Positions 1 through 64,000 of a stretch of 64,000 nt of DNA are shown here, one piece after another (the first letter of the stretch is position 1; every line of letters starts with the position of its first letter). The notes beneath the pieces are model-generated. The model searched no databases. It saw nothing but the letters and a program-made list of their open reading frames with translations, and had not been told where the DNA came from. This DNA is from Allofranklinella schreckenbergeri (lineage in GTDB: Bacteria > Pseudomonadota > Gammaproteobacteria > Burkholderiales > Burkholderiaceae_C). The stretch lies in NCBI RefSeq assembly GCF_003703475.1, contig NZ_RDQM01000001.1:1-64000 (forward strand), written 5' to 3'. Position numbers and translations under genes: made by a program.

Positions 1-338
1 TCACCCCGCACAGAAAACTTTCAATGCAGAGCAACAAACAAAACTTCCAACCAACTCTCGCAAACCCCAAAAATCATTCCGAAGCAGCGAAGCCGTGAAC
101 TATAACACAACTTCAGCAAACCACAAAAAAAATTTTGAAGAAACTCCAACGGCAATGCATCGCACTTCCGGGGGGAGGGGGCGGACTTTGCAGCCCAAAC
201 CGTTTCACCTTAACCGGCTGCTGAAATACTCCCCGCAGAGGCTGACTGATTGTTTGTGTGCTCAAGCCTTGGGCTGCTGCTGTGCTGCGTGAGGGCATGA
301 AAGCTATATTTGAGTGGCCAAAGGGGGCCTTCTTGCCC
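1..338. other. Intergenic left edge, no gene seen
   Basis: No convincing gene was found here. The first 130 bases are AT-rich and then the composition switches to GC-rich sequence that runs into the decayed transposase. The outer end of that IS probably lies near the right side of this stretch, but I could not identify its terminal repeat. Confidence 0.4.
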
Positions 339-1049
339 TCACTGGGCGCTTTGCTGGCGCAGCTGCGCCAGCCTTCGCATGCGCACCAGGTTGTAGGCGG
401 CCATGTTCAGCACGAACAGTTGCTGCACTTTCACCAACCCGCGCACCATCACCTGCCGGATTTGGCCGATGCTTTTGGCCCAGCCAAAGCCTTGTTCGAT
501 GCGCTTGCGCCGTTGCATCGACAGGCCGTATCCAGCGCTTCGCGCAATGTGCCCGGGTACGGCCGAGCGCCGCCTGGAGGTGTTTTGCACCACATGCGGT
601 TGCACCTTGAGTTGTTGCAGGTGCTCGATGAACTTTGCAGCGTCAAAGCCCCTGTCCGCACCCAGCGTGATGTTCGCTTTGCATTTGGATTGTGTAGCCA
701 CTTTGCCGATCATGGCCTTGGCCGCTTCGCGCTCGGCCTTGCCATTGGCGCGCGTGACCATGGTATCGACGATCAGGCCATGGCGGTTTTCCATCAATAT
801 ATGTCCCATGAAGTACAACTGGCTGGTTAACACGGTGGGCACCCAGACCTTGTCGTCCATCGACAGCCCGATGAACCAGCGAAACAGCAGGTTGTATTGC
901 ACTTGCTCCATGAGCAGGCGCTCGCAAGCGCACCGAGTACAGCACTTGCAGCAGCATGGCGCGCAACAGCTTTTGCGGTGCAATGCTGGGCCGCCCGCCT
1001 TTGCTGGGCTCTTCGTACATGTGCACAAACAGCTCTTCGAGCTCACTGA
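339..1049 (-). pseudogene. IS5-family transposase remnant (frameshifted, internally deleted)
   Basis: Reading leftwards from 1049, the product matches the N-terminal half of IS5-type transposases ([13 protein letters not shown], then a helical segment ending [10 protein letters not shown]). It then changes frame ([20 protein letters not shown]). It next jumps directly from the MDDKVW region to the C-terminal DDE part (GHILMENRHGL, LGADRGFDA, RRKRIEQGFGWAKSIG). The stretch normally holding the first catalytic Asp is missing, so this is a dead copy. Its first residues are cut off at 1049/1050, where the 848-bp IS begins. Family assignment is from remembered IS5 transposase patterns. Confidence 0.75.
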
Positions 1050-1897
1050 GAACCTGTTCAAAATCTTTTTGCCAATTTGTTTATGCTCGTTGCATGAGAG
1101 CGAAATACCCAAGCGACATCAGCCCAGAGCAATTTGAGCATGTGCGCCCTTTGCTGGAGAGCGCACGCAAAAGCACCCGCCCGCGCACGGTGGATCTGTA
1201 TGAGGTGTTCTGCGCCGTGCTGTACCTGCTGCGCACAGGTTGCCAATGGAGAGCTCTGCCGAGTGACTTTCCCAAATGGCGCACCGTACACGCCTACTTC
1301 CAGATCTGGAGCCAGCCCAATGAACAAGGCACCAGCTTGCTGCAGCAGGCTTTAAAAAAATCAAGTTGGCGCGGCCCGCGAGAAACAGGCGCGCAACGCA
1401 TGCAGCACCTTCTTGATCGTGGACGCACAGAGCGTCAAGGGCAGTGACACCGCTGGCCACAAAGGCTATGACGCAGGCAAGAAGGTTTCAGGCATCAAAC
1501 GTCACATCGCCGTCGATACCCAAGGTCTGCCTCACGCCATTGCCGTGACGACTGCAAACATCACAGACCGCCAAGGCGCACTACAGGCACTCCAGCGCTG
1601 CCAACCTGCATGCAAGCGCGTGCAAGGCCTGCTGTGTGACAGCGGCTATGTGGGCAAACCTTTTGCACAGGGCGTGCAAGCCATTTTGGGCGGGCACGTC
1701 AACGTGCAGATCGCCAAGCGCAGTCAGTTGCACACCTTCAAGGTGATGCCCAAGCGCTGGGTTGTGGAGCGCAGCTTTGCCTGGCTGGACAAGAACAGAC
1801 GCTTGTGGAAGAACTGCGAGCGTCTGCTCAATACCAGCTTGCAGTTCATCCACTTGGCTTTCCTGGCGCTCATCCTCAAAAGATTTTGAACAGGTTC
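1050..1897 (+). mobile_element. IS5-superfamily insertion sequence (IS427-like), copy 1, 848 bp
   Basis: The element is bounded by perfect 20-bp inverted repeats beginning GAACCTGTTCAAAATC at 1050 and ending at 1897. It carries one transposase split over two frames. An identically sized copy lies at 43922-44769 and differs by only a few bases. The left flank is TGA (1047-1049). The right end abuts an inverted fragment of the same IS instead of a matching TGA, so no target duplication survives here. IS427-group membership is inferred from the size, the two-frame transposase and the TNA-type target seen at the second copy. Confidence 0.85.
1094..1889 (+). CDS. IS transposase in two frames (orfA 1094-1447, orfB to 1889), copy 1
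   Basis: The transposase cuts and pastes the 848-bp IS. OrfA starts at the ATG at 1094 and encodes the N-terminal DUF4096-type domain ([33 protein letters not shown]). OrfB carries the DDE catalytic domain: [10 protein letters not shown] supplies the first Asp, [10 protein letters not shown] the second, and [14 protein letters not shown] the Glu. The frames meet at a run of seven A (1354-1360). OrfB lies one base ahead of orfA, so a +1 slip, or loss of one A in the transcript, would fuse them into the continuous protein expected for the family. The same A7 is present in copy 2. That suggests either programmed slippage or a shared frameshift mutation. The orfB stop lies inside the right inverted repeat. 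Confidence 0.8.
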
Positions 1898-2202
1898 TAA
1901 AGCCTGCTGCAGCAAGCTGGCGCCTTGTTCATTGGGCTGGCTCCAGATCTGGAAGTAGGCGTGTACGGTGCGCCATTTGGGAAAGTCACTCGGCAGAGCT
2001 CTCCATTGGCAACCTGTGCGCAGCAGGTACAGCACGGCGCAGAACACCTCATACAGATCCACCGTGCGCGGGCGGGTGCTTTTGCGTGCGCTCTCCAGCA
2101 AAGGGCGCACATGCTCAAATTGCTCTGGGCTGATGTCGCTTGGGTATTTCGCTCTCATGCAACAAGCATAAACAAATTGGCAAAAAGATTTTGAACAGGT
2201 TC
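1898..2202 (-). mobile_element. Inverted 305-bp fragment of the same IS
   Basis: This is the reverse complement of the first 305 bp of the adjacent IS (1050-1354), including its outer inverted repeat, which ends at 2202. The truncation point is exactly the A-run where the two transposase frames meet. It begins directly at the right end of copy 1, giving a head-to-head arrangement of one whole and one partial copy. This points to an aborted or nested transposition, or a deletion between two inverted copies. Confidence 0.85.
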
Positions 2203-2597
2203 TCAGACCTCCTCGGCAACGCCCCAGAGCCGGATGCGCAGCCCCCTTTTCCGGTCGCCGCCTGTGCGTGCGCCCGGACAATGCTGCTGTCGCTCATCAG
2301 ATACTCGTTGCTTCGATCTTGAATCAGGGACTGGAACACCAGCTCCGAGATGCCCTTGGCCGCCCAGCGGGTGAAGCGCTTGTGCACGCTCTTGCAGGCT
2401 CCGTAGCGCGTTGGCAGATCGCTCCAGCGCGCCCCAGAGCGCAACACCCACAGCACGCCATTGACGAAACTGCGGTTGTCTACGGCCGTACGCCCGGGGT
2501 CACCGGCCTTGCCTGGGAGCAGATTTTCAATCCGCTCCCATTAGGTTTGGGTCAATTCGTAGCGGCTGGGCCGCGGATGCTTGGTCTTGGACATCCG
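2203..2597 (-). pseudogene. Third IS5-superfamily transposase fragment (orfA-like)
   Basis: Read leftwards from an ATG at 2595, the product starts MSKTKHPRPSRYELTQT. It then hits an in-frame TAA and continues WERIENLLPGKAGDPGRTAV, followed by GVLWVLRSGARWSDLPTRYG, typical of IS427-group orfA. It ends at 2203, where the 848-bp IS fragment begins, after an [13 protein letters not shown] segment. It is therefore both nonsense-mutated and 3'-truncated. It is a different IS from the 848-bp element. Confidence 0.75.
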
Positions 2598-2664
2598 CCG
2601 AAGATACCGGATGAATGTCGATTCAGCCGTACTGGAAACAAATGCCTTGGCGTGTGCACAAAAT

Positions 2665-3723
2665 TTAGCCTTCTACACACCGTTGATTTACGAGCCTAAG
2701 CAAACAATCAACCTGCGCTGGCGACAGCGAAACTTCAAGGGGAACAGCGAACGCCTCTGGCATAAGCGTCCAGAGCTTGACTGCATCTTTTTCTGTACAA
2801 AGCACAACCATATCTTCAGAATTCTCATGCAGCTCTTTAGGCAATCCCTTCACAGCAAAGTCGTAATGGTCTTTTAGAGCTATAGCCCCCCACAGAACCA
2901 CTCCTCTAGCGCGCAGCATGCTGAAAAAGGATTCTGGGTTGGCAATCCCAGCTATCGCATAGATTAGGGGGCCATCTTTTACTGCCAAGCTAGCTAAATC
3001 GATAGCCTGACCTAAGGCATTGTGGGCTATGCCAGATAAGTCGCGGCGAATTTCCCAAACTGGTTCTTGCGTCAATTGGTTTAGTGATTGAAGGTTTTTT
3101 CCCTCCACCGACTGCACCACAATGTCTATTGTGTTGGTCCACGCGCCTTGCAAAGACTCCCTCAGCGGTCCGGCCGGTAACAATCGGCCATTACCGATAC
3201 CCCACGGGGGGAATACGCACAATTGAACATCCCGCCGCAAAGCCAAGTGTTGTATCCCATCATCACAAATAATAATTTCAGTGCCGGGATACGCTGACAA
3301 CAGGGCATTTCCAGCCTCCCAACGGCTTTTCGCCACAAATGTCGGTACTTGCGTACGAAGGTGGATCAAGAGCGGCTCATCCCCCACTTCAGCAGCAGTG
3401 CTTCCTATCCGAACTTCTAAACACTCTCGACTGCTACGCCCATAACCACGCGCCACCACACCTACACGAATGCCTCTGCGCATCAAGTCCTGCACCAAGG
3501 CAATAATCAAAGGCGTCTTACCTGCCCCGCCCACAACCACATTGCCTACAACGACAACAGGGACGGGTAAAGATCTCGACTCAAAAAAGCCGTTGACATA
3601 AAGCCAACGGCGCAATTTCACTATACCCCCATATAAAAACGCAAGAGGTAGTAGAACGATATCGGCAAGTCCCCTCCCTGGGGCGGGTTGGTGCCAATAT
3701 CTCTCAAGCCAACGTCGCAGCAT
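2665..3723 (-). CDS. lpxK: Tetraacyldisaccharide 4'-kinase LpxK
   Basis: LpxK phosphorylates the 4' position of the lipid A disaccharide precursor at the inner face of the inner membrane, the step before Kdo addition. The 352-aa product has the family's N-terminal membrane-associated segment (LLPLAFLYGGIVKLRRWLY), the P-loop VVGNVVVGGAGKTPLI near residue 60, the ARGYGR motif and a DDGIQH motif near residue 155. Length is normal. Start is the ATG at 3723. The gene is last in the hisZ-purA-phosphoribosyltransferase-lpxK run, 16 bp after its upstream neighbour, so it is probably co-transcribed. In related genomes lpxK usually sits with msbA or kdsB, so this placement is unusual. IS debris begins 67 bp downstream. 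Confidence 0.93.
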   Translation of the reverse strand: MLRRWLERYWHQPAPGRGLADIVLLPLAFLYGGIVKLRRWLYVNGFFESRSLPVPVVVVGNVVVGGAGKTPLIIALVQDLMRRGIRVGVVARGYGRSSRECLEVRIGSTAAEVGDEPLLIHLRTQVPTFVAKSRWEAGNALLSAYPGTEIIICDDGIQHLALRRDVQLCVFPPWGIGNGRLLPAGPLRESLQGAWTNTIDIVVQSVEGKNLQSLNQLTQEPVWEIRRDLSGIAHNALGQAIDLASLAVKDGPLIYAIAGIANPESFFSMLRARGVVLWGAIALKDHYDFAVKGLPKELHENSEDMVVLCTEKDAVKLWTLMPEAFAVPLEVSLSPAQVDCLLRLVNQRCVEG

Positions 3724-3739
3724 GACTTCTTTGAGTTGA

Positions 3740-4267
3740 CTAGCTCAGGCTCCATTTACGCTCCAGCTCTTCGGGGCGCATTTCATCGTAATTTTCAAAT
3801 GGCTGGTGAATCCAGGGGCTTGTTGGCAAATCTTCAACAGAGTAGTCCGCTTTAAATACAGAAATCCCCTTGGTCCACAAAACCGCCGTTCTCAATTCAG
3901 TTATAGGTGGATAGCCTTCACGCAACAGCTTCACCACCTCCACGAGGGTGTGCCCAGTATCCGCCAAATCGTCCACCAGTAACACCCTGCCTGACAACTC
4001 TCCTTTCGGCGTAGTGATGTACTTGGCAATATTCAAATGCCCTTGCACGGTACCCGCTTGCGCTCGATAACTGCTAGTGGACATAACCGCTAATGGCTTT
4101 TGAAAGATGCGGCTAATGATGTCGCCTGGCCGCATTCCTCCCCGAGCCAGACATAAAACAGTATCGAACTCCCAGCCTGATCGATGAATGATTAAAGCCA
4201 ATTTTTCAATCAGGCTGTTGTATTCATGATAGCTTACGTACAAATGTTTACCGTCTTCTGTGAGCAT
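3740..4267 (-). CDS. Phosphoribosyltransferase
   Basis: This 175-aa product is a type I phosphoribosyltransferase. It has the hallmark PRPP-binding loop VLLVDDLADTGHTL near residue 95, and an RGGMRPGD loop near residue 42. The family contains hypoxanthine/xanthine-guanine salvage enzymes, and in Burkholderiales such a gene commonly follows purA, so a purine salvage role is likely. The exact base is not determined. I chose the ATG at 4267 because GGAGG lies seven bases upstream. A longer frame from a TTG at 4405 would overlap the end of purA and lacks a ribosome-binding site. Confidence 0.85.
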   Translation of the reverse strand: MLTEDGKHLYVSYHEYNSLIEKLALIIHRSGWEFDTVLCLARGGMRPGDIISRIFQKPLAVMSTSSYRAQAGTVQGHLNIAKYITTPKGELSGRVLLVDDLADTGHTLVEVVKLLREGYPPITELRTAVLWTKGISVFKADYSVEDLPTSPWIHQPFENYDEMRPEELERKWSLS

Positions 4268-4307
4268 GAAGCAACCTCCGGGCACTTTCAAAATCCTTTT
4301 AGTGCTA

Positions 4308-5723
<1,416 letters not shown>

Positions 5724-5795
5724 CTAATCGAAGAAGGTTATGCATCCAGCAAACAGGTTGTTGCAGCACTTATTGCAACCTGTCTACCCAAAAGA

Positions 5796-6980
5796 TCAGT
5801 TCAAAATCAAAGGACGTACTTGCCAAACACCGTCAACAAATACTAACTCCCGGTCACAATGGAACTCGTCCACTTCCGAGAGGCTGCCAGGCAACGTCAA
5901 AATGACCACTTCACCCTGCGCACGCAAAGCCTCCACCCTCAAGCGATGCGCTGCATCCTCCGACCAATCGGTGCGTATCGCTTGGCGCAACGCTCGCGCA
6001 TCCACGACTCCAGCGAGCTGTTTGATATCCAAGCTAAATCCAGCAGCAGGGCGGTTTCGACCATAGGCAGCCCCCACTGCGTCATAACGACCGCCTCGGA
6101 CTAGCGCATCGTTACATTGGGGAGCATAAAGCGTAAAGCGCATACCACTGTAATAGGCATACCCGCGCAAATCAGCCAAGTCGTAAGTCACATCTACCAC
6201 GCACCCCGAGTTACGGCCTACATGCACGCCCAGCCAGCGCAATTCATTGAGTGCATGCAACGCCGCTGGATACTCAGCTAAACGGATGCGTGCTTCCTCC
6301 AACACTTCAGCGCCGCCATACAAATCCAGCAATGTAGCCAGCGCCTGCTTTGCAGATGCAGGGAAATCGTGTGTAAGCTGGGCCAATGTACTCGCATCCT
6401 TGGCAGCTAGCGCAGCATGAATGGCGCCGAGGCACTCTTCATTCACTGGAGCATGGGCTTGCGCAGCTTCAAGCACACTGCCAGCAATACGCACATCGCC
6501 CATCACCAATGCGCACGAACTCACTCCTGCTCGTCGCAAACAAGCCAGCGCCAATTCCACGGCTTCGGCATCGGCCTGCAAACCCGCATAACCGTAAATT
6601 TCCGCCCCAAACTGGAGTGGCTCGCGCGAGGCATAAGGGCGCTCGGGTCGGGTGTGCAACACCGGGCCGCAATAGCACAACCGCGTCACCCCTGGACGGT
6701 TCAATAAATGTGCATCGATACGCGCCACTTGCTGCGTGCTGTCAGCCCGGATTCCCACGGTACGCCCGGAAAGCTGATCTACTGTTTTAAAAGTCTGCAA
6801 GCCCAAAGCTTCGCCTGAGCCACTCAGCAGCGATTCCAAATGCTCAAACAGGGGGGGAATGACCAATTCGTAACCGCAGGATGCGGCCACGTCGAGCAAG
6901 CTACGCCGTAACTCTTCTATATGGCGCGCTTCTGATGGCAAAACATCGGCAATGTGGTCGGGCAAAACCCAGGCGGACAT
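5796..6980 (-). CDS. hisZ: ATP phosphoribosyltransferase regulatory subunit HisZ
   Basis: HisZ is a catalytically inactive histidyl-tRNA synthetase paralogue. It forms a complex with the short catalytic HisG, which catalyses and regulates the first step of histidine synthesis. The 394-aa protein shows the class II synthetase-like core: [15 protein letters not shown] at the start, [15 protein letters not shown], then [15 protein letters not shown] and RFTLYAPQ near the C-terminus. It stops short of a histidyl-tRNA synthetase anticodon-binding domain. No hisG is in the window. In many Burkholderiales hflX-hflK-hflC precede hisZ; here they are absent and a tRNA-Pro lies upstream instead. Confidence 0.93.
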
Positions 6981-7105
6981 AGTCTTATGCGCGCGGCTCG
7001 CACGGCTGTTAAAAAACGTATTCTATCGACTCAAAGACCCACATCTGGTCAATCGCACCCACCAAAAATCAGCACGATTTGCCTCCCTCCCTGCTGGACA
7101 CAGCA

Positions 7106-7111
7106 TAGAAT
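7106..7111 (+). promoter_or_regulatory. Possible -10 box for tRNA-Pro
   Basis: TAGAAT lies 16 bp before the 5' end of the mature tRNA-Pro. No good -35 hexamer sits at the usual 16-18 bp spacing. The same hexamer precedes the tRNA-Leu gene. Confidence 0.3.
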
Positions 7112-7127
7112 ACGCACCTTGCCAAAT

Positions 7128-7204
7128 CGGGGTGTAGCTTAGCCTGGTAGAGCGCTACGTTCGGGACGTAGAGGCCGGAGGTTCGAATCCTCTCACCCCG
7201 ACCA
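7128..7204 (+). tRNA. tRNA-Pro(CGG), 77 nt
   Basis: The acceptor stem CGGGGUG pairs with CACCCCG, and CCA is encoded. The anticodon arm is CUACG-UUCGGGA-CGUAG with anticodon CGG, and the T-loop is GGUUCGAAUCC. It reads CCG proline codons, which are frequent in GC-rich genes. It is transcribed away from hisZ. Confidence 0.97.
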
Positions 7205-7344
7205 AAAATGCCGATCACCACCAACTGACAATTCTAAAACCCCTGATAGATCAACAGGTTAGCAGAGTCGCAGCAAATCACGATCCGTCTGGTTCAGTCA
7301 TTGTTGGTCACTCCACCACGGTAATAATCCGTGAATCGCGAAAA

Positions 7345-7389
7345 CTATCCTTAGGTGGGTGCTTTTGATTACCCAACCTTAGGAGATAG
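7345..7389 (+). promoter_or_regulatory. Hairpin sequestering an AGGAG Shine-Dalgarno
   Basis: CTATC at 7345 pairs with GATAG at 7385-7389, and GGGT pairs with ACCC around a 10-nt loop, with CTTAGG/CCTTAGG filling the middle imperfectly. The AGGAG just before the ATG at 7392 lies in the 3' arm. The fold would hide the start of the small frame. Function is unknown; it could be a leader or thermometer-type structure left from a lost gene. Confidence 0.3.
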
Positions 7390-7391
7390 TC

Positions 7392-7535
7392 ATGCTCACT
7401 GAGCAGTTTTGCCGCCCCTTCGACCAGTTGCCATTAAAAAAGCCCAGGCGCTCCATTGCGCTTGGGCTTTTTTTGTTTGGTGCATCGGCCTTATGCAAAT
7501 GCACCACACTTCAGATCAAAAGAAATTTTTATTGA
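7392..7535 (+). CDS. Possible 47-aa small protein behind a structured leader
   Basis: The ATG at 7392 follows AGGAGATAGTC, a good ribosome-binding site. The frame runs MLTEQFCRPFDQLPLKK and then through the terminator hairpin and into repeat R1, where it meets TGA. I do not recognise the sequence. Because the last two thirds are terminator and repeat, it is probably the stub of a longer gene or a fortuitous frame. Confidence 0.15.
   Translation: MLTEQFCRPFDQLPLKKPRRSIALGLFLFGASALCKCTTLQIKRNFY
7436..7474. terminator. Bidirectional Rho-independent terminator
   Basis: AAGCCCAGGCGC and GCGCTTGGGCTT form a stem with a 6-nt loop. It has a T-run on the plus side and an A-run that becomes a T-run on the minus side. 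It can end transcripts from the tRNA-Pro side and from carB. Confidence 0.85.
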
Positions 7536-7592
7536 GCAATTTCTATGCCCATCAAGCCGAAATTGCGAATCAAAATTTCTTTTGATTTATAA
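7511..7592. repeat. Dispersed palindrome R1
   Basis: The ends are a perfect 12-bp inverted repeat, ATCAAAAGAAAT (7515-7526) and ATTTCTTTTGAT (7575-7586). The core AAGCCGAAATTGC is in orientation B. It touches the 3' end of carB, whose stop is at 7598-7600. Confidence 0.75.
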
Positions 7593-7597
7593 AATTT

Positions 7598-10500
7598 TCA
7601 GGTCTTTGATGCCAAGCTGGCGTGCATTTCCTGAACGGAAACCACATCCAACTGATCCAAAGCTTTCATCCCTTCCACAGCTGCTTCTGCGCCATAAATC
7701 GTGGTGAAAATCGTCACACGACCTTGCAGGGCGCTGGTTCGGATGGAACGGCTGTCTGCGATGGCATTGCGGCGCTCTTCCACGGTGTTGATGATCATGG
7801 CAATCTCGCCATTCTTGATCATGTCCACGATGTGGGGACGGCCTTCTGCCACCTTGTTGACAACTTTGACGGCGATGCCTGCGTCCTCCAAAGCAGCGGC
7901 AGTACCGCGCGTAGCCACCAGCTCAAAGCCCATGGCCACCAAATCCCGTGCAATAGCCACGGCGCGCGGCTTGTCGCTGTCGCGTACCGTCAGGAACACC
8001 GTGCCGCTTGATGGCAAACGCTCGCCAGCGCCCATCTGGGCTTTGGTGTAGGCCTCGCCGAAGGTCTTGCCCACACCCATCACCTCGCCGGTGGATTTCA
8101 TCTCTGGGCCGAGGATGGTGTCCACGCCGGGGAATTTGACGAAGGGGAACACGGCCTCCTTCACGCTGAAGTAAGGCGGCGTCACTTCCTCTGTCACACC
8201 CTGCTGCGCCAAGGTCTGACCAGCCATGCAGCGCGCGGCAATCTTGGCCAGCGGCAAGCCGGTAGCCTTACCGACGAAGGGCACGGTGCGGCTGGCGCGG
8301 GGGTTGACTTCCAGCACGTAGATCACGTCTTTCTTCTGGCCATCCTCTTCCTTTTCCTGGATGGCAAACTGCACATTCATCAGGCCCACCACGTTCAGCC
8401 CTTCGGCCATGGCGCGGGTCTGGCGCTTGAGCTCGTCAACAGTTTCGACGCTGAGGTAGTACGGCGGCAGCGAGCAGGCCGAGTCACCTGAGTGCACGCC
8501 AGCCTGTTCGATGTGCTCCATTACGCCGCCGATCAACACCTGGCCTGTGGCATCACGCACCGCATCCACATCGCACTCAATGGCGTTAGAGAGGAAGCTG
8601 TCGAGCAGCACGGGAGAATCATTACTGACTTGGACCGCTTCGCGCATGTAACGCTCCAGCCCGGCTTGCTCATGCACGATTTCCATCGCACGGCCGCCCA
8701 GCACGTAGCTGGGGCGCACCACCAGCGGATAGCCCAGCTCGGCGGCTTTTTCCAGCGCCTCGGCCTCGGTGCGGGCCGTGGCGTTGGGCGGCTGGCGCAG
8801 GCCCAGCTGGTGCAGCAGTTGCTGGAAGCGCTCGCGGTCTTCTGCCGCGTCAATCATGTCGGGCGTGGTGCCGATGATGGGCACGCCGGCCTTTTCCAGG
8901 CCCAGCGCCAGCTTCAGCGGTGTCTGGCCGCCGTACTGCACGATGACGCCGGCGGGCTTTTCCTTGTCCACGATTTCCAGCACGTCTTCGAGCGTCAGCG
9001 GCTCGAAGTACAGGCGGTCGCTGGTGTCGTAGTCGGTGGAAACGGTTTCGGGGTTGCAGTTGACCATGATGGTTTCGTAACCATCCTCGCGCATGGCCAG
9101 CGCGGCGTGCACACAGCAATAGTCAAACTCGATGCCCTGGCCGATGCGGTTAGGGCCGCCGCCGAGCACCATGATTTTTTTCTTGTCGGTGGGCTGGGCC
9201 TCGCACTCCTCGTCGTAGCTGGAGTACATGTAGGCGGTGTTGGTGGCGAACTCGGCCGCACAGGTGTCCACCCGCTTGTACACGGGGCGCACGCCCAGCG
9301 CGTGGCGGCGCGCGCGCACGGCGTGCTCGTCGGTGTGCAGCAGCTTGGCCAGGCGGCGGTCGGAAAAGCCTTTTTGCTTGAGCGCGCGCAGCGTGGCCTC
9401 ATCCAGCGCGGCCAGGGCCTGCTCGCCCTTTTCGGCGTAGAGCTTGTCCAGATCCAGCTCAATGCGCACGATTTGCTCGATCTGCACCAGGAACCACTTG
9501 TCGATCTTGGTGATGGCGTGCACTTCGTCCAGCGACCAGCCCGCGGCAAAGGCGTCGCCCACATACCAGATGCGCGAGGGGCCGGGCTCGCCCAGCTCGC
9601 GCTCCAGGATTTCGCGGTCCTGGGTTTTCTCGTTCATGCCGTCCACGCCCACTTCCAGGCCGCGCAGGGCCTTCTGGAAGGACTCCTGGAAGGTGCGGCC
9701 CATGGCCATGACCTCACCCACGGACTTCATCTGCGTGGTCAGGCGGTCGTCGGCCTGGGGGAATTTCTCGAACGCAAAGCGCGGCACCTTGGTGACCACG
9801 TAGTCGATGCTGGGCTCGAAGCTGGCTGGCGTAGCGCCGCCAGTGATGTCGTTCTTCAGCTCATCGAGCGTATAGCCCACGGCCAGCTTGGCCGCGACCT
9901 TGGCGATGGGAAAGCCTGTGGCCTTGGAGGCCAGCGCCGAGGAACGGCTCACGCGCGGGTTCATCTCGATCACGATCATGCGCCCGTCTTTGGGGTTGAC
10001 CGCGAACTGCACGTTGGAGCCGCCCGTGTCCACGCCAATCTCGCGCAGCACTGCCAGACTGGCGTTGCGCATGAGCTGGTATTCCTTGTCGGTCAGCGTC
10101 TGCGCTGGCGCCACGGTGATGGAGTCACCCGTGTGCACGCCCATGGGATCCAGGTTCTCGATGGAGCAAACGATGATGGCGTTGTCAGCCTTGTCGCGCA
10201 CCACCTCCATCTCGTATTCCTTCCAGCCCAGCAGCGATTCTTCGATCAGCAGCTCGTTGGTGGGCGAGGCCTCCAGGCCGCGCTTGGCGATGGCCTCGAA
10301 CTCCTCGGCGTTGTAGGCCACGCCGCCGCCCGTGCCGCCCAGCGTGAAGCTGGGGCGGATGATGGTCGGGAAACCCACCGTCTTTTGCACCTCCCAGGCC
10401 TCGGCCATGCTGTGGGCGATGCCGCTGCGCGCTGAGCCCAAGCCGATGCGCGTCATGGCGTCCTTGAACTTCTGGCGATCCTCGGCCTTGTCGATGGCCT

Positions 10501-10861
10501 CGGGCTTGGCGCCGATCAGCTCGACCTTGTATTTGTTGAGCACGCCGTTGCGCCACAAATCCAGCGCGCAATTGAGCGCCGTCTGCCCGCCCATGGTGGG
10601 CAAAATGGCGTCGGGGCGCTCCTTGGCGATGATTTTTTCCACCGTCTGCCAGTTGATCGGCTCAATGTACGTCACATCCGCCGTAGCCGGGTCCGTCATG
10701 ATGGTGGCCGGGTTGCTGTTGATGAGGATGACGCGATAGCCCTCCTCGCGCAGCGCCTTGCATGCTTGCACGCCAGAGTAGTCAAACTCGCACGCTTGGC
10801 CAATGACGATGGGGCCAGCGCCGATGATGAGGATGGATTGAAGGTCGGTTCTTTTAGGCAT
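7598..10861 (-). CDS. carB: Carbamoyl phosphate synthase large subunit
   Basis: CarB makes carbamoyl phosphate from bicarbonate, ATP and the ammonia passed from CarA, for arginine and pyrimidine synthesis. The 1087-aa length is normal. Two homologous ATP-grasp halves are visible: [18 protein letters not shown] near residue 12 and [17 protein letters not shown] near residue 570. Each is followed by a synthetase core ([23 protein letters not shown]). The C-terminal MGS-like allosteric domain begins near residue 955 ([13 protein letters not shown]). The start is the ATG at 10861. It follows carA and a small unknown gene on the same strand. GC content is visibly lower towards the 3' end than in the 5' half. 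Confidence 0.97.
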
Positions 10862-10997
10862 AACTCGGGGCTAGGGAAAGCAGCCAGGCGTTCAGAGTGC
10901 GTGCGCCAGAGCTTAAAAAGCGTAAAGGGAGTACGGCAGTGTTGCTATTACAAACATGGGTCTGCAAATGCACAGCGTGCCGCACCCAACGGAACGC

Positions 10998-11369
10998 TCA
11001 GGCTGCTCCATTAAGGGTGTGGGACTGGATGTGCTCCAGCAATTTTTGCAAGCGTTCGGGCTGCACTTTTTTCTGCATCAACTGCAACAGCCCGTCGCCT
11101 TCAGCGATGGGGCGCAGCACGTCCACTTCGGCCGGATAGAAATTCACATCCCACGCCAAAAGCTCCTGCTCGAATTCTTCATCGCTCCAGTTTTTGCCTT
11201 TGGCTATGAACACCACCAAAGGCATGGCTTTTTTCTCGATGAAGGATTTTTTGTAAGGCTTTTGCGCCCAGCGCTCGGCAAACCACTCGCGCGCGCCAGG
11301 CTCCAGGGTGAGCATGCGCTTGGAGATGGCTTTTTCGAGTGCGGCAGAAGGGAAGCTGAACAATTTCAT
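10998..11369 (-). CDS. Conserved-looking small protein between carA and carB
   Basis: The 123-aa product starts MKLFSFPSAALEKAIS at the ATG at 11369. A longer frame from 11417 has no ribosome-binding site. It is a charged, mostly helical soluble protein, with no signal peptide and no membrane segment. The segment AREWFAERWAQKPYKKSF and the C-terminal helix QPERLQKLLEHIQSH are its most distinctive parts. I do not recognise a family. It lies 73 bp after carA and 136 bp before carB on the same strand, so it is probably co-transcribed with them. A role in carbamoyl phosphate synthesis is only guilt by association. Confidence 0.7.
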   Translation of the reverse strand: MKLFSFPSAALEKAISKRMLTLEPGAREWFAERWAQKPYKKSFIEKKAMPLVVFIAKGKNWSDEEFEQELLAWDVNFYPAEVDVLRPIAEGDGLLQLMQKKVQPERLQKLLEHIQSHTLNGAA

Positions 11370-11442
11370 GGCTAGTGGACTTGGATAAAAAAGTACAGAA
11401 AAAGAAGGCGACCCCAAAAAGAGCGGCCGCCTGAAGCAGAAA

Positions 11443-12621
11443 TTAAGCAGCCGCGCGGCGACGCTGCATCAATTGAATGAACTGGTCAAACAGGTATTCC
11501 GTGTCGTGCGGGCCGGGCAAAGCCTCGGGATGGCCCTGGAAGCAAAACGCTGGCTTGTCCACATGGGCCAGCCCTTGCACGGTGCCATCGAACAGGCTGG
11601 TATGCGTCACCCACAGAGAGTCTGGCAGACTCTCCGCATCCACCGCAAAGCCGTGGTTTTGGCTGGTGATGCACACCCGGCCACTGTCGTGATCCTTGAC
11701 GGGATGGTTGGCGCCGTGGTGGCCAAACTTCATCTTGAACGTCTTGCCCCCCATGGCCAAGGCCATGATCTGGTGCCCCAGGCAAATGCCAAACACCGGC
11801 AAGCCGCTGTGGATGGCTTCGCGCGCCGATTCAATGGCGTAATCGCAAGCGCCAGGATCGCCCGGGCCGTTGGAGAGGAACACGCCATCGGGCTGCATCG
11901 CGGCCACCTCGGCAAACGGCGTTTGCGCCGGCACCAGCGTGACGCGACAGCCCTTGTGCGCCAGGATCCGCAAAATATTGCGTTTCACGCCGAAGTCGTA
12001 GGCCACCACATGAAAACGCGGTTCCGTCTGCTCGCCATAGCCTTCGCCGAGCGCCCAAACCGTCTGCGTCCACTCATAGGGCTTGTCGGTAGTCACTGCC
12101 TTCGCCAAATCCAGCCCCGCCATGCTGGGGGCGGCCTTGGCCAGCGCGATGGCCTCTTGCACCCGCGCATCCGTCACGGCTTCGCCTGGCTCCAGCGCCA
12201 AAATGCAGCCGTTTTGCGCGCCATGCTCGCGCAAATGGCGCGTCAGGCGCCGGGTGTCGATGTTGGCAATCGCCACCAAGCCGTTGGCTCGCAGGTAAGA
12301 CTGCAAATTCTGGCTGGATCGGAAGTTGCTCTCCAACAGTGGCAAATCCTTAATCACCAGCCCTGCCGCAAACAGGCGGGCGGACTCAACGTCCTCGGTA
12401 TTGACACCGTAATTACCAATATGGGGATAAGTCAGCGTCACGATCTGCTGGCAATAACTGGGATCGGTCAGGATTTCCTGATAACCCGACATGGAAGTGT
12501 TGAACACCACCTCCCCCACCGTGGAGCCGGGCGCCCCAATAGCTCTGCCAGTGAACACCGTGCCATCTGCAAGCGCCAGGAGCGCGACGGGGAAATCCCC
12601 CTGCTGTAAAGACAAAAGCAC
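11443..12621 (-). CDS. carA: Carbamoyl phosphate synthase small subunit (glutaminase)
   Basis: CarA hydrolyses glutamine and channels ammonia to CarB. The N-terminal half ([34 protein letters not shown]) is the CPSase small-chain domain. The C-terminal half is a class I glutamine amidotransferase with the nucleophile Cys in [15 protein letters not shown] and the His/Glu pair in [14 protein letters not shown] chose the GTG at 12621 because GAGG lies six bases before it and the product then begins [15 protein letters not shown] like relatives. A GTG at 12642 is also open. It is the first gene of carA-orf-carB. Confidence 0.95.
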
Positions 12622-12812
12622 GCAATACACCTCGAAAAACACGCTTGCCTCAACCTGTGCGGCACACCGCGCAAAGGCATGTCAACGCACGTAAACCTTG
12701 CGTAAACAAAGCAAGCAGATAAACCGGCTGAGTATAACTGGGCCAATCCCAAAGAGCTTGTTGAAAACAAATTCCCGGCAACGCCCAATCGCTGCACAGA
12801 TAATCCGCGCCC

Positions 12813-14018
12813 ATGAATCCCCGCCTTCAATCCCTGCACCCCTACCCTTTCGAGCGCCTGCGCCAGTTGTTCGATGGCGTGGCGCCCAGCCCGGCGCTGG
12901 CGCCCATCAGCCTGGGCATTGGCGAGCCGCGCCATGCCACACCGCAGTTGGTGCTCGATGCCTACGCCCAGGCCCTGCACGATCCTGGCCTGGCCAGCTA
13001 CCCGGCCACGGCTGGCACGCCCGCGCTGCGCCAGGCTTGCGCCCAGTGGCTGGCGCGGCGCTACGGCGTGCAGGCCGATGCCGGGCGCGAAATCCTGCCC
13101 GTCAACGGCTCGCGCGAGGCGCTGTTTGCGCTCACCCAGGCCGTCGTCGATCCCGGCGATACGCAGGCCATCGTCGTCTGCCCCAACCCCTTCTACCAAA
13201 TCTACGAAGGTGCGGCCCTGCTCGCTGGCGCGCAGCCGTATTACGTCAACAGCGATCCCGCGCGCAATTTCGCCGTGGATTGGGACAGCGTGCCGCACGA
13301 AATCTGGCAGCGCACGCAACTGGTGTTCACCTGCTCGCCGGGCAACCCCACCGGCGCGGTGATGCCGCTGGCCGAGTGGGACAAGCTCTTTGCCCTCAGC
13401 GAGCGTTACGGCTTCGTCATCGCCAGCGATGAGTGCTACAGCGAAATCTACTTCCAGGATGAAGCGCCGCTGGGTGGCCTGCAAGCGGCGCGCCAGCTCG
13501 GGCGCGACTGGCAACGCCTGGTGATGCTCACCAGCCTGTCCAAACGCAGCAACGTGCCGGGCATGCGCAGCGGCTTTGTCGCGGGCGATGCGCGCATTCT
13601 TGAGGCATTCCTGCTCTACCGCACCTACCACGGCTGCGCCATGTCGCTGCCCGTGCAAGTGGCCAGCATCGCCGCCTGGAACGATGAACGCCACGTGCAG
13701 GACAACCGCGCGCTCTATCGCGAGAAATTCGCCCAGATCACCCCCATCCTGGCGGAGGTGCTGGATGTGCGCCTACCCGATGCCAGCTTTTACCTCTGGG
13801 CCGGCATCCCGCCCCGCCTGGGGCTGAGCGACACCGCCTTTGCCCGGGCGCTGTACGAACAGCAGGCCGTCACCGTCCTGCCCGGCAGCTACCTGGCGCG
13901 CGACACCGCGCACGGCAACCCCGGCGCAGGCCGTGTGCGCATGGCTTTGGTGGCCGAAACCGCCCCTTGCCTGGAGGCCGCGCACCGCATCGCCGCCTTC
14001 GTGCGCAGTCTTGGCTAA
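12813..14018 (+). CDS. dapC: Succinyldiaminopimelate aminotransferase DapC
   Basis: DapC is a PLP-dependent class I/II aminotransferase that forms N-succinyl-LL-diaminopimelate in the succinylase branch of lysine and peptidoglycan-precursor synthesis. The 401-aa product begins MNPRLQSLHPYPFERLRQL, typical of beta-proteobacterial DapC, and has ISLGIGEPRHATP. The PLP site is the Lys in TSLSKRSNVPGMRSGF near residue 240, and the Asp of ASDECYSE contacts the cofactor ring. Length is normal. It starts 191 bp from carA and is transcribed in the opposite direction. Confidence 0.92.
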   Translation: MNPRLQSLHPYPFERLRQLFDGVAPSPALAPISLGIGEPRHATPQLVLDAYAQALHDPGLASYPATAGTPALRQACAQWLARRYGVQADAGREILPVNGSREALFALTQAVVDPGDTQAIVVCPNPFYQIYEGAALLAGAQPYYVNSDPARNFAVDWDSVPHEIWQRTQLVFTCSPGNPTGAVMPLAEWDKLFALSERYGFVIASDECYSEIYFQDEAPLGGLQAARQLGRDWQRLVMLTSLSKRSNVPGMRSGFVAGDARILEAFLLYRTYHGCAMSLPVQVASIAAWNDERHVQDNRALYREKFAQITPILAEVLDVRLPDASFYLWAGIPPRLGLSDTAFARALYEQQAVTVLPGSYLARDTAHGNPGAGRVRMALVAETAPCLEAAHRIAAFVRSLG

Positions 14019-14059
14019 ACGCCGCCCCCTGCCCTTCACCACCCATCAGGAGAAAGCCC

Positions 14060-14464
14060 ATGCTGGAACTCATCATCACCTGGCTGCTCAGCGCCGTCAC
14101 CCTCATGCTCGTGGGCGCCCTGCTGCCGGGCGTGCAAATCCGCGATTTCAAAGCCGCCCTGTGGGCCGCCGTCATCGTCGGGCTCATCAACACCCTGCTG
14201 CGGCCAGTGCTGTTCTGGCTCACCATCCCGCTGACGCTGCTGACCCTGGGCGCGTTCTACCTGGCGCTCAATGGCCTGTTGTTCTGGATGGCGGGCAGCT
14301 TCAGCCGCGGCTTTCGCGTCTCGGGCTTTTGGGCCGGGCTGTTTGGCGCCATCCTCTACGGCATCATCAACTGGGCCTTGACGGGCATGGTGCACGGCCT
14401 GCTGCCCCAGCCCCACACCCTGCCCACCCCCGTGCCCGCAGAAGCGCCATTCTTCTCCATCTAG
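14060..14464 (+). CDS. Phage-holin-like (Phage_holin_4_2 / YvlD type) membrane protein
   Basis: The 134-aa inner-membrane protein has about four hydrophobic segments: IITWLLSAVTLMLVGALL, the NTLLRPVLFWLTIPLTLLT region, FYLALNGLLFWM, and AGLFGAILYGIINWAL. The NTLLRP and LNGLLFW patterns are characteristic of the family often labelled phage holin family 4. It is a chromosomal family with no prophage link, and its function is unknown. CAGGAG lies eight bases before the ATG at 14060. It follows dapC by 41 bp and is probably co-transcribed. Confidence 0.82.
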   Translation: MLELIITWLLSAVTLMLVGALLPGVQIRDFKAALWAAVIVGLINTLLRPVLFWLTIPLTLLTLGAFYLALNGLLFWMAGSFSRGFRVSGFWAGLFGAILYGIINWALTGMVHGLLPQPHTLPTPVPAEAPFFSI

Positions 14465-14472
14465 CCTTGGTT

Positions 14473-14545
14473 TTACAAATCAAAAGAAATAGAATTCACA
14501 TGTTTCGGCATGATATGAATCAAATCATATTTCTTTTGAAATAAA
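14473..14545. repeat. Dispersed palindrome R2
   Basis: It starts TTTACAAATCAAAAGAAAT, has the core TGTTTCGGCATG, and ends ATTTCTTTTGAAATAAA (orientation A). It fills almost the whole 86-bp gap between the holin-like gene and tlyA. Confidence 0.75.
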
Positions 14546-14550
14546 AACTC

Positions 14551-15360
14551 ATGCCCACCCCGCCCGCCTTCATCCGCGCCGACCAACTGCTGGTGCAGCG
14601 TGGCCTGGCCGCCACTCGCTCGCAAGCGCAGCGCCTGATCGCCAGCGGCGTGCAGTGGCGGCTGCCCGATGGCTCCACGCCGTGGCAGCGCATCACCAAA
14701 AACGGCGCTGAACTCCCCCCGCACGCCGAGCTGCAACTGCTGGACGAGGCGCAAACGCGCTATGTCTCGCGCGGCGGCCTCAAGCTCGCAGGCGCGCTGC
14801 ACGCCACCGGCTTGCAGCCCGCGGGCTGGCGCTGTCTGGATGTGGGCCAATCCACCGGCGGCTTTACCGATTGCCTGCTGCAACACGGCGCACGCCAGGT
14901 GGTGGGGGTGGATGTGGGCCACGGCCAGCTCGCGCCCGCCTTGCGGCAGGACGCACGTGTGCAGGCGCTGGAGAAATGCAACGCCCGCCAGCTCACGCGC
15001 GCGCAGGTCGATCCCGACGGGGCGGGCTTTGAGCTGATTACCGGCGATCTCTCCTTCATCTCGCTGTCGCTGGTGCTGCCCGCGCTGGCACCCTGCATGG
15101 ACGCGCGCACCCACCTGCTCATGCTGGTCAAGCCCCAATTCGAGCTGCAGCCGCAGCAACTGGGCAAAGGCGGCATCGTGCGCGACCCCGCCCTCTACGC
15201 CCTGGTGCGCGAGCGCATCGAAGCCGCCTGCCGCGCCCACGGCCTGACCCCACTCCAATGGCTGGACAGCCCCATCACCGGCGGCGACGGTAACCGCGAG
15301 TTCTTCATCTGGGCGCAAGCGGCCAATGCCAACACAAACCCAATAAACCAATCAGAGTAA
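14551..15360 (+). CDS. tlyA: TlyA family rRNA 2'-O-methyltransferase
   Basis: The protein is a SAM-dependent RNA methyltransferase. In characterised members the target is ribose 2'-OH of 16S and 23S rRNA. The 269-aa product has an N-terminal S4 RNA-binding domain (RADQLLVQRGLAATRSQAQRL, residues 8-28). The FtsJ-like domain follows, with the SAM loop LDVGQSTGGFTDCLLQ near residue 98 and the active-site Lys segment LLMLVKPQFEL near residue 190. Length matches the family. Hemolysin annotations of relatives are historical; nothing here suggests a toxin. Confidence 0.9.
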   Translation: MPTPPAFIRADQLLVQRGLAATRSQAQRLIASGVQWRLPDGSTPWQRITKNGAELPPHAELQLLDEAQTRYVSRGGLKLAGALHATGLQPAGWRCLDVGQSTGGFTDCLLQHGARQVVGVDVGHGQLAPALRQDARVQALEKCNARQLTRAQVDPDGAGFELITGDLSFISLSLVLPALAPCMDARTHLLMLVKPQFELQPQQLGKGGIVRDPALYALVRERIEAACRAHGLTPLQWLDSPITGGDGNREFFIWAQAANANTNPINQSE

Positions 15361-15424
15361 AATCAATTTCAATATCAAATTGCCTAAACAAGTGAATTTT
15401 ATTTCCTATTGATCGATAAAATTA
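15358..15424. repeat. Dispersed palindrome R3
   Basis: It starts at the tlyA stop codon: AAATCAATTTCAATATC, core TTGCCTAAACAAGTG, then TTTATTTCCTATTGAT and ATAAAATTAC (orientation B). The left arm is shorter than in other copies. Confidence 0.65.
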
Positions 15425-15685
15425 CACAACCACCCGCTCCACACCCCGCTGACAGCGCCCCCCGCACCGCACGCGATGGCGCTTCAGGCCCAAGGGGCAA
15501 TCCCCCCAAAACGCCACGCCAGGCCATCTCGCGGCACAATCGCGCCCCTTTGCAGTGCGCGACGCCGCTTTGCCAGCTTTTTTCCCCAGCCTCTTTGCAG
15601 CGCAGGCTGGCCGCAACCGCCCCCGCGTCGGCCTTCAACGCCGCCCACACGCGCCGCGCGCTTGAGACACGAATCTCCCCCTTCT
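15425..15685. other. 261-bp leader of metF, nothing identified
   Basis: GC-rich sequence without a credible gene. I looked for the conserved elements of SAH- or SAM-type riboswitches, which can precede methionine-cycle genes, and did not see them. Confidence 0.4.
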
Positions 15686-16582
15686 ATGCCAGCACCCACC
15701 CCTGCCCTTCCCCTTAGCCTGGAATTTTTCCCGCCCAAAACCGAAGCTGGCGCGCTCAAGCTGCGCCAGGCGCGCCAGCAGCTCTACGCCCTGGCGCCGC
15801 AGTTTTGCTCCGTCACCTACGGCGCAGGCGGCTCCACCCAGGCGGGCACCTTTGCCACCGTGGGCGAAATCCTTGCCGAAGGGCAAGATGCCGCCTCGCA
15901 CTTCTCCTGCATCGGCGCCCACGCCGCCAAACTGCGCGCGGAGCTGCAAGAGCTGCGCGACATGGGCGTCAAACGCCTGGTAGCGCTGCGCGGCGACTTG
16001 CCCAGCGGCTACGGCATCAGCAGCGGCCAGGCCGAGCAGCGCTTCCAATACGCCAGCGATCTGGTGGCCTTTGTGCGCGAAGAAACCGGCGCGCACTTCC
16101 ATATTGAAGTGGCCGCCTACCCCGAGATGCACCCGCAAGCGGCCTCGCCCCAGAAAGACCTGCAAGCCTTTGCCGCCAAGGTGCGCGCAGGCGCCGATTC
16201 GGCCATCACGCAGTATTTCTTCAACGCCGATGCCTACTTCCGCTTTGTGGACGAGGCCCGCGCCCTGGGCGTGGATGTGCCCATCGTGCCCGGCATCATG
16301 CCCATCATGGGCGCCAGCCAATTGCTGCGCTTTTCCGACGCCTGCGGGGCCGAAGTGCCGCGCTGGATCCGCACACGCCTGCAAGCCCTGGGCGACGATG
16401 TGGACGGCATCCGCGCTTTCGGGCTGGATGCCGTCACCGCCCTGTGCGAGCGCCTCATCGCAGGCGGCGCGCCCGGCCTGCACTTCTACACCATGAACCA
16501 AAGCCCCCTGGTGCTGGAAATCGCCCAGCGCCTGGGCCTGCACCCCAGCACACCCGCCGCACCCACCATGCCCGCCGCATGA
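15686..16582 (+). CDS. metF: Methylenetetrahydrofolate reductase
   Basis: MetF is the FAD enzyme that reduces 5,10-methylene-THF to 5-methyl-THF for methionine synthesis. The 298-aa TIM-barrel protein starts MPAPTPALPLSLEFFPPKT, where the Glu of EFFPPKT is the catalytic proton donor. It contains FCSVTYGAGGST, LRGDLP and YFFNADAYFRFVD, all family hallmarks. The ATG at 15686 gives the expected N-terminus; upstream frame extension is low-complexity. Its stop overlaps the start of rlpA by four bases (ATGA). Confidence 0.95.
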   Translation: MPAPTPALPLSLEFFPPKTEAGALKLRQARQQLYALAPQFCSVTYGAGGSTQAGTFATVGEILAEGQDAASHFSCIGAHAAKLRAELQELRDMGVKRLVALRGDLPSGYGISSGQAEQRFQYASDLVAFVREETGAHFHIEVAAYPEMHPQAASPQKDLQAFAAKVRAGADSAITQYFFNADAYFRFVDEARALGVDVPIVPGIMPIMGASQLLRFSDACGAEVPRWIRTRLQALGDDVDGIRAFGLDAVTALCERLIAGGAPGLHFYTMNQSPLVLEIAQRLGLHPSTPAAPTMPAA

Positions 16583-17502
16583 GCGCGCGCCGCCTTTTGC
16601 CTATGCACACGACGCCCCACCGCACAGGCAGCGCCACCCGTTTGCGCTGGCCAGGCGCACTCGTCGCACTCGCAGCAGTCACGCTGGCCGCCTGCACCAC
16701 CGCGCCCCAGGAGCGCGAACCGCTGCACGCCACGCGCATGCTGGAGCTGGATTTGATGCCGCCGGTCTATGAACTCATCACCCCCAAGCCACTGGAGCCA
16801 GCCTCGCTGGGCCTGCACCCCAGCGTGAAAACCATCGAATCGCTGGAGGCGCGCCTGCCCCAGGGCCTGCGCAGCGAAGGCGCGGCGGTGCAAAGCCTGT
16901 ACCAAACCGGCCAGGCCTCGTGGTATGGCGACAAATTCCACGGCCGCCTCACCGCCAACGGCGAGCGCTACAACATGTACGCCATGACGGCCGCCCACCG
17001 CACCCTGCCCTTTGGCACCATCGTGTGCGTGCGCAGCCTGCAAACCAGCAAGGAAATCAAAGTCCGCATCAACGACCGCGGCCCTTACGTAGGCCAGCGC
17101 ATCATCGACCTCAGCCGTGGCGCGGCGGAAAAGCTCGGCATGCTCTCGCAGGGCCTGAAAAACGTGGCCTTGTGGATCCCCCAGAAAAACGGCCCCCAGT
17201 GCGGCGAAGACGACGTGCTGCTGGAAGGCAAAGGCGCCCCACCGCCACACAACCCGCCACGCGGCCTGAGCGCCAGCACGCCCGCACAAACCCCAGGCAA
17301 AGCCACAGCGGCAAAAAGCCCAACAGCCCAAGGCTCGGCGGCCAAAAGATCGGCCAAGAACGCCGCCAGGAAACCCGCCAAAGGCTCGGTCCAGCGTGCC
17401 GCCAAAAGCTCCGCCAAGAAAACGCAAAACGCCAAAAACACCAAAACCCCAAAAGCCGTGCGCAAGCCCGCGCGCGCCAACGCCAACGCCAAAGCCCGGT
17501 AA
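16579..17502 (+). CDS. rlpA: RlpA-like septal lytic transglycosylase lipoprotein with an H1-like Ala/Lys tail
   Basis: RlpA proteins are outer-membrane lipoproteins with a double-psi beta-barrel that cleave glycan strands lacking stem peptides during division. The 307-aa product has a signal peptide ending in the lipobox LAAC near residue 38. The double-psi domain spans roughly residues 112-195 (GQASWYGDKFHGRLTANGE, AAHRTLPFGT, RINDRGPY). The C-terminal SPOR domain that normally binds denuded peptidoglycan is missing. In its place, about 90 residues are rich in Ala, Lys, Pro and Arg with AAK/SAKK-type repeats, like a histone H1 tail. A small alternative start is the Met at 16603. Confidence 0.85.
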   Translation: MSARRLLPMHTTPHRTGSATRLRWPGALVALAAVTLAACTTAPQEREPLHATRMLELDLMPPVYELITPKPLEPASLGLHPSVKTIESLEARLPQGLRSEGAAVQSLYQTGQASWYGDKFHGRLTANGERYNMYAMTAAHRTLPFGTIVCVRSLQTSKEIKVRINDRGPYVGQRIIDLSRGAAEKLGMLSQGLKNVALWIPQKNGPQCGEDDVLLEGKGAPPPHNPPRGLSASTPAQTPGKATAAKSPTAQGSAAKRSAKNAARKPAKGSVQRAAKSSAKKTQNAKNTKTPKAVRKPARANANAKAR

Positions 17503-17547
17503 ACCCCGCGCGCCGTGCCGCCGCCCTCCGACTTCGCCCGCCCTGCC

Positions 17548-18633
17548 ATGCACATCGGCCCCATCGCCCTTGCCAACCGCCTGTTCGTCGCCCCCATGGC
17601 GGGCGTGACGGATCGGCCCTTTCGCATGCTGTGCCGCAAGCTCGGCGCCGGCTACGCCGTCAGCGAGATGATTACCTCGCAGCCCCAGCTCTACAAAAGC
17701 CTCAAAACCGCGCGGCGCGCCAACCACGAGGGCGAGCCGGGGCCGATCGCCGTGCAAATCGCCGGCACCGAAGCCGCCGCCATGGCCGAAGCCGCGCGCT
17801 ACAACATCGAGCGCGGCGCGCAAATCATCGACATCAACATGGGCTGCCCGGCCAAAAAAGTCTGCAACGCCTGGGCCGGCTCGGCCCTGATGCAAAACGA
17901 GCCGCTGGCCATCGCCATCGCCCAGGCCGTAGTGGCCGCCTGCGCGCCGCACGGCGTGCCGGTGACGCTGAAAATGCGCACCGGCTGGTCGGCCCAGCAC
18001 CGCAACGCCACCACGCTGGCACGCGCCTTTGAGGACGTTGGCGTGTGCATGCTCACCGTGCACGGGCGCACGCGCGAGCAAGGCTACCGGGGCCAGGCCG
18101 AGTACGACACCATCGCCGCCGTCAAACAGGCCGTGCGCATTCCCGTCGTCGCCAACGGCGACATCACCGACGGCCCCAAAGCCGCCCAGGTGCTGCGCCA
18201 CACCGGCGCCGACGCGCTGATGGTGGGCCGCGCCGCCCAGGGTCGCCCGTGGATTTTTCAGGAAATTGCCCACTACCTCGCCACCGGCAACCAGCCGCCC
18301 GCCCCGGCCACCGCCACCGTGCGGCAATGGCTGCTGGAGCATCTGCTGGACCATTACAGCCTGTATGGCGAATACACCGGCGTGCGCACCGCGCGCAAAC
18401 ACATCGCCTGGTATCTGCAAGGCGTGCCCGGCGGCAGCGCGCTGCGCCACCACATCAACACGCTGGAAGACAGCCAGCAGCAATGGCAGGCGCTGGCCGA
18501 CTTTCTGCACGCACTGCAAGCCACCCACCCGCAATGGCCCGCCAGCGCCGCGCCCGAGGCCGATGGCGCGGGGGAGGACGGCGAGGGCAGCGAGGGCAGA
18601 GAGGGCGACAAAAACGCCGCCTGCCTGGGCTAA
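17548..18633 (+). CDS. dusB: tRNA-dihydrouridine synthase DusB
   Basis: Dus enzymes are FMN-dependent and reduce specific uridines in the tRNA D-loop. The 361-aa product starts MHIGPIALANRLFVAPMAGV, as in DusB. It has the catalytic-Cys motif INMGCPAKKVCNAWAGSAL and NGDITDG, MVGRAAQGRPWIF and the C-terminal ARKHIAWY motif. I preferred the ATG at 17548 over a GTG at 17515 because it matches the family start. The tail is acidic, rich in Gly and Glu, and not conserved. In many proteobacteria fis follows dusB. Here no fis follows; repeat R4 and fumC come next. Confidence 0.92.
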   Translation: MHIGPIALANRLFVAPMAGVTDRPFRMLCRKLGAGYAVSEMITSQPQLYKSLKTARRANHEGEPGPIAVQIAGTEAAAMAEAARYNIERGAQIIDINMGCPAKKVCNAWAGSALMQNEPLAIAIAQAVVAACAPHGVPVTLKMRTGWSAQHRNATTLARAFEDVGVCMLTVHGRTREQGYRGQAEYDTIAAVKQAVRIPVVANGDITDGPKAAQVLRHTGADALMVGRAAQGRPWIFQEIAHYLATGNQPPAPATATVRQWLLEHLLDHYSLYGEYTGVRTARKHIAWYLQGVPGGSALRHHINTLEDSQQQWQALADFLHALQATHPQWPASAAPEADGAGEDGEGSEGREGDKNAACLG

Positions 18634-18652
18634 GGCTATCGAATGCCCTTAT

Positions 18653-18728
18653 TTTACAAATCAAAAAGAAACAAAATATACTTTTTTTGGCAACATGGGA
18701 AACAAGTCATATTTACGATTGATTTGAA
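18653..18728. repeat. Dispersed palindrome R4 (diverged core)
   Basis: It starts TTTACAAATCAAAAAGAAAC and ends CGATTGATTTGAAG (orientation A). The core TTTTTTGGCAACATGG resembles that of R5. It lies 20 bp after dusB. Confidence 0.65.
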
Positions 18729-18846
18729 GCAGCAAAACCGCCTGCAAGCCGCCCTGCGCCATCCCTCACGGCCATTGGGGCAGGCCGTGGGCCATGACAG
18801 GCCAATTACAATCGCCAACTCCTCTCATTCACTCGTTTTGCAAACC

Positions 18847-20235
18847 ATGTCCAACACCCGTACCGAAAAAGACACCTTTGGCCCCATCGAAGTGCCCGCC
18901 GACAAGCTCTGGGGCGCGCAAACCCAGCGCTCGCTGCAAAACTTCGACATCTCCGGCGAAAAGCAGCCGCGTGAAATCATCAAGGCGCTGGCGCAAGTCA
19001 AGCGCGCCTCGGCCGCCGTCAACCACGCGCTGGGTCTGCTGGACGAGAAAAAGGCCAAGGCCATCATCGCCGCCGCGCAGGAAGTGATCGAGGGCAAGCA
19101 CCCGGACGAATTCCCGCTGGTGGTCTGGCAGACCGGCTCGGGCACGCAATCGAACATGAACCTCAACGAAGTCATCGCCAACCGCGCCAGCGAGCTGCTG
19201 GGCGGCGAGCGCGGCGAGGCCCGCCTGGTGCACCCCAATGACGACGTGAACAAAAGCCAGTCCTCCAACGACGTATTCCCCACCGCCTCGCACGTAGCCG
19301 CCGTCGATGCCCTGACCCACAAGCTGCTGCCCGCCATCGACCTGCTCAAAAACACCCTGGCCGAAAAAGCCAAGGCGTTTGACGGCATCGTCAAGATCGG
19401 CCGCACCCACTTGCAGGACGCCACGCCGCTGACGCTGGGGCAGGAAATCTCCGGCTGGGTCGCCCAGCTCGAACACGGCAAAAAACACGTGCAGGACGCA
19501 CTGCCCCACCTCTGCGAGCTGGCCCTGGGCGGCACCGCCGTGGGCACCGGCCTGAATGCGCCCAAGGGCTATGCCGAAGGCGTGGCCAAGGAGCTGGCGG
19601 ACATCACCGGCCTGCCCTTCGTGACCTCGCCCAACAAGTTCGAATCGCTGGCCTCGCAAGACGCGCTGGTGCACGCCCACGGCGCGCTCAAAACCCTGGC
19701 CGCCAGCCTGACCAAGATTGCCAACGACGTGCGCTGGCTGGCCAGCGGCCCGCGCAGCGGCATCGGCGAAATCACCATCCCCGAGAACGAGCCTGGCTCC
19801 TCCATCATGCCCGGCAAGGTCAACCCCACGCAAAGCGAAGCCGTGACCATGCTGGCCGCGCAAGTCATGGGCAACGACGTGGCCATCAACATCAGCGGCG
19901 CATCGGGCAACTTCGAGCTCAACGTCTTCCGCCCCGTGGTGGCCCACAACTTCCTGCAAAGCGTGCGCCTCTTGGCCGACGGCATGCGCAGCTTCAACGA
20001 CAACTGCGCCGTGGGCATAGAACCCAACCGCGAACGCATCGCTGAGCTGGTGGGCAACTCGCTGATGCTGGTCACCGCGCTGAACCCGCACATCGGCTAC
20101 GACAAGGCCGCCTTCATCGCCAAGAAGGCGCACAAGGAAGGCACCAGCCTGCGCGAGGCCGCCATTGCCAGCGGCCACCTCACCGCCGAACAGTTCGACC
20201 AGTGGGTGGTGCCGGAAAACATGGTGGGCCGCTGA
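18847..20235 (+). CDS. fumC: Class II fumarate hydratase
   Basis: FumC is the iron-independent homotetrameric fumarase, which interconverts fumarate and malate in the TCA cycle. The 462-aa product has [14 protein letters not shown] near the N-terminus and [10 protein letters not shown] near residue 96. It also has [24 protein letters not shown], and the fumarase signature [15 protein letters not shown] near residue 316. Length is normal. The ATG at 18847 gives [16 protein letters not shown], the usual start. It stands alone, 213 bp after dusB with repeat R4 between. Confidence 0.96.
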
Positions 20236-20749
20236 GCAGGTTCTTGAAACCTGTTCACGATCTCCGGATTCGGGGTACGCCCCGGTGACCGGCGGGTTTG
20301 GGGCGTGTCCGAAGTCTCTGCCCGGCGGTCGGGAGGGCGGATTTGGGCGGCGCTGGCAGCGCAAACAAAATTTGTCGATAGCGTGCGCTATCGCGCACCA
20401 GCGGTCGCGTGTTGCGCCTTGCCCCCAAAACCGTCTCTTGCCCGCTCACGTCGGGACTTTGAACAAACGCCGGGAGCGTGTCCCAAAAATCCTCGCGCTA
20501 CGCCGCGCCCGCCCTTGGGGCGAGCACTGGGCGTGGCGATTTGGTGACACGCCCCGAAACCTGTTCACGATCTCCTGCCTAGGCTGCTTTGTTGCGTGAA
20601 CAAGGGACGCCTTGCATCCCTTGCAAAACTGCTTTTTGCCCACGTGCGCCACACTTTTCGGCAGGTTTTGCAGTCGCACAGCCAGCAGAATTTGGCACCA
20701 GACAGTAATTGACGCAAGTGCCCGGCAAGGAAGAGGAAAGGAGTTACAG
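20236..20749. other. 514-bp gap with a direct-repeat-bounded non-coding block
   Basis: No credible gene was found here. It holds a roughly 330-bp block (20246-20575) bounded by a 20-bp direct repeat and by inverted GGGGCGTGTC/GACACGCCCC motifs. A unique stretch follows and leads to the ribosome-binding site of the DUF262 gene. Confidence 0.6.
20246..20575. repeat. 330-bp GC-rich block between 20-bp direct repeats
   Basis: GAAACCTGTTCACGATCTCC occurs at 20246-20265 and exactly again at 20556-20575. Just inside or beside these lie GGGGCGTGTC (20300-20309) and GACACGCCCC (20546-20555) in inverted orientation. The repeat resembles the ends of the 848-bp IS (GAACCTGTTCAAAATC) but is not identical. 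No transposase is encoded. It may be a non-autonomous element or the scar of one. Confidence 0.6.
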
Positions 20750-22594
20750 ATGAGCATCATGCAGCAGTCCAGCAAAGCGCAAGACAGGAGCTTGGGCGTC
20801 TGGTTTCAATACATCGAGCAAGGCCAGGTGAAATTGCCGCGCTTTCAGCGCTTTGAAGCCTGGGATCGGGCGCGCATTACCAGCTTTTTGCACACCATCA
20901 TCAACAATCTGCCCGTGGGCGTCGCCTTGGCGCTTGAGGTGGCTGGTCAGGAAAAATTCGAATCGCGCTACATCGCCAGCGCCGAACCTGCCACGCCGGG
21001 CGCGGTGACTCAGCATTTGCTCGACGGCCAGCAAAGGCTGACGGCGTTCTGGCGCTCGATGCACAACAACTACGAATCAGAAACATTTTTCGTCTATTTG
21101 CCGCAGTTCGACCAAGGGGGGAGCAAGTCCAGCAGCGAGCCGGAAATCCGCTGCATTCCACGCTGGATCAACAAGCACGGGCTGCGGATGCCGCGCTGGG
21201 CCGAAGATCCGGCCCAATGTCTCAAGCGCGGCCTGTTGCCTGTGCATCTGCTGCGGCCTGGTGATATTTCGACAGAGCGAGAGCGTTGGTTGAACGAGGC
21301 CACCAAACCCCTGGAGCCCGCCGAGACAGACCCGGACGCCCTGAGCAAATACAAGGCCTACACCGCCACACGCAACGCAGTCAGCACCGAGATCACCACG
21401 CTGCGCGAGCGGGTGACGCATTTCAATCTGCCCTATCTTTCCTTGCCAGCCCATACCAGCAAGGACGTGGCCTTGCAGGTGTTCATCAACATGAATACCA
21501 ACAGCAAGCCCTTGTCCCTGTACGACATCATCGTGGCCGAAGTGGAGAGCGTCACCGAGCAGTCGCTGCACGCGCTGCAATCCAGCCTGACGGACAAATG
21601 CCCGATGGCGGGGCGCTATGGCAATGTGTCCGATCTCATTTTGTCCACCTCCGCGCTGCTGCAAGATAAGCCACCCAGCACGCACGGCATGGTCGAAATG
21701 GACAAGCAGCAGCTGCTGGTCAATTGGCCAAAGCTCGAGCGTGGGCTTGAGCGTATGGCCACGTTTCTGGACGGCCAGCGCGTGTTCGACAAAGAGCGGC
21801 TACCAACGAATGCGGTTTTGGCCGTGATTGCCGCTGCCTACGAGTGGATTCCGGAGCACGGCGACTTTCTGGCAAAAGCCGAAAAGCTGCTGCGCCGCTA
21901 CCTGTGGTCGGCCTTTTTCACGGATCGCTACGAAAACACGGCAGCCTCACGCGCGTTTGCCGATTTCAAGGCCATCAAGGCTTTGTTGAACAACCCCGGC
22001 TTTACCGATGCCGATTTGGCAACGGTGCCCGTGCTCAACCGTGCCGAATTCCCGCTGGCGGATGTGGACTCGCTGATGGCCGCCGGCTGGCCCAAGGCAA
22101 CAGGCATAGAGGCGCGCGCCATTTTGGCGGTCACCACCTACCTGGGCGCGCTGGACTTCGCAGACCACAAGGCGGCCACCTACGACAATATCCAAAAACG
22201 CGAGTACCACCATGTGTTTCCCGATGCCCTGCTCAGCGAAGCCGGCATCCAAAGCAGCCTGGCGCTGAACTGCGCGCTCATTACCTGGAAGACCAACCGG
22301 ATCATCGGCCGCAAAGACCCGCTGGAATACCTGAAAGAGCGTGTTCAGTGGGCCAGTGAAGCTGTGGTGTGCGAGCGTTTGAAGTCGCACCTCATTTCAT
22401 ACGACTTGCTTGCCAAGGCGCATTACGCCGACCTGCAAGGGCAGGCGCTCAAACAAAAGCTGGCGGCCGATTTCCACGCATTTTTGCGCGACCGCGCCAG
22501 CCTGGTCTTTGCCGCCATGACGGAACTCACCCAGGGCGACTGCCCCTCGCTCGAAGCCTTGTGGGCTGCGCACGCAGTCAATGCCGATGGATGA
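20750..22594 (+). CDS. DUF262 and DUF1524 (GmrSD-like) protein, possible defence nuclease
   Basis: The 614-aa cytoplasmic protein begins with a DUF262 domain of the ParB/Srx-like fold, with VKLPRFQRFEAWDRARI near residue 28 and the signature LDGQQRLT at 91-98. The C-terminal third looks like a DUF1524 HNH-type nuclease, with the EYHHVFP motif near residue 485 followed by NCALITWKTNRIIGRKDP. In characterised GmrSD enzymes this domain pair performs NTP-dependent cleavage of glucosylated phage DNA. Here it is a single-gene orphan with a good AAAGGAG site before the ATG at 20750. It sits between fumC and an ABC operon, behind a repeat-bounded block. Defence is an inference from domains and context. 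Confidence 0.75.
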   Translation: MSIMQQSSKAQDRSLGVWFQYIEQGQVKLPRFQRFEAWDRARITSFLHTIINNLPVGVALALEVAGQEKFESRYIASAEPATPGAVTQHLLDGQQRLTAFWRSMHNNYESETFFVYLPQFDQGGSKSSSEPEIRCIPRWINKHGLRMPRWAEDPAQCLKRGLLPVHLLRPGDISTERERWLNEATKPLEPAETDPDALSKYKAYTATRNAVSTEITTLRERVTHFNLPYLSLPAHTSKDVALQVFINMNTNSKPLSLYDIIVAEVESVTEQSLHALQSSLTDKCPMAGRYGNVSDLILSTSALLQDKPPSTHGMVEMDKQQLLVNWPKLERGLERMATFLDGQRVFDKERLPTNAVLAVIAAAYEWIPEHGDFLAKAEKLLRRYLWSAFFTDRYENTAASRAFADFKAIKALLNNPGFTDADLATVPVLNRAEFPLADVDSLMAAGWPKATGIEARAILAVTTYLGALDFADHKAATYDNIQKREYHHVFPDALLSEAGIQSSLALNCALITWKTNRIIGRKDPLEYLKERVQWASEAVVCERLKSHLISYDLLAKAHYADLQGQALKQKLAADFHAFLRDRASLVFAAMTELTQGDCPSLEALWAAHAVNADG

Positions 22595-22849
22595 TGCACA
22601 GGCTGCCACGCAAAAACCTGCGCAAGGTCTCTGCAGGATTGACAAAGCAAGCGGTTCGGGCGGTCTGTGGCGTTGAAAGCCTTGACAGGCCTCGCGGCCA
22701 TCCGGGTTTTGCATCTCGCACACCGTAGCCACCCAAGCCCGGCTGTGGCGTGGCCTTGCAGACGCCGCCAACTGCCCAATGCACTTGTGCTCCAGCCGGG
22801 TAGCTACTGCCAACAGGCTCTTGACCCGCCACTTTTTTATCTTCCGCCC

Positions 22850-24526
22850 ATGACGGCCACTGCCTCGCTCCTGCCTGTCTCCGCCAAACCTGCCCTGCCA
22901 GCCGATTGGCCCATGCGCCTGGCTTGCCTGCTCATCGCCTTGCTGGCACTCTCGCCGCTGGCGGCTTTGCTTTGGCACGCCCTGGGCGGCGACTGGCAGC
23001 ACTGGGCGCACCAATTCACCTACGTGCTGCCCACAGCGGCGCGCAACACCTTGTGGCTGCTTGCCGGGGTGGGGGTATTGGTCACGCTGATCGGCACGGG
23101 CGCGGCCTGGCTGGTCACGGCCTACCGATTCCCGGGCCGGGGCGTGCTGGTCTGGGCGCTGCTGCTGCCCATGGCCATGCCCAGCTACGTCATGGCCTAT
23201 GCCTATCTGGATTTGCTGCACCCCATCGGCCCCGTCCAAACTCTGCTGCGCGAATGGCTGGGCTACAGCAGCGCGCGCGAATGGCGACTGCCCGATGTGC
23301 GCTCATTGCCCGGTGCAATGGCTTTGCTGGCGCTGGTGCTTTACCCCTATGTGTACTTGAGCACCCGCTTCATGTTCATGAGCCAGTCGGCCAGCCTGCT
23401 CGAGGCCGCTCGCAGCCTGGGCTGCACGGCCGCCAGCGCCTTTTGGCGTGTGGCCCTGCCGCTGGCGCGCCCGGCCATTGCCGTGGGCCTGTCGCTGGCC
23501 TTGCTGGAAACACTCAATGACATCGGTGCATCCGAATTCCTTGGCGTGCGCACCATGACGGTGGCGGTTTACACCACTTGGGTGGCGCGCTCCGACCTGG
23601 GCGGCGCGGCGCAAATGGCCTTGCTGATGCTGGTGCTGGTGGTGGGCCTGATCCTGCTGGAGCGCCGCGCGCGCCAGCGCCAGCGCTTTGCCACCACCCA
23701 GCGCATGCGCCCCATGCAACCCAAAACCCTGCGCGGCGCGCCCGCCCTGCTGGCGCTGGCGCTGGGCAGCCTGCCGGTGCTGCTGGGCTTTCTCGCCCCG
23801 GCGGGTTATCTGGCCTATGCCGGTATCCGCCGCATGGAGCAATCGCCCATCTCTGCCGAGCTGTGGCAAAGCCTGCTCAACACCCTGGCCATCGCCTGCG
23901 CCGCCACCTTGGTGGCCTTGGCGCTGGGCCTGCTGCTGGCCTGGCAAGCGCGCGTGCGCGTGCAAGGCCAGCGCGCCGCCTGGGCCAACGCCTGCGCCCG
24001 CATCGCCAGCCTGGGCTATGCCATCCCCGGCACCATCCTCGCCATTGGGCTGCTCACGCCGCTGGCGCTGGCCGATAGCGCCCTCTCCGCGCTGCTGCGC
24101 GACAGCCGCCTGTGGCTCATGGGCAGCATGGCTGCCATCGTGCTGGCCTGCACGCTGCGCTTTTTGGCGGTGACGGTCGGCTCGCTCGAAGCGGGGCTGA
24201 GCCGCATTCCCCCATCGCTGGAGCAAGCGGCGCGCCTGCTGGGCCACGGCAGCGCCGCCACCTTGCGCCGCGTGCACCTGCCCTTGCTCAAGCCCGCCCT
24301 GGCCGCTGGCGCGCTGCTGGTGTTTGTGGACACCATGAAAGAGCTGCCCGCCACCTTGCTGCTACGCCCGCTCAACCTCGACACCCTCGCCACGCGCCTG
24401 TATGCCGAAGCCGCGCGCGGCACTTATGAAGAAGGCGCCATCGCCGCCCTGGCCATCGTGCTGGCGGGGCTGCTGCCCGTCATCCTGCTGGCGCGCACCC
24501 GCATGGCTGTGGATGCCGCCGCCTGA
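22850..24526 (+). CDS. Fe(III)-type ABC transporter permease (FbpB/SfuB family)
   Basis: The 558-aa inner-membrane protein carries two fused BPD_transp_1 permease domains, giving about 12 membrane segments. EAA loops are visible in each half (SLLEAARSLGCTAASAFWRV near residue 184; SLEQAARLLGHGSAATLRRV near residue 460). This double-permease layout is typical of ferric-iron importers, with thiamine or phosphonate importers as alternatives. The ATPase gene follows by 26 bp. No periplasmic binding protein is encoded beside it, so the substrate is not fixed. The ATG at 22850 is the best start, though no strong Shine-Dalgarno is seen. Confidence 0.85.
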   Translation: MTATASLLPVSAKPALPADWPMRLACLLIALLALSPLAALLWHALGGDWQHWAHQFTYVLPTAARNTLWLLAGVGVLVTLIGTGAAWLVTAYRFPGRGVLVWALLLPMAMPSYVMAYAYLDLLHPIGPVQTLLREWLGYSSAREWRLPDVRSLPGAMALLALVLYPYVYLSTRFMFMSQSASLLEAARSLGCTAASAFWRVALPLARPAIAVGLSLALLETLNDIGASEFLGVRTMTVAVYTTWVARSDLGGAAQMALLMLVLVVGLILLERRARQRQRFATTQRMRPMQPKTLRGAPALLALALGSLPVLLGFLAPAGYLAYAGIRRMEQSPISAELWQSLLNTLAIACAATLVALALGLLLAWQARVRVQGQRAAWANACARIASLGYAIPGTILAIGLLTPLALADSALSALLRDSRLWLMGSMAAIVLACTLRFLAVTVGSLEAGLSRIPPSLEQAARLLGHGSAATLRRVHLPLLKPALAAGALLVFVDTMKELPATLLLRPLNLDTLATRLYAEAARGTYEEGAIAALAIVLAGLLPVILLARTRMAVDAAA

Positions 24527-24552
24527 GCCGCCCAACTGCACCTTTGCCTGCC

Positions 24553-25242
24553 ATGACCACTTTTCTCGACCTGCACGCCCTGCGCCTGGGCTACGACACC
24601 CCCCAGGGGCTGCGTGAAATCGTCCGCGACTTCTCCCTGCAACTGGCGCGCGGCGAGATCGCCTGCCTGCTGGGGCCCTCTGGCTGCGGCAAATCCACCA
24701 TCTTGCGCGCCATTGCCGGTTTTGAGCCGCTGCGCAGCGGCCACATCCGGCTGCAAGGGGTTGAGCTCTCCAGCCCCCGGCACATGCTGGCGCCAGAGAA
24801 GCGCCGCGTGGGCATGATGTTTCAGGACTACGCCTTGTTCCCCCATCTCGACGTCTGGCACAACGTCGCCTTCGGCCTGCGCGCCTTGGGCCGTGCGCAG
24901 CGCCACAAACGCGTGCAGGAAATGCTCGAACTGGTCGGCCTGCCCCAATCGGCCAAAGCCTGGCCGCACGAACTCTCCGGCGGCCAGCAGCAGCGCGTGG
25001 CCCTGGCGCGCGCCCTGGCCCCCGCGCCCGAGCTGCTGCTGCTCGATGAGCCTTTCTCCAACCTCGACACCGACCTGCGCGAGCGCCTGGCGCAGGAAGT
25101 GCGCGACATCCTCCAGCGCATGGGCCACACCGCCATCCTCGTGACCCACAACAAAAACGAAGCGCGCATCATGGCCAGTAAAGTCTGCATCCTCACCCCC
25201 GGCCAGCCCACGCAATACCTGGCCGCAGCCGATTTGAGCTAG
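24553..25242 (+). CDS. ABC transporter ATP-binding protein, partner of the Fe(III)-type permease
   Basis: The ATPase has Walker A GPSGCGKST near residue 43, the Q-loop MMFQDYALFPHLDVW, the signature LSGGQQQRVALARAL near residue 142, Walker B LLLLDEP and the switch VTHNKNEA. At 229 aa it lacks the C-terminal TOBE/regulatory domain usual in FbpC or PotA. The switch reads THNKNEA where most relatives have THDQ. An ATG at 24553 is preferred over an upstream TTG. It energises the double permease encoded immediately upstream. Confidence 0.88.
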   Translation: MTTFLDLHALRLGYDTPQGLREIVRDFSLQLARGEIACLLGPSGCGKSTILRAIAGFEPLRSGHIRLQGVELSSPRHMLAPEKRRVGMMFQDYALFPHLDVWHNVAFGLRALGRAQRHKRVQEMLELVGLPQSAKAWPHELSGGQQQRVALARALAPAPELLLLDEPFSNLDTDLRERLAQEVRDILQRMGHTAILVTHNKNEARIMASKVCILTPGQPTQYLAAADLS

Positions 25243-25283
25243 CCGAAAGCCAACCGAAAACCTGCCCACGCAAAGGCCACCCC

Positions 25284-26108
25284 ATGCACATCTCCATTCA
25301 AGGCCATCCGCTTTACGCCTACACCGGCGGCGCCGTCCACAAGCCGGGCCAACCCTGGCTGATCCTCATCCACGGCGTGCTCAACGACCACAGCGTCTGG
25401 GCGCTGCAAAGCCGCTGGTTTGCACACCACGGCTGGAACGTGCTGGCCATCGACCTGCCCGGCCACGGCCGCAGTGCGACCAGTGAAGCGCCTGCCAGCG
25501 TGCAACAAGCCGCCGACACCATCGCCGCCCTGGTGCACACGCTGGACGACGCACCGCTGGCGCTGGCCGGGCACAGCTTTGGCTCGCTGATCGCGCTGCA
25601 AGCGGCGGCCCAGCTCGGCCCGCGTGTGCAGCGCCTGCTGCTGCTGGGCACGGCAGCGCCCATGCCTGTCTCGCCCGCGCTGCTGGAGCTGTCGCAAAGC
25701 GCGCCGGAAAAAGCCATGCACCTGGTCAACGTGTTTTCGCGCAGCACCCTGGCACCGCCGCCCTCGGCACTGGGGCCGGGCACCTGGCCCTATGGCATGG
25801 GCATGGCGCTGGGGCGGCGCGTGCTGCGCAGCAATCCGCGCGAAAACATCTTTCACAAAGGCTTTGTGGCCTGCAACAGCTACGAGGGCGGGCCAGAGGC
25901 CATGCGCCAGGTCAAGGCGCGGGTGTTGGTGCTCAGCGGCAGCCAGGATCAGATGACGCCGCCCAAAGCCAGCGCGCCTTTGCTTGACGCGGCGCGAGAA
26001 GCAGGCGTGGCGTTTGCCTGCGAGCGCATCGCCTGCGGCCACAACCTGATGACCGAAGCGCCCGACGCCACGCTGGATGCCATGCGGCGCTTTTTGAGCG
26101 CGCATTGA
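25284..26108 (+). CDS. Alpha/beta-fold hydrolase
   Basis: The 274-aa cytoplasmic protein has the oxyanion-hole HGVLNDHSVW near residue 31, DLPGHGRS near residue 65, and the nucleophile elbow AGHSFGSLIAL (Ser near residue 97). The late Asp is in LSGSQDQMTPP and the catalytic His in CGHNLMTEAP near residue 253. The triad is complete, so it should be active, but the substrate cannot be deduced. It lies 41 bp after the ABC ATPase on the same strand, so it may share the transcript. A very similar-looking class member at 39021 is a different subfamily. Confidence 0.82.
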   Translation: MHISIQGHPLYAYTGGAVHKPGQPWLILIHGVLNDHSVWALQSRWFAHHGWNVLAIDLPGHGRSATSEAPASVQQAADTIAALVHTLDDAPLALAGHSFGSLIALQAAAQLGPRVQRLLLLGTAAPMPVSPALLELSQSAPEKAMHLVNVFSRSTLAPPPSALGPGTWPYGMGMALGRRVLRSNPRENIFHKGFVACNSYEGGPEAMRQVKARVLVLSGSQDQMTPPKASAPLLDAAREAGVAFACERIACGHNLMTEAPDATLDAMRRFLSAH

Positions 26109-26157
26109 GTACGGAAATCCAGTACGGAAATGCGCCCAGGCCACAAAGTGCGCTGCA

Positions 26158-26535
26158 TCACGCCAGCAGGCTGGCCCATTCGTCTGGCGCCCAGCCTGCG
26201 GTGATGGCCTGCTCTGCTGGGCCATCGCTGCGCTGCACGACAACGATGGGGCGTTTGATGAGGCTGAGATGGGCCAGCATCACGGCCTGCGCGCCAGCGG
26301 CGTCGCTGGCTTGCGCTTGCGTGGCCGCGTCCAGTTGCCGCCAGGTGGTGCCGCGCCGGTTGAGCAAGCTCTCCCAGCCCAGCGCCTGCACCCATTGGGC
26401 CAGGGTAGCGGCGTTCAGGCCGTGTTTTTTGAAGTCGTGAAATGTCACGGCATGGCCGCGCTCGGCAAACCATTGGCGGCTTTTTTTCACGGTGTCGCAG
26501 TTGGGGATGCCGTAGAGGGTGATGGTGCAAGTCAT
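26158..26535 (-). CDS. Spx/MgsR- or YffB-type ArsC-fold protein
   Basis: The 125-aa thioredoxin-fold protein starts MTCTITLYGIPNCDTVKKSR and contains RRGTTWRQLD and LIKRPIVV. These are the marks of the YffB/ArsC-related family. It has a single Cys in NCDTVKK and lacks the CxxC of thioredoxins. Members bind glutathione or act as reductase-like proteins, but the in vivo role is unclear and it is not a demonstrated arsenate reductase. It is encoded upstream of murB on the same strand, with repeat R5 between them. Confidence 0.85.
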   Translation of the reverse strand: MTCTITLYGIPNCDTVKKSRQWFAERGHAVTFHDFKKHGLNAATLAQWVQALGWESLLNRRGTTWRQLDAATQAQASDAAGAQAVMLAHLSLIKRPIVVVQRSDGPAEQAITAGWAPDEWASLLA

Positions 26536-26566
26536 AGGGTTTTCAAACAGCGCAAAGCCTGTTTTT

Positions 26567-26642
26567 TTTACAATTCAATAAGAAAAAATTAATTGCCATT
26601 TAGGCAACATGGTATTGGAATCTATTTTCCTTTGATTGAAAT
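26567..26642. repeat. Dispersed palindrome R5
   Basis: It starts TTTTACAATTCAATAAG, has a core TTTAGGCAACATGG, and ends TTTTCCTTTGATTGAAATCC (orientation A). It abuts the murB stop codon at 26646. Confidence 0.7.
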
Positions 26643-26645
26643 CCA

Positions 26646-27854
26646 TCAAACCACCACCGGCTCCGGCTCCAGGCGGATGCCATAGCGCTCGTACACGCTG
26701 GTCTGGATGGCCTGGGCCAGCATCATCACCTCGCCGCCGGTGGCGCTTTGCTCGCCCTGGCCCAGATTGACCAGCACCAGCGCCTGCTTGTCGTACACGC
26801 CCGCGTTGCCGATGGCTTTGCCTTTCCAGCCGCAGGCGTCGATCATCCAGCCCGCTGCCAGCTTGGCGCTGCCATCGGGCATGGGGTAATGCACGATGTG
26901 CGGCTCGCGCGCGATGATGTCGCGGCATTGCTCGGGGGTGACGACGGGGTTTTTGAAAAAGCTGCCCACGTTGCCCATTTGCGCCGGATCGGGCAGCTTC
27001 TCGCGGCGGATGGCCACCACCCAATCGAAAATCTGCTGCGCGCTGGGCTGGGCGATGCCGCTGGCCTGCATGCGCCGCTGCAGGTCGTGGTAGTCCAGCA
27101 CGGGCCGCCAGCGCCGGGGCAGCCACAGCCGCACGCGGGTGATAACGGCGCGCCCGGCCAGGCCCAACCCCATGCCCAGCGCCTGCGCCACGCTGGCGGG
27201 GGCGTGGTCGATGGCGTCGGCCTGCATGTCGTCGGTTGTGCGTTGCAGCTTTTGGTTTTTGAGGGTTTGCGCCATGTCCACGCGCACGCCAGCGCGGGCG
27301 GGCGCGTGTTTGAAGATGGAGTCGCGGTAGCCAAAGGCGCATTGCGCGGCGGTGAGGCTAAAGGGCTTGCCGCTGTACAAATCGATGCCCTCGAGGCTGT
27401 GCAGCCGATCTTGCAGCTCCACGCCGTAAGCGCCGATGTTTTGCACCGGCGCAGCCCCCACGGTGCCGGGGATCAGGGCCATGTTCTCCAGCCCGGGCAT
27501 GCCTTGCTCCAGGCTCCAGCGCACCAGCTCGTGCCAGCGCTCACCCGCGCCCGCCTCAATCAGCCAGCCCTGCTCATCGCTTTGCAGCACGCGCCGACCC
27601 ATGATCTCCATCTTCAAAACCGGGCGGCGCACATCGCCGGTGAGCACCAGATTGCTGCCCCCGCCCAGCACCAGAGGCTCCCATTGCGGGGCGATGCGCG
27701 CGGCAGGCGGCAGGCCCTGGCGGCGCTGCTGCCCCCAGAGTTGGGCAAAGGCGATGACATCGGCCTCGCTGCGCGCGCGCACCAGCGCCAAGGCCTTGGC
27801 AGCAATACCAAAGGTGTTGTAGGGGCGCAGGGAAATATTTTTTTCTACTAACAT
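26646..27854 (-). CDS. murB: UDP-N-acetylenolpyruvoylglucosamine reductase
   Basis: MurB is the FAD/NADPH enzyme that reduces enolpyruvyl-UDP-GlcNAc to UDP-MurNAc in peptidoglycan synthesis. The 402-aa product starts MLVEKNISLRPYNTFGI. It has the FAD-binding PLVLGGGSNLVL near residue 62 and ENMALIPGTVGAAPVQNIGAYG near residue 123. The catalytic Ser is in NVGSFFKNP, and GWMIDACGWKG follows near the end. It is a type I MurB and longer than the E. coli enzyme by a segment near residues 205-235. An ATG at 27863 (MRPM...) is an alternative start. It diverges from yajQ. Confidence 0.95.
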   Translation of the reverse strand: MLVEKNISLRPYNTFGIAAKALALVRARSEADVIAFAQLWGQQRRQGLPPAARIAPQWEPLVLGGGSNLVLTGDVRRPVLKMEIMGRRVLQSDEQGWLIEAGAGERWHELVRWSLEQGMPGLENMALIPGTVGAAPVQNIGAYGVELQDRLHSLEGIDLYSGKPFSLTAAQCAFGYRDSIFKHAPARAGVRVDMAQTLKNQKLQRTTDDMQADAIDHAPASVAQALGMGLGLAGRAVITRVRLWLPRRWRPVLDYHDLQRRMQASGIAQPSAQQIFDWVVAIRREKLPDPAQMGNVGSFFKNPVVTPEQCRDIIAREPHIVHYPMPDGSAKLAAGWMIDACGWKGKAIGNAGVYDKQALVLVNLGQGEQSATGGEVMMLAQAIQTSVYERYGIRLEPEPVVV

Positions 27855-27899
27855 CGGCCGCATTTTCCCATCCCGACCATGCATTGAAATGGATTGAAC

Positions 27900-28385
27900 A
27901 TGCCCTCTTTTGACACCGTTTTGGAAGCCAATTTCGTCGAAGTCCGCAACGCTGTGGACAACGCCAGCAAGGAAATCGCCACGCGCTTTGACTTCAAAGG
28001 CACCAGCGCCGCCATCGAACTCAAGGACAAGGAAATCACCCTGCTGGGCGATTCGGACTTCCAGCTCCAGCAGATTGAAGACATCCTGCGCAACAAGCTC
28101 ACCAAGCGCGATGTGGATGTGCGCTTTCTCGACGTGGACAAGCCGCAAAAAGCCGGCGGCGACAAGCTCAAGCAGCTCGTGCGCGTACGCAACGGCATCG
28201 ACGCCACGCTGGCCAAGCAAATCCAGAAGCACATCAAGGACAGCAAGCTCAAAGTGCAAGCAGCCATTCAGGGCGAGACCGTGCGCGTCTCCGGCGCCAA
28301 GCGCGACGATTTGCAGGCGGCCATGGCGCTGATCCGCAAGCAAATCACCGATTTCCCCTTGTCGTTCAACAACTTCCGCGATTGA
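27900..28385 (+). CDS. YajQ family nucleotide-binding protein
   Basis: The 161-aa product begins [19 protein letters not shown] and contains [31 protein letters not shown] and a C-terminal SGAKRDDLQ segment. These match YajQ (DUF520), which has two ferredoxin-like domains. Some members bind cyclic di-GMP and affect transcription; others bind nucleic acid. The specific role here is unknown. The ATG at 27900 fits the family better than the TTG two codons earlier. queC follows after 9 bp. Confidence 0.92.
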
Positions 28386-28394
28386 GCGCAAGCC

Positions 28395-29147
28395 ATGCAC
28401 AGCAGTGCGCTCGTGCTTTTTTCGGGCGGGCAGGACTCGGCCACCTGCCTGGCCGACGCCCTCACCCGCTACCCGCGCGTGGAAACCATCGGCTTTGATT
28501 ACGGCCAGCGCCACCACGTCGAACTCCAACAGCGTCAGGCCGTGCTGGACGCCCTGCGCCAACGCTTCCCGCAATGGAGCCAGCGCCTGGGGCCAGACCA
28601 CATGATTGGCCTGGATGCGCTGGGCCAGATCAGCGACACCGCCCTCACCCGCGAATGCGCCATCACGCTGGAGCAAAGCGGCCTGCCCAACACCTTTGTG
28701 CCCGGGCGCAACCTGGTTTTCCTCACCTTTGCCGCTGCCCTGGCCTACCGGCGCGGCCTGCAAGCCATCGTCACCGGCGTGTGCGAAGCCGACTACTCCG
28801 GCTACCCCGATTGCCGCGACGACACCATGAAAGCCATGCAAGTGGCTTTGTCGCTGGGCATGGCCTGGCGGCTACTCATCGAAACGCCCCTGATGTGGCT
28901 GGATAAAGCGCAAACCTGGCAACTGGCCCACCGCCTGGGCCAGCAGGCCGACCCGGCGGGCGGCGGCGATGCGCTGGTGCAATTGATCGTCGAGCACAGC
29001 CACACCTGCTACCTCGGCCAGCGCCAGCAGCGGCACGATTGGGGCTATGGCTGCGGGCAATGCCCCGCCTGCCAACTGCGCGCCAGCGGCTGGGCGCGCT
29101 GGCGTGGCGAACAAGGTGGCGCAGCGCCCCTTCTCACAACCGCATAA
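28395..29147 (+). CDS. queC: 7-cyano-7-deazaguanine synthase
   Basis: QueC uses ATP and ammonia to convert 7-carboxy-7-deazaguanine into preQ0 for queuosine in tRNA. The 250-aa product has the PP-loop [16 protein letters not shown] near residue 8 and the conserved [27 protein letters not shown] and DYSGYPDC motifs. A C-terminal zinc site is formed by a Cys in SHTCYLGQ and the Cys cluster YGCGQCPAC near residue 220. No other queuosine gene is present in the window. It is 9 bp after yajQ. Confidence 0.95.
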
Positions 29148-29220
29148 GCCTGCGCACAGCCGCCCGGCGCCCTGCTGGCTGTGCATTAGAATGCGCGATT
29201 TGCCGGCCCCAGGCTGGCAA

Positions 29221-29548
29221 GCCCGAGTGGTGGAACAGGTAGACACAAGGGACTTAAACCATTTGAGCCTTCGGCGCGGAAACGCCCGAAGTGAAGCCCG
29301 TCAAACTCGGCGAACGCCCTGGGTCTCCCAACCCGAGCCAACGCCGAGCCAAGCCCGGTGATGGCGCACAAGCGCCCATCGCCAGGAAGGTGTAGAGAGC
29401 AGACGGCGGGCGCCTAAGGCTGTCCAGCTATGGCGAAGGCGTGCTCCAGCCCACGAACAGCGCACACGCGCTGGCGGCGAAAGCCGAAGTGGGACGAAAA
29501 TCCCTCGGCCGCAAGGCCGTGCCGGTTCGATTCCGGCCTCGGGCACCA
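29221..29548 (+). tRNA. tRNA-Leu(UAA) interrupted by a group I intron
   Basis: Exon 1 is 29221-29255 and exon 2 is 29497-29548, giving an 87-nt mature tRNA with encoded CCA. The acceptor GCCCGAG pairs with CUCGGGC. The spliced anticodon arm is GGGA-CUUAAAA-UCCC with anticodon UAA, and there is the long variable arm typical of tRNA-Leu. The intron lies between U34 and A35, inside the anticodon. Unspliced RNA cannot be a working tRNA. A possible -10 hexamer (TAGAAT, 29187-29192) precedes it. Confidence 0.95.
29256..29496 (+). ncRNA. Group I intron (IC3-like), 241 nt, no ORF
   Basis: The 5' exon ends in U and the intron ends in G (29496), as group I splicing needs. Pairings visible by eye are listed here. 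P1: CUU (29253-29255) with GAG (29265-29267), including the U-G wobble at the splice site. P2: CUUCGG (29269-29274) with CCGAAG, capped by a GAAA loop. P3: GCCCGUC (29296-29302) with GACGG. P4: CUCGGCG (29306-29312) with CGCCGAG (29342-29348). P7: GAGCA (29397-29401) with UGCUC (29442-29446). P9: CCCAC (29450-29454) with GUGGG (29489-29493). The layout and opening (AAA...UUUGAGCCUU) resemble tRNA-Leu introns of cyanobacteria and plastids. No homing endonuclease is encoded. Confidence 0.9.
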
Positions 29549-29573
29549 CCCTCGGTGCATTGCAAAAACATCA

Positions 29574-29599
29574 GCCGCCCTTGGGGCGGCTTCTTTTTT
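29574..29599 (+). terminator. Rho-independent terminator of tRNA-Leu
   Basis: GCCGCCC and GGGCGGC form a perfect 7-bp stem with a tiny loop, followed by TTCTTTTTT. It lies 26 bp after the tRNA CCA end. Confidence 0.88.
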
Positions 29600-29736
29600 C
29601 GCCAGTTGGCTAATCCTTCCCAGGGCACGGTGCAGCCCAACAAAAGCCCGCACAAAGCCCAAAAATGCGAGCGATGAAACCCGCTTCACCGTCCGGCCAG
29701 ACCAGCACCCGGCCAAAGCCTGGTGGCTTGCTTCCC

Positions 29737-30804
29737 ATGTCTTTACGTTTACCCCCCTTTCTCTCTTTTTGCGCCCCAGTGGCGGCCTGCTTGGGCGTGT
29801 GCCTGACGCTGGCCGCGCCCGCTGCGGCAGATGGCGCGCCCCAGGCCACAGCCCGCGCGCCTGAGCAGACTGCGACTGAAGCCGCTTGCACTTGTCGCAA
29901 CGCACGGCTGGATGTGGTGGTGCTCGGCTCGGGCGGGCCGGAGCTGAGCGATCAGCGCGCCTCCACCGGCTACCTGGTGCGTGAGGACGGCAAGGCGCGC
30001 TTCATCATCGATTTCGGCGCGGGCGCTTCGCTCAACTTCGAGCGCGCGGGCGGGCGCATTGAGGATTTGCACGCGCTGCTGTTCACGCACTTTCACGTGG
30101 ATCATTCCAACGATTTGCCTGCGCTGGTCAAGGCCGCGTTCTTTACCAACCGCCGCGCCGATTTGCCGCTGTATGGCCCCACGGGCAGCGCCACCATTCC
30201 CACCACGCCGCTGTTCGTAGAGCGCCAGTTTGGCGACAAGGGCGTGTACCCCTACCTGTCGGACTTCCTCACGGGCGAAGCGGGCTTTGCCCTCAAGCCC
30301 GTGGCGGTGGATGCCAGCCACGCGCAGCCCAAGCTGTTCAGCACGCAGGTGGCGGGCTTCACGCTCAAGGCTATTGCGGTGGAGCACGGCCCCATGCCCT
30401 CGCTGGGCTGGCGGGTGGAAAAAGACGGCTGCGCAGTGGTGGTTTCGGGCGACACCAGCAACGCGGGCAAGACGCTGGATGTGCTGGCCCAGGGCGCGGA
30501 TGTGTTCATCGCCCACAACGCCGTGCCCGAGCACAGCCACGACGAGGTGGCGCTGCACCTGCACATGACGCCGGGCGAGATTGGCCGCATCGCCCAGCAC
30601 ACGGGCAGCCGCAGCCTGGTGCTGTCGCACTTCATGCGCCGCACCGATGGTGCGCACGCAGAAACGGCTGCGGCCATCCGCCAGCACTACCGCGGGCCGC
30701 TGGCCTTTGCGCAGGATTGCGAGGTGTATTCGCTGCAAAGCGGCCAGCGCATCGACTCTTGCGCTGGCCCGCGCCGTGCGCAGCGTCAAGGCCAAAAGGA
30801 TTGA
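29737..30804 (+). CDS. Exported metallo-beta-lactamase-fold hydrolase
   Basis: The 355-aa product carries an N-terminal signal peptide (hydrophobic run ending TLAAPAAADG near residue 34). The ATG at 29737 is chosen so that this signal leads the protein. The metallo-beta-lactamase fold shows the zinc motif FTHFHVDHSND near residue 122. Later metal ligands are likely the Asp in VVSGDTSN and the His in LVLSHFMRR. The arrangement resembles RNase Z/arylsulfatase-like MBL proteins, but the export signal implies a periplasmic job. Substrate unknown. It converges on the DASS transporter with repeat R6 between. Confidence 0.82.
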   Translation: MSLRLPPFLSFCAPVAACLGVCLTLAAPAAADGAPQATARAPEQTATEAACTCRNARLDVVVLGSGGPELSDQRASTGYLVREDGKARFIIDFGAGASLNFERAGGRIEDLHALLFTHFHVDHSNDLPALVKAAFFTNRRADLPLYGPTGSATIPTTPLFVERQFGDKGVYPYLSDFLTGEAGFALKPVAVDASHAQPKLFSTQVAGFTLKAIAVEHGPMPSLGWRVEKDGCAVVVSGDTSNAGKTLDVLAQGADVFIAHNAVPEHSHDEVALHLHMTPGEIGRIAQHTGSRSLVLSHFMRRTDGAHAETAAAIRQHYRGPLAFAQDCEVYSLQSGQRIDSCAGPRRAQRQGQKD

Positions 30805-30807
30805 ATT

Positions 30808-30880
30808 CCAACCAAAGGAAAATTCAATTTAACTGCAACATGCCGAAACAGGCAGATTTATTTTCCTTTGATTGATAATT
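30808..30880. repeat. Dispersed palindrome R6
   Basis: CCAAAGGAAAAT pairs with ATTTTCCTTTGATTG across a core ACATGCCGAAACAGG (orientation B). It lies between two convergent genes. Confidence 0.75.
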
Positions 30881-30889
30881 CATACCCTC

Positions 30890-32290
30890 TTACGGCAAGA
30901 AGAAATACGCCCACAGCGAGACCACCGCGACCGAGAGCAGGTTCAGCACCAAGCCTGCGCTCATCATTTCCTTTTGGCGGATCAAGCCGGAGCCAAACAC
31001 GATGGCATTGGGCGGGGTAGCCACGGGGAGCATGAAGGCGCACGAGGCGCCGATGCCGATCACCATCACCAGCATTTCCTTGGGCAAGCCCATCTCCACG
31101 GCGATGCCGCCAAAGACGGGCACCAGCAAAGCCGCCGAAGCGGTGTTGCTGGTGAATTCGGTCAGGAAGATGATGAAGGCGGCCACCACCAGCACAACGA
31201 TAAAGGGGTGAGCCTGGCCAAACGCATCGGCCACGGCCTGCCCCAGCGCGGTGGAAGCGCCGGAGTTTTTCATCACCGCGCTCAGGGCGATGCCGCCGCC
31301 AAAGAGCAGCAGCACGCCCCAGTCGGTGTTTTGCACCACGTCGCGCCACTGCACCGTGCCCAGCAGCACGACGGCCACGGCGGCAGCCAGGGCGATAAAG
31401 CTGTCGATGGAGGCAATGCCGGTGGCCTTTTGAATGCGGCTGCCCATGATCCAGGCCGCCGCTGTGATGAAGAAGATGGCCACGGTGAGCACGCGGTGCA
31501 GCGTCCAGGGGATGACCTCTGTTTGCGCGGTGTTGACGCGTTGGCTGAAGTCGGGCCGCAGCACCACATACAGGCCAATGAGCATGGTCGGCAGCAGCAA
31601 CAGCATGATGGGCATGGCCAGCTTCATCCAGCCGTTGAAATCCAGCCCCAGCGCCCGCGCGGCGATGCCGTTGGGCGGCGAGCCAACGTAGGTGCCCATG
31701 CCCCCGATGCTGGCGCAATAGGCCACGCCCAGCAGCACGAAAACGAAGGTCCTGCGCTGCTTGTCCCGGTCAACGTGCTCCATCAACCCCAAAGCCAGCG
31801 GCAGCATCATGGCGGCGGTGGCCGTGTTGCTGATCCACATGGACAGGAAGGTGGTGGCGGCAAAAATCAGCAGCGCTGCCGCCAGCATGCTGCCGCGCGA
31901 GAGGGAAATCACCCACAGGGCGATCTTGCGGTCGAGCTTCTGGATGTGCAGTGCGGTGGCCAGGGCAAAGCCGCCGAAAAAGACGAAGATGATCGGATCG
32001 GCAAAATGCGCCAGCACCGACTTGGTGTTCATCTCCGGGATGTGAAAGAGCAACGCCAGCAAAGGCACCATCAAGGCCGTGACGGTGATGTGCAAGGCCT
32101 CGGTAAACCACAAAATCGCAACGAAAAGCAAAATCGCCAAGCCGCGGTTGACCATGTCTGGATACGGCAGCACGTGGTACAGCCCAAAGGCCAACACAGC
32201 GGCAATCAGCGTTATCAGCAGGCCGCGCAAGCTGCTCGGCTGCTTGCCTTCCTCCGGCGCTGGCTGGGAGACGGGGTAATGGGTATCCAT
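30890..32290 (-). CDS. DASS/SLC13-family anion:sodium symporter
   Basis: The 466-aa inner-membrane protein has about 11-12 hydrophobic segments. It shows the paired SNT signatures of the divalent anion:Na+ symporter family: MWISNTATAAMMLPLA near residue 145 and TEFTSNTASAALLVP near residue 377. A late VATPPNAIVFGSGLI motif is also present. Family members import dicarboxylates such as succinate, or sulfate. Substrate cannot be read directly. Its position downstream of a sulfate operon is suggestive but not proof. The ATG at 32290 has AGGAGAGC before it; an in-frame start 18 codons earlier lacks a site. Confidence 0.9.
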   Translation of the reverse strand: MDTHYPVSQPAPEEGKQPSSLRGLLITLIAAVLAFGLYHVLPYPDMVNRGLAILLFVAILWFTEALHITVTALMVPLLALLFHIPEMNTKSVLAHFADPIIFVFFGGFALATALHIQKLDRKIALWVISLSRGSMLAAALLIFAATTFLSMWISNTATAAMMLPLALGLMEHVDRDKQRRTFVFVLLGVAYCASIGGMGTYVGSPPNGIAARALGLDFNGWMKLAMPIMLLLLPTMLIGLYVVLRPDFSQRVNTAQTEVIPWTLHRVLTVAIFFITAAAWIMGSRIQKATGIASIDSFIALAAAVAVVLLGTVQWRDVVQNTDWGVLLLFGGGIALSAVMKNSGASTALGQAVADAFGQAHPFIVVLVVAAFIIFLTEFTSNTASAALLVPVFGGIAVEMGLPKEMLVMVIGIGASCAFMLPVATPPNAIVFGSGLIRQKEMMSAGLVLNLLSVAVVSLWAYFFLP

Positions 32291-32315
32291 GAAGCTCTCC
32301 TGAGAAGGTTGCATG

Positions 32316-32364
32316 CAAAAACAGCCTGCCTGGCCACTGTGCAATCGGCTGCGCGGCCAGGCAG
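32316..32364 (-). terminator. Terminator of the cys operon
   Basis: CTGCCTGGCC (32326-32335) and GGCCAGGCAG (32355-32364) form a perfect 10-bp stem. On the minus strand it is followed by TGTTTTTGC. It lies just past cysA and directly upstream of the DASS gene. Confidence 0.6.
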
Positions 32365-32453
32365 ATGCCGAAAAATTTTACATTTGAATACAGGCTCTCA
32401 GGAAAGGGCTTTCCCGCACGATCTCCATCAGCAGTGCGCGGGGCGGGCAGCTC

Positions 32454-33626
32454 TCAAATCCCCGAACCTGCGCTCTCCAGCGCCTCTTGCTGCACAAAGA
32501 CGCGGGCGCGGCGGGGTTTGACCCAGACAAGATCGCCCTCGCCCAAGTCCAACTCGGCGTAGCGCTCGGCCGCCATTTGCGCCTCGATCAGGTGGCCGTG
32601 CGGGAGCGGGTTTTCCAGCAGAGCATCAGCGCCCTGTTCCTTGTCAGGTTCGGCCACCAGCTCCAACCGCGCCAGCGGACCAACGACGATGGCGCGTGCA
32701 ATGCGCGCACGCAGGCCCTGCGGCGCGGCAGCCTCTTGCACGGCGGCGCCCGCCCCGGTTGGGCTGGCATGCCAGGGCTGCACCTCCAGCTCGTGCGGGC
32801 GCACATAGGCCAGGGCTTGCCCGTCTTGCAACTCATCCGCTGCGGCTTGCAGTGCAAAGCCCGGCAGGCTGACGTGGCCTGCGCTGGCGCGGCCGTGGAA
32901 AAGGTTGACATCGCCCAGAAAGCCATAGACGAAGGGGCTGGCCGGGTCGTCCCACACCTGCTGGGGCGTGCCCACTTGCTCGATGCGGCCGCGGTTCATG
33001 ACGACGACGCGGTCGGCCACCTCCAGCGCCTCCTCCTGATCGTGGGTGACGAAGATGCTGGTCACATGCAATTCTTCGTGCAGGCGGCGCAGCCAGCGGC
33101 GCAATTCCTTGCGCACCTTGGCATCGAGCGCGCCGAAAGGCTCGTCCAGCAGCAGCACCTGCGGCTCCACGGCCAGGGCGCGCGCCAAGGCAATGCGTTG
33201 GCGCTGCCCGCCCGAGAGCTGGGCAGGAAAGCGATCGGCCAGCCAATCGAGCTGCACCAGTTGCAGCAGCCGCATCACCTTGTCGCGGATTTGCGCTTTA
33301 CTGGGCCGCTGGCTGCGGGGCTTGACGCTCAGGCCAAAGGCCACGTTGTCGAACACCGTCATATGCCGAAACAGCGCGTAGTGCTGGAACACGAAGCCGA
33401 CTTGGCGATCGCGCACATGCACATGGGTGGCATCGCGCCCCGAGAACCAGACCGCGCCATGGTCGGGCGCTTCCAGCCCGGCGATGATGCGCAGCAGCGT
33501 GGTTTTGCCGCAGCCCGAGGGGCCGAGCAGCGCCAGCAACTCGCCCGAGGCGATCTCCAAATTCACATCGCGCAGGGCGTGAAAATCGCCAAAGGTTTTG
33601 CTGATGTTGCGCACTTCAATGCTCAT
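32454..33626 (-). CDS. cysA: Sulfate/thiosulfate ABC transporter ATPase
   Basis: CysA powers sulfate/thiosulfate import. The 390-aa product has Walker [10 protein letters not shown] near residue 35 and the Q-loop [21 protein letters not shown], where the H replaces the usual D in FQDYALF. The signature [15 protein letters not shown] lies near residue 135, Walker B is [11 protein letters not shown], and the switch is [10 protein letters not shown]-terminal TOBE-like domain is present ([22 protein letters not shown]). The ATG at 33626 has CAGGAG upstream and overlaps the cysW stop (ATGA). It is last in sbp-cysT-cysW-cysA. Confidence 0.95.
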
Positions 33627-34648
33627 GCGTGTGCTCCTGGATGAGGGGTTGAATCGGGCCGCGCCGCCGCTGCAGGCCGCGCCCAGGCGCCGCGCTGGGC
33701 CTGCGCCACGGCCGGGGCCTGCTCGGCGGCGCGGGGGTTTTCCGGCGGCAAGGCGGCGGCTTGGCGCATCTGCGCCTCGTGCTGCCATTCGGCCCAGGTT
33801 TTCAGCGCCAGCGTCACCAGCGCCAGCAGGGCCAGCAAGGTGGCCACCGAGAACGCGGCCACGGATTGGTAATCGGTGTAGAGGATTTCCACATGCAGCG
33901 GGATGGTGTTGGTCTGCCCGCGGATATGGCCCGAGACCACCGACACCGCGCCAAACTCCCCCATCGCCCGCGCATTGCAGAGGATGACGCCGTAGATCAG
34001 CCCCCACTTGATATTGGGCAGCGTCACGCTCCAGAACGTGCGCAGGCCCGAAGCGCCCAGCACGATGGCGGCTTGCTCCTCCTGCTCGCCCTGGGCCTGC
34101 ATCAGCGGAATCAGCTCGCGCGCGATGAAGGGGAAGGTGACAAACACCGTCACCAACACAATGCCCGGCGTGGCAAAAATCACCTTCACATCCCAGGCTT
34201 GCAGCAGCGGCCCCAACCAGCCGTTGACGCCATACAGCAGCGCATACACCAGCCCCGCCACCACGGGCGAGATGGAAAACGGCAAATCGATCAAGGTAAT
34301 CAAAAACGCCTTGCCACGAAACTCGTGCTTGGCAATGGCCCAGGCAGCCATGACGCCGAAGACGATGTTCAGCGGCACCACAATCAGCGCCGTCAGCAGC
34401 GTCAGCCGCACCGCAGCCCAGGTATCGCTGGACTCAAACGCGCTGGCAAACGCCCCCCAGCCCTGGCGAAACGCCTCGGCAAACACCGCCAGCAGCGGCA
34501 ACACCAGAAACAACCCCATGAAGGCCAGCGCCAAAGCCATCAGGCTGCGGCGCACCCAAGGCGCTTCGTCCGTCAGCGCCCGCGCGCGCGGGACCGCCAC
34601 GGCGACAGGCGCAACGGGGGCGGCCGTCGCCGTCATGTCTTTTTTCAT
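33623..34648 (-). CDS. cysW: Sulfate ABC transporter permease CysW
   Basis: CysW is the second membrane subunit of the sulfate importer. The 341-aa protein has about six membrane segments ([40 protein letters not shown]). Its EAA loop [20 protein letters not shown] lies near residue 195, then [15 protein letters not shown]. The C-terminal tail is unusually long and rich in Ala, Pro and Gln. Start and stop both overlap neighbours by ATGA, so translation is coupled with cysT and cysA. Confidence 0.94.
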
Positions 34649-35508
34649 GTCTTGCCCCCCGTGGCGCGGCGCTGCCAGGCTTGCAGGCCGTTGATGACAA
34701 ACAGCATGGCAAAGGAAAACGCCAGCATCGCCAACGCCACCGCCGTTGCGCCCGCGTAGTCGTACTGATCGAGCTTGCCGATGATGATCAGCGGCGTGAT
34801 CTCGGAAACCATCGGGATATTGCCCGCAATGAAAATCACCGAGCCGTATTCACCCAGCGCCCGCGCAAACGCCAGCGCAAAGCCCGTGAGCAGCGCGGGC
34901 AGGATGGCGGGCAGGATCACGCGGCGAAACGTCTGCCAGCGCGAGGCGCCCAGGCTGCTGGCCGCCTCCTCCAGCTCGCGCTCGAAATCCTCCAGCACCG
35001 GCTGCACCGTGCGCACCACAAACGGCAGGCCGATGAAGATCAGCGCCACCACCACGCCCGCAGGCGCAAACGCCACCTGCACGCCCAAAGGCTCCAGCCA
35101 CCGGCCCAGCCAGCCGTTGGGCGCCAGCAGCGCCGTCAGCGCAATACCCGCCACCGCCGTGGGCAGGGCAAAGGGCAAATCCACCAACGCATCGGCCAGC
35201 CGCTTGCCGGGAAAGCGGTAGCGCACCAGCACCCAGGCAATCAGCAGCCCGAACACCAGATTGACCAGCGCCGCCAGCAGCGACGCGCCAATGGTCAGCT
35301 TGTACGAAGCCACCACGCGCGGCGCCCAAACCGCCTGCCAAAACTGCTCCCAACTCAACTGCGCCGCCTGCGCCAGCAAGGCCGCCAGCGGCAGCAGCAC
35401 GATCAGCCCCAGATAAAACAGCGTGTAGCCCATCGTCAGGCCAAAGCCTGGCAGCACCCGCACGCGCCCCCGGCGCAACGGCGCGTGGGCAGAAGATGAA
35501 AAGGACAT
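34645..35508 (-). CDS. cysT: Sulfate ABC transporter permease CysT
   Basis: CysT (CysU) pairs with CysW to form the sulfate channel. The 287-aa product has six membrane segments (TLFYLGLIVLLPLAALLAQ; DALVDLPFALPTAVAGIAL). The EAA loop is ELEEAASSLGASRWQTFRRV near residue 180, followed by ALGEYGSVIFIAGNIP. I chose the ATG at 35508 (MSFSSSAHAPLRRGR), the usual family start. Repeat R7 lies in the 128-bp gap to sbp, an odd place for an insertion inside an operon. Confidence 0.94.
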   Translation of the reverse strand: MSFSSSAHAPLRRGRVRVLPGFGLTMGYTLFYLGLIVLLPLAALLAQAAQLSWEQFWQAVWAPRVVASYKLTIGASLLAALVNLVFGLLIAWVLVRYRFPGKRLADALVDLPFALPTAVAGIALTALLAPNGWLGRWLEPLGVQVAFAPAGVVVALIFIGLPFVVRTVQPVLEDFERELEEAASSLGASRWQTFRRVILPAILPALLTGFALAFARALGEYGSVIFIAGNIPMVSEITPLIIIGKLDQYDYAGATAVALAMLAFSFAMLFVINGLQAWQRRATGGKT

Positions 35509-35552
35509 GAAACAGTCGCCCCGCAAGCTGAAGGCAGCGCTTGCCACCCTCT

Positions 35553-35631
35553 TTATTACAAATCAAAAGGAAATAAAATTACCTTGTTTCGGCAAATTAG
35601 TATTGAAGTTGAATTTCCATTGATTGAAATG
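35553..35631. repeat. Dispersed palindrome R7, inside the cys operon
   Basis: It starts ATTACAAATCAAAAGGAAAT, has core CTTGTTTCGGCAAATT, and ends ATTTCCATTGATTGAAATG (orientation A). It separates sbp from cysT. Confidence 0.75.
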
Positions 35632-35636
35632 AAAGC

Positions 35637-36698
35637 TCAACGCTGCCCCGCGCCATACAGCCGGTCGAACTCGCCGCCATCGTTGAAATGCACCTTCTGC
35701 GCCTGCCCCAGCGAGCCGAAATGCTCTTGCACACGGAACAGCTTGATCGGCTTGAACTGCTGCGCATGCCGCTCCAGCACCGCCTGCGAGCGCGGGCGCA
35801 AACCGTGGCGCGCAGCAATCTCCTGCGCCTGCTCGCTGTAGAGGAACTGCAAATACGCCCGCGCCGCCTGCTCCGTGCCCTTTTTCTGCACCACCGGCTG
35901 CACCAGCGCCACCGGGTTCTCCGCCAGCACGCTGGCTGAGGGATACACCACATCCACCCTGCCCTTGCCGAACTCGCGCTCGACCGACAACACCTCCGAC
36001 TCGAACGTCACCAGCACATCGCCAATGTTGCGCTGCAAAAACACCGCCGTCGCATCGCGCCCGCCCTTGCCCAGCACCGGCACGTTTTTGTAAAGCTGCG
36101 CCACGAATTCACGCGCCTGCTCGGGCGTGCCGCCGCCCTCCAGCACCGCCCCCCAGGCCGCCAGATAGGCATAGCGGCCATTGCCGCCCGTTTTGGGGTT
36201 CACCACCACCACCTGCACGCCCGGCTTGACCAAATCGGCCCAATCCCGAATGCCCTTGGGGTTGCCCTTGCGCACCAGAAACAGCATCGTCGAAGTCGTC
36301 GGCGCGGCATCGTGCGGAAACTGCTGCGCCCAATCCTTGGCCACCAGGCCGTTGTCGGCGAGAAAATCGATATCCGTCGTGGTATTCATCGTCACCACAT
36401 CGGCCTGCAAACCTTCGCGCACCGCCCGCGCCTGCGCGCTGGAGCCGCCATGCGCCTGATCGACCTTGATCGCATGCCCCGTTTGCTGCTGGTAGCTTTG
36501 CACGAACGCCGGGTTGATCTCACGGTAAAACTCGCGCGCCACATCGTAAGAAGCATTGAGCAAACTCTGCTGCGCCTGGGCTGGCGTCAAAGCCACCAGG
36601 GCGCCAGCCGCCACGGCCCACACCCGCAAAGAGCGCAAAGAGCGCAAAACGCCCGAACCGGGGAAAGCCCGCAAAACAGGGAGCAGGGAACGATTCAT
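35637..36698 (-). CDS. sbp: Periplasmic sulfate-binding protein
   Basis: Sbp captures sulfate for CysTWA. The 353-aa product has a signal peptide ending in TPAQA-QQ near residue 42. The mature domain shows LLNASYDVAREFYREINPAF, QAHGGSSAQARAV (sulfate contacts), DVVTMNTTTDID and NPKTGGNGRYAYLAAW, all typical. Start is the ATG at 36698; one 9 bp further upstream is possible. The signal peptide contains a tandem duplication (LRSLRSLR) from two copies of the nonamer AAAGAGCGC. It is first in the operon. Confidence 0.94.
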   Translation of the reverse strand: MNRSLLPVLRAFPGSGVLRSLRSLRVWAVAAGALVALTPAQAQQSLLNASYDVAREFYREINPAFVQSYQQQTGHAIKVDQAHGGSSAQARAVREGLQADVVTMNTTTDIDFLADNGLVAKDWAQQFPHDAAPTTSTMLFLVRKGNPKGIRDWADLVKPGVQVVVVNPKTGGNGRYAYLAAWGAVLEGGGTPEQAREFVAQLYKNVPVLGKGGRDATAVFLQRNIGDVLVTFESEVLSVEREFGKGRVDVVYPSASVLAENPVALVQPVVQKKGTEQAARAYLQFLYSEQAQEIAARHGLRPRSQAVLERHAQQFKPIKLFRVQEHFGSLGQAQKVHFNDGGEFDRLYGAGQR

Positions 36699-36785
36699 CA
36701 CAGCCATCACTTTCTTGACAGAAACCAACAAAGGCCGCGATTGTGGAGAGCGCGCTTCAGAAACGGAACGACATTTATCTTCTAT

Positions 36786-36812
36786 CCATATGCGTTAAAG
36801 CCATATGCGCTA
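36786..36812 (-). promoter_or_regulatory. Tandem direct repeats upstream of sbp
   Basis: CCATATGCGTTA (36786-36797) and CCATATGCGCTA (36801-36812) are near-identical 12-mers spaced 15 bp apart, about 90-115 bp before the sbp start. They could be an operator, for example for a CysB-like sulfur regulator. This is inference only. Confidence 0.3.
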
Positions 36813-36856
36813 TTGGCCTTTTCCGCGCACACGCCGCGCTGCTGGCCCAGTCCCGC

Positions 36857-38038
36857 TCACTGTGGCCGCGCCAGAAACTCAATCGTGGGCGGCTCAATGG
36901 CGGCATCGCGCGCCACCGCCATCAAAATCCCCAGCGCCAGGCCCAGCGTCACCATGGCCGTGCCGCCGTAGCTGATGAAGGGCAGCGGCACGCCCACCAC
37001 GGGCAGCACGCCCATCACCATGCCCATGTTGACGAAGGCGTAAGTGAAAAAAATCATCGCCACCGCAGCGGCCATCAGGCGGCCAAACAGCGTTTTGGCC
37101 CGCATGGCGATGATGAAGGCGCGGTAGATCAGGAACAAAAAGCCCATCAGCAAGGCCAGCGTGCCAGCCAGGCCAAACTCCTCGGCAAACGCGGCGAAGA
37201 TGAAATCCGTCGTGCGCTCGGGGATGAATTCCAGATGCGTTTGCGTGCCGGCCATGAAGCCCTTGCCCCACACCCCGCCCGAGCCGATGGCGATCATGCC
37301 CTGGATGATGTGAAAACCCTTGCCCAGCGGGTCTTTGTAGGGGTCCAGCAGCGTGCACACGCGCGTTTTCTGATAGTCGTGCAGCACCACCCAATCCACG
37401 CCGCTTTGGCACAGCGTGTCGCCGAAGGCGACGATCAAGGCAATGCCCCCAAGGCCCAGAAGCACGGGCGGGGCCACCAGCTTCCAGGACAGGCCGGCGA
37501 AGAAGATCACCGTCAGCCCCGCCGCCAGCACCAGCAAGGCCGTGCCCAGATCGGGCTGCCGCAAGATCAGCCCCACGGGCACGGCCAACAGCAGCGCGGC
37601 GACGATGAAATCCGTGGCCCGCAGCGGCGGCGGGCGCAACTGGAACCACCAGGCCAGCATCAGCGGCGCGGCGATTTTCATGATCTCGCTGGGCTGGATG
37701 ACGATGCCCACATTCACCCAGCGCTGCGCGCCTTTGCGGGTGATGCCCGCCACCTCCACCCCCAGCAGCAGCAGCACGCCGACGACAAACAACGGCACGG
37801 CCAGCAGCATGATTTTTTGCGGCGGGAACTGCGCCACCACAAACAAAATCGCCGCCGCCAGCAGCATGTTGCGCGCATGTGCGCCAAAGCGTTCACCGTG
37901 GTCAAACCCGGCCGAGTACATCGCAATCAGCCCCAGCGAGGCCAGAAAAAGAATGGCGGCGATCAGCCAGCCGTCAAAGCGCTGAAACAGCCCCAGAAAG
38001 CGCTGCGGCCACGGGGTTTGGTTAAGGGTGGTGTGCAT
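36857..38038 (-). CDS. rodA: Rod-shape peptidoglycan polymerase RodA
   Basis: RodA is the SEDS-family glycosyltransferase of the elongasome, working with PBP2 in the inner membrane. The 393-aa protein has about ten membrane segments. It shows KGAQRWVNVGIVIQPSEIMKIA near residue 107, and LRQPDLGTALLVLAAG with the catalytic Asp. The later motifs are FIPERTTDFIFAAFAEEFG and the C-terminal PLPFISYGGTAMVTLGLALG. The ATG at 38038 gives the usual N-terminus. mrdA and mreB are not in the window on the near side. Confidence 0.94.
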   Translation of the reverse strand: MHTTLNQTPWPQRFLGLFQRFDGWLIAAILFLASLGLIAMYSAGFDHGERFGAHARNMLLAAAILFVVAQFPPQKIMLLAVPLFVVGVLLLLGVEVAGITRKGAQRWVNVGIVIQPSEIMKIAAPLMLAWWFQLRPPPLRATDFIVAALLLAVPVGLILRQPDLGTALLVLAAGLTVIFFAGLSWKLVAPPVLLGLGGIALIVAFGDTLCQSGVDWVVLHDYQKTRVCTLLDPYKDPLGKGFHIIQGMIAIGSGGVWGKGFMAGTQTHLEFIPERTTDFIFAAFAEEFGLAGTLALLMGFLFLIYRAFIIAMRAKTLFGRLMAAAVAMIFFTYAFVNMGMVMGVLPVVGVPLPFISYGGTAMVTLGLALGILMAVARDAAIEPPTIEFLARPQ

Positions 38039-38111
38039 CGCCGTATTATCTTCAGAGCCTGTTGCAGATAGCGCGTGGCTCGCCATGCCCCGCCCACCCG
38101 GCGCTCTTTTG

Positions 38112-38193
38112 CATTTCAATCAAAAGTAAAAATAATTTGAATACAGACATGCCGAAATATGCAATTTTTATTTCTTTTTGATATATAAAATAC
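38112..38193. repeat. Dispersed palindrome R8
   Basis: It starts CATTTCAATCAAAAGTAA, has core ACATGCCGAAATATGC, and ends TTTCTTTTTGATATATAAAAT (orientation B). It occupies the divergent region between rodA and gph. TATATAAAAT in its right end could serve as a -10 for gph. Confidence 0.75.
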
Positions 38194-38210
38194 ATCCTCC
38201 CTCCCTCACC

Positions 38211-38990
38211 ATGCACAGCCCTGACCTCACCCGCCTTGCCGCCCTGCCCGGCATCCAGGCCGTCTTGCTCGATCTGGACGGCACCCTCATCGATACACTG
38301 GACGAATTCGAGCACGCCCTGGGCCACATGCTGGCCGAGCTGGGCCTGCCCGGCACCGACCGCCACACCATTGCCGTCACCATCGGCAAAGGCTCGGAGC
38401 ACCTGGTGCGCACCGTCCTGGCCCGCGCGCTGCGCGCCGCCGCCCGCCCGCACGACGAGGCCGCCGTGCAAGCGCTGTTCGAGCGCGCCATGCAGGTGTA
38501 CTTCGCCGGTTACGACGATGCCGCCAGCCAGCACATGGCCAAGGTCTATCCCGGCGTGCGCGAGGGCCTGCAAGCGCTGGCCGCCAAGGGCCTGCCCATG
38601 GCCATCGTCACCAACAAACCCGGCCGCCTGGCCCGCCCGCTGCTGGCGGCCACCGGGCTGGATGGCTGGGTGCAATTTCTCTACAGCGGCGACAGTTTTG
38701 AAAAGCGCAAACCCGATCCCTACCCGCTGTTGCAAGCCTGCGCGCGGCTGGGTGTGCCGCCCGCACAGACGCTGATGATTGGCGACTCGCGCAACGACGC
38801 CCTCGCCGCCCAGGCTGCGGGCTGCCCCGTCGTGCTGCTGCGCTACGGCTTCAACCACGGCGAGCCGATCGAAACCGTCGCCGCCGATGGCTATGCCGAT
38901 TCCATCGCCGAAATCGCCGCCGCCTTGCCCCAGCGCGCCCCAAACCACCACGCCAACAGCAACGCCAACGCCTCGCCCGCGTCGCTTTGA
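38211..38990 (+). CDS. gph: Phosphoglycolate phosphatase (HAD family)
   Basis: The 259-aa HAD hydrolase dephosphorylates 2-phosphoglycolate formed from oxidative DNA damage or metabolism. Motif I is LLDLDGTLIDT near residue 17, motif II is IVTNKPGR, motif III is the Lys in SFEKRKPDPYPL, and motif IV is MIGDSRNDALAA. A helical cap lies after motif I. These fit Gph, though PPase-like relatives share the pattern. The start is the ATG at 38211. The C-terminus ends in a loose Asn/Ala-rich tail. Confidence 0.88.
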   Translation: MHSPDLTRLAALPGIQAVLLDLDGTLIDTLDEFEHALGHMLAELGLPGTDRHTIAVTIGKGSEHLVRTVLARALRAAARPHDEAAVQALFERAMQVYFAGYDDAASQHMAKVYPGVREGLQALAAKGLPMAIVTNKPGRLARPLLAATGLDGWVQFLYSGDSFEKRKPDPYPLLQACARLGVPPAQTLMIGDSRNDALAAQAAGCPVVLLRYGFNHGEPIETVAADGYADSIAEIAAALPQRAPNHHANSNANASPASL

Positions 38991-39020
38991 GGCCATCGCC
39001 CCAGCCATCCAGATCCAGCC

Positions 39021-39773
39021 ATGCCTGCCGCCACTCCCACGCCCGCCCCCAGCCTGCCGCTGCTGCTCATCCCCGGCCTGGCCTGCTCGCCCCGGCTGTT
39101 CGCGCCCCAGCTCCCCGCCCTGTGGCGTTACGGCCCCGTCACCATCGCCCAGCCCACGCACGGCGAAAACATGGCCGAAATGGCCGCGCACATCCTGCAA
39201 AGCGCGCCGCCGCTGTTCGTGCTGATGGGCTTGTCGATGGGCGGCTACATCGCCTTTGAAATCCTACGCCAGGCACCCGAGCGCGTACTGGCCCTGGCCT
39301 TGCTGGACACCTCCGCCCGCCCCGACTCCGACGAGGCCCGCCAGCAGCGCCTGCGCATGGTGGCGCTCGCCCAGCAGGGCAAGCTACCCTTGGCGGTGGA
39401 AATGAACTACCCGCGCTCCGTCCACCCCAGCCGCGCCGACGATGCCGCCCTGCGCGCCGCCGTGCAGGCGATGGCGCAGGAAACCGGCGTGGACGCCTTC
39501 GTGCGCCAGCAAACCGCCATCATGAGCCGCCCCGATTCGCGCCCCGCGCTCGCGCGCATCGCCTGCCCCAGCCTCGTTCTCGTGGGCGATGCCGATGCCA
39601 TCACCCCGCCCGAAGTCGCCGCCGAAATCGCCGCTGCCATCCCCGGCGCACAACTGCGCACCATCGCCCACTGCGGCCACCTCAGCACGCTGGAGCAGCC
39701 CGAAGCCGTCACCACTGCCCTATGCCAATGGCTGGATGGCCTGCTGGCGCACGGGCAGATCACCGCCCCATAG
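39021..39773 (+). CDS. Alpha/beta-fold hydrolase
   Basis: The 250-aa protein starts MPAATPTPAPSLPLLLIPGL and has the nucleophile elbow MGLSMGGYIAFEIL near residue 74. Further on are DTSARPDSDEARQQR, the Asp of LVGDADAITPP and the His of IAHCGHLSTLEQPE. The triad is complete. It resembles small carboxylesterase or BioH/RutD-like hydrolases, but substrate is unknown. It follows gph by 30 bp on the same strand and is likely co-transcribed, and converges on selD. Confidence 0.82.
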   Translation: MPAATPTPAPSLPLLLIPGLACSPRLFAPQLPALWRYGPVTIAQPTHGENMAEMAAHILQSAPPLFVLMGLSMGGYIAFEILRQAPERVLALALLDTSARPDSDEARQQRLRMVALAQQGKLPLAVEMNYPRSVHPSRADDAALRAAVQAMAQETGVDAFVRQQTAIMSRPDSRPALARIACPSLVLVGDADAITPPEVAAEIAAAIPGAQLRTIAHCGHLSTLEQPEAVTTALCQWLDGLLAHGQITAP

Positions 39774-39805
39774 CGCACCACCCATAACGCGACGCCCGTA
39801 GCGCC

Positions 39806-40891
39806 TCACACCACCTGCACCCCGGGCGCCCCTTCCGCCCCCTGCTTCATGCTGCCAATGATGGCGGCGTGCGCAAACCCGGCCTCGGCAAACACGCCCA
39901 GCACCGCTTGCGCCGCCTGCGGCGCGCAGGCCACCAGCAAGCCGCCGGAGGTTTGCGGATCGGTCAGGATCGCCTGCGTGGCCGCATCGCACCCGGCGGG
40001 CAGCGCCACCTGCGCGCCGTAAGACTGCCAGTTGCGCCCCGAAGCGCCCGTCACCACCCCCTGCTGCGCCCACTGCCGCACGCCTGGCAGCAAGGGCAGG
40101 CGTGCGCTGTCGATGCTCGCCTGCAAGCCCGCACCGCGCGCCAGCTCCAGCGTGTGGCCCAGCAGGCCAAAGCCGGTCACGTCCGTCATCGCATGCACAT
40201 CGGCCAGCGTCGCCAGCGCGCTGCCGGGGCGGTTGAGCTGCGTGGTCACCTGCACCATCTGCGCATAGCCAGCGGCGTCCAGCAGGTTTTTCTTCAGCGC
40301 CGCCGACAAAATGCCCACGCCCAGCGGCTTGCCCAGAATCAGCACATCGCCCGCGCGCGCCGTGGCATTGCGCTTGAGCTGCGCGGGATCGACGATGCCA
40401 ATGCCCACCAGCCCGTAAATCGGCTCCACCGAGTCGATGGAGTGCCCGCCCGCCAGCGCAATCCCGGCTTCGCGGCACACCGCCTCGCCGCCTTGCAGAA
40501 TCTGCGCAATCGTCGCGTGCGGCAGCACGTTGATGGGCATGCCCACAATCGCCAGCGCAAACAGGGGCGTTGCGCCCATGGCGTACAAATCCGACAGCGC
40601 ATTCGTGGCGGCGATGCGGCCAAAGTCGAAGGGGTCATCGACGATGGGCATGAAAAAATCCGTCGTCGCTACCACCGCCTGGCGCTCGTTGATTTGATAG
40701 ACGGCGGCATCGTCGGCCGTCTCGCTGCCCACCAGCAATTGCGGAAACGCCTGCGCCAACGGCAAGCGGCTGCCCTCCAACAAAGCGCTGAGCACCCCCG
40801 GCGCGATCTTGCAGCCGCAACCGCCCCCATGCGAGAGCGAAGTCAAACGCGGCGCTTGCGCCGCGCCGGCAGAAGAAACATCCGAGGCCAT
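39806..40891 (-). CDS. selD: Selenophosphate synthetase
   Basis: SelD makes monoselenophosphate from selenide and ATP, the selenium donor for Sec-tRNA. The 361-aa product has SHGGGCGCKIAPG near residue 23; the catalytic position holds Cys, so this SelD is not itself a selenoprotein. It also has VVATTDFFMPIVDDPFDFG, ALSDLYAMGATPLFAL and GGHSIDSVEPIYG. The ATG at 40891 is preceded by GGAGGGGG. It lies downstream of selC (tRNA-Sec) on the same strand, behind a terminator-like hairpin. Confidence 0.95.
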   Translation of the reverse strand: MASDVSSAGAAQAPRLTSLSHGGGCGCKIAPGVLSALLEGSRLPLAQAFPQLLVGSETADDAAVYQINERQAVVATTDFFMPIVDDPFDFGRIAATNALSDLYAMGATPLFALAIVGMPINVLPHATIAQILQGGEAVCREAGIALAGGHSIDSVEPIYGLVGIGIVDPAQLKRNATARAGDVLILGKPLGVGILSAALKKNLLDAAGYAQMVQVTTQLNRPGSALATLADVHAMTDVTGFGLLGHTLELARGAGLQASIDSARLPLLPGVRQWAQQGVVTGASGRNWQSYGAQVALPAGCDAATQAILTDPQTSGGLLVACAPQAAQAVLGVFAEAGFAHAAIIGSMKQGAEGAPGVQVV

Positions 40892-40907
40892 AGCCGCCCC
40901 CTCCAGA

Positions 40908-40941
40908 TAAAAAAACACCCCATCCGCACATCGAATGGGGC
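40908..40941 (-). terminator. Terminator between selC and selD
   Basis: On the minus strand CCCCAT and ATGGGG enclose a 11-nt loop and are followed by TGTTTTTTTA. It lies right after tRNA-Sec and ends about 17 bp before the selD start, so it could also attenuate selD. Confidence 0.7.
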
Positions 40942-40954
40942 TTCAAACAAAAAC

Positions 40955-41050
40955 TGGCGGAAAGCAGCAGGAGTCGAACCTACCAGGGAGCGTCTGACAC
41001 CCCCTACCGGGTTTGAAGCCCGGGCGCACCACCGGGTGCGTATGCCTTCC
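40955..41050 (-). tRNA. selC: tRNA-Sec(UCA)
   Basis: The 96-nt tRNA has an 8-bp acceptor stem (GGAAGGCA with UGCUUUCC) and encoded GCCA end. The anticodon arm is CCGGG-CUUCAAA-CCCGG with anticodon UCA at 41016-41014. A long variable arm (UAGGGGGUGUCAGACGCUCCCUGG) and T-loop GGUUCGACUCC follow. These are the hallmarks of selenocysteine tRNA, which decodes UGA with SelB. It is transcribed towards selD. Confidence 0.96.
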
Positions 41051-41061
41051 TTGCGCCGCCG

Positions 41062-41067
41062 ATTGTA
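41062..41067 (-). promoter_or_regulatory. Possible -10 box for tRNA-Sec
   Basis: TACAAT on the minus strand lies 12 bp upstream of the tRNA-Sec 5' end. No clear -35 is seen, and the box sits just past the stop codon of the flavoprotein gene. Confidence 0.3.
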
Positions 41068-41074
41068 CGTTTGC

Positions 41075-42394
41075 TCATTCAGGCGCTGCGCCACCCTGGC
41101 CGCTTTGCGCCAGCGCATCCGCGCACGCTGCCGCGCTGGCCCAGGCCCATTGGAAGTTGTAGCCGCCCAGCCAGCCCGTGACATCCACCACCTCGCCAAT
41201 GAAATACAGCCCCGGCTGATTGCGCGCCTGCATCGTCCGTGACGACAGCGCGCGCGTATCCACGCCGCCCACCGTCACCTCCGCCTTGCGGTAGCCCTCC
41301 GTGCCCGATGGCGTGACGCGCCAGGCATGCAGGCTTTGGGCCAATTGGCGCAACGCCTTGTCGCTGGCCTCATGCACCGGGCGTTGCCACGCCGCGTGGG
41401 GCTGCACCCACACATCGGCCAGCCGCGCGGGCAACCATTGCGCCAATTCATTGGCGATCAAACGGCGCGAGCTGGCCTTGGCCGCCAGCAAAGCCGCCTC
41501 CAAATCCTGCCCCGGGGCCAAATCGATGTTCAGCGCCGCGCCAGGCTGCCAATAGCTGGAAATCTGCAACGCCGCCGGGCCAGACAAGCCGCGGTGGGTG
41601 AACAGCAAATCCTCCTCGAACGCCATGCGCTGCTTGCCCTCGCCCGTGGCCACGCGCACCGGCAGCGACAAGCCCGCCAGCGGCGCGAACGCGCGCCAGG
41701 CCTGCGCCTCGAACGTCAACGGCACCAGGCCCGGGCGCGTGGGGACGATGGGCAGGCCAAACTGCCGAGCGATCTCCAGCCCCAGCCCACTCGCGCCAAT
41801 CGCCGGGATAGAAAGGCCGCCAGTGGCCACCACCAGCGCCCCGGCCCGCACTACACCGCGCGCGGTGTGCACGGCGTAGCACGGCGCGCCCTCCCCCGTG
41901 CGCCTCGCGCGCGCGCGGCCTCCGCCTGCAGCAGCACCTTCACCGACCGTCTCGCCAATCCATTCCACCCGCTCTACCGCGCAAGGCTGCCAGCGCTGCA
42001 CCTGCCCGCCGTGGGCCTGCGCCGCGTCACATTCGGCCAGCAGCAAGGCAATCAAATCCTTGGCCGAACGGTCGCAAAACAACTGGCCTTTGTGCTTTTC
42101 ATGAAAGCCGATGCCGTGGCGTTGCACCAGCACGATGAAATCCTGCGGCGTAAAACGCGCCAGGGCCGAGCGGCAAAAATGCGCGTTGGCGCTGAGAAAG
42201 TATTTCTGCGGCGCGGCCGGATCCAAATCGCGGTTGGTGAAATTGGCCCGCCCGCCGCCAGAAATGCGCAGCTTCTCCGCCACGCGCTCGGCATGGTCGA
42301 TCAGCAGCACCCGCAAACCCCGCTGCCCGGCGCGGGCCGCACAAAAAAGCCCCGCCGCGCCAGCGCCCAGGATAATGACGTCAAAAAATGGCAT
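41075..42394 (-). CDS. HI0933/YhiN-family FAD-dependent flavoprotein
   Basis: The 439-aa protein starts MPFFDVIILGAGAAGLFCA, a Rossmann FAD loop. It has the family's KLRISGGGRANFTN near residue 43, VATGGLSIPAIGASG, and the C-terminal TVGGVDTRALSSRTMQ and LYFIGEVVDVTGWLGGYNFQ motifs. The family is annotated as NAD(P)/FAD-dependent oxidoreductases of unknown substrate. An Ala/Arg/Gly-rich insertion sits near residue 155. The ATG at 42394 directly precedes the FAD loop. It ends 25 bp before tRNA-Sec on the same strand. Confidence 0.88.
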   Translation of the reverse strand: MPFFDVIILGAGAAGLFCAARAGQRGLRVLLIDHAERVAEKLRISGGGRANFTNRDLDPAAPQKYFLSANAHFCRSALARFTPQDFIVLVQRHGIGFHEKHKGQLFCDRSAKDLIALLLAECDAAQAHGGQVQRWQPCAVERVEWIGETVGEGAAAGGGRARARRTGEGAPCYAVHTARGVVRAGALVVATGGLSIPAIGASGLGLEIARQFGLPIVPTRPGLVPLTFEAQAWRAFAPLAGLSLPVRVATGEGKQRMAFEEDLLFTHRGLSGPAALQISSYWQPGAALNIDLAPGQDLEAALLAAKASSRRLIANELAQWLPARLADVWVQPHAAWQRPVHEASDKALRQLAQSLHAWRVTPSGTEGYRKAEVTVGGVDTRALSSRTMQARNQPGLYFIGEVVDVTGWLGGYNFQWAWASAAACADALAQSGQGGAAPE

Positions 42395-42454
42395 CGCCCG
42401 ATTGTGCCGCAGCGCCCCAGTGCCCAAAACGCATGCCACCACCGCACAACCCCT

Positions 42455-42537
42455 TTTTATTTACCAATCAAAAAGCAAAAAAACAACCCTGTTTCGGCAT
42501 GTTTGGCAATAATTCATATTTCTCTTGATTGAAATCA
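42455..42537. repeat. Dispersed palindrome R9
   Basis: It starts TTTACCAATCAAAAAGC, has core CTGTTTCGGCATGTTT, and ends ATTTCTCTTGATTGAAAT (orientation A). The stop codon of the methyltransferase (42535-42537) lies at its edge. Confidence 0.75.
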
Positions 42538-43041
42538 CCACAAATGCCGCATCGCCTCATTTTCATGGCGGATACGTACCGCCAAAATCGCGGCGTAAAT
42601 GGGCAAGCCCACCGCCATCACGCCCCAGGCATGGCACAGCAGCCCCACGCCAATCAACTCGGGCAAGATATTCAGAAAATAATTGGGATGGCGCACATGG
42701 CGGAACAACCAATTGCGATTCATCTTGTGCTGAGGATGGATATACAGCTTCACCGTCCACACACTGCCCAGCGCATGGATCACGTAAAACAACATCCCCA
42801 GCGCAAACACCAGCAAAGCCGTGCCTGCGGCTGAAACCGCATCAAACTGCGCACCGCGCACATACGATTCGCCCAAGGCCGCAAAGTAATACACCACGTG
42901 CGCAACCGAAAGCAGTTTGGAGTTTTTCTCTCCATATTGCCTGGCCCCTTCAGCAATAAGGCGCTTTTCATTTTTAATCGAAATCGACAGCGAAATCAGG
43001 CGAATACCAAAAATCAGAAAGAAAACGACAGCAATCATCAC
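42535..43041 (-). CDS. Isoprenylcysteine carboxyl methyltransferase-family (YpbQ-like) membrane protein
   Basis: The 168-aa product has a basic N-terminal hydrophobic segment (MMIAVVFFLIFGIRLISLS) and NEKRLIAEGARQYGEKNSK. The SAM-binding ICMT pattern is FRHVRHPNYFLNILPELIG near residue 113, with RIRHENEAMRHLW at the end. About five membrane segments are expected. Bacterial members methylate unknown small substrates, since prenylated proteins are absent. Length is normal for the YpbQ branch. The last residues run into repeat R9. Confidence 0.82.
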   Translation of the reverse strand: MMIAVVFFLIFGIRLISLSISIKNEKRLIAEGARQYGEKNSKLLSVAHVVYYFAALGESYVRGAQFDAVSAAGTALLVFALGMLFYVIHALGSVWTVKLYIHPQHKMNRNWLFRHVRHPNYFLNILPELIGVGLLCHAWGVMAVGLPIYAAILAVRIRHENEAMRHLW

Positions 43042-43130
43042 AAAAAACCAAAAAAATCACCCCTCTCGAAGGGGCATTGACTCACACGGAAACGATACAG
43101 GCGCTGAAAGCACCAACTCAGCACGCCATC

Positions 43131-43160
43131 AAAAAATCCGCCTTCTCAGGCGGATTCTTG
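43131..43160 (-). terminator. Terminator of csbD
   Basis: On the minus strand ATCCGCCT and AAGGCGGAT form a stem with a tiny loop and are followed by TTTTT. It lies 26 bp after the csbD stop. Confidence 0.85.
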
Positions 43161-43185
43161 TGAAGCGGCGTTCAGTGAACGCGGA

Positions 43186-43383
43186 TTAATTATCCCTGAA
43201 CCAGTCTTCAATTTCTTTTTCAACTTCATCCTTGGCACGGCCATAGCGCTCTTGAATGAGACCGGCCATTTGATCGCGCTTGCCTTCGATGACAGTCCAA
43301 TCGTCATTCGTCAGCTTGCCCCATTTCTCTTTGGCTTTACCCTTGAGCTGTTCCCACTTGCCTTCAACGATATCCATATTCAT
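43186..43383 (-). CDS. CsbD family stress protein
   Basis: The 65-aa hydrophilic protein reads [20 protein letters not shown], followed by [19 protein letters not shown] and a charged C-terminus ending WFRDN. This is the CsbD/YjbJ pattern of general-stress proteins, whose molecular role is unknown. AGGAAAGG lies before the ATG. It has its own terminator and probably its own promoter in the gap to leuA. Confidence 0.92.
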
Positions 43384-43918
43384 CGCATTATCCTTTCCTA
43401 AGTCAAGAAGAAAACGGCTTGAATGTCAAACCGAGTGGCAACTATAACACAAGCCTCCAATCCAATCAAATCGAATGGATTTACAAAGCGCATATACCCA
43501 TCTCAGACCATTCAATTGGTATTACCAAAACACTGCCCCATTGGGCATTTGCACAGTATTCAATTTCCCTTTCTCCCGCTCTCGCCCCAGCGCGCGGCCG
43601 CGCTCAGCACCGCACGCACGGCGGCCGTGGCGGTGTTGGCATGCAAGGCTGCGCCAAAGCGCGTGCCGGGCTGGCCGGGCCAGGCAGCCTCGATGACGGC
43701 CAGCGACTGGGCCTGAGCACCGTGGCCCAGGCTTTTTTGCTCGAAGCTGTCGATGCGCAGCGGCAGGCCCAGCGCGGCCACGGCGGCCTCCACCGGGCCG
43801 CTGCCCACGCCGCGCCGGGTTTGCGGCTGGCCATCCACCCCTTGCAGGCGCAGCTCGATGCCTTGTTGGCCGCCTTCGGCGTCAAACAGGCGATGGCCGA
43901 GATAGCCGCCATCGGCGC

Positions 43919-43921
43919 TCA
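43919..43921. repeat. Left target-site duplication TCA
   Basis: TCA at 43919-43921 directly precedes the IS and is repeated at 44770-44772. A TNA 3-bp duplication is what IS5-superfamily IS427-type elements produce. Confidence 0.85.
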
Positions 43922-44769
43922 GAACCTGTTCAAAATCTTTTTGCCAATTTGTTTATGCTCTTTGCATGAGAGCGAAATACCCAAGCGACATCAGCCCAGA
44001 GCAATTTGAGCATGTGCGCCCTTTGCTGGAGAGCGCGCGCAAAAGCACCCGCCCGCGCACGGTGGATCTGTATGAGGTGTTCTGCGCCGTGCTGTACCTG
44101 CTGCGCACAGGTTGCCAATGGAGAGCTCTGCCGAGTGACTTTCCCAAATGGCGCACCGTACACGCCTACTTCCAGATCTGGAGCCAGCCCAATGAACAAG
44201 GCGCCAGCTTGCTGCAGCAGGCTTTAAAAAAATCAAGTTGGCGCGGCCCGCGAGAAACAGGCGCGCAACGCATGCAGCGCCTTCTTGATCGTGGACGCAC
44301 AGAGCGTCAAGGGCAGTGACACCGCTGGCCACAAAGGCTATGACGCAGGCAAGAAGGTTTCAGGCATCAAACGTCACATCGCCGTCGATACCCAAGGCCT
44401 GCCCCACGCCATTGCCGTGACGACTGCAAACATCACAGACCGCCAAGGCGCACTACAGGCACTCCAGCGCTGCCAACCTGCATGCAAGCGCGTGCAAGGC
44501 CTGCTGTGTGACAGCGGCTATGTGGGCAAACCTTTTGCGCAGGGCGTGCAAGCCATTTTGGGCGGGCACGTCAACGTGCAGATCGCCAAGCGCAGTCAGT
44601 TGCACACCTTCAAGGTGATGCCCAAGCGCTGGGTTGTGGAGCGCAGCTTTGCCTGGCTGGAAAAGAACAGACGCTTGTGGAAGAACTGCGAGCGCCTGCT
44701 CAATACCAGCTTGCAGTTCATCCACTTGGCTTTCCTGGCGCTCATCCTCAAAAGATTTTGAACAGGTTC
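43922..44769 (+). mobile_element. IS5-superfamily insertion sequence (IS427-like), copy 2, 848 bp
   Basis: It is the same element as at 1050-1897, with perfect 20-bp terminal inverted repeats and a few base differences. It is inserted in leuA in the opposite direction to that gene. The clean duplication and intact inverted repeats indicate a recent insertion. Confidence 0.95.
43966..44761 (+). CDS. IS transposase in two frames (orfA 43966-44319, orfB to 44761), copy 2
   Basis: OrfA and orfB have the same structure as in copy 1, including the A7 run at the frame junction (44226-44232). The DDE residues are intact: [20 protein letters not shown] and [14 protein letters not shown], with E for D in the last motif relative to copy 1. 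Because it has clean ends and a target duplication, this copy was active recently, so the two-frame arrangement must be functional or have been rescued in trans. Confidence 0.82.
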
Positions 44770-44772
44770 TCA
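44770..44772. repeat. Right target-site duplication TCA
   Basis: It is the partner of 43919-43921. Deleting the IS and one copy restores the leuA reading frame exactly. Confidence 0.85.
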
Positions 44773-46200
44773 GATAAGTCTGCGCAAACAATTGCCACAG
44801 TTGCGCGCTGGAGAGTTCGGTTTCGCTGGCATCGGCCGCCTGCTGCACGATGGCGCTGAATTCCACCTGCATGCGCCGCGGCATGCGCACGCCATGATCG
44901 CGTTGCAGCAAAAATGCGATGCCGCCTTTGCCCGATTGGCTGTTGACGCGCACGATGCTGTCGTAGGTGCGGCCCAGGTCTTGCGGGTCGATGGGCAGGT
45001 AGGGCACGCGCCAGGGCGCATCGGGGCGCTGGGCGGCAAAGCCTTTGGCGATGGCGTCCTGGTGCGAGCCGGAGAAAGCCGTGAAAACCAAATCGCCCAC
45101 GTAAGGGTGGCGCGGGTGGATGGGCAGGGCCGTGCATTGCTCGGCGATGCGGGCCACGGCAGCGATGTCGGAAAAATCCAGCCCGGGCGCGATGCCCTGG
45201 GTGTAGAGGTTGAGCGCCAGCGTGACCAGATCGACGTTGCCGCTGCGCTCGCCATTGCCGAACAAACAGCCCTCCACGCGCTGCGCGCCCGCCAGCAGGG
45301 CCAGCTCTGCACAGGCCACGCCGGTGCCGCGATCGTTGTGCGGGTGCACGGACAGCGTGATGTGCTCGCGCCGATCCAGGCGGCGGTGCATCCATTCGAT
45401 CTGATCGGCAAAGACGTTGGGCGTGCTCACTTCCACCGTGGTGGGCAGGTTGACGATCATGGGCCGCGCCGCGCTGGCATCCCAGGCGCGGATGGCGGCG
45501 TTGCACACGGCCAGGGAGACGTCCAGCTCGGCCATGCAAAAAGTCTCGGGCGAGTATTGCAGCACCCATTGCGTGTACGGCTGCTGCTCGGTCAGGCGGC
45601 GCAGCAAGGCGATGTGGCACTCGACCAGCGCGATGATGTGCGGCACATCCATGCCGAACACGACTTCGCGCCACACGGGGGCGATGGCGTTGTACAGATG
45701 CACGATGACGCGGCGCGCGCCCTGCACGCTGCGCACGGTCTGCTCGATCAAATCCTCGCGCAACTGGCACATCACCATGGGCGTGACGTCCTCAGGGATC
45801 AGGCCCTGCTCCACCAGATGGCGCACGATCTCGAAATCGGTTTGCGAGGCGGCGGGAAAGCCGATTTCAATCTCCTTGAAGCCCATGCGCACCAGTTCTT
45901 GAAACAGTTGCAGCTTGCGCTGGCGGTTCATCGGCTCGAACAGGGCCTGGTTGCCATCGCGCAAATCGGTGGACAGCCAGACGGGGGCCTGCACCAGCGT
46001 GCGCGAAGGCCATTGGCGCTCGGGCAAATCAATCGGGGCAAAAGCAGGGTATTTGGCAGCGGGGCGGGTCAGCATGGGCATATGGCGTGCAGTGGTCTGT
46101 TCATGAAGAGCAGGCACTGTAGGCAGGCGCCATCTGGCCATCTACAGAAAAACAGACAGATTCTTTTGCAAAATGGACATCTGTCTTGATCCATTGAGCC

Positions 46201-47064
46201 ATGGGATACACCGCCCCTACCCCTGAGCGCGCCGCGCATGCACTCAATCTGCACCTGCACGAGCACAGCCCGCTGCCCGCCACCTGCGTAGCCGTGCGCT
46301 ACCCCGCCGGCCACAGCGTGCCCGAGCACCAGCACGCCTGCGGGCATGTGCTGTATGCCGCTGAAGGGGTGCTGCGGGTGCAGACCCCCGCTGGGCACTG
46401 GCTGGTGCCGCCCACGGCCGCCGTCTGGCTGCGCCCGGGCGTGCCCCATCGCCTGCATACCCCTGTGGCCGTGCGCGCCTATGGCGTCTTCATTCACCCC
46501 GCGCATGGGCCAGCCCTGCCCGCGCACGACGGCGTGCTGCACGCCTCAGCCCTGCTGCGCGAGCTCATTGCCGCCCTGGCCCTGGTCGATCCAGCCCAGC
46601 CGCCCACGCCGCGCGCGCAGTTGCTGGGCCAATTGCTGGTGACGGAGCTCAACGCCGGGCCTGATGGCCACGCGGCCACGCCCAGCCGGCCCCCTCATCG
46701 CGCCCTTCATCAGCCCCTTCATCGACCCTTTCACCTGCCCTGGCCCGCCGATGCCAGGCTGGCGCGCGTCTGCGCGCAATTGCTGGCGCAGCCCGGCGAC
46801 ACCCGCGAGGCCGCCGCCTGGGCCGCGCAATCGGCCATGAGCGCCAAGACCTTCCAGCGGCGCTTTCTCCAGCACACCGGCCTGGGCTTTGGCCAATGGC
46901 GCCAGCAAATGCGCCTGCTGCACTCGCTGCCCCTGCTGCTGGGCGGCGCCCCCATCACCCAGGCCGCGCTGCAATCGGGCTATGGCAGCCCCAGCGCCTA
47001 CACCGTGGCCTTCGGCAAACACTTTGGCTGCACGCCGTCGGAGTTCGTGGCTAGCAAACGGTGA
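46201..47064 (+). CDS. AraC-family regulator with N-terminal cupin
   Basis: The 287-aa protein has an N-terminal cupin (HSVPEHQHACGHVLYAAEG near residue 38; VPPTAAVWLRPGVPHRLH). The C-terminal double HTH shows MSAKTFQRRFLQHTGLGFGQW and ALQSGYGSPSAYTVAFGKHFG near residue 260. Family members act as small-molecule-responsive activators. A linker made of imperfect PLHRPFH-type repeats (residues 163-181) joins the halves. It is transcribed divergently from leuA with a 125-bp gap, so it might regulate leuA or itself. Confidence 0.88.
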   Translation: MGYTAPTPERAAHALNLHLHEHSPLPATCVAVRYPAGHSVPEHQHACGHVLYAAEGVLRVQTPAGHWLVPPTAAVWLRPGVPHRLHTPVAVRAYGVFIHPAHGPALPAHDGVLHASALLRELIAALALVDPAQPPTPRAQLLGQLLVTELNAGPDGHAATPSRPPHRALHQPLHRPFHLPWPADARLARVCAQLLAQPGDTREAAAWAAQSAMSAKTFQRRFLQHTGLGFGQWRQQMRLLHSLPLLLGGAPITQAALQSGYGSPSAYTVAFGKHFGCTPSEFVASKR

Positions 47065-47163
47065 ACGCGGGGCGCTCCTAGCCACGCACAAAATGGACCG
47101 CTGCCCCTTCTGCCACCCGGTCTGGAAAGGATGGGCGTCGTGCACCGCAGGGCAGCCCTTCCC

Positions 47164-47820
47164 TCAAGCAGGACGCCGTATGGTTGAGCGTAGGCCGTCT
47201 ATATGTTCGTGCAGGTCAGGCGAGATTTCTCGCCACATGGGGTCAAGCACGAAATCAATGCCCTCGCGCCGGGCCAGCTTGGCCGCAGGCACGAAATCGG
47301 AGTCTCCTGCGAACAAAACGATTTTTTTCGCCTGTTTTTTGAAAGCGATGGACGCAATGTCAAGCCCGATGCGCATATCAACGCCTTTTTGCCTGACGGA
47401 CAGCTCGAAATCTTCATCGCTCACATCCTGCACCTGCCTTCTGCCCTTGGCCAAATCCATGGCAACGCCAGGCCGCATAGCCCACTCGACATGCGATAAC
47501 GTGCCCAAGCGCAACGCCACCTTGCGCTTCTTGCGCAAGCGCTCATGCAAGGCCAAACGAAACAGCGCTTCTTCCGATTTGGAAAAGTCCACGGCCTTAC
47601 GCGATTGAGGCCAATGCATTTTTTTGCTGACGGGCGGGCAGTCGTAGAAAAAAATGCGATACAGCACACTCGCGTGCCTCGCATCCTTTTCACGCAAATG
47701 GCTAAGCGCACAGCGAAAGGCCACGTCCGCCGCCCGGCTCGCGTCGTATTTGTTGTGAGGCTCAATCGCGCGAAAGCGTTTGATGAAGTAGCCCCCATCA
47801 ATCAATATGGCTGTAGGCAT
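47164..47820 (-). CDS. NYN-domain (LabA/DUF88-type) nuclease-like protein
   Basis: The 218-aa cytoplasmic protein has the NYN/PIN-like acidic sites: ILIDGGYFIKRF at residues 5-16, KGVDMRIGLDIASIAF near residue 145, and VLFAGDSDFVPAAKLAR near residue 168. These Asp residues usually coordinate a metal for RNA cleavage. The rest is basic and lacks membrane segments. Role unknown; family members range from RNases to toxin-like proteins. It is convergent with the AraC gene and monocistronic, with a 200-bp gap to selA. Confidence 0.83.
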   Translation of the reverse strand: MPTAILIDGGYFIKRFRAIEPHNKYDASRAADVAFRCALSHLREKDARHASVLYRIFFYDCPPVSKKMHWPQSRKAVDFSKSEEALFRLALHERLRKKRKVALRLGTLSHVEWAMRPGVAMDLAKGRRQVQDVSDEDFELSVRQKGVDMRIGLDIASIAFKKQAKKIVLFAGDSDFVPAAKLARREGIDFVLDPMWREISPDLHEHIDGLRSTIRRPA

Positions 47821-47971
47821 AGAAAAATACAGGCAAAAGAAAAGCCCAGAGGTTCGGCAAATACCAAATAGGTGTATCGCGTACTGCTAAGGGCTGGATG
47901 GCGGGCGATTGTACGGGCGGACTCTTGCCTGCGCAAGCTGTCCAAAGTGATACTTTGAATGCTTCGCCTCC

Positions 47972-48020
47972 CAAAAACCATAAAAGAGAAACAACAATAA
48001 TTTCTTTTGATTTAAAAAAC
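47972..48020. repeat. Partial dispersed palindrome R10
   Basis: Only outer arms remain: CATAAAAGAGAAAC and ATTTCTTTTGATTTAAA, without the GCCGAAA core. It lies immediately before the selA start. Confidence 0.45.
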
Positions 48021-48027
48021 CTCCTTG

Positions 48028-49482
48028 ATGGCCACTTCTGCGAACCCTACACTCCGCCTGCCCGCGCTGGACAAGCTGCTGGCCGCGCCGCCCATGCAGG
48101 CGCTGGTCGCTACCTGGGGCACGGCCGCCTGTACCGAGGCGGCGCGCGCCTGTCTCGATGCCTTGCGCCCGGCCATGCGCGCCGGGCAACTGACCGCAGC
48201 GCAAATCACGCCCGATGCCCTGGCCGCGCAGGCCCGGCAGCATTTGCAGGCCCGCTTTGCGCCGCGCCTGCAGGCCGTCTTCAACCTCACGGGCACGGTG
48301 CTGCACACCAACCTGGGCCGCGCCCTGTTGCCCGATGAGGCCGTGCAGGCCGTGGTGCGCGCGCTGACTGCGCCGGCCAATCTGGAATACGACATCGCCA
48401 GCGGCGGCCGGGGCGACCGCGACGACTTGATCGCCCCGCTGCTGTGCGAGCTGACCGGGGCCGAGGCCGCCACCGTCGTCAACAACAACGCCGCCGCTGT
48501 GCTGCTGACGCTGCATGCGCTGGCCGCGCGCCGGGAGGTCATCGTCTCGCGCGGGGAGCTGGTGGAAATCGGCGGGGCCTTTCGCATCCCCGACATCATG
48601 TCCCGCGCGGGCGCGAAGCTGGTGGAGGTGGGCACGACCAACCGCACCCACGCGCACGACTACGCCAACGCCATCGGCCCTCGCACCGCCTTGCTGATGA
48701 AAGTGCACACCAGCAATTACGCCGTGCAGGGCTTTACCAAGGCTGTGGGCGAGGCCGAAGCCGCCACCATCGCGCGCCAGTACGGCCTGCCCCTGGCCGT
48801 GGACCTGGGCAGCGGCACGCTGGTGGACATGGCGCAATGGGGCCTGCCGCCCGAGCCCACGGTGCGCCAGACCATCGCCGCCGGGGCCGACGTCGTCACC
48901 TTCAGCGGCGACAAGCTGCTGGGCGGCCCGCAGGCCGGGCTGATCGTGGGCCGCAAGGACTTGATCGCCAAGATCAAGAAAAACCCGCTCAAGCGCGCGC
49001 TGCGCGTGGGCAAACTCACCCTGGCCGCGCTGGAGCCGGTGCTGCAGCTCTACCGCATGCCCGACTTGCTACCCCAGCGCCTGACCACGCTGCGCCTGCT
49101 CACCCGCAACCAGGCCGAAATCGCCCGCCAGGCCCAGGCGCTGCAACCGCTGCTGCAAGCCGCGCTGGGCGATGCCTGGGCCGTGCAGGCCGAGCCGGTG
49201 TTCAGCCAGATCGGCAGCGGCGCCCTGCCCGTGGACACCCTGCCCAGCTACGCCCTGGCCGTGCGCCCGGGCGCGAAAAAAGGCCGTGGCCGCCAACTGC
49301 TGCGCCTGGAAGAAGCGCTGCGCCAACTGCCCCGCCCCATCATCGGCCGCATCGCCCAGGATGCGCTGTGGCTGGACTTGCGGTGCCTGAGCGCGCAGGA
49401 GGAAGCCGCCTTCACCGCCCAACTCGCCACCTTGGGGCAGGCGCTGGGGTATGCAGCACAATTACCAATCAAAGGAAAATGA
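48028..49482 (+). CDS. selA: L-seryl-tRNA(Sec) selenium transferase
   Basis: SelA is the PLP enzyme that turns Ser-tRNA(Sec) into Sec-tRNA(Sec) using selenophosphate. The 484-aa product has [16 protein letters not shown] near residue 88, [24 protein letters not shown], and [15 protein letters not shown]. The PLP Lys is in [15 protein letters not shown] near residue 294. Length is normal. The last five residues (PIKGK) and stop are encoded by repeat R11. The ATG at 48028 is chosen over a TTG just before it. The gene is separated from selB by a gene on the other strand. Confidence 0.95.
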
Positions 49483-49533
49483 ATATCAAACGAAAAATGC
49501 CGAAAACGGCATTTTTTATTTCCCTTGAAATGG
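49460..49533. repeat. Dispersed palindrome R11 (overlaps selA end)
   Basis: It starts ATTACCAATCAAAGGAAAAT, has a perfect palindromic core AATGCCG-AAAA-CGGCATT, and ends TTTCCCTTGAAATGG. It contains the selA stop codon and abuts the stop of the convergent gene. Confidence 0.75.
49493..49518. terminator. Bidirectional terminator formed by the R11 core
   Basis: AAAAATGCCG, a 4-nt loop and CGGCATTTTT make a 10-bp stem with T-runs on either strand. It separates convergent selA and the membrane-protein gene. Confidence 0.75.
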
Positions 49534-49535
49534 AA

Positions 49536-50363
49536 TCAAAGTTGACGAATGGCAATCGCCATGGAATCGGCTTCGCGGCGATCTCCGCCAAAGGGAATGG
49601 CCACCCAGCGGGGAGCAGAGTCGCAGGCACGCTGGTAATGGATTTCCAGAAAGGCGCGTTCGACTTCGACAGATTTCGAGCGGGATTTGCTGGCAGATTG
49701 ATAGCCGTAGTGATGCCCAAAGAAATACGAGTCGCCGCCGATACCCGAGCTAAACATGGAAAACGTCCCGCCGCTATGGGTGGTCGTTGTATGAATTTCA
49801 GACTCCCTCTCGACCTTCACATCAAGGATTTCATTCGGACAGAGTACCAAGCGCTCATAGTCGCGCAAAAACATGTTGAGATACAGGGCACGCCGCTGCG
49901 TATCCACTGCAAGCATGTTTGGCCATAGGGTTTCTCCCTCTTTCCAAAAAAGCTCACGATCAGGCCGCAAACCCAGCGCTGACAATTCGCTCTTCATGTG
50001 TTTGGTGCAGGCACTTGCAAGCAATCGCGCCCAAGGCAGCAAAAAAATCAACGTCCCAAAGGACGCAAGCAACATCAAAGCGGCAAACACAATGCCCCCG
50101 ACAATCAAGCCCACCAGCAAGCCCAAGGGCAACGCCCACCACCCGACATCAGGGCGAGCAGCAAAAAACACCGCGACGGCCAGCACCACTCCAAGCAGCA
50201 GGGCAAGCCCGGTGATCGCGATCAGCACCCCCCTTAGTATCTTCCCCACCCTCTTTATTTTTTTCGCCGTTTTAACCAATACCTCATCACGCCCTGCAAG
50301 CGCAGGGGGAGGGGAGAAATCGTGCATGGCTTCAACATTCCCGGTATTTCCATCGGTGCTCAT
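49536..50363 (-). CDS. Two-TM membrane protein of unknown function
   Basis: The 275-aa protein has a soluble N-terminus (MSTDGNTGNVEAMHDFSPPP), then two membrane segments (VLIAITGLALLLGVVLAVAV near residue 50; GLLVGLIVGGIVFAALMLL near residue 82). The C-terminal cytoplasmic or periplasmic domain contains LYLNMFLRDYERLVLCPNE and a Gly/Ser-rich stretch (GGTFSMFSSGIGGDSYFFG). I do not recognise the family. The ATG at 50363 has GAGGAC upstream. It sits between selA and selB on the opposite strand, and nothing links it to selenium. Confidence 0.7.
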   Translation of the reverse strand: MSTDGNTGNVEAMHDFSPPPALAGRDEVLVKTAKKIKRVGKILRGVLIAITGLALLLGVVLAVAVFFAARPDVGWWALPLGLLVGLIVGGIVFAALMLLASFGTLIFLLPWARLLASACTKHMKSELSALGLRPDRELFWKEGETLWPNMLAVDTQRRALYLNMFLRDYERLVLCPNEILDVKVERESEIHTTTTHSGGTFSMFSSGIGGDSYFFGHHYGYQSASKSRSKSVEVERAFLEIHYQRACDSAPRWVAIPFGGDRREADSMAIAIRQL

Positions 50364-50551
50364 GGCTGCAAGTCCTCTCACAAAATGGCATTCAAAATCG
50401 CGACGTGGCGTTCGCCCTTTCCCGCCAGGCCGCACCACATCAAAATGACGCGACGGAAATTCTAGAGCGCACCAGGCATCGCCCCTCACAGCTCCCGGCG
50501 CGCTCTGTACGACACCCGCCGCATCCCTCTCCTTTCTCCACTCCCCACACC

Positions 50552-52507
50552 ATGATCATCGGCACCGCAGGCCACATCGACCACGGCAAAACCGCGCTAG
50601 TGCGCGCCCTCACCGGCGTGGACACCGACCGGCTGCCGGAGGAAAAAGCGCGCGGCATCTCCATCGAGCTGAGCTACGCCTATCTGCCCGTGCCGGGCAC
50701 GCAGGAAGTGCTGGGCTTCATCGACGTGCCCGGGCATGAGAAATTCGTCCACACCATGGCCGCCGGGGCCGTGGGCATTGACCATGCACTGCTGGTCATC
50801 GCCGCCGACGACGGCCCCATGCCGCAAACGCGCGAGCATCTGGCCATCCTCGAACTGCTGGGCGTGCGCCAGGGCTGCGTGGCGCTGAACAAGGCCGATC
50901 GCGCCACGCCCGCGCGGCTGGCCGCCGTGCAGGCCGAGGTCGCCGCGCTGCTGCAGGGCACGCCGCTGGCGGGCGCGCCCGTCTTTGCCACCAATGCGCT
51001 GGATGCGGCGGACGCCGGGCTGGCTGCGCTGCGCGCGCATTTGCTGGATGCCGCGCAACGCTTCCCCGCCCGGCCCAGCCAGGGGCTGTTCCGCCTGGCG
51101 GTGGATCGCAGCTTCACCCTGCCGGGGCAGGGCACCATCGTCACCGGCACCGTGTTTGGCGGCAGCGTGCGCGTGGGCGATGTGCTGCGCCACAGCCCCA
51201 GCGGCCAGAGCGTGCGCGTGCGCAGCATCCACGCCCAGAACCAGCCGGCCCAAGCCGGGCACAGCGGCCAGCGCGTGGCCCTCAATCTGGCGGGCATCGA
51301 GCGCACGGCCATTGCCCGGGGCGACTGGATGGCCGAGCCGCAAGCGCTGCAAGCCACGCGCCGGCTGGACGTGCAATTGCGCGTGCTGGCCAGCCAGCCC
51401 CAGCCCATCAACCCATCGGGCCAGACTGAAGCCAACGCCACCAAGCCCATCGGCTCCTGGACCAGCGTGCACCTGCACTTGGGCACGGCCCATCGCACGG
51501 CCCACGTCGTGCCGCTGGAGGGCGCGCACATCGCCTGCGGCCAGCAGGCGCGCGCGCAGCTCGTGCTGGATGAGGAGGTCTTCGTCACCGCAGGTGACCG
51601 CTTCATCCTGCGCAATGCCCAGGCCAGCCAGACCATTGCGGGTGGCCAGGTGCTCGACCCCAACGCCCCCGAGCGCAAGCGCCGCAGCCCCGAGCGCATG
51701 GCCTATCTGGATGCCGTGCAGACCGCCATCGACACCGGCGACATCGCCCCCCTCATCGGGCAAGCCCCCTGGGGCATGGGCCGCGCGCAACTGGCGCGCC
51801 TGCTGGGGCAACCCGCCCGCAGCCTGCCCGCGCCGCCGGGCTGCATCGCCCTGGGCGCGGATGAGGCCGAACAGCTGCTGCTGGCCCCGCAGCACTGGGC
51901 CGCCCTGCAGGCCAAGGTGTGCGAGGCGCTGGCGCGCTTTCATGAGCGCACGCCCGACGAGCCGGGCGTGAACGCCGCCCGGCTGCGCCGCATGGCCCTG
52001 CCCAACCTGCCGCCCGCTGCGCCGCAAGGGGCGGATACGCTATGGCGCGGTCTGCTCGCCGCCCTGCTGGAGCAAGGCTTGCTTGCGCAGAGCGGCCCCT
52101 GGCTGCACCTGCCCAGCCACCGCGTGCAACTGAGCGCGCAGGAGGAGCAGCGCGCCGCCCAGCTGCTGCCCGCCATCGCCGCAGGGCGTTTTGATCCGCC
52201 CTGGGTGCGTGATCTGGCCCAGGCCCACCACCTGCCCGAAGACGAAGTGCGCCAACTGCTGCGCAAGCTGGCGCGCCAGGGGCGGCTGCACCAGGTCGTC
52301 AAGGATTTGTTCTACAGCCCCGAAGCCATCGACGCCCTGCTGGCCATCGCTGCCGAGCTGGCCCGCCAAAGCCCGCAGCAGGCCGTGCAGGCACGCCACT
52401 TCCGCGACGCCACCGCCCTGGGCCGCAAGCGCGCCATCCAGGTGCTGGAATACTTCGACCGCAGCGGCCACACCCGCCGCATCCGCGATGCGCACGTGCT
52501 GCGCTGA
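50552..52507 (+). CDS. selB: Selenocysteine-specific elongation factor SelB
   Basis: SelB brings Sec-tRNA(Sec) to in-frame UGA codons by binding both the tRNA and the SECIS hairpin. The 651-aa product has the GTPase motifs [19 protein letters not shown] at residues 4-22, DVPGHEKF and NKADRA. After EF-Tu-like domains 2-3 it has C-terminal winged-helix repeats (ending [20 protein letters not shown]) that read the SECIS RNA. Length is normal. Its start is 188 bp from the divergent gene upstream. Confidence 0.95.
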
Positions 52508-52630
52508 TGCAGCATTGCTCCATCAAAGGCACACCCAAAGGCACATATTGGGCTGCGCTGTGCGGTGCTGAAGCCCGCAACAACCATCGGCCCGGTTTTC
52601 AGCCGCTGGCCGCGCCATAAAATTTGCCGC

Positions 52631-53680
52631 ATGCCAAACACACCCGCAGCGCCCGCATCGCCTTTTCACACGTTTGCCCACTCCCTTCGCGCCCTGCTGC
52701 CCGGCCTGACCGTGGCCGTGGTGGTGGCGCTGGCCGCCACCTTCGTGGCCGAGCATTACGGCGGCCCCAAGTTTCTGTATGCGCTCTTGATTGGCATTTC
52801 GCTGCATTTCCTCTCCGAGCATGGCCGCTGCCAGGCGGGCATCGAGTTCGCGGCCAAGAAGCTGGTGCGCTTTGGCGTGGCGCTGCTGGGCGCGCGCATT
52901 GCCCTGGCCGACGTGAGCGCGCTGGGCGGCTGGGGCGTGGCGGCGCTGGCGGGCGCGGTGGTGCTGACCATCGGCTTTGGCCTGCTCATGGCGCGTCTGT
53001 TGGCGCAGCCCACGGTGTTCGGCCTGATCTCCGGCGGGGCCACGGGCATTTGCGGCATTTCGGCGGCCATGGCCATCTCGGCCACGCTGCCGCAGACCGA
53101 GGACAACGAGCGCTACACGCTGATGACGGCCATTGGCGTGGCGGCGCTGTCCACCGTGGTGATGGTGCTGTACCCGCTGCTGGTGCAATGGGCCGGCTGG
53201 CCGGTGCCGCTGGGGGGGCTGTTTCTGGGCGGCTCCATCCACGACGTGGCGCAGGTGGTGGGCGCGGGCAACATCGTCTCGCCCGAGGTGGCGCAGGCGG
53301 CCACGCTGGCCAAGATGATGCGCGTGGCCATGCTGGTGCCCGTGGTGCTGGTGTTGGCGCTCATCTTCCGCGACGAAGTGGCGGCCTTTGCCCGCGCCGG
53401 GGGCAAGCAAGCCAGCCGCCCGCCGCTGCTGCCGCTGTTTTTGCTGGTGTTCGTAGCGCTGGTGGTGGTCAACAGCCTGGGCTGGATTCCCGCGCCCGTG
53501 CAGGCGGCGGCGGGTGGCGCCTCGCAATGGGCGCTGGTGATTTCCATCGCAGCGCTGGGGGTGAAAACCTCGTTCCAGAAAATCCTGGCGCTGGGCTGGC
53601 GGCCGGTGGCGTTGCTGGTGAGCGAGACGCTGTTCGTGGCGCTGTTCATGCTGGCGGTGGTGGCGCTGCTGACGCGTTGA
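52631..53680 (+). CDS. YeiH/UPF0324-family putative sulfate exporter
   Basis: The 349-aa inner-membrane protein has about ten hydrophobic segments. It carries the UPF0324 signatures AKKLVRFGVALLGARIALADV near residue 75, ISGGATGICGISAAMAIS, and FLGGSIHDVAQVVGAG near residue 198. The family is annotated as a putative sulfate exporter, linked to sulfur metabolism in some bacteria; the substrate is unproven. The ATG at 52631 has no strong ribosome-binding site. It follows selB by 123 bp and ends before a strong terminator. Confidence 0.88.
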   Translation: MPNTPAAPASPFHTFAHSLRALLPGLTVAVVVALAATFVAEHYGGPKFLYALLIGISLHFLSEHGRCQAGIEFAAKKLVRFGVALLGARIALADVSALGGWGVAALAGAVVLTIGFGLLMARLLAQPTVFGLISGGATGICGISAAMAISATLPQTEDNERYTLMTAIGVAALSTVVMVLYPLLVQWAGWPVPLGGLFLGGSIHDVAQVVGAGNIVSPEVAQAATLAKMMRVAMLVPVVLVLALIFRDEVAAFARAGGKQASRPPLLPLFLLVFVALVVVNSLGWIPAPVQAAAGGASQWALVISIAALGVKTSFQKILALGWRPVALLVSETLFVALFMLAVVALLTR

Positions 53681-53707
53681 GAGTTTTTTGAGGACTGGCC
53701 CCGACAC

Positions 53708-53738
53708 AAAAAAAGCCACCGACGAAGGTGGCTTTTTT
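53708..53738. terminator. Bidirectional terminator after the YeiH gene
   Basis: AAAAGCCACC and GGTGGCTTTTTT form a stem with a 6-nt loop. It separates the YeiH gene from convergent scoB. Confidence 0.88.
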
Positions 53739-53791
53739 GGGTGTGTATCAGCCGCATCAAGCGCCATCAAGCACGAGAAATTCAGGCCATT

Positions 53792-54433
53792 TCAGCGCAG
53801 CAGAGGCACGCCCGTTTTTTCCTGGATTTCTTCAAACGTCACGCCATCGGCCAATTCGATCAGTTTGAGGCCTTCTGGCGTCACATCCATCACGCCCAGG
53901 TCGGTGATGATGCGGTCCACCACGCCCACACCGGTCAGCGGCAGCGTGCACTGGGGCAGGATTTTCAAATCGGTAGTGCCGTCTTTCTTGCGCGCCACAT
54001 GCTCCATCAACACGATAACGCGGCCTACGCCAGCAACCAGATCCATGGCGCCGCCCATGCCTTTGACCATCTTGCCGGGGATCATCCAGTTGGCCAGATC
54101 GCCCTTATCCGTCACCTGCATCGCGCCGAGGATGGAAAGATTGATCTTGCCGCCACGAATCATGGCAAACGATTCATGGCTGCCGAAAATGCTGCTGCCT
54201 TTGATGGTGGTGACGGTTTGCTTGCCGGCATTGATGAGGTCGGCATCCACTTCGTCCTCATAGGGGAAGGGGCCGATGCCCAGCATGCCGTTTTCCGATT
54301 GCAGCCACACTTCCACGTGGTCAGGGACGTGGTTAGCCACCAGGGTGGGGATGCCGATACCGAGGTTGACGTAAAAGCCGTCTTGCAGTTCTTTGGCCGC
54401 ACGTGCGGCCATCTGGTCTTGAGTCCAGGCCAT
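53792..54433 (-). CDS. scoB: 3-oxoacid CoA-transferase subunit B
   Basis: With ScoA it moves CoA from succinyl-CoA to 3-oxoacids such as acetoacetate. The 213-aa product has [19 protein letters not shown] near residue 19 and the catalytic Glu motif [15 protein letters not shown] near residue 44. It also has [15 protein letters not shown], the typical B-subunit pattern. The ATG at 54433 lies after AAGGAG. It is 17 bp after scoA. Confidence 0.94.
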
Positions 54434-54450
54434 TTGCTGATGTCTCCTTG

Positions 54451-55155
54451 TCAAACTTTGCGGTCGCGTGTGGTGCGCTTTTCGATACGCTTTTCGGGGG
54501 TGGGGTTGTGCACGATGCGATGCACGTAGATGCCAGGCAGGTGCACGTCATCCGGGGCAATCTCGCCAGTGGCAACAATGCGCTCGACTTCCACAATGCA
54601 AATCTTGCCGGCCATCGCAACGGCGGGATTGAAGTTACGTGCGGTCAGGTTGAAGCGCAGATTGCCGCTGCGGTCGGCAATGTCGGCTTTGACAAGCGAA
54701 ATTTCCGGGAAAAGCGCATGCTCCATCACATAGGTGTGGCCGTTGAATTCGCGCAGCTCCTTGCCCTCAGCCACCAGCGTGCCAACGCCTGTGCGGGTAT
54801 AGAAAGCGGGAATGCCTGCCCCGCCAGCGCGCAGCTTTTCGGCCAGCGTGCCTTGTGGCGTGAACTCCAGCTCCAGTTCTCCGGCGAGATATTGGCGCTC
54901 AAACTCCTTGTTTTCGCCCACATAGCTGGAAATCATTTTTTTGATTTGACGCGTCTCCAGCAATTTACCCAAGCCGAAGCCGTCCACACCGGCGTTGTTG
55001 GAAATGACGGTGAGATCTTTCACACCGGTGGCTTGCAATGCGTCAATCAGCGCCTCGGGAATGCCGCACAGGCCAAAGCCGCCAACCGCCAAGGTCTGGC
55101 CGTTGGCCACCAGCCCTTTAAGGGCTTCCGCGGCCGAAGGATAGATTTTGTTCAA
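54451..55155 (-). CDS. scoA: 3-oxoacid CoA-transferase subunit A
   Basis: The A subunit of the SCOT-type transferase has 234 aa. It starts with a TTG at 55155, supported by AGGAGATATCCC directly upstream and by the family N-terminus [16 protein letters not shown]. It contains [15 protein letters not shown] (glycine-rich CoA site) near residue 23, [14 protein letters not shown] and [20 protein letters not shown]. The reading frame continues far upstream without a signal, so the TTG is the likely true start. It lies 127 bp from folP on the same strand. Confidence 0.94.
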
Positions 55156-55282
55156 GGGATATCTCCTGTGTTGTCTCGGTAGGAATGCGATGGGCCTCAC
55201 GATGCGGTAGCGCCCGCCAAGCAAGGCGGGCGCTACCATAGCATGCGCGGTGACAAGGCCCGATGGGCCAGCCATAAAAGGT

Positions 55283-56197
55283 TCAAAAGGTCGCGTTTCT
55301 GGCTGCTCTGGCATCTTCCATCGCTCGCCAAACTTTCAGAGCATCCACAGTCGCAGCCACATCGTGCACACGCACAACGCGTGCACCCTGCTGCACAGCC
55401 AGGACCGCCGCTGCCACACTGGCCGATTGGCGCTGCCCTACTTCACGCCCCGTAACGGCCCCCAATGAAGACTTGCGCGACCACCCAACCAGCCAGCTCA
55501 AGCCTAGCGGCTGCCAGTCCTGCTGGACTGCCAATAAAGCGAAGTTCTGCTGCACGGTTTTGCCAAAGCCAATACCGGGATCGAGCACGATGCGCTGACG
55601 CGCCACGCCTTCGTTCAGCAGCGCCTGCATGCGCTCCTGCAAAAATGCCAGCACTTGGCTGGGCACGTCGCCATGCATAGGGGCGAGTTGCATGGTTTGC
55701 GGCTCTCCATGCATGTGCATCAGGCATACGCCACATTGCGGGTGACGCGCGACCACCTCTACCGCGCCAGGTTGACGCAAGGCCCATACGTCGTTAATGA
55801 TGTCCGCGCCCAAATCCAGCGCCGCACGCATGGTGTCTGCTTTGTAGGTGTCCACAGAGATGGGCACACCCCATTGGACCAGCTCTCTCAACACGGGTTG
55901 CATGCGCCGCCACTCCTCCTCCTGAGGGACTACAGCACTGCCTGGGCGCGTAGATTCCGCCCCCACATCCAAAATAGCCGCACCTTCTTCGAGCAAGCGC
56001 TCGGCGTGCTGCAACGCAGCGCGCGCGTCTGCATGCACACCGCCATCGGAAAACGAATCGGGCGTGACATTGATAATGCCCATTACCTGCGGCAGCTCCA
56101 GTGCGATCTCGTAGCGCGCCGTACGCCATGTACACCGTGGTGACGCATCGTGAGCGCGTTGCGCCAAAAGCCTCGACGGGTCTGTAGTTGCTTGCAT
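55283..56197 (-). CDS. folP: Dihydropteroate synthase
   Basis: FolP joins pterin pyrophosphate and p-aminobenzoate in folate synthesis; it is the sulfonamide target. The 304-aa product has VMGIINVTPDSFSDGG near residue 38, LDVGAESTRPGS near residue 75, DIINDVW, VLDPGIGFGKT and GWSRKSSLG (Lys/Ser of the active site). It lies downstream of ftsH as in many proteobacteria, with a terminator-like hairpin in the 82-bp gap. glmM, commonly next, is absent; scoA follows instead. Confidence 0.94.
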   Translation of the reverse strand: MQATTDPSRLLAQRAHDASPRCTWRTARYEIALELPQVMGIINVTPDSFSDGGVHADARAALQHAERLLEEGAAILDVGAESTRPGSAVVPQEEEWRRMQPVLRELVQWGVPISVDTYKADTMRAALDLGADIINDVWALRQPGAVEVVARHPQCGVCLMHMHGEPQTMQLAPMHGDVPSQVLAFLQERMQALLNEGVARQRIVLDPGIGFGKTVQQNFALLAVQQDWQPLGLSWLVGWSRKSSLGAVTGREVGQRQSASVAAAVLAVQQGARVVRVHDVAATVDALKVWRAMEDARAARNATF

Positions 56198-56210
56198 GCT
56201 GTGTGATCCA

Positions 56211-56236
56211 TAAAAAACGGGGCTGCAAGCCCCGTT
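56211..56236 (-). terminator. Hairpin terminator between ftsH and folP
   Basis: On the minus strand ACGGGGCT and AGCCCCGT form an 8-bp stem, followed by TTTTTT. It is placed between ftsH and folP, so it may limit read-through into folP. Confidence 0.8.
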
Positions 56237-56279
56237 GTAGTGACAAGGGAAGACTCGGCAAAAGCCTATCCTCTAGCCA

Positions 56280-58199
56280 TCATGCCGCAGTTGGCGCCGG
56301 ATCGGTCTTGGCTTCTGGAGTACCACCGCTGCTGCTGTCGCCGCCAGATGGTGTGCGCGGCGTGAAATCCTTGGGCGGACGCGGCTCCCGCCCCTCCATG
56401 ATGTCCACAACCTGCTCGCGCCCGATGGTTTCCCAGGTCATGAGCGCCTGCATCATGGCTTCCATCTTGTCGCGGTTCTCTTCCAGAATTTTTTGGGCAA
56501 CAGCGTATTGCTCGTCCAGAATGCGGCGAATTTCCGCATCCACACGCTGCTGCGTCGCTTCACTAATCGTTGTGGTTTTGGTGACACTGCGGCCCAAGAA
56601 GACTTCGCCTTCGTTTTCCGCATAAACCATTGGCCCCATTTCCGGACTCATGCCATAGCGGGTCACCATGTCACGCGCGATTTTGGTCGCACGCTCGTAA
56701 TCGTTAGAGGCGCCGGTAGAAATCTTCTTAACGAACAAGTCCTCAGCAATACGCCCGCCAAACAAGATGCTGATTTGATTGAGCATCTGGTCGAAATACA
56801 TGCTGTGCGAATCACGCTCGGGCAATTGCCAAGTCACCCCCAGGGCGCGACCGCGCGGCATGATGGTCACTTTGTGCACCGGATCGGTGCCAGGCAGCAC
56901 CTCCGCCACAATGGCATGGCCCGCTTCATGGTATGCAGTGGCACGCTTTTCTTCTTCGGTCATGACCATGCTGGCGCGCTCAGGCCCCATATAGATCTTG
57001 TCCTTGGCTTTTTCAAAATCCTGCATTTCAACCACGCGGGCATTGCGGCGCGCAGCCATCAAGGCCGCTTCATTGCAAAGGTTGGCCAAATCAGCGCCAC
57101 TCATGCCAGGTGTGCCACGGGCAATGATGGTGGGGCTGACGTCCTGCCCAATGGGGATTTTGCGCATGTGCACATTCAGGATTTGCTCACGCCCACGAAT
57201 GTCGGGCAAGGTCACGTAGACCTGACGGTCGAAACGGCCTGGACGCAACAAGGCGGAATCCAGAATATCGGGGCGGTTGGTGGCGGCGACCACAATCACG
57301 CCAAGGTTGGTTTCAAAACCATCCATTTCCACCAACATCTGGTTCAGCGTTTGCTCTCGCTCATCATTGCCACCGCCCAGACCTGCGCCACGCTGGCGGC
57401 CCACGGCATCAATTTCATCGATGAAGATGATGCAGGGGGCATTTTTCTTGGCGTTTTCAAACATATCGCGCACGCGCGCGGCACCCACGCCAACAAACAT
57501 CTCTACGAAGTCAGAGCCTGAAATGCTGAAAAACGGCACTTTGGCTTCGCCTGCGATGGATTTAGCCAACAACGTCTTACCCGTGCCAGGGGGGCCAACC
57601 AACAGCAAACCACGTGGGATACGCCCCCCCAAACGCTGGAATTTCTGCGGGTCTTTCAGGAAGTCAACTACCTCCTTGACCTCTTCCTTGGCTTCATCAC
57701 AACCTGCCACATCGGCGAACGTGACGGTATTGTTGCCTTCATCCAGCATGCGCGCCTTGCTTTTGCCAAAGCTGAAAGCGCCACCTTTGCCGCCGCCTTG
57801 CATTTGACGCATGAAGTAAATCCATACGCCAATGAGCAACAGCATAGGCCCCCAGCTGATAAGCAAAGACCCCAATAAAGAACGTTGTTCACGCTCCTTG
57901 ATATTGAACTTGACATCGGCATTGAGCATGTCGTTGATCAAGTTGCGGTCCAGAAAGGTGCCTGTAGTGCGAATGCGTGAGCCATCGACGGCTTTGGCAA
58001 TGATCTCCACACTACCCGAGCCCATTTCCTGCACTTCCGCTTCCTGAATTTCGCGGTTTTGCACCATGGAAATGAATTCAGAATAAGGCTTTTGCTGCGA
58101 ATTGGCGCCCATGCCTGTGTCGAACTGTTTGAACACGGTAAACAGAACGGCAATGAGCACCAGAAACGGCACTGCCTTGGTAAGCCATTGGTTGTTCAA
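56280..58199 (-). CDS. ftsH: ATP-dependent zinc metalloprotease FtsH
   Basis: FtsH is the membrane-bound AAA+ protease that degrades LpxC, heat-shock sigma factor and misassembled membrane proteins. The 639-aa product has an N-terminal membrane segment (residues 8-22), a periplasmic domain, and a second membrane segment ([15 protein letters not shown] near residue 118). Walker A is GPPGTGKT near residue 205, Walker [12 protein letters not shown], and the zinc site HEAGH is near residue 425. The C-terminus is a Pro/Ser/Gly-rich tail. rlmE, normally upstream, is missing here; hemH is divergent instead. Confidence 0.97.
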
Positions 58200-58432
58200 G
58201 CTACTTGCTCCTGAAAACGGCGCATCAAAAGGTTGAGCGCCTCAGAGATTGAATGACGTGGGAAGCCCCGACAAATCACCACTGCCTACCCGTTTCGCAA
58301 TGGTAATTGGCCAGGAAGTGCGGACGATTCTATGCCTTTCAAGCAATACACAGTGTCTGAAAGGCTTTCCGTGCCCAAGGGACATTGGGCAAAGCCGGAA
58401 GCAGAGAATGCACTTGAGGGCTGAGCAATAAT

Positions 58433-59470
58433 ATGGCCCAAATTATGCTTGCTTCCCATCACCCTGCCCCCCCCTCCCCTGACGAACGCATTGGCGTGTT
58501 GCTGTGCAACCTGGGCACTCCCGATGCTCCCACGCCTGCCGCTGTCAAACGCTATCTGACGCAATTTCTCAGCGACCGCCGTATCGTCCAGTTACCGCCG
58601 CTGCTCTGGCAACCTATCTTGCGTATGCTGGTGCTGCCCCGCCGCAAAAAAGCTTCTGCAGAAAAGTACCAGAAAATCTGGACGGAAGAAGGCTCCCCGC
58701 TGCTGGTGCATACACGCAAACAGGCGCTCATGCTCAAAGGCTGGTTAGGCGAGGCGGGAATGCGCGGCATTGAAGTGGAAGCTGGTATGCGCTACGGCAA
58801 TCCCAGTATTGCCGCGCAGTTGGAGCGCTGGCGCGCGCAGCATATCCGTCACATTCTGATCGTGCCGCTCTATCCTCAGTATTCAGCGACGACAACCGCC
58901 AGCGTGGAAGATGCTGTCAACGCCTGGGCCCAAACCCAACCGCAAGCCCCCACATTCAAGCTCATCTCCCATTACCCCGCTGACGCCGGTTACTTGAACG
59001 CCCTGGAACACAGCGTGCGGCAGCATTGGATGACGCACGGACGCGCCGAGCAATTGGTGATGAGCTTTCACGGCATTCCGCAGCGCAACGTCGAGCAGGG
59101 CGACCCCTACCAACAGCAATGCTTGCAAACAGCCCAAGCCCTGGCGCAACGTTTGGGTTTAACGGCTGAGCAGTACTGCGCCACCTTTCAATCGCGTTTT
59201 GGGCGCCTGCCCTGGATCAAACCCTACACACAACCCACGCTGGAAGCGTTGGCGCGCCAAGGCGTGAAAACGGTGGATGTCATCTGCCCAGGCTTTGCCA
59301 GCGACTGTATCGAAACCCTGGAGGAAATCGATATGGAGGTGCGCCAGGCCTTTCTCGACCAAGGCGGCCACGAATTCCGTTACATCCCCTGCCTCAATGA
59401 ACGCCCCGAGTGGATTTCGGCGCTGCGTGATTTGGTCATACACCATTTGCGAGAGTGGCGACAGCCGTAG
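58433..59470 (+). CDS. hemH: Ferrochelatase
   Basis: HemH inserts Fe(II) into protoporphyrin IX, the last step of heme synthesis. The 345-aa product has IGVLLCNLGTPDAPTP near residue 20, FLSDRRIVQLPP, and YPQYSATTTASVEDAV. The catalytic His is in SFHGIPQRNVEQGDPY near residue 205, then FQSRFGRLPWIKPYT and CPGFASDCIETLEEI. Length is normal. It is divergent from ftsH across a 233-bp gap and converges on a small membrane protein. Confidence 0.96.
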   Translation: MAQIMLASHHPAPPSPDERIGVLLCNLGTPDAPTPAAVKRYLTQFLSDRRIVQLPPLLWQPILRMLVLPRRKKASAEKYQKIWTEEGSPLLVHTRKQALMLKGWLGEAGMRGIEVEAGMRYGNPSIAAQLERWRAQHIRHILIVPLYPQYSATTTASVEDAVNAWAQTQPQAPTFKLISHYPADAGYLNALEHSVRQHWMTHGRAEQLVMSFHGIPQRNVEQGDPYQQQCLQTAQALAQRLGLTAEQYCATFQSRFGRLPWIKPYTQPTLEALARQGVKTVDVICPGFASDCIETLEEIDMEVRQAFLDQGGHEFRYIPCLNERPEWISALRDLVIHHLREWRQP

Positions 59471-59528
59471 GACTTGCACGCTTCAATCGGGCAGGTCTTG
59501 CTTGCGCTCTTTTTTGCCAAAGGCAGTG

Positions 59529-59810
59529 CTACTGGGGTGATGGCCTTTGCATGACCAAGGACAGCAGCAAGGCCTGCACAGCGATCAACGCCGTATACGT
59601 CGCCATCCGGCCATCCTCGCCAGTCCACACCAGGCCGGCCAGCAGCACGGTGCTGCCCAGCAAGCCGCCCGCCAGAGCGCAAACCCACCAACGCATGCGC
59701 CACTGCCTGCGCCTGAACACCAGCCGCGCCAACCCTGTGGAGAGCACAGCCACGCCCCAGGCTGGCGCCAACAAGGCCAGCAAATGCGCGACAAAAGCAG
59801 AAGCAGCCAT
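59529..59810 (-). CDS. Small three-TM membrane protein
   Basis: The 93-aa product has three hydrophobic segments (AHLLALLAPAWGVAVLSTGL; WVCALAGGLLGSTVLLAGLV; YTALIAVQALLLSLVM) with a basic loop RRRQWRMRW after the first. I do not recognise the family. An ATG 3 bp earlier is equivalent. It is downstream-oriented after recO with repeat R12 between. Codon use looks normal, so it is likely real. Confidence 0.65.
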   Translation of the reverse strand: MAASAFVAHLLALLAPAWGVAVLSTGLARLVFRRRQWRMRWWVCALAGGLLGSTVLLAGLVWTGEDGRMATYTALIAVQALLLSLVMQRPSPQ

Positions 59811-59815
59811 CACAC

Positions 59816-59898
59816 AATCAATCTATTTCAAAGGAAAATCTGCTTCAATACAGAATTGCCGAAACAAGTTAAAATTTTTTCCTATTGATATACAAAAT
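59816..59898. repeat. Dispersed palindrome R12 (supplies the recO stop)
   Basis: It starts CTATTTCAAAGGAAAAT, has core AATTGCCGAAACAAGTT, and ends TTTTTTCCTATTGATATACA (orientation B). The recO stop codon is formed from its right edge. Confidence 0.75.
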
Positions 59899-60752
59899 CA
59901 CAAGCGACGCAGCCCCCGAATCAGGCGCTGCGTATGCAAGTCCCCACCCAGGAAATGCGCAAACGCTGCACGCAATTGGGGCTTGATATCCGCCACGCCA
60001 GCATCCACGGCCTTCATGCATTCCAGTAAAGCCTGCGGGGAGGCCAAGGCCCGCTCGATCGCCAACCACTGCGCGCCGCTCAAGCTGCGCCGCCCGTCTG
60101 TGACGGCATGCAACCCCACCTCGGGGATTAGCGCATAGCGCCTTTGCTCCTGCAAGGGCTGCTGATCCACGGTTTGGCAGGCCAAATCGGGCAGCATGCC
60201 CAACTGCCGCAAGAGCACCAGCTCAAACGCGCGCAGCAGCGTCTCCAAAGCCTGCCCCGGCGCCTGGGCCAGCGCATGCAAAGTGGCCATATACGCATCA
60301 AAAACCGCCGCATGCGGCTCGCTGCGCACCAGCATGCGCATCAGCAATTCATTGAGATACATCCCCGCCAACAACGCCTCACCACGAGGCGCTGCCGGAC
60401 CGCCAGCGCGCTCCACACCACGAATAGCCCCGATCTCCCCGCCCTCCCCTTCGGCGTAGGAGTAATCGACACGCAGCAATTGCAACGGCAACAACAACGC
60501 TCGGAAATTGGACGTGGGCTTTTTGGCCCCTTTAGCCACCAGCGTCACGCGCCCCTTTTCACGCGTGAACAGCTCCGCGATCACGCTGGATTCACTGCAG
60601 GGATATTGGTGCAGCACAAACGCATGGTGCTGAGAAGCGCGCCGCAGTTGGCGCGCGGGCGGCGCATGGGCCTTGCTTCTGGATGCGCGGGAAGGGCTGG
60701 ATCCCTTAACCTGCCCTTCAGTCGGCCAGGCAAAGGCATCCCCATCATTCAT
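59898..60752 (-). CDS. recO: DNA repair protein RecO
   Basis: RecO loads RecA with RecF/RecR and anneals SSB-coated strands. The 284-aa product has an N-terminal OB fold ([21 protein letters not shown] near residue 43, then [21 protein letters not shown]). A helical C-terminal domain follows ([13 protein letters not shown]). The first 40 residues are extra and Ala/Arg-rich. The start overlaps the era stop by 8 bp, as in many proteobacteria. It ends at repeat R12. Confidence 0.94.
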
Positions 60753-61704
60753 AGCCGTAAGCGCGCAGACGCGAGGCGTCGTCCGACCAGCCCGAGCGCA
60801 CCTTCACCCATAGCTCGATAAACACCTTGGCATCAAGCAGTTTTTCCAATTCTTGGCGCGCCTCCGTGCCGATGCGTTTGAGGCGTTCACCGCGCTCACC
60901 AATCACCATCGCCTTATGGCTGTCCCGCTCAACCACGATGCTTGCCGCAATCCGCACCATGCGGTTGGCCGTTTTTCCCGGCTCTTCGGTAAAGGTGTCA
61001 ATCAGCACCGTCGAGGTATAGGGCAACTCATCGCCCGTCAGGCGAAACAGTTTTTCGCGAATGATCTCCGAGGCCAGAAAACGCTCGCTTTTATCCGTCA
61101 GCTCATCCTCGGCGTACCACCAATCCTGCTCAGGCAAATAAGGCCTGCAAACCTCCAGCAAGTGCGCCACATCCTTGGGGTTTTTCGCCGAAATAGGCAC
61201 AAACTCCGCAAAGTCATGCCGCTCCTGCATGGATTTAAGCCAAGGCGCCAGCTCCGAGCGCCTATGCAAAACGTCCAGCTTGTTGGCAACCAAAATCGTC
61301 GGCAGGCGCCCTTCAAAAAGGGAAAGCACTTGGGCATCTTTCAGCGAAAAATTGCCCGCCTCCACGACGAACAACACCAAATCCACATCACCCACCGTTC
61401 CTACAACGGCCTTATTCAGCGACTTATTCAACGCCGATAAATGTTTGGTCTGAAAGCCCGGGGTATCCACGAAAACATACTGCGTATCCCCTACAGAGCG
61501 TATCCCCGTGATGCGGTGGCGCGTTGTCTGCGCTTTACGCGATGTAATGCTGATTTTCTCGCCCACTAAAGCATTCAGCAGTGTGGACTTGCCCACATTC
61601 GGTCGCCCCACAATGGCAATCAAACCGCACCGCACGGGCCCCGCCCCTTGCTCAGTGGACGCCGCCTTCTCGCCCGGGCCTTGCTGAAAAGATGGTTGAT
61701 TCAT
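60745..61704 (-). CDS. era: GTPase Era
   Basis: Era is an essential GTPase for 16S rRNA maturation and 30S assembly. The 319-aa product has the G1 loop [18 protein letters not shown] near residue 31, [21 protein letters not shown] and a C-terminal KH domain ([20 protein letters not shown] near residue 253). It overlaps rnc by 4 bp and recO by 8 bp, so translation is coupled. Confidence 0.97.
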
Positions 61705-62420
61705 TTCTTCTTTCCTTTCCCCTTCATTCGATGGGAACGCCCTTCAAGCTCCAAAGCTTTCAACACCCCGGCCGCAGCCTGCTGCTCTGCCGCTTTACGG
61801 GAAACACCCTTACCCGTAGCGCTTAGCTTCACAGAACTCACCCGGCAGAGCACCACAAAAATTTGTTGATGGTCTTGCCCCTGCACTTCCTGCAGCTCGT
61901 ATTCAGGCAAAGCCATGCGGCGCGCTTGCAGCCATTCCTGCAACTGGGTTTTTGCATCCTTGGCTTTGACCTGTGCGGTCGAAGACAGATCCACATCCCG
62001 GAAGCAGTGCGCAACCCATTGCTGCGCCCAAACCAAACCCCCTTCGAGATAAATCGCGCCAATCAATGCCTCAAATGCATCCGCCAGCGTTGAAGGGCGC
62101 AAATGGCCTTCCGTTTTACGCTCCCCTTCGCCCATCAACAACGCATCTTGCAAACCCAAACGCAACGCAATGCCATGCAAAGACTGTTCACACACCAAAT
62201 TGGCCCGCGTGCGTGAAAGTTCCCCTTCGCTTGCCCGTGGCAAGCGCTCCATCAACCAATGGGAAATACAAAGGTTCAATACCGCATCACCTAGAAACTC
62301 TAGCCGTTCATTATGCGTACTTGAATAACTACGGTGGGTACAGGCCTGTTTAAGACGGGCACTGGCAACATTCAGTTGCGGCAAAACCTCGCGCAACGAA
62401 GAAATTAGTAGAGCAGACAC
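61701..62420 (-). CDS. rnc: Ribonuclease III
   Basis: RNase III cuts double-stranded RNA in rRNA and mRNA processing. The 239-aa product has [20 protein letters not shown] near residue 28 (signature with catalytic Glu and Asp), and [17 protein letters not shown] with the second acidic pair. The C-terminal dsRBD is [20 protein letters not shown] and [14 protein letters not shown]. It ends in a basic [12 protein letters not shown] tail. The start is a GTG at 62420, four bases after the upstream stop, without a strong ribosome-binding site. Confidence 0.96.
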
Positions 62421-62424
62421 AAAT

Positions 62425-62814
62425 TTATTTAGAACTGGCGTGAAGCTTATAAGTCAAATAGGCAGGCCCCACCAAGGGGATTTCACGCACATAATCCACA
62501 TTAACAACAACTTGATCGTTTTGCTTTGAAACCTGCAAATCTTTGGAGGAAACAGGATCCGAGTACTGATCCAAATACTCAACGCTTGCAACTCGATCGT
62601 AAATTTGACGAATCTCCAAAACCGTATTTCCGGCAGAAGCCTGCTTCAAAACACGCTTAATTGCCAAATACTCAGTCATCACAGGAACCGACTTAAAAAC
62701 CACATATCCCGCAAAAACCAAAACCGCCGCCAACAAGCACAAGCTAATAAAGGTCATGCCGCGCTGGCGAGAAGCCAAATTTAACGCACCGCTTCGAGAA
62801 GACAGCATTTTCAT
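62425..62814 (-). CDS. DUF4845 family membrane protein
   Basis: The 129-aa protein has a pilin-like N-terminus: basic residues, RQRGMTFISLCLLAAVLVFAG (the hydrophobic helix), then a soluble part ending PAYLTYKLHASSK. This matches DUF4845, a conserved gene between lepB and rnc in beta- and gamma-proteobacteria. The ATG at 62814 has GGGGTGATC upstream. Function unknown; type IV pilin-like fold and coupling to signal peptidase are suggestive only. Confidence 0.88.
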   Translation of the reverse strand: MKMLSSRSGALNLASRQRGMTFISLCLLAAVLVFAGYVVFKSVPVMTEYLAIKRVLKQASAGNTVLEIRQIYDRVASVEYLDQYSDPVSSKDLQVSKQNDQVVVNVDYVREIPLVGPAYLTYKLHASSK

Positions 62815-62837
62815 GATCACCCCAAAAAATCAAAAGA

Positions 62838-63836
62838 TTAATTTATTTTCCCAATGCGCCCAAGGTCGGATACATTCATCCAAACCGCCACAGCACGACC
62901 CACGATATTCTCTTCCGGAACAAACCCCCAAGCTCGCGAATCAGCCGAATTATCACGGTTATCACCCATCACAAAGAAGTGACCTTTAGGCACGCGGCAT
63001 GTCACACCTTCTATGCTGTAATCACAGTCCTCACGAAACTTCTTGAACGACTCGTAAGGCACCAGTCCAGGCTCAACGTGAGGATTATTCAACACTTCGT
63101 AGGAATGCCCCCCTAAGTTTTCCTCCCAACGCTTCGCATGACGCATCGAATCACGGTCGAAATAGTCAGGTTGAGGAACCGTATTAACGGATTGACCATT
63201 AACCGTCAGCTTCTTATTGAGATAACTCACGGTATCACCCGGCACTCCAATCACACGTTTAATGTAATCCTTGCGTGGGTCTGGCGGATAACGAAACACC
63301 ATCACCTCTCCACGTCCAGGCTCGCGCCCTTGTGTCAGCTTCGCATTCCAAACAGGCATCCGCAAGCCATAGGTGAATTTATCCACCAAAATCAAATCAC
63401 CCACCAGCAAAGTAGGAATCATAGAGCCGGAAGGAATGCGGAAAGGCTCATACGCAAATGAGCGCAGCACAAAAACCGCCGCTATGACAGGAAACAGCCC
63501 GGCCGTCCAATCCAGCCACCAAGGCTGTCGCATCACATTTCTTGCTGCACTTTTAATATCAATTTCTTCAACCGCAACACCCTGAGCCTCCAAGGCCTTT
63601 TGACGCGCTGTCAATTTCTCAACCAACGCATCCGCCTGGCGCTTTCGGCGTGGCTGAAAATAAATCTTCTCAGCAACCCAATAAGCGCCCGTAACAACCG
63701 TTGCCAACAACAAAAGCAATGGAAAGTTACCCTCTATACGCCCCATCAGCCACAAAGCAATATAACCAACCACCAAAGCCAGTTGCACGCCAGTGAATAC
63801 AGCAATAAATTTCACAGGTACGCCTATCCGCCACAC
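62838..63836 (-). CDS. lepB: Signal peptidase I
   Basis: LepB removes signal peptides from exported proteins at the outer face of the inner membrane. The 332-aa product has N-terminal membrane segments (VKFIAVFTGVQLALVVGYIA; PLLLLLATVVTGAYWVAEKI). The catalytic Ser is in RIPSGSMIPTLLVGD near residue 136 and the catalytic Lys in DYIKRVIGVPGD near residue 190. GHFFVMGDNRDNSADSR follows near the end. The GTG at 63836 starts 2 bp after the lepA stop; a GTG at 63815 is an alternative start. Confidence 0.95.
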   Translation of the reverse strand: MWRIGVPVKFIAVFTGVQLALVVGYIALWLMGRIEGNFPLLLLLATVVTGAYWVAEKIYFQPRRKRQADALVEKLTARQKALEAQGVAVEEIDIKSAARNVMRQPWWLDWTAGLFPVIAAVFVLRSFAYEPFRIPSGSMIPTLLVGDLILVDKFTYGLRMPVWNAKLTQGREPGRGEVMVFRYPPDPRKDYIKRVIGVPGDTVSYLNKKLTVNGQSVNTVPQPDYFDRDSMRHAKRWEENLGGHSYEVLNNPHVEPGLVPYESFKKFREDCDYSIEGVTCRVPKGHFFVMGDNRDNSADSRAWGFVPEENIVGRAVAVWMNVSDLGRIGKIN

Positions 63837-63838
63837 AA

Positions 63839-64000
63839 TTAATCTTCCACCTGCAAGATAGCCAAAAAGGCTTCCTGCGGCACTTCTACCGAACCAATTT
63901 GCTTCATGCGCTTTTTTCCAGCCTTTTGCTTTTCCAACAACTTACGCTTACGAGTAATATCCCCACCATAGCATTTTGCCAACACGTTTTTACGCAAGGC
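63839..64000 (-). CDS. lepA: Elongation factor 4 (LepA), 3' end only
   Basis: The last 53 codons are present: [20 protein letters not shown], then [20 protein letters not shown] and the end ILQVED. These are the conserved C-terminus of LepA, the ribosomal back-translocase. The rest lies beyond the window. It is the upstream partner of lepB in the same transcript. Confidence 0.93.

Follow-up and report, generated by a model that had tools for sequence, protein, structure and literature searches.

Results

A Group I Intron Interrupts the Anticodon Loop of tRNA-Leu(UAA)

The window, i.e., the whole 64-kb stretch of DNA analysed, carries a tRNA-Leu(UAA) gene on the forward strand at positions 29221 to 29548, interrupted after U34 by a 241-nt intron (29256 to 29496, +). 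The 5′ exon (29221 to 29255, +) ends in U34, at the point where intronless relatives join, and the 3′ exon (29497 to 29548, +) runs from A35 to the CCA end. With introns allowed, ARAGORN called the gene as tRNA-Leu(taa), intron (36,241), and folded the 87-nt spliced exons into a canonical tRNA-Leu(UAA) cloverleaf; with introns disallowed, no call was made. The original prediction had read an insertion of this length between a final exonic U and a final intronic G, with a canonical tRNA left upon its removal, and this was exact to the nucleotide (29255, 29496). Splice boundaries throughout are as placed by ARAGORN, four rows called tRNA-Phe being re-read as Leu(UAA) with the boundary shifted by two. 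Upstream of the gene lies queC (28395 to 29147, +), while a probable terminator, recognized by eye as a GC hairpin followed by a T-run (29574 to 29599, +), and a metallo-beta-lactamase-fold gene directly downstream (29665 to 30804, +) complete the locus. Elsewhere in the window, an ARAGORN call of tRNA-Ser(act) at 25416 to 25505, inside an alpha/beta hydrolase gene, has no counterpart among the genome's RF00005 matches and is probably false.

The intron is almost certainly of group I. The Rfam model RF00028, searched against 29150 to 29650 (501 nt), matched 29246 to 29418 at 31.5 bits (E 2.7e-6). A covariance match, as the original prediction had anticipated, was therefore found, but its score is below the gathering score of 50, so that routine annotation misses the gene; at gathering thresholds no group I match was returned in the window. 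The same model gave no match in a search of the whole source genome and did not list the gene, at E up to 0.5, in a scan that included it with 1.5-kb flanks (L001). Hence, Rfam by itself gives weak evidence, which varies with the stretch searched. The cut-off is a convention and no defining feature of the ribozyme, and we kept the group I class on the strength of the E value and of anatomy and covariation, the latter two amounting to far more than chance.

The window intron retains every named core pair. Across 24 related genes, 95.9% of the cells in 55 named pairs, spanning P1 to P9b with the P3/P7 pseudoknot, held standard pairs, and two-sided changes were seen in 25 of the 55; none of 500 shuffles reached any of five pairing measures, and slid structures had 30 to 42% of cells paired. 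P1 (29253 to 29267, +) joins exon CUU to the guide GAG with U.G at the 5′ splice site (29255/29265), and was taken by direct reading, the guide being off by one base in three sequences of the 24-gene alignment. The P2 hairpin (29269 to 29291, +) showed two-sided changes in seven of eight pairs. The 5′ strand of P3 (29296 to 29302, +) pairs with its aligned 3′ strand (29405 to 29411, +), with 95.1% of cells paired and two-sided changes in four of six pairs. For P7, the 5′ strand (29395 to 29400, +) holds a bulged A, which we take by homology to be the guanosine-binding site, and pairs with the aligned 3′ strand (29443 to 29447, +) in 100% of cells, with two-sided changes in two of five pairs; it reads GAGC/GCUC in the window and GACU/AGUC in some relatives. 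The alignment further placed the P4-P5 domain with the J4/5 and J5/4 adenosines (29306 to 29348, +), P6/P6a (29349 to 29390, +), the P8 hairpin (29412 to 29434, +), and P9/P9a/P9b (29451 to 29492, +). The pairing of P1, P2, P3, P4, P7, and P9, originally drawn by eye, thus holds in the window and finds support among the relatives. The intron ends in G, and its compact size and lack of P5abc are as described for subgroup IC3 (PMC11835236), to which it may belong.

The genome from which the window comes spans 2.82 Mb in 30 contigs, with a stated completeness of 99%, and had 48 tRNA matches. Its other tRNA-Leu genes carry the anticodons CAA, CAG, TAG, and GAG, and the intron-bearing gene was the only UAA gene found; a weak partial tRNA match (C1:177906) received no ARAGORN call. 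As no second UAA gene was found, splicing of the window pre-tRNA should be required, and it would yield the UUA decoder, most likely autocatalytically with GTP.

tRNA-Leu Introns Are Widespread and Laterally Distributed

Of 399 genomes of the order, 40 contained a match to the intron query (E up to 0.001). With introns allowed, ARAGORN called Leu intron genes in 25 of the 40, with Leu(UAA) in 23 (one of them first called as Phe and then re-read) and Leu(CAA) in 3; some matched places had no intron tRNA call. Other hosts in the matched genomes were Arg(CCU), CAU-anticodon tRNAs, and one Ser(UGA). A group I intron after U34 of tRNA-Ser(UGA) (L117, genome G230) scored 28.2 bits against RF00028, below the cut-off. 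A scan of named genomes, with a pattern fitting only one of the two P7 types seen, gave at least 117 stretches and at least 113 loci with a Leu intron gene. Among the stretches listed, 76 were Leu(UAA), 34 were Leu(CAA), 3 were Phe calls that are Leu(UAA), and 4 had no call, and their records were nearly all labelled Proteobacteria; two metagenome bins labelled Mycobacterium and Chloroflexi may be contamination. The 139 bacterial Leu introns counted measured 213 to 259 nt, except for one of 455 nt, about twice the usual length, in a Leu(UAA) gene (L116, genome G351).

With 25 of 399 genomes of the order and at least 113 loci in named records, the intron is not the exception in a Comamonadaceae-like genome that the original prediction had supposed. 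The question it raised of vertical or lateral origin is answered towards the latter by introns that are identical between Lysobacterales and a genome of this order, by genus mates with different intronless genes, by the lack of a tRNA in the flanks fetched for queC of nine related genomes, and by the conjugative elements described below. Most intron-bearing UAA genes have the stem AAGGGAC in common across taxa, unlike the intronless genes resident in the genus.

Searches with the window gene returned no phage record covering 80% of it and nine plasmid records covering at least 80%, the nine listed at 98% coverage being Mycetohabitans. The intron query matched 1,269 plasmid records, and 10 of the 12 rows listed showed a match of one type, represented by L418:2501-2608, in which about 108 nt resemble the 3′ part of the window intron (73.5%). 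This segment occurs on enterobacterial and Acinetobacter plasmids, and on one plasmid it lies between IS26 and an ATPase gene beside aac(3)-IId, a possible trace of its origin. Among viral contigs, 55 IMG/VR stretches (L251-L305) held the intron core motif, many with intron-bearing tRNA genes; 30 of these tRNAs were called Leu(UAA), and the others Lys, Thr, and more. A virion structural protein is encoded near L300, and an endolysin and an integrase near L264. A few of the 30 viral Leu(UAA) introns fall among Achromobacter introns and may be prophage borders. The 490-kb Agrobacterium phage Atu_ph07 has an unannotated tRNA-Leu(UAA) with a 278-nt intron (L384:1495-1856). Phage group I introns observed by 2014 were all in protein-coding genes, according to a passage of one review (PMC3984707).

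Many Related Introns Lie beside Split Host tRNAs or Conjugation Genes

Among the named loci listed, 36 of 111 Leu intron genes were preceded, mostly at 180 to 250 nt, by the 5′ half of an intronless tRNA-Leu gene that breaks off in the anticodon loop. The 36 include two halves (L227, L232) that are degenerate or unusually near, and leave out L230, where the match is exon 1 of a neighbouring intron-bearing gene. No half was found in 67 of the 111 despite at least 400 nt of upstream sequence, and 8 had under 400 nt. Under a strict loop pattern, a half preceded 29 of 103 genes with at least 400 nt upstream, versus none of 36 intronless Leu(UAA/CAA) genes, mostly from genomes of the order. At 33 loci (29 of the named set and 4 others), a half with its own host-specific stem stops in the loop, where the element end begins. 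That end is conserved within each type, reading TCTGTTTTGTCAAGTCC or similar for UAA and ATAGGGACTT or similar for most CAA, and the spacers measured 158 to 196 nt at 31 of the loci and 210 and 253 nt at two.

Downstream, on the opposite strand, trbI, trbG, trbF, trbL, and trbE accompanied 25 of 114 genes, beginning 260 to 322 nt from the intron gene (900 in two cases); among the other 89, trb genes were absent in 66 with enough sequence to show them, and 23 had under 1.5 kb of downstream sequence. In Variovorax sp. WDL1, the region downstream of the intron tRNA (L142:3074-7808) holds an OLD-type AAA nuclease gene split by an IS5 transposase and followed by a UvrD-like helicase; the two resemble an anti-phage pair, presumably Gabija.

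Both halves of the host tRNA were found on one contig, with the element between them, in G013 (82 kb), G373 (67 kb), and Ottowia beijingensis (46 kb). In G013 and G373, a tyrosine integrase adjoins the 3′ half, so that att core in tRNA-Leu, trb operon, tyrosine integrase, and two att halves are all present. Rejoining the halves restores a whole tRNA-Leu(CAA), which in G013 matches the intronless G004 gene exactly. In O. beijingensis, the halves sit in a Gly-Cys-Leu tRNA cluster and rejoin into a 93-nt UAA gene resembling that of several of the window's genus mates; this record has its integrase-like match distributed over frames, and a tRNA search found no intact UAA gene besides the intron-bearing one on the element. 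The elements carrying these relatives are Tn4371-family-like ICEs, and where halves are present the intron-bearing gene is very probably an element-borne replacement tRNA. All seeds were intron-bearing, a design that would miss elements with an intronless replacement. A seed-free search by one element end matched 2 of the 399 genomes of the order, both with the intron and both already known, and none of 369 genomes of the class; element-end patterns had no match in IMG/VR.

Leu(CAA) Introns Present a C-G Pair at the 5′ Splice Site

In all 38 Leu(CAA) genes, a count in which some named records may be closely related to G013 and G373, the 5′ exon ends in CUC and the guide reads GAG, which places a C-G pair at the 5′ splice site. 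UAA rows read CUU/GAG in 137 cases (4 of them second copies of counted genes) and CUU/GGG in one, with one row misread. Shifting the splice point in the CAA genes would not yield both a CAA anticodon and a final intron G. The U.G pair at the group I 5′ splice site is held by textbook rule to be required, and the G-U wobble is described as a strong requisite in the related Azoarcus intron (PMC6274277). Conservation of CUC/GAG suggests that the CAA introns may nonetheless splice at C-G, and these 38 natural introns offer test material for the rule.

In trees, CAA introns nest within UAA introns. In a tree built without the viral rows and without five long-branch rows, the CAA set needed two changes, with a Nevskia UAA intron (L225) inside it, and a single clade was not rejected (p-AU 0.273). 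The closest neighbour of this Nevskia intron in the tree is the Leu(CAA) intron of a Solimonas (L147), its sister, which looks like a reversal of the anticodon or of the host gene. J5/4 has U before two adenosines in all 30 readable of the 38 CAA introns and CAAC in 91 of 105 bacterial UAA rows (8 CAA and 5 UAA rows being off motif). Since five further UAA rows and 19 of the 30 viral ones share this U, we dropped the idea of a J5/4 change compensating for C-G.

Origin of the Window Copy

Seven genus mates (G001-G003, G006-G009) have different, intronless UAA genes; G005 has the same intron-bearing gene at the same place as the window, and G004 a relative of the gene elsewhere. In G005's near-identical locus, the metallo-beta-lactamase-fold gene is absent at that place. 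The pattern GGNACTTAAAATNCC for intronless UAA genes was matched in none of 10 genomes in the genus, the native genes reading CGGACTTAAAATCCG, and the flanks fetched with queC from nine related genomes (1.5 kb, shorter in one case) contained no tRNA. By QueC, the window stands closer to O. beijingensis (80%) and Ottowia sp. oral taxon 894 (74%) than to any of the eight genus mates in which a match was found (62 to 69%); G002 had none.

The careful tree put the window intron in a supported clade with 37 other Leu(UAA) introns. Of these 38, 21 have a half or trb genes, and the remaining 17 comprise some loci of which little flanking sequence was available; branching inside the clade is mostly unresolved. 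A grouping of the window intron with that of Ottowia sp. oral taxon 894 in a quick tree was not recovered in the careful tree. The 64 kb of the window contained neither a half-tRNA nor trb genes, the G013 integrase had no match there, and the flanks of the gene match no element flank. The simplest reading is that the window copy comes from an element-borne replacement tRNA of which no element remains nearby, and on balance its clade points to such descent. The copy would then be an orphaned replacement tRNA, the native UAA gene having been lost and the element having disappeared since.

Ordinary vertical inheritance of a tRNA-Leu intron lost in most relatives, its association with elements being incidental, would suit the host tRNA, which is the same as in cyanobacteria and plastids (PMC4476775), and the several lineages in which the intron gene sits beside tRNA-Cys and tRNA-Gly. 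In O. beijingensis, however, that very cluster is the site of the element. The identical introns in this order and in Lysobacterales already strain this account, and the intronless UAA genes of the genus mates, their queC without a tRNA, and the tRNA halves and conjugation genes at relatives make it improbable. A less remote explanation, though still an unlikely one, is that homing or reverse splicing moved the intron alone among resident tRNA genes, and that ICEs caught interrupted genes by chance. The hosts of related introns, Leu(UAA), Leu(CAA), Ser(UGA), Arg(CCU), and tRNAs with anticodon CAU, are so varied that introns must at times have passed from one tRNA to another. The bacterial Leu introns counted, the single 455-nt case apart, are nevertheless too short for a homing enzyme, and the shared stem AAGGGAC beside differing resident genes argues for transfer of whole genes, although site preference could do the same.

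Finally, the window gene could be a non-functional relic, UUA codons being read otherwise. Its Rfam score below the cut-off would allow this, but core pairs that are intact here and covary in relatives, canonical tRNA exons, and a genome given as 99% complete with no other UAA gene found render it highly improbable.

Discussion

Intron, tRNA halves, core, conjugation genes, integrase, and rejoined empty sites can all be read directly in the DNA, and together they suggest how the intron may serve the element. An ICE would recombine at the anticodon loop of tRNA-Leu, with the core CTTAAAATC for UAA and CTCAAAA for CAA, and its insertion would cut the host tRNA in two, leaving the 3′ half far from the 5′ half. 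The element would supply its own full tRNA-Leu near its left end, with the anticodon loop interrupted by the intron, and the spliced RNA would restore both loop and tRNA. As the intron follows nucleotide 34, the target core is absent from the replacement gene at the DNA level. A core masked in this way would hide the replacement from the integrase, permitting neither self-insertion nor a second element and leaving no intact target. This masking role, to which the geometry points, appears reasonably probable. It would not be absolute, given the further insertions near the halves in G425, with two intron-bearing CAA genes 5 kb apart, and in G426, with two 3′ halves. As a whole, a laterally moving gene family whose mobile members are replacement tRNAs of ICEs, masked by the intron, is the likely explanation of these data.

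In its broadest form, the proposal is that group I introns act as a DNA-level disguise of conjugative elements, making the element essential, safe from its integrase, and resistant to a second element, and that a sister set guards tRNA-Leu(CAA) at the price of splicing at C-G instead of U.G; to this we give an even chance. Bacterial tRNA group I introns are often seen as neutral parasites. The proposal offers a selective reason for their patchy, lateral spread, in that the intron would be a working part of a mobile element. Hosts may come to depend on an element-borne tRNA, and such introns would explain genomes that seem to lack tRNA-Leu(UAA) in routine annotation.

The elements around the relatives resemble known Tn4371-family ICEs, ICE KKS102-4677 and ICEbphKF708, in att and tRNA-Leu target as well as in IncP/Ti-plasmid-type conjugation genes and a tyrosine integrase, as far as the passages on them describe (PMC9960961, PMC6563109). 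The att given there for ICEbphKF708 and ICE KKS102-4677 is GATTTTAAG (PMC6563109, PMC9960961), the reverse complement of CTTAAAATC, the UAA anticodon loop, and ICE KKS102-4677 is described as integrating mainly in tRNA-Leu (PMC9960961). In Cupriavidus basilensis KF708 (L187), we found a half, an intron-bearing UAA gene, and, 6.6 kb on, trbI, with the same left end, and we infer that this element is ICEbphKF708. The word "intron" does not occur in the main texts of PMC9960961, PMC6563109, PMC2789088, or PMC3384475, and titles and opening lines of abstracts in the literature searched gave no link between group I introns and integrative elements, although an earlier description is possible. The intron-bearing replacement tRNA on Tn4371-family-like ICEs is described here; it may have been described before, the primary ICE KKS102-4677 paper lying outside the literature covered.

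Proteobacterial tRNA group I introns include those of Azoarcus tRNA-Ile and Agrobacterium tRNA-Arg, and Vepritskiy et al. in 2002 reportedly found one in a gammaproteobacterial tRNA-Leu(UAA). The cyanobacterial and plastid tRNA-Leu intron presumably shares with the window intron the site after U34 and the P1 scheme. Further group I introns are described in tRNA-Ile2 of Acidovorax and Burkholderia (PMC8450103). All of these proteobacterial introns are likewise small group I introns in the anticodon loop; the passages on published proteobacterial tRNA introns mention neither a split host tRNA nor an ICE, and Leu(CAA) and Ser(UGA) were not met there as hosts. The tRNA-Leu host is also that of cyanobacteria and plastids (PMC4476775), but unlike the introns found there, the window intron is GC-rich, belongs to a family spread laterally among proteobacteria, and has relatives on ICEs.
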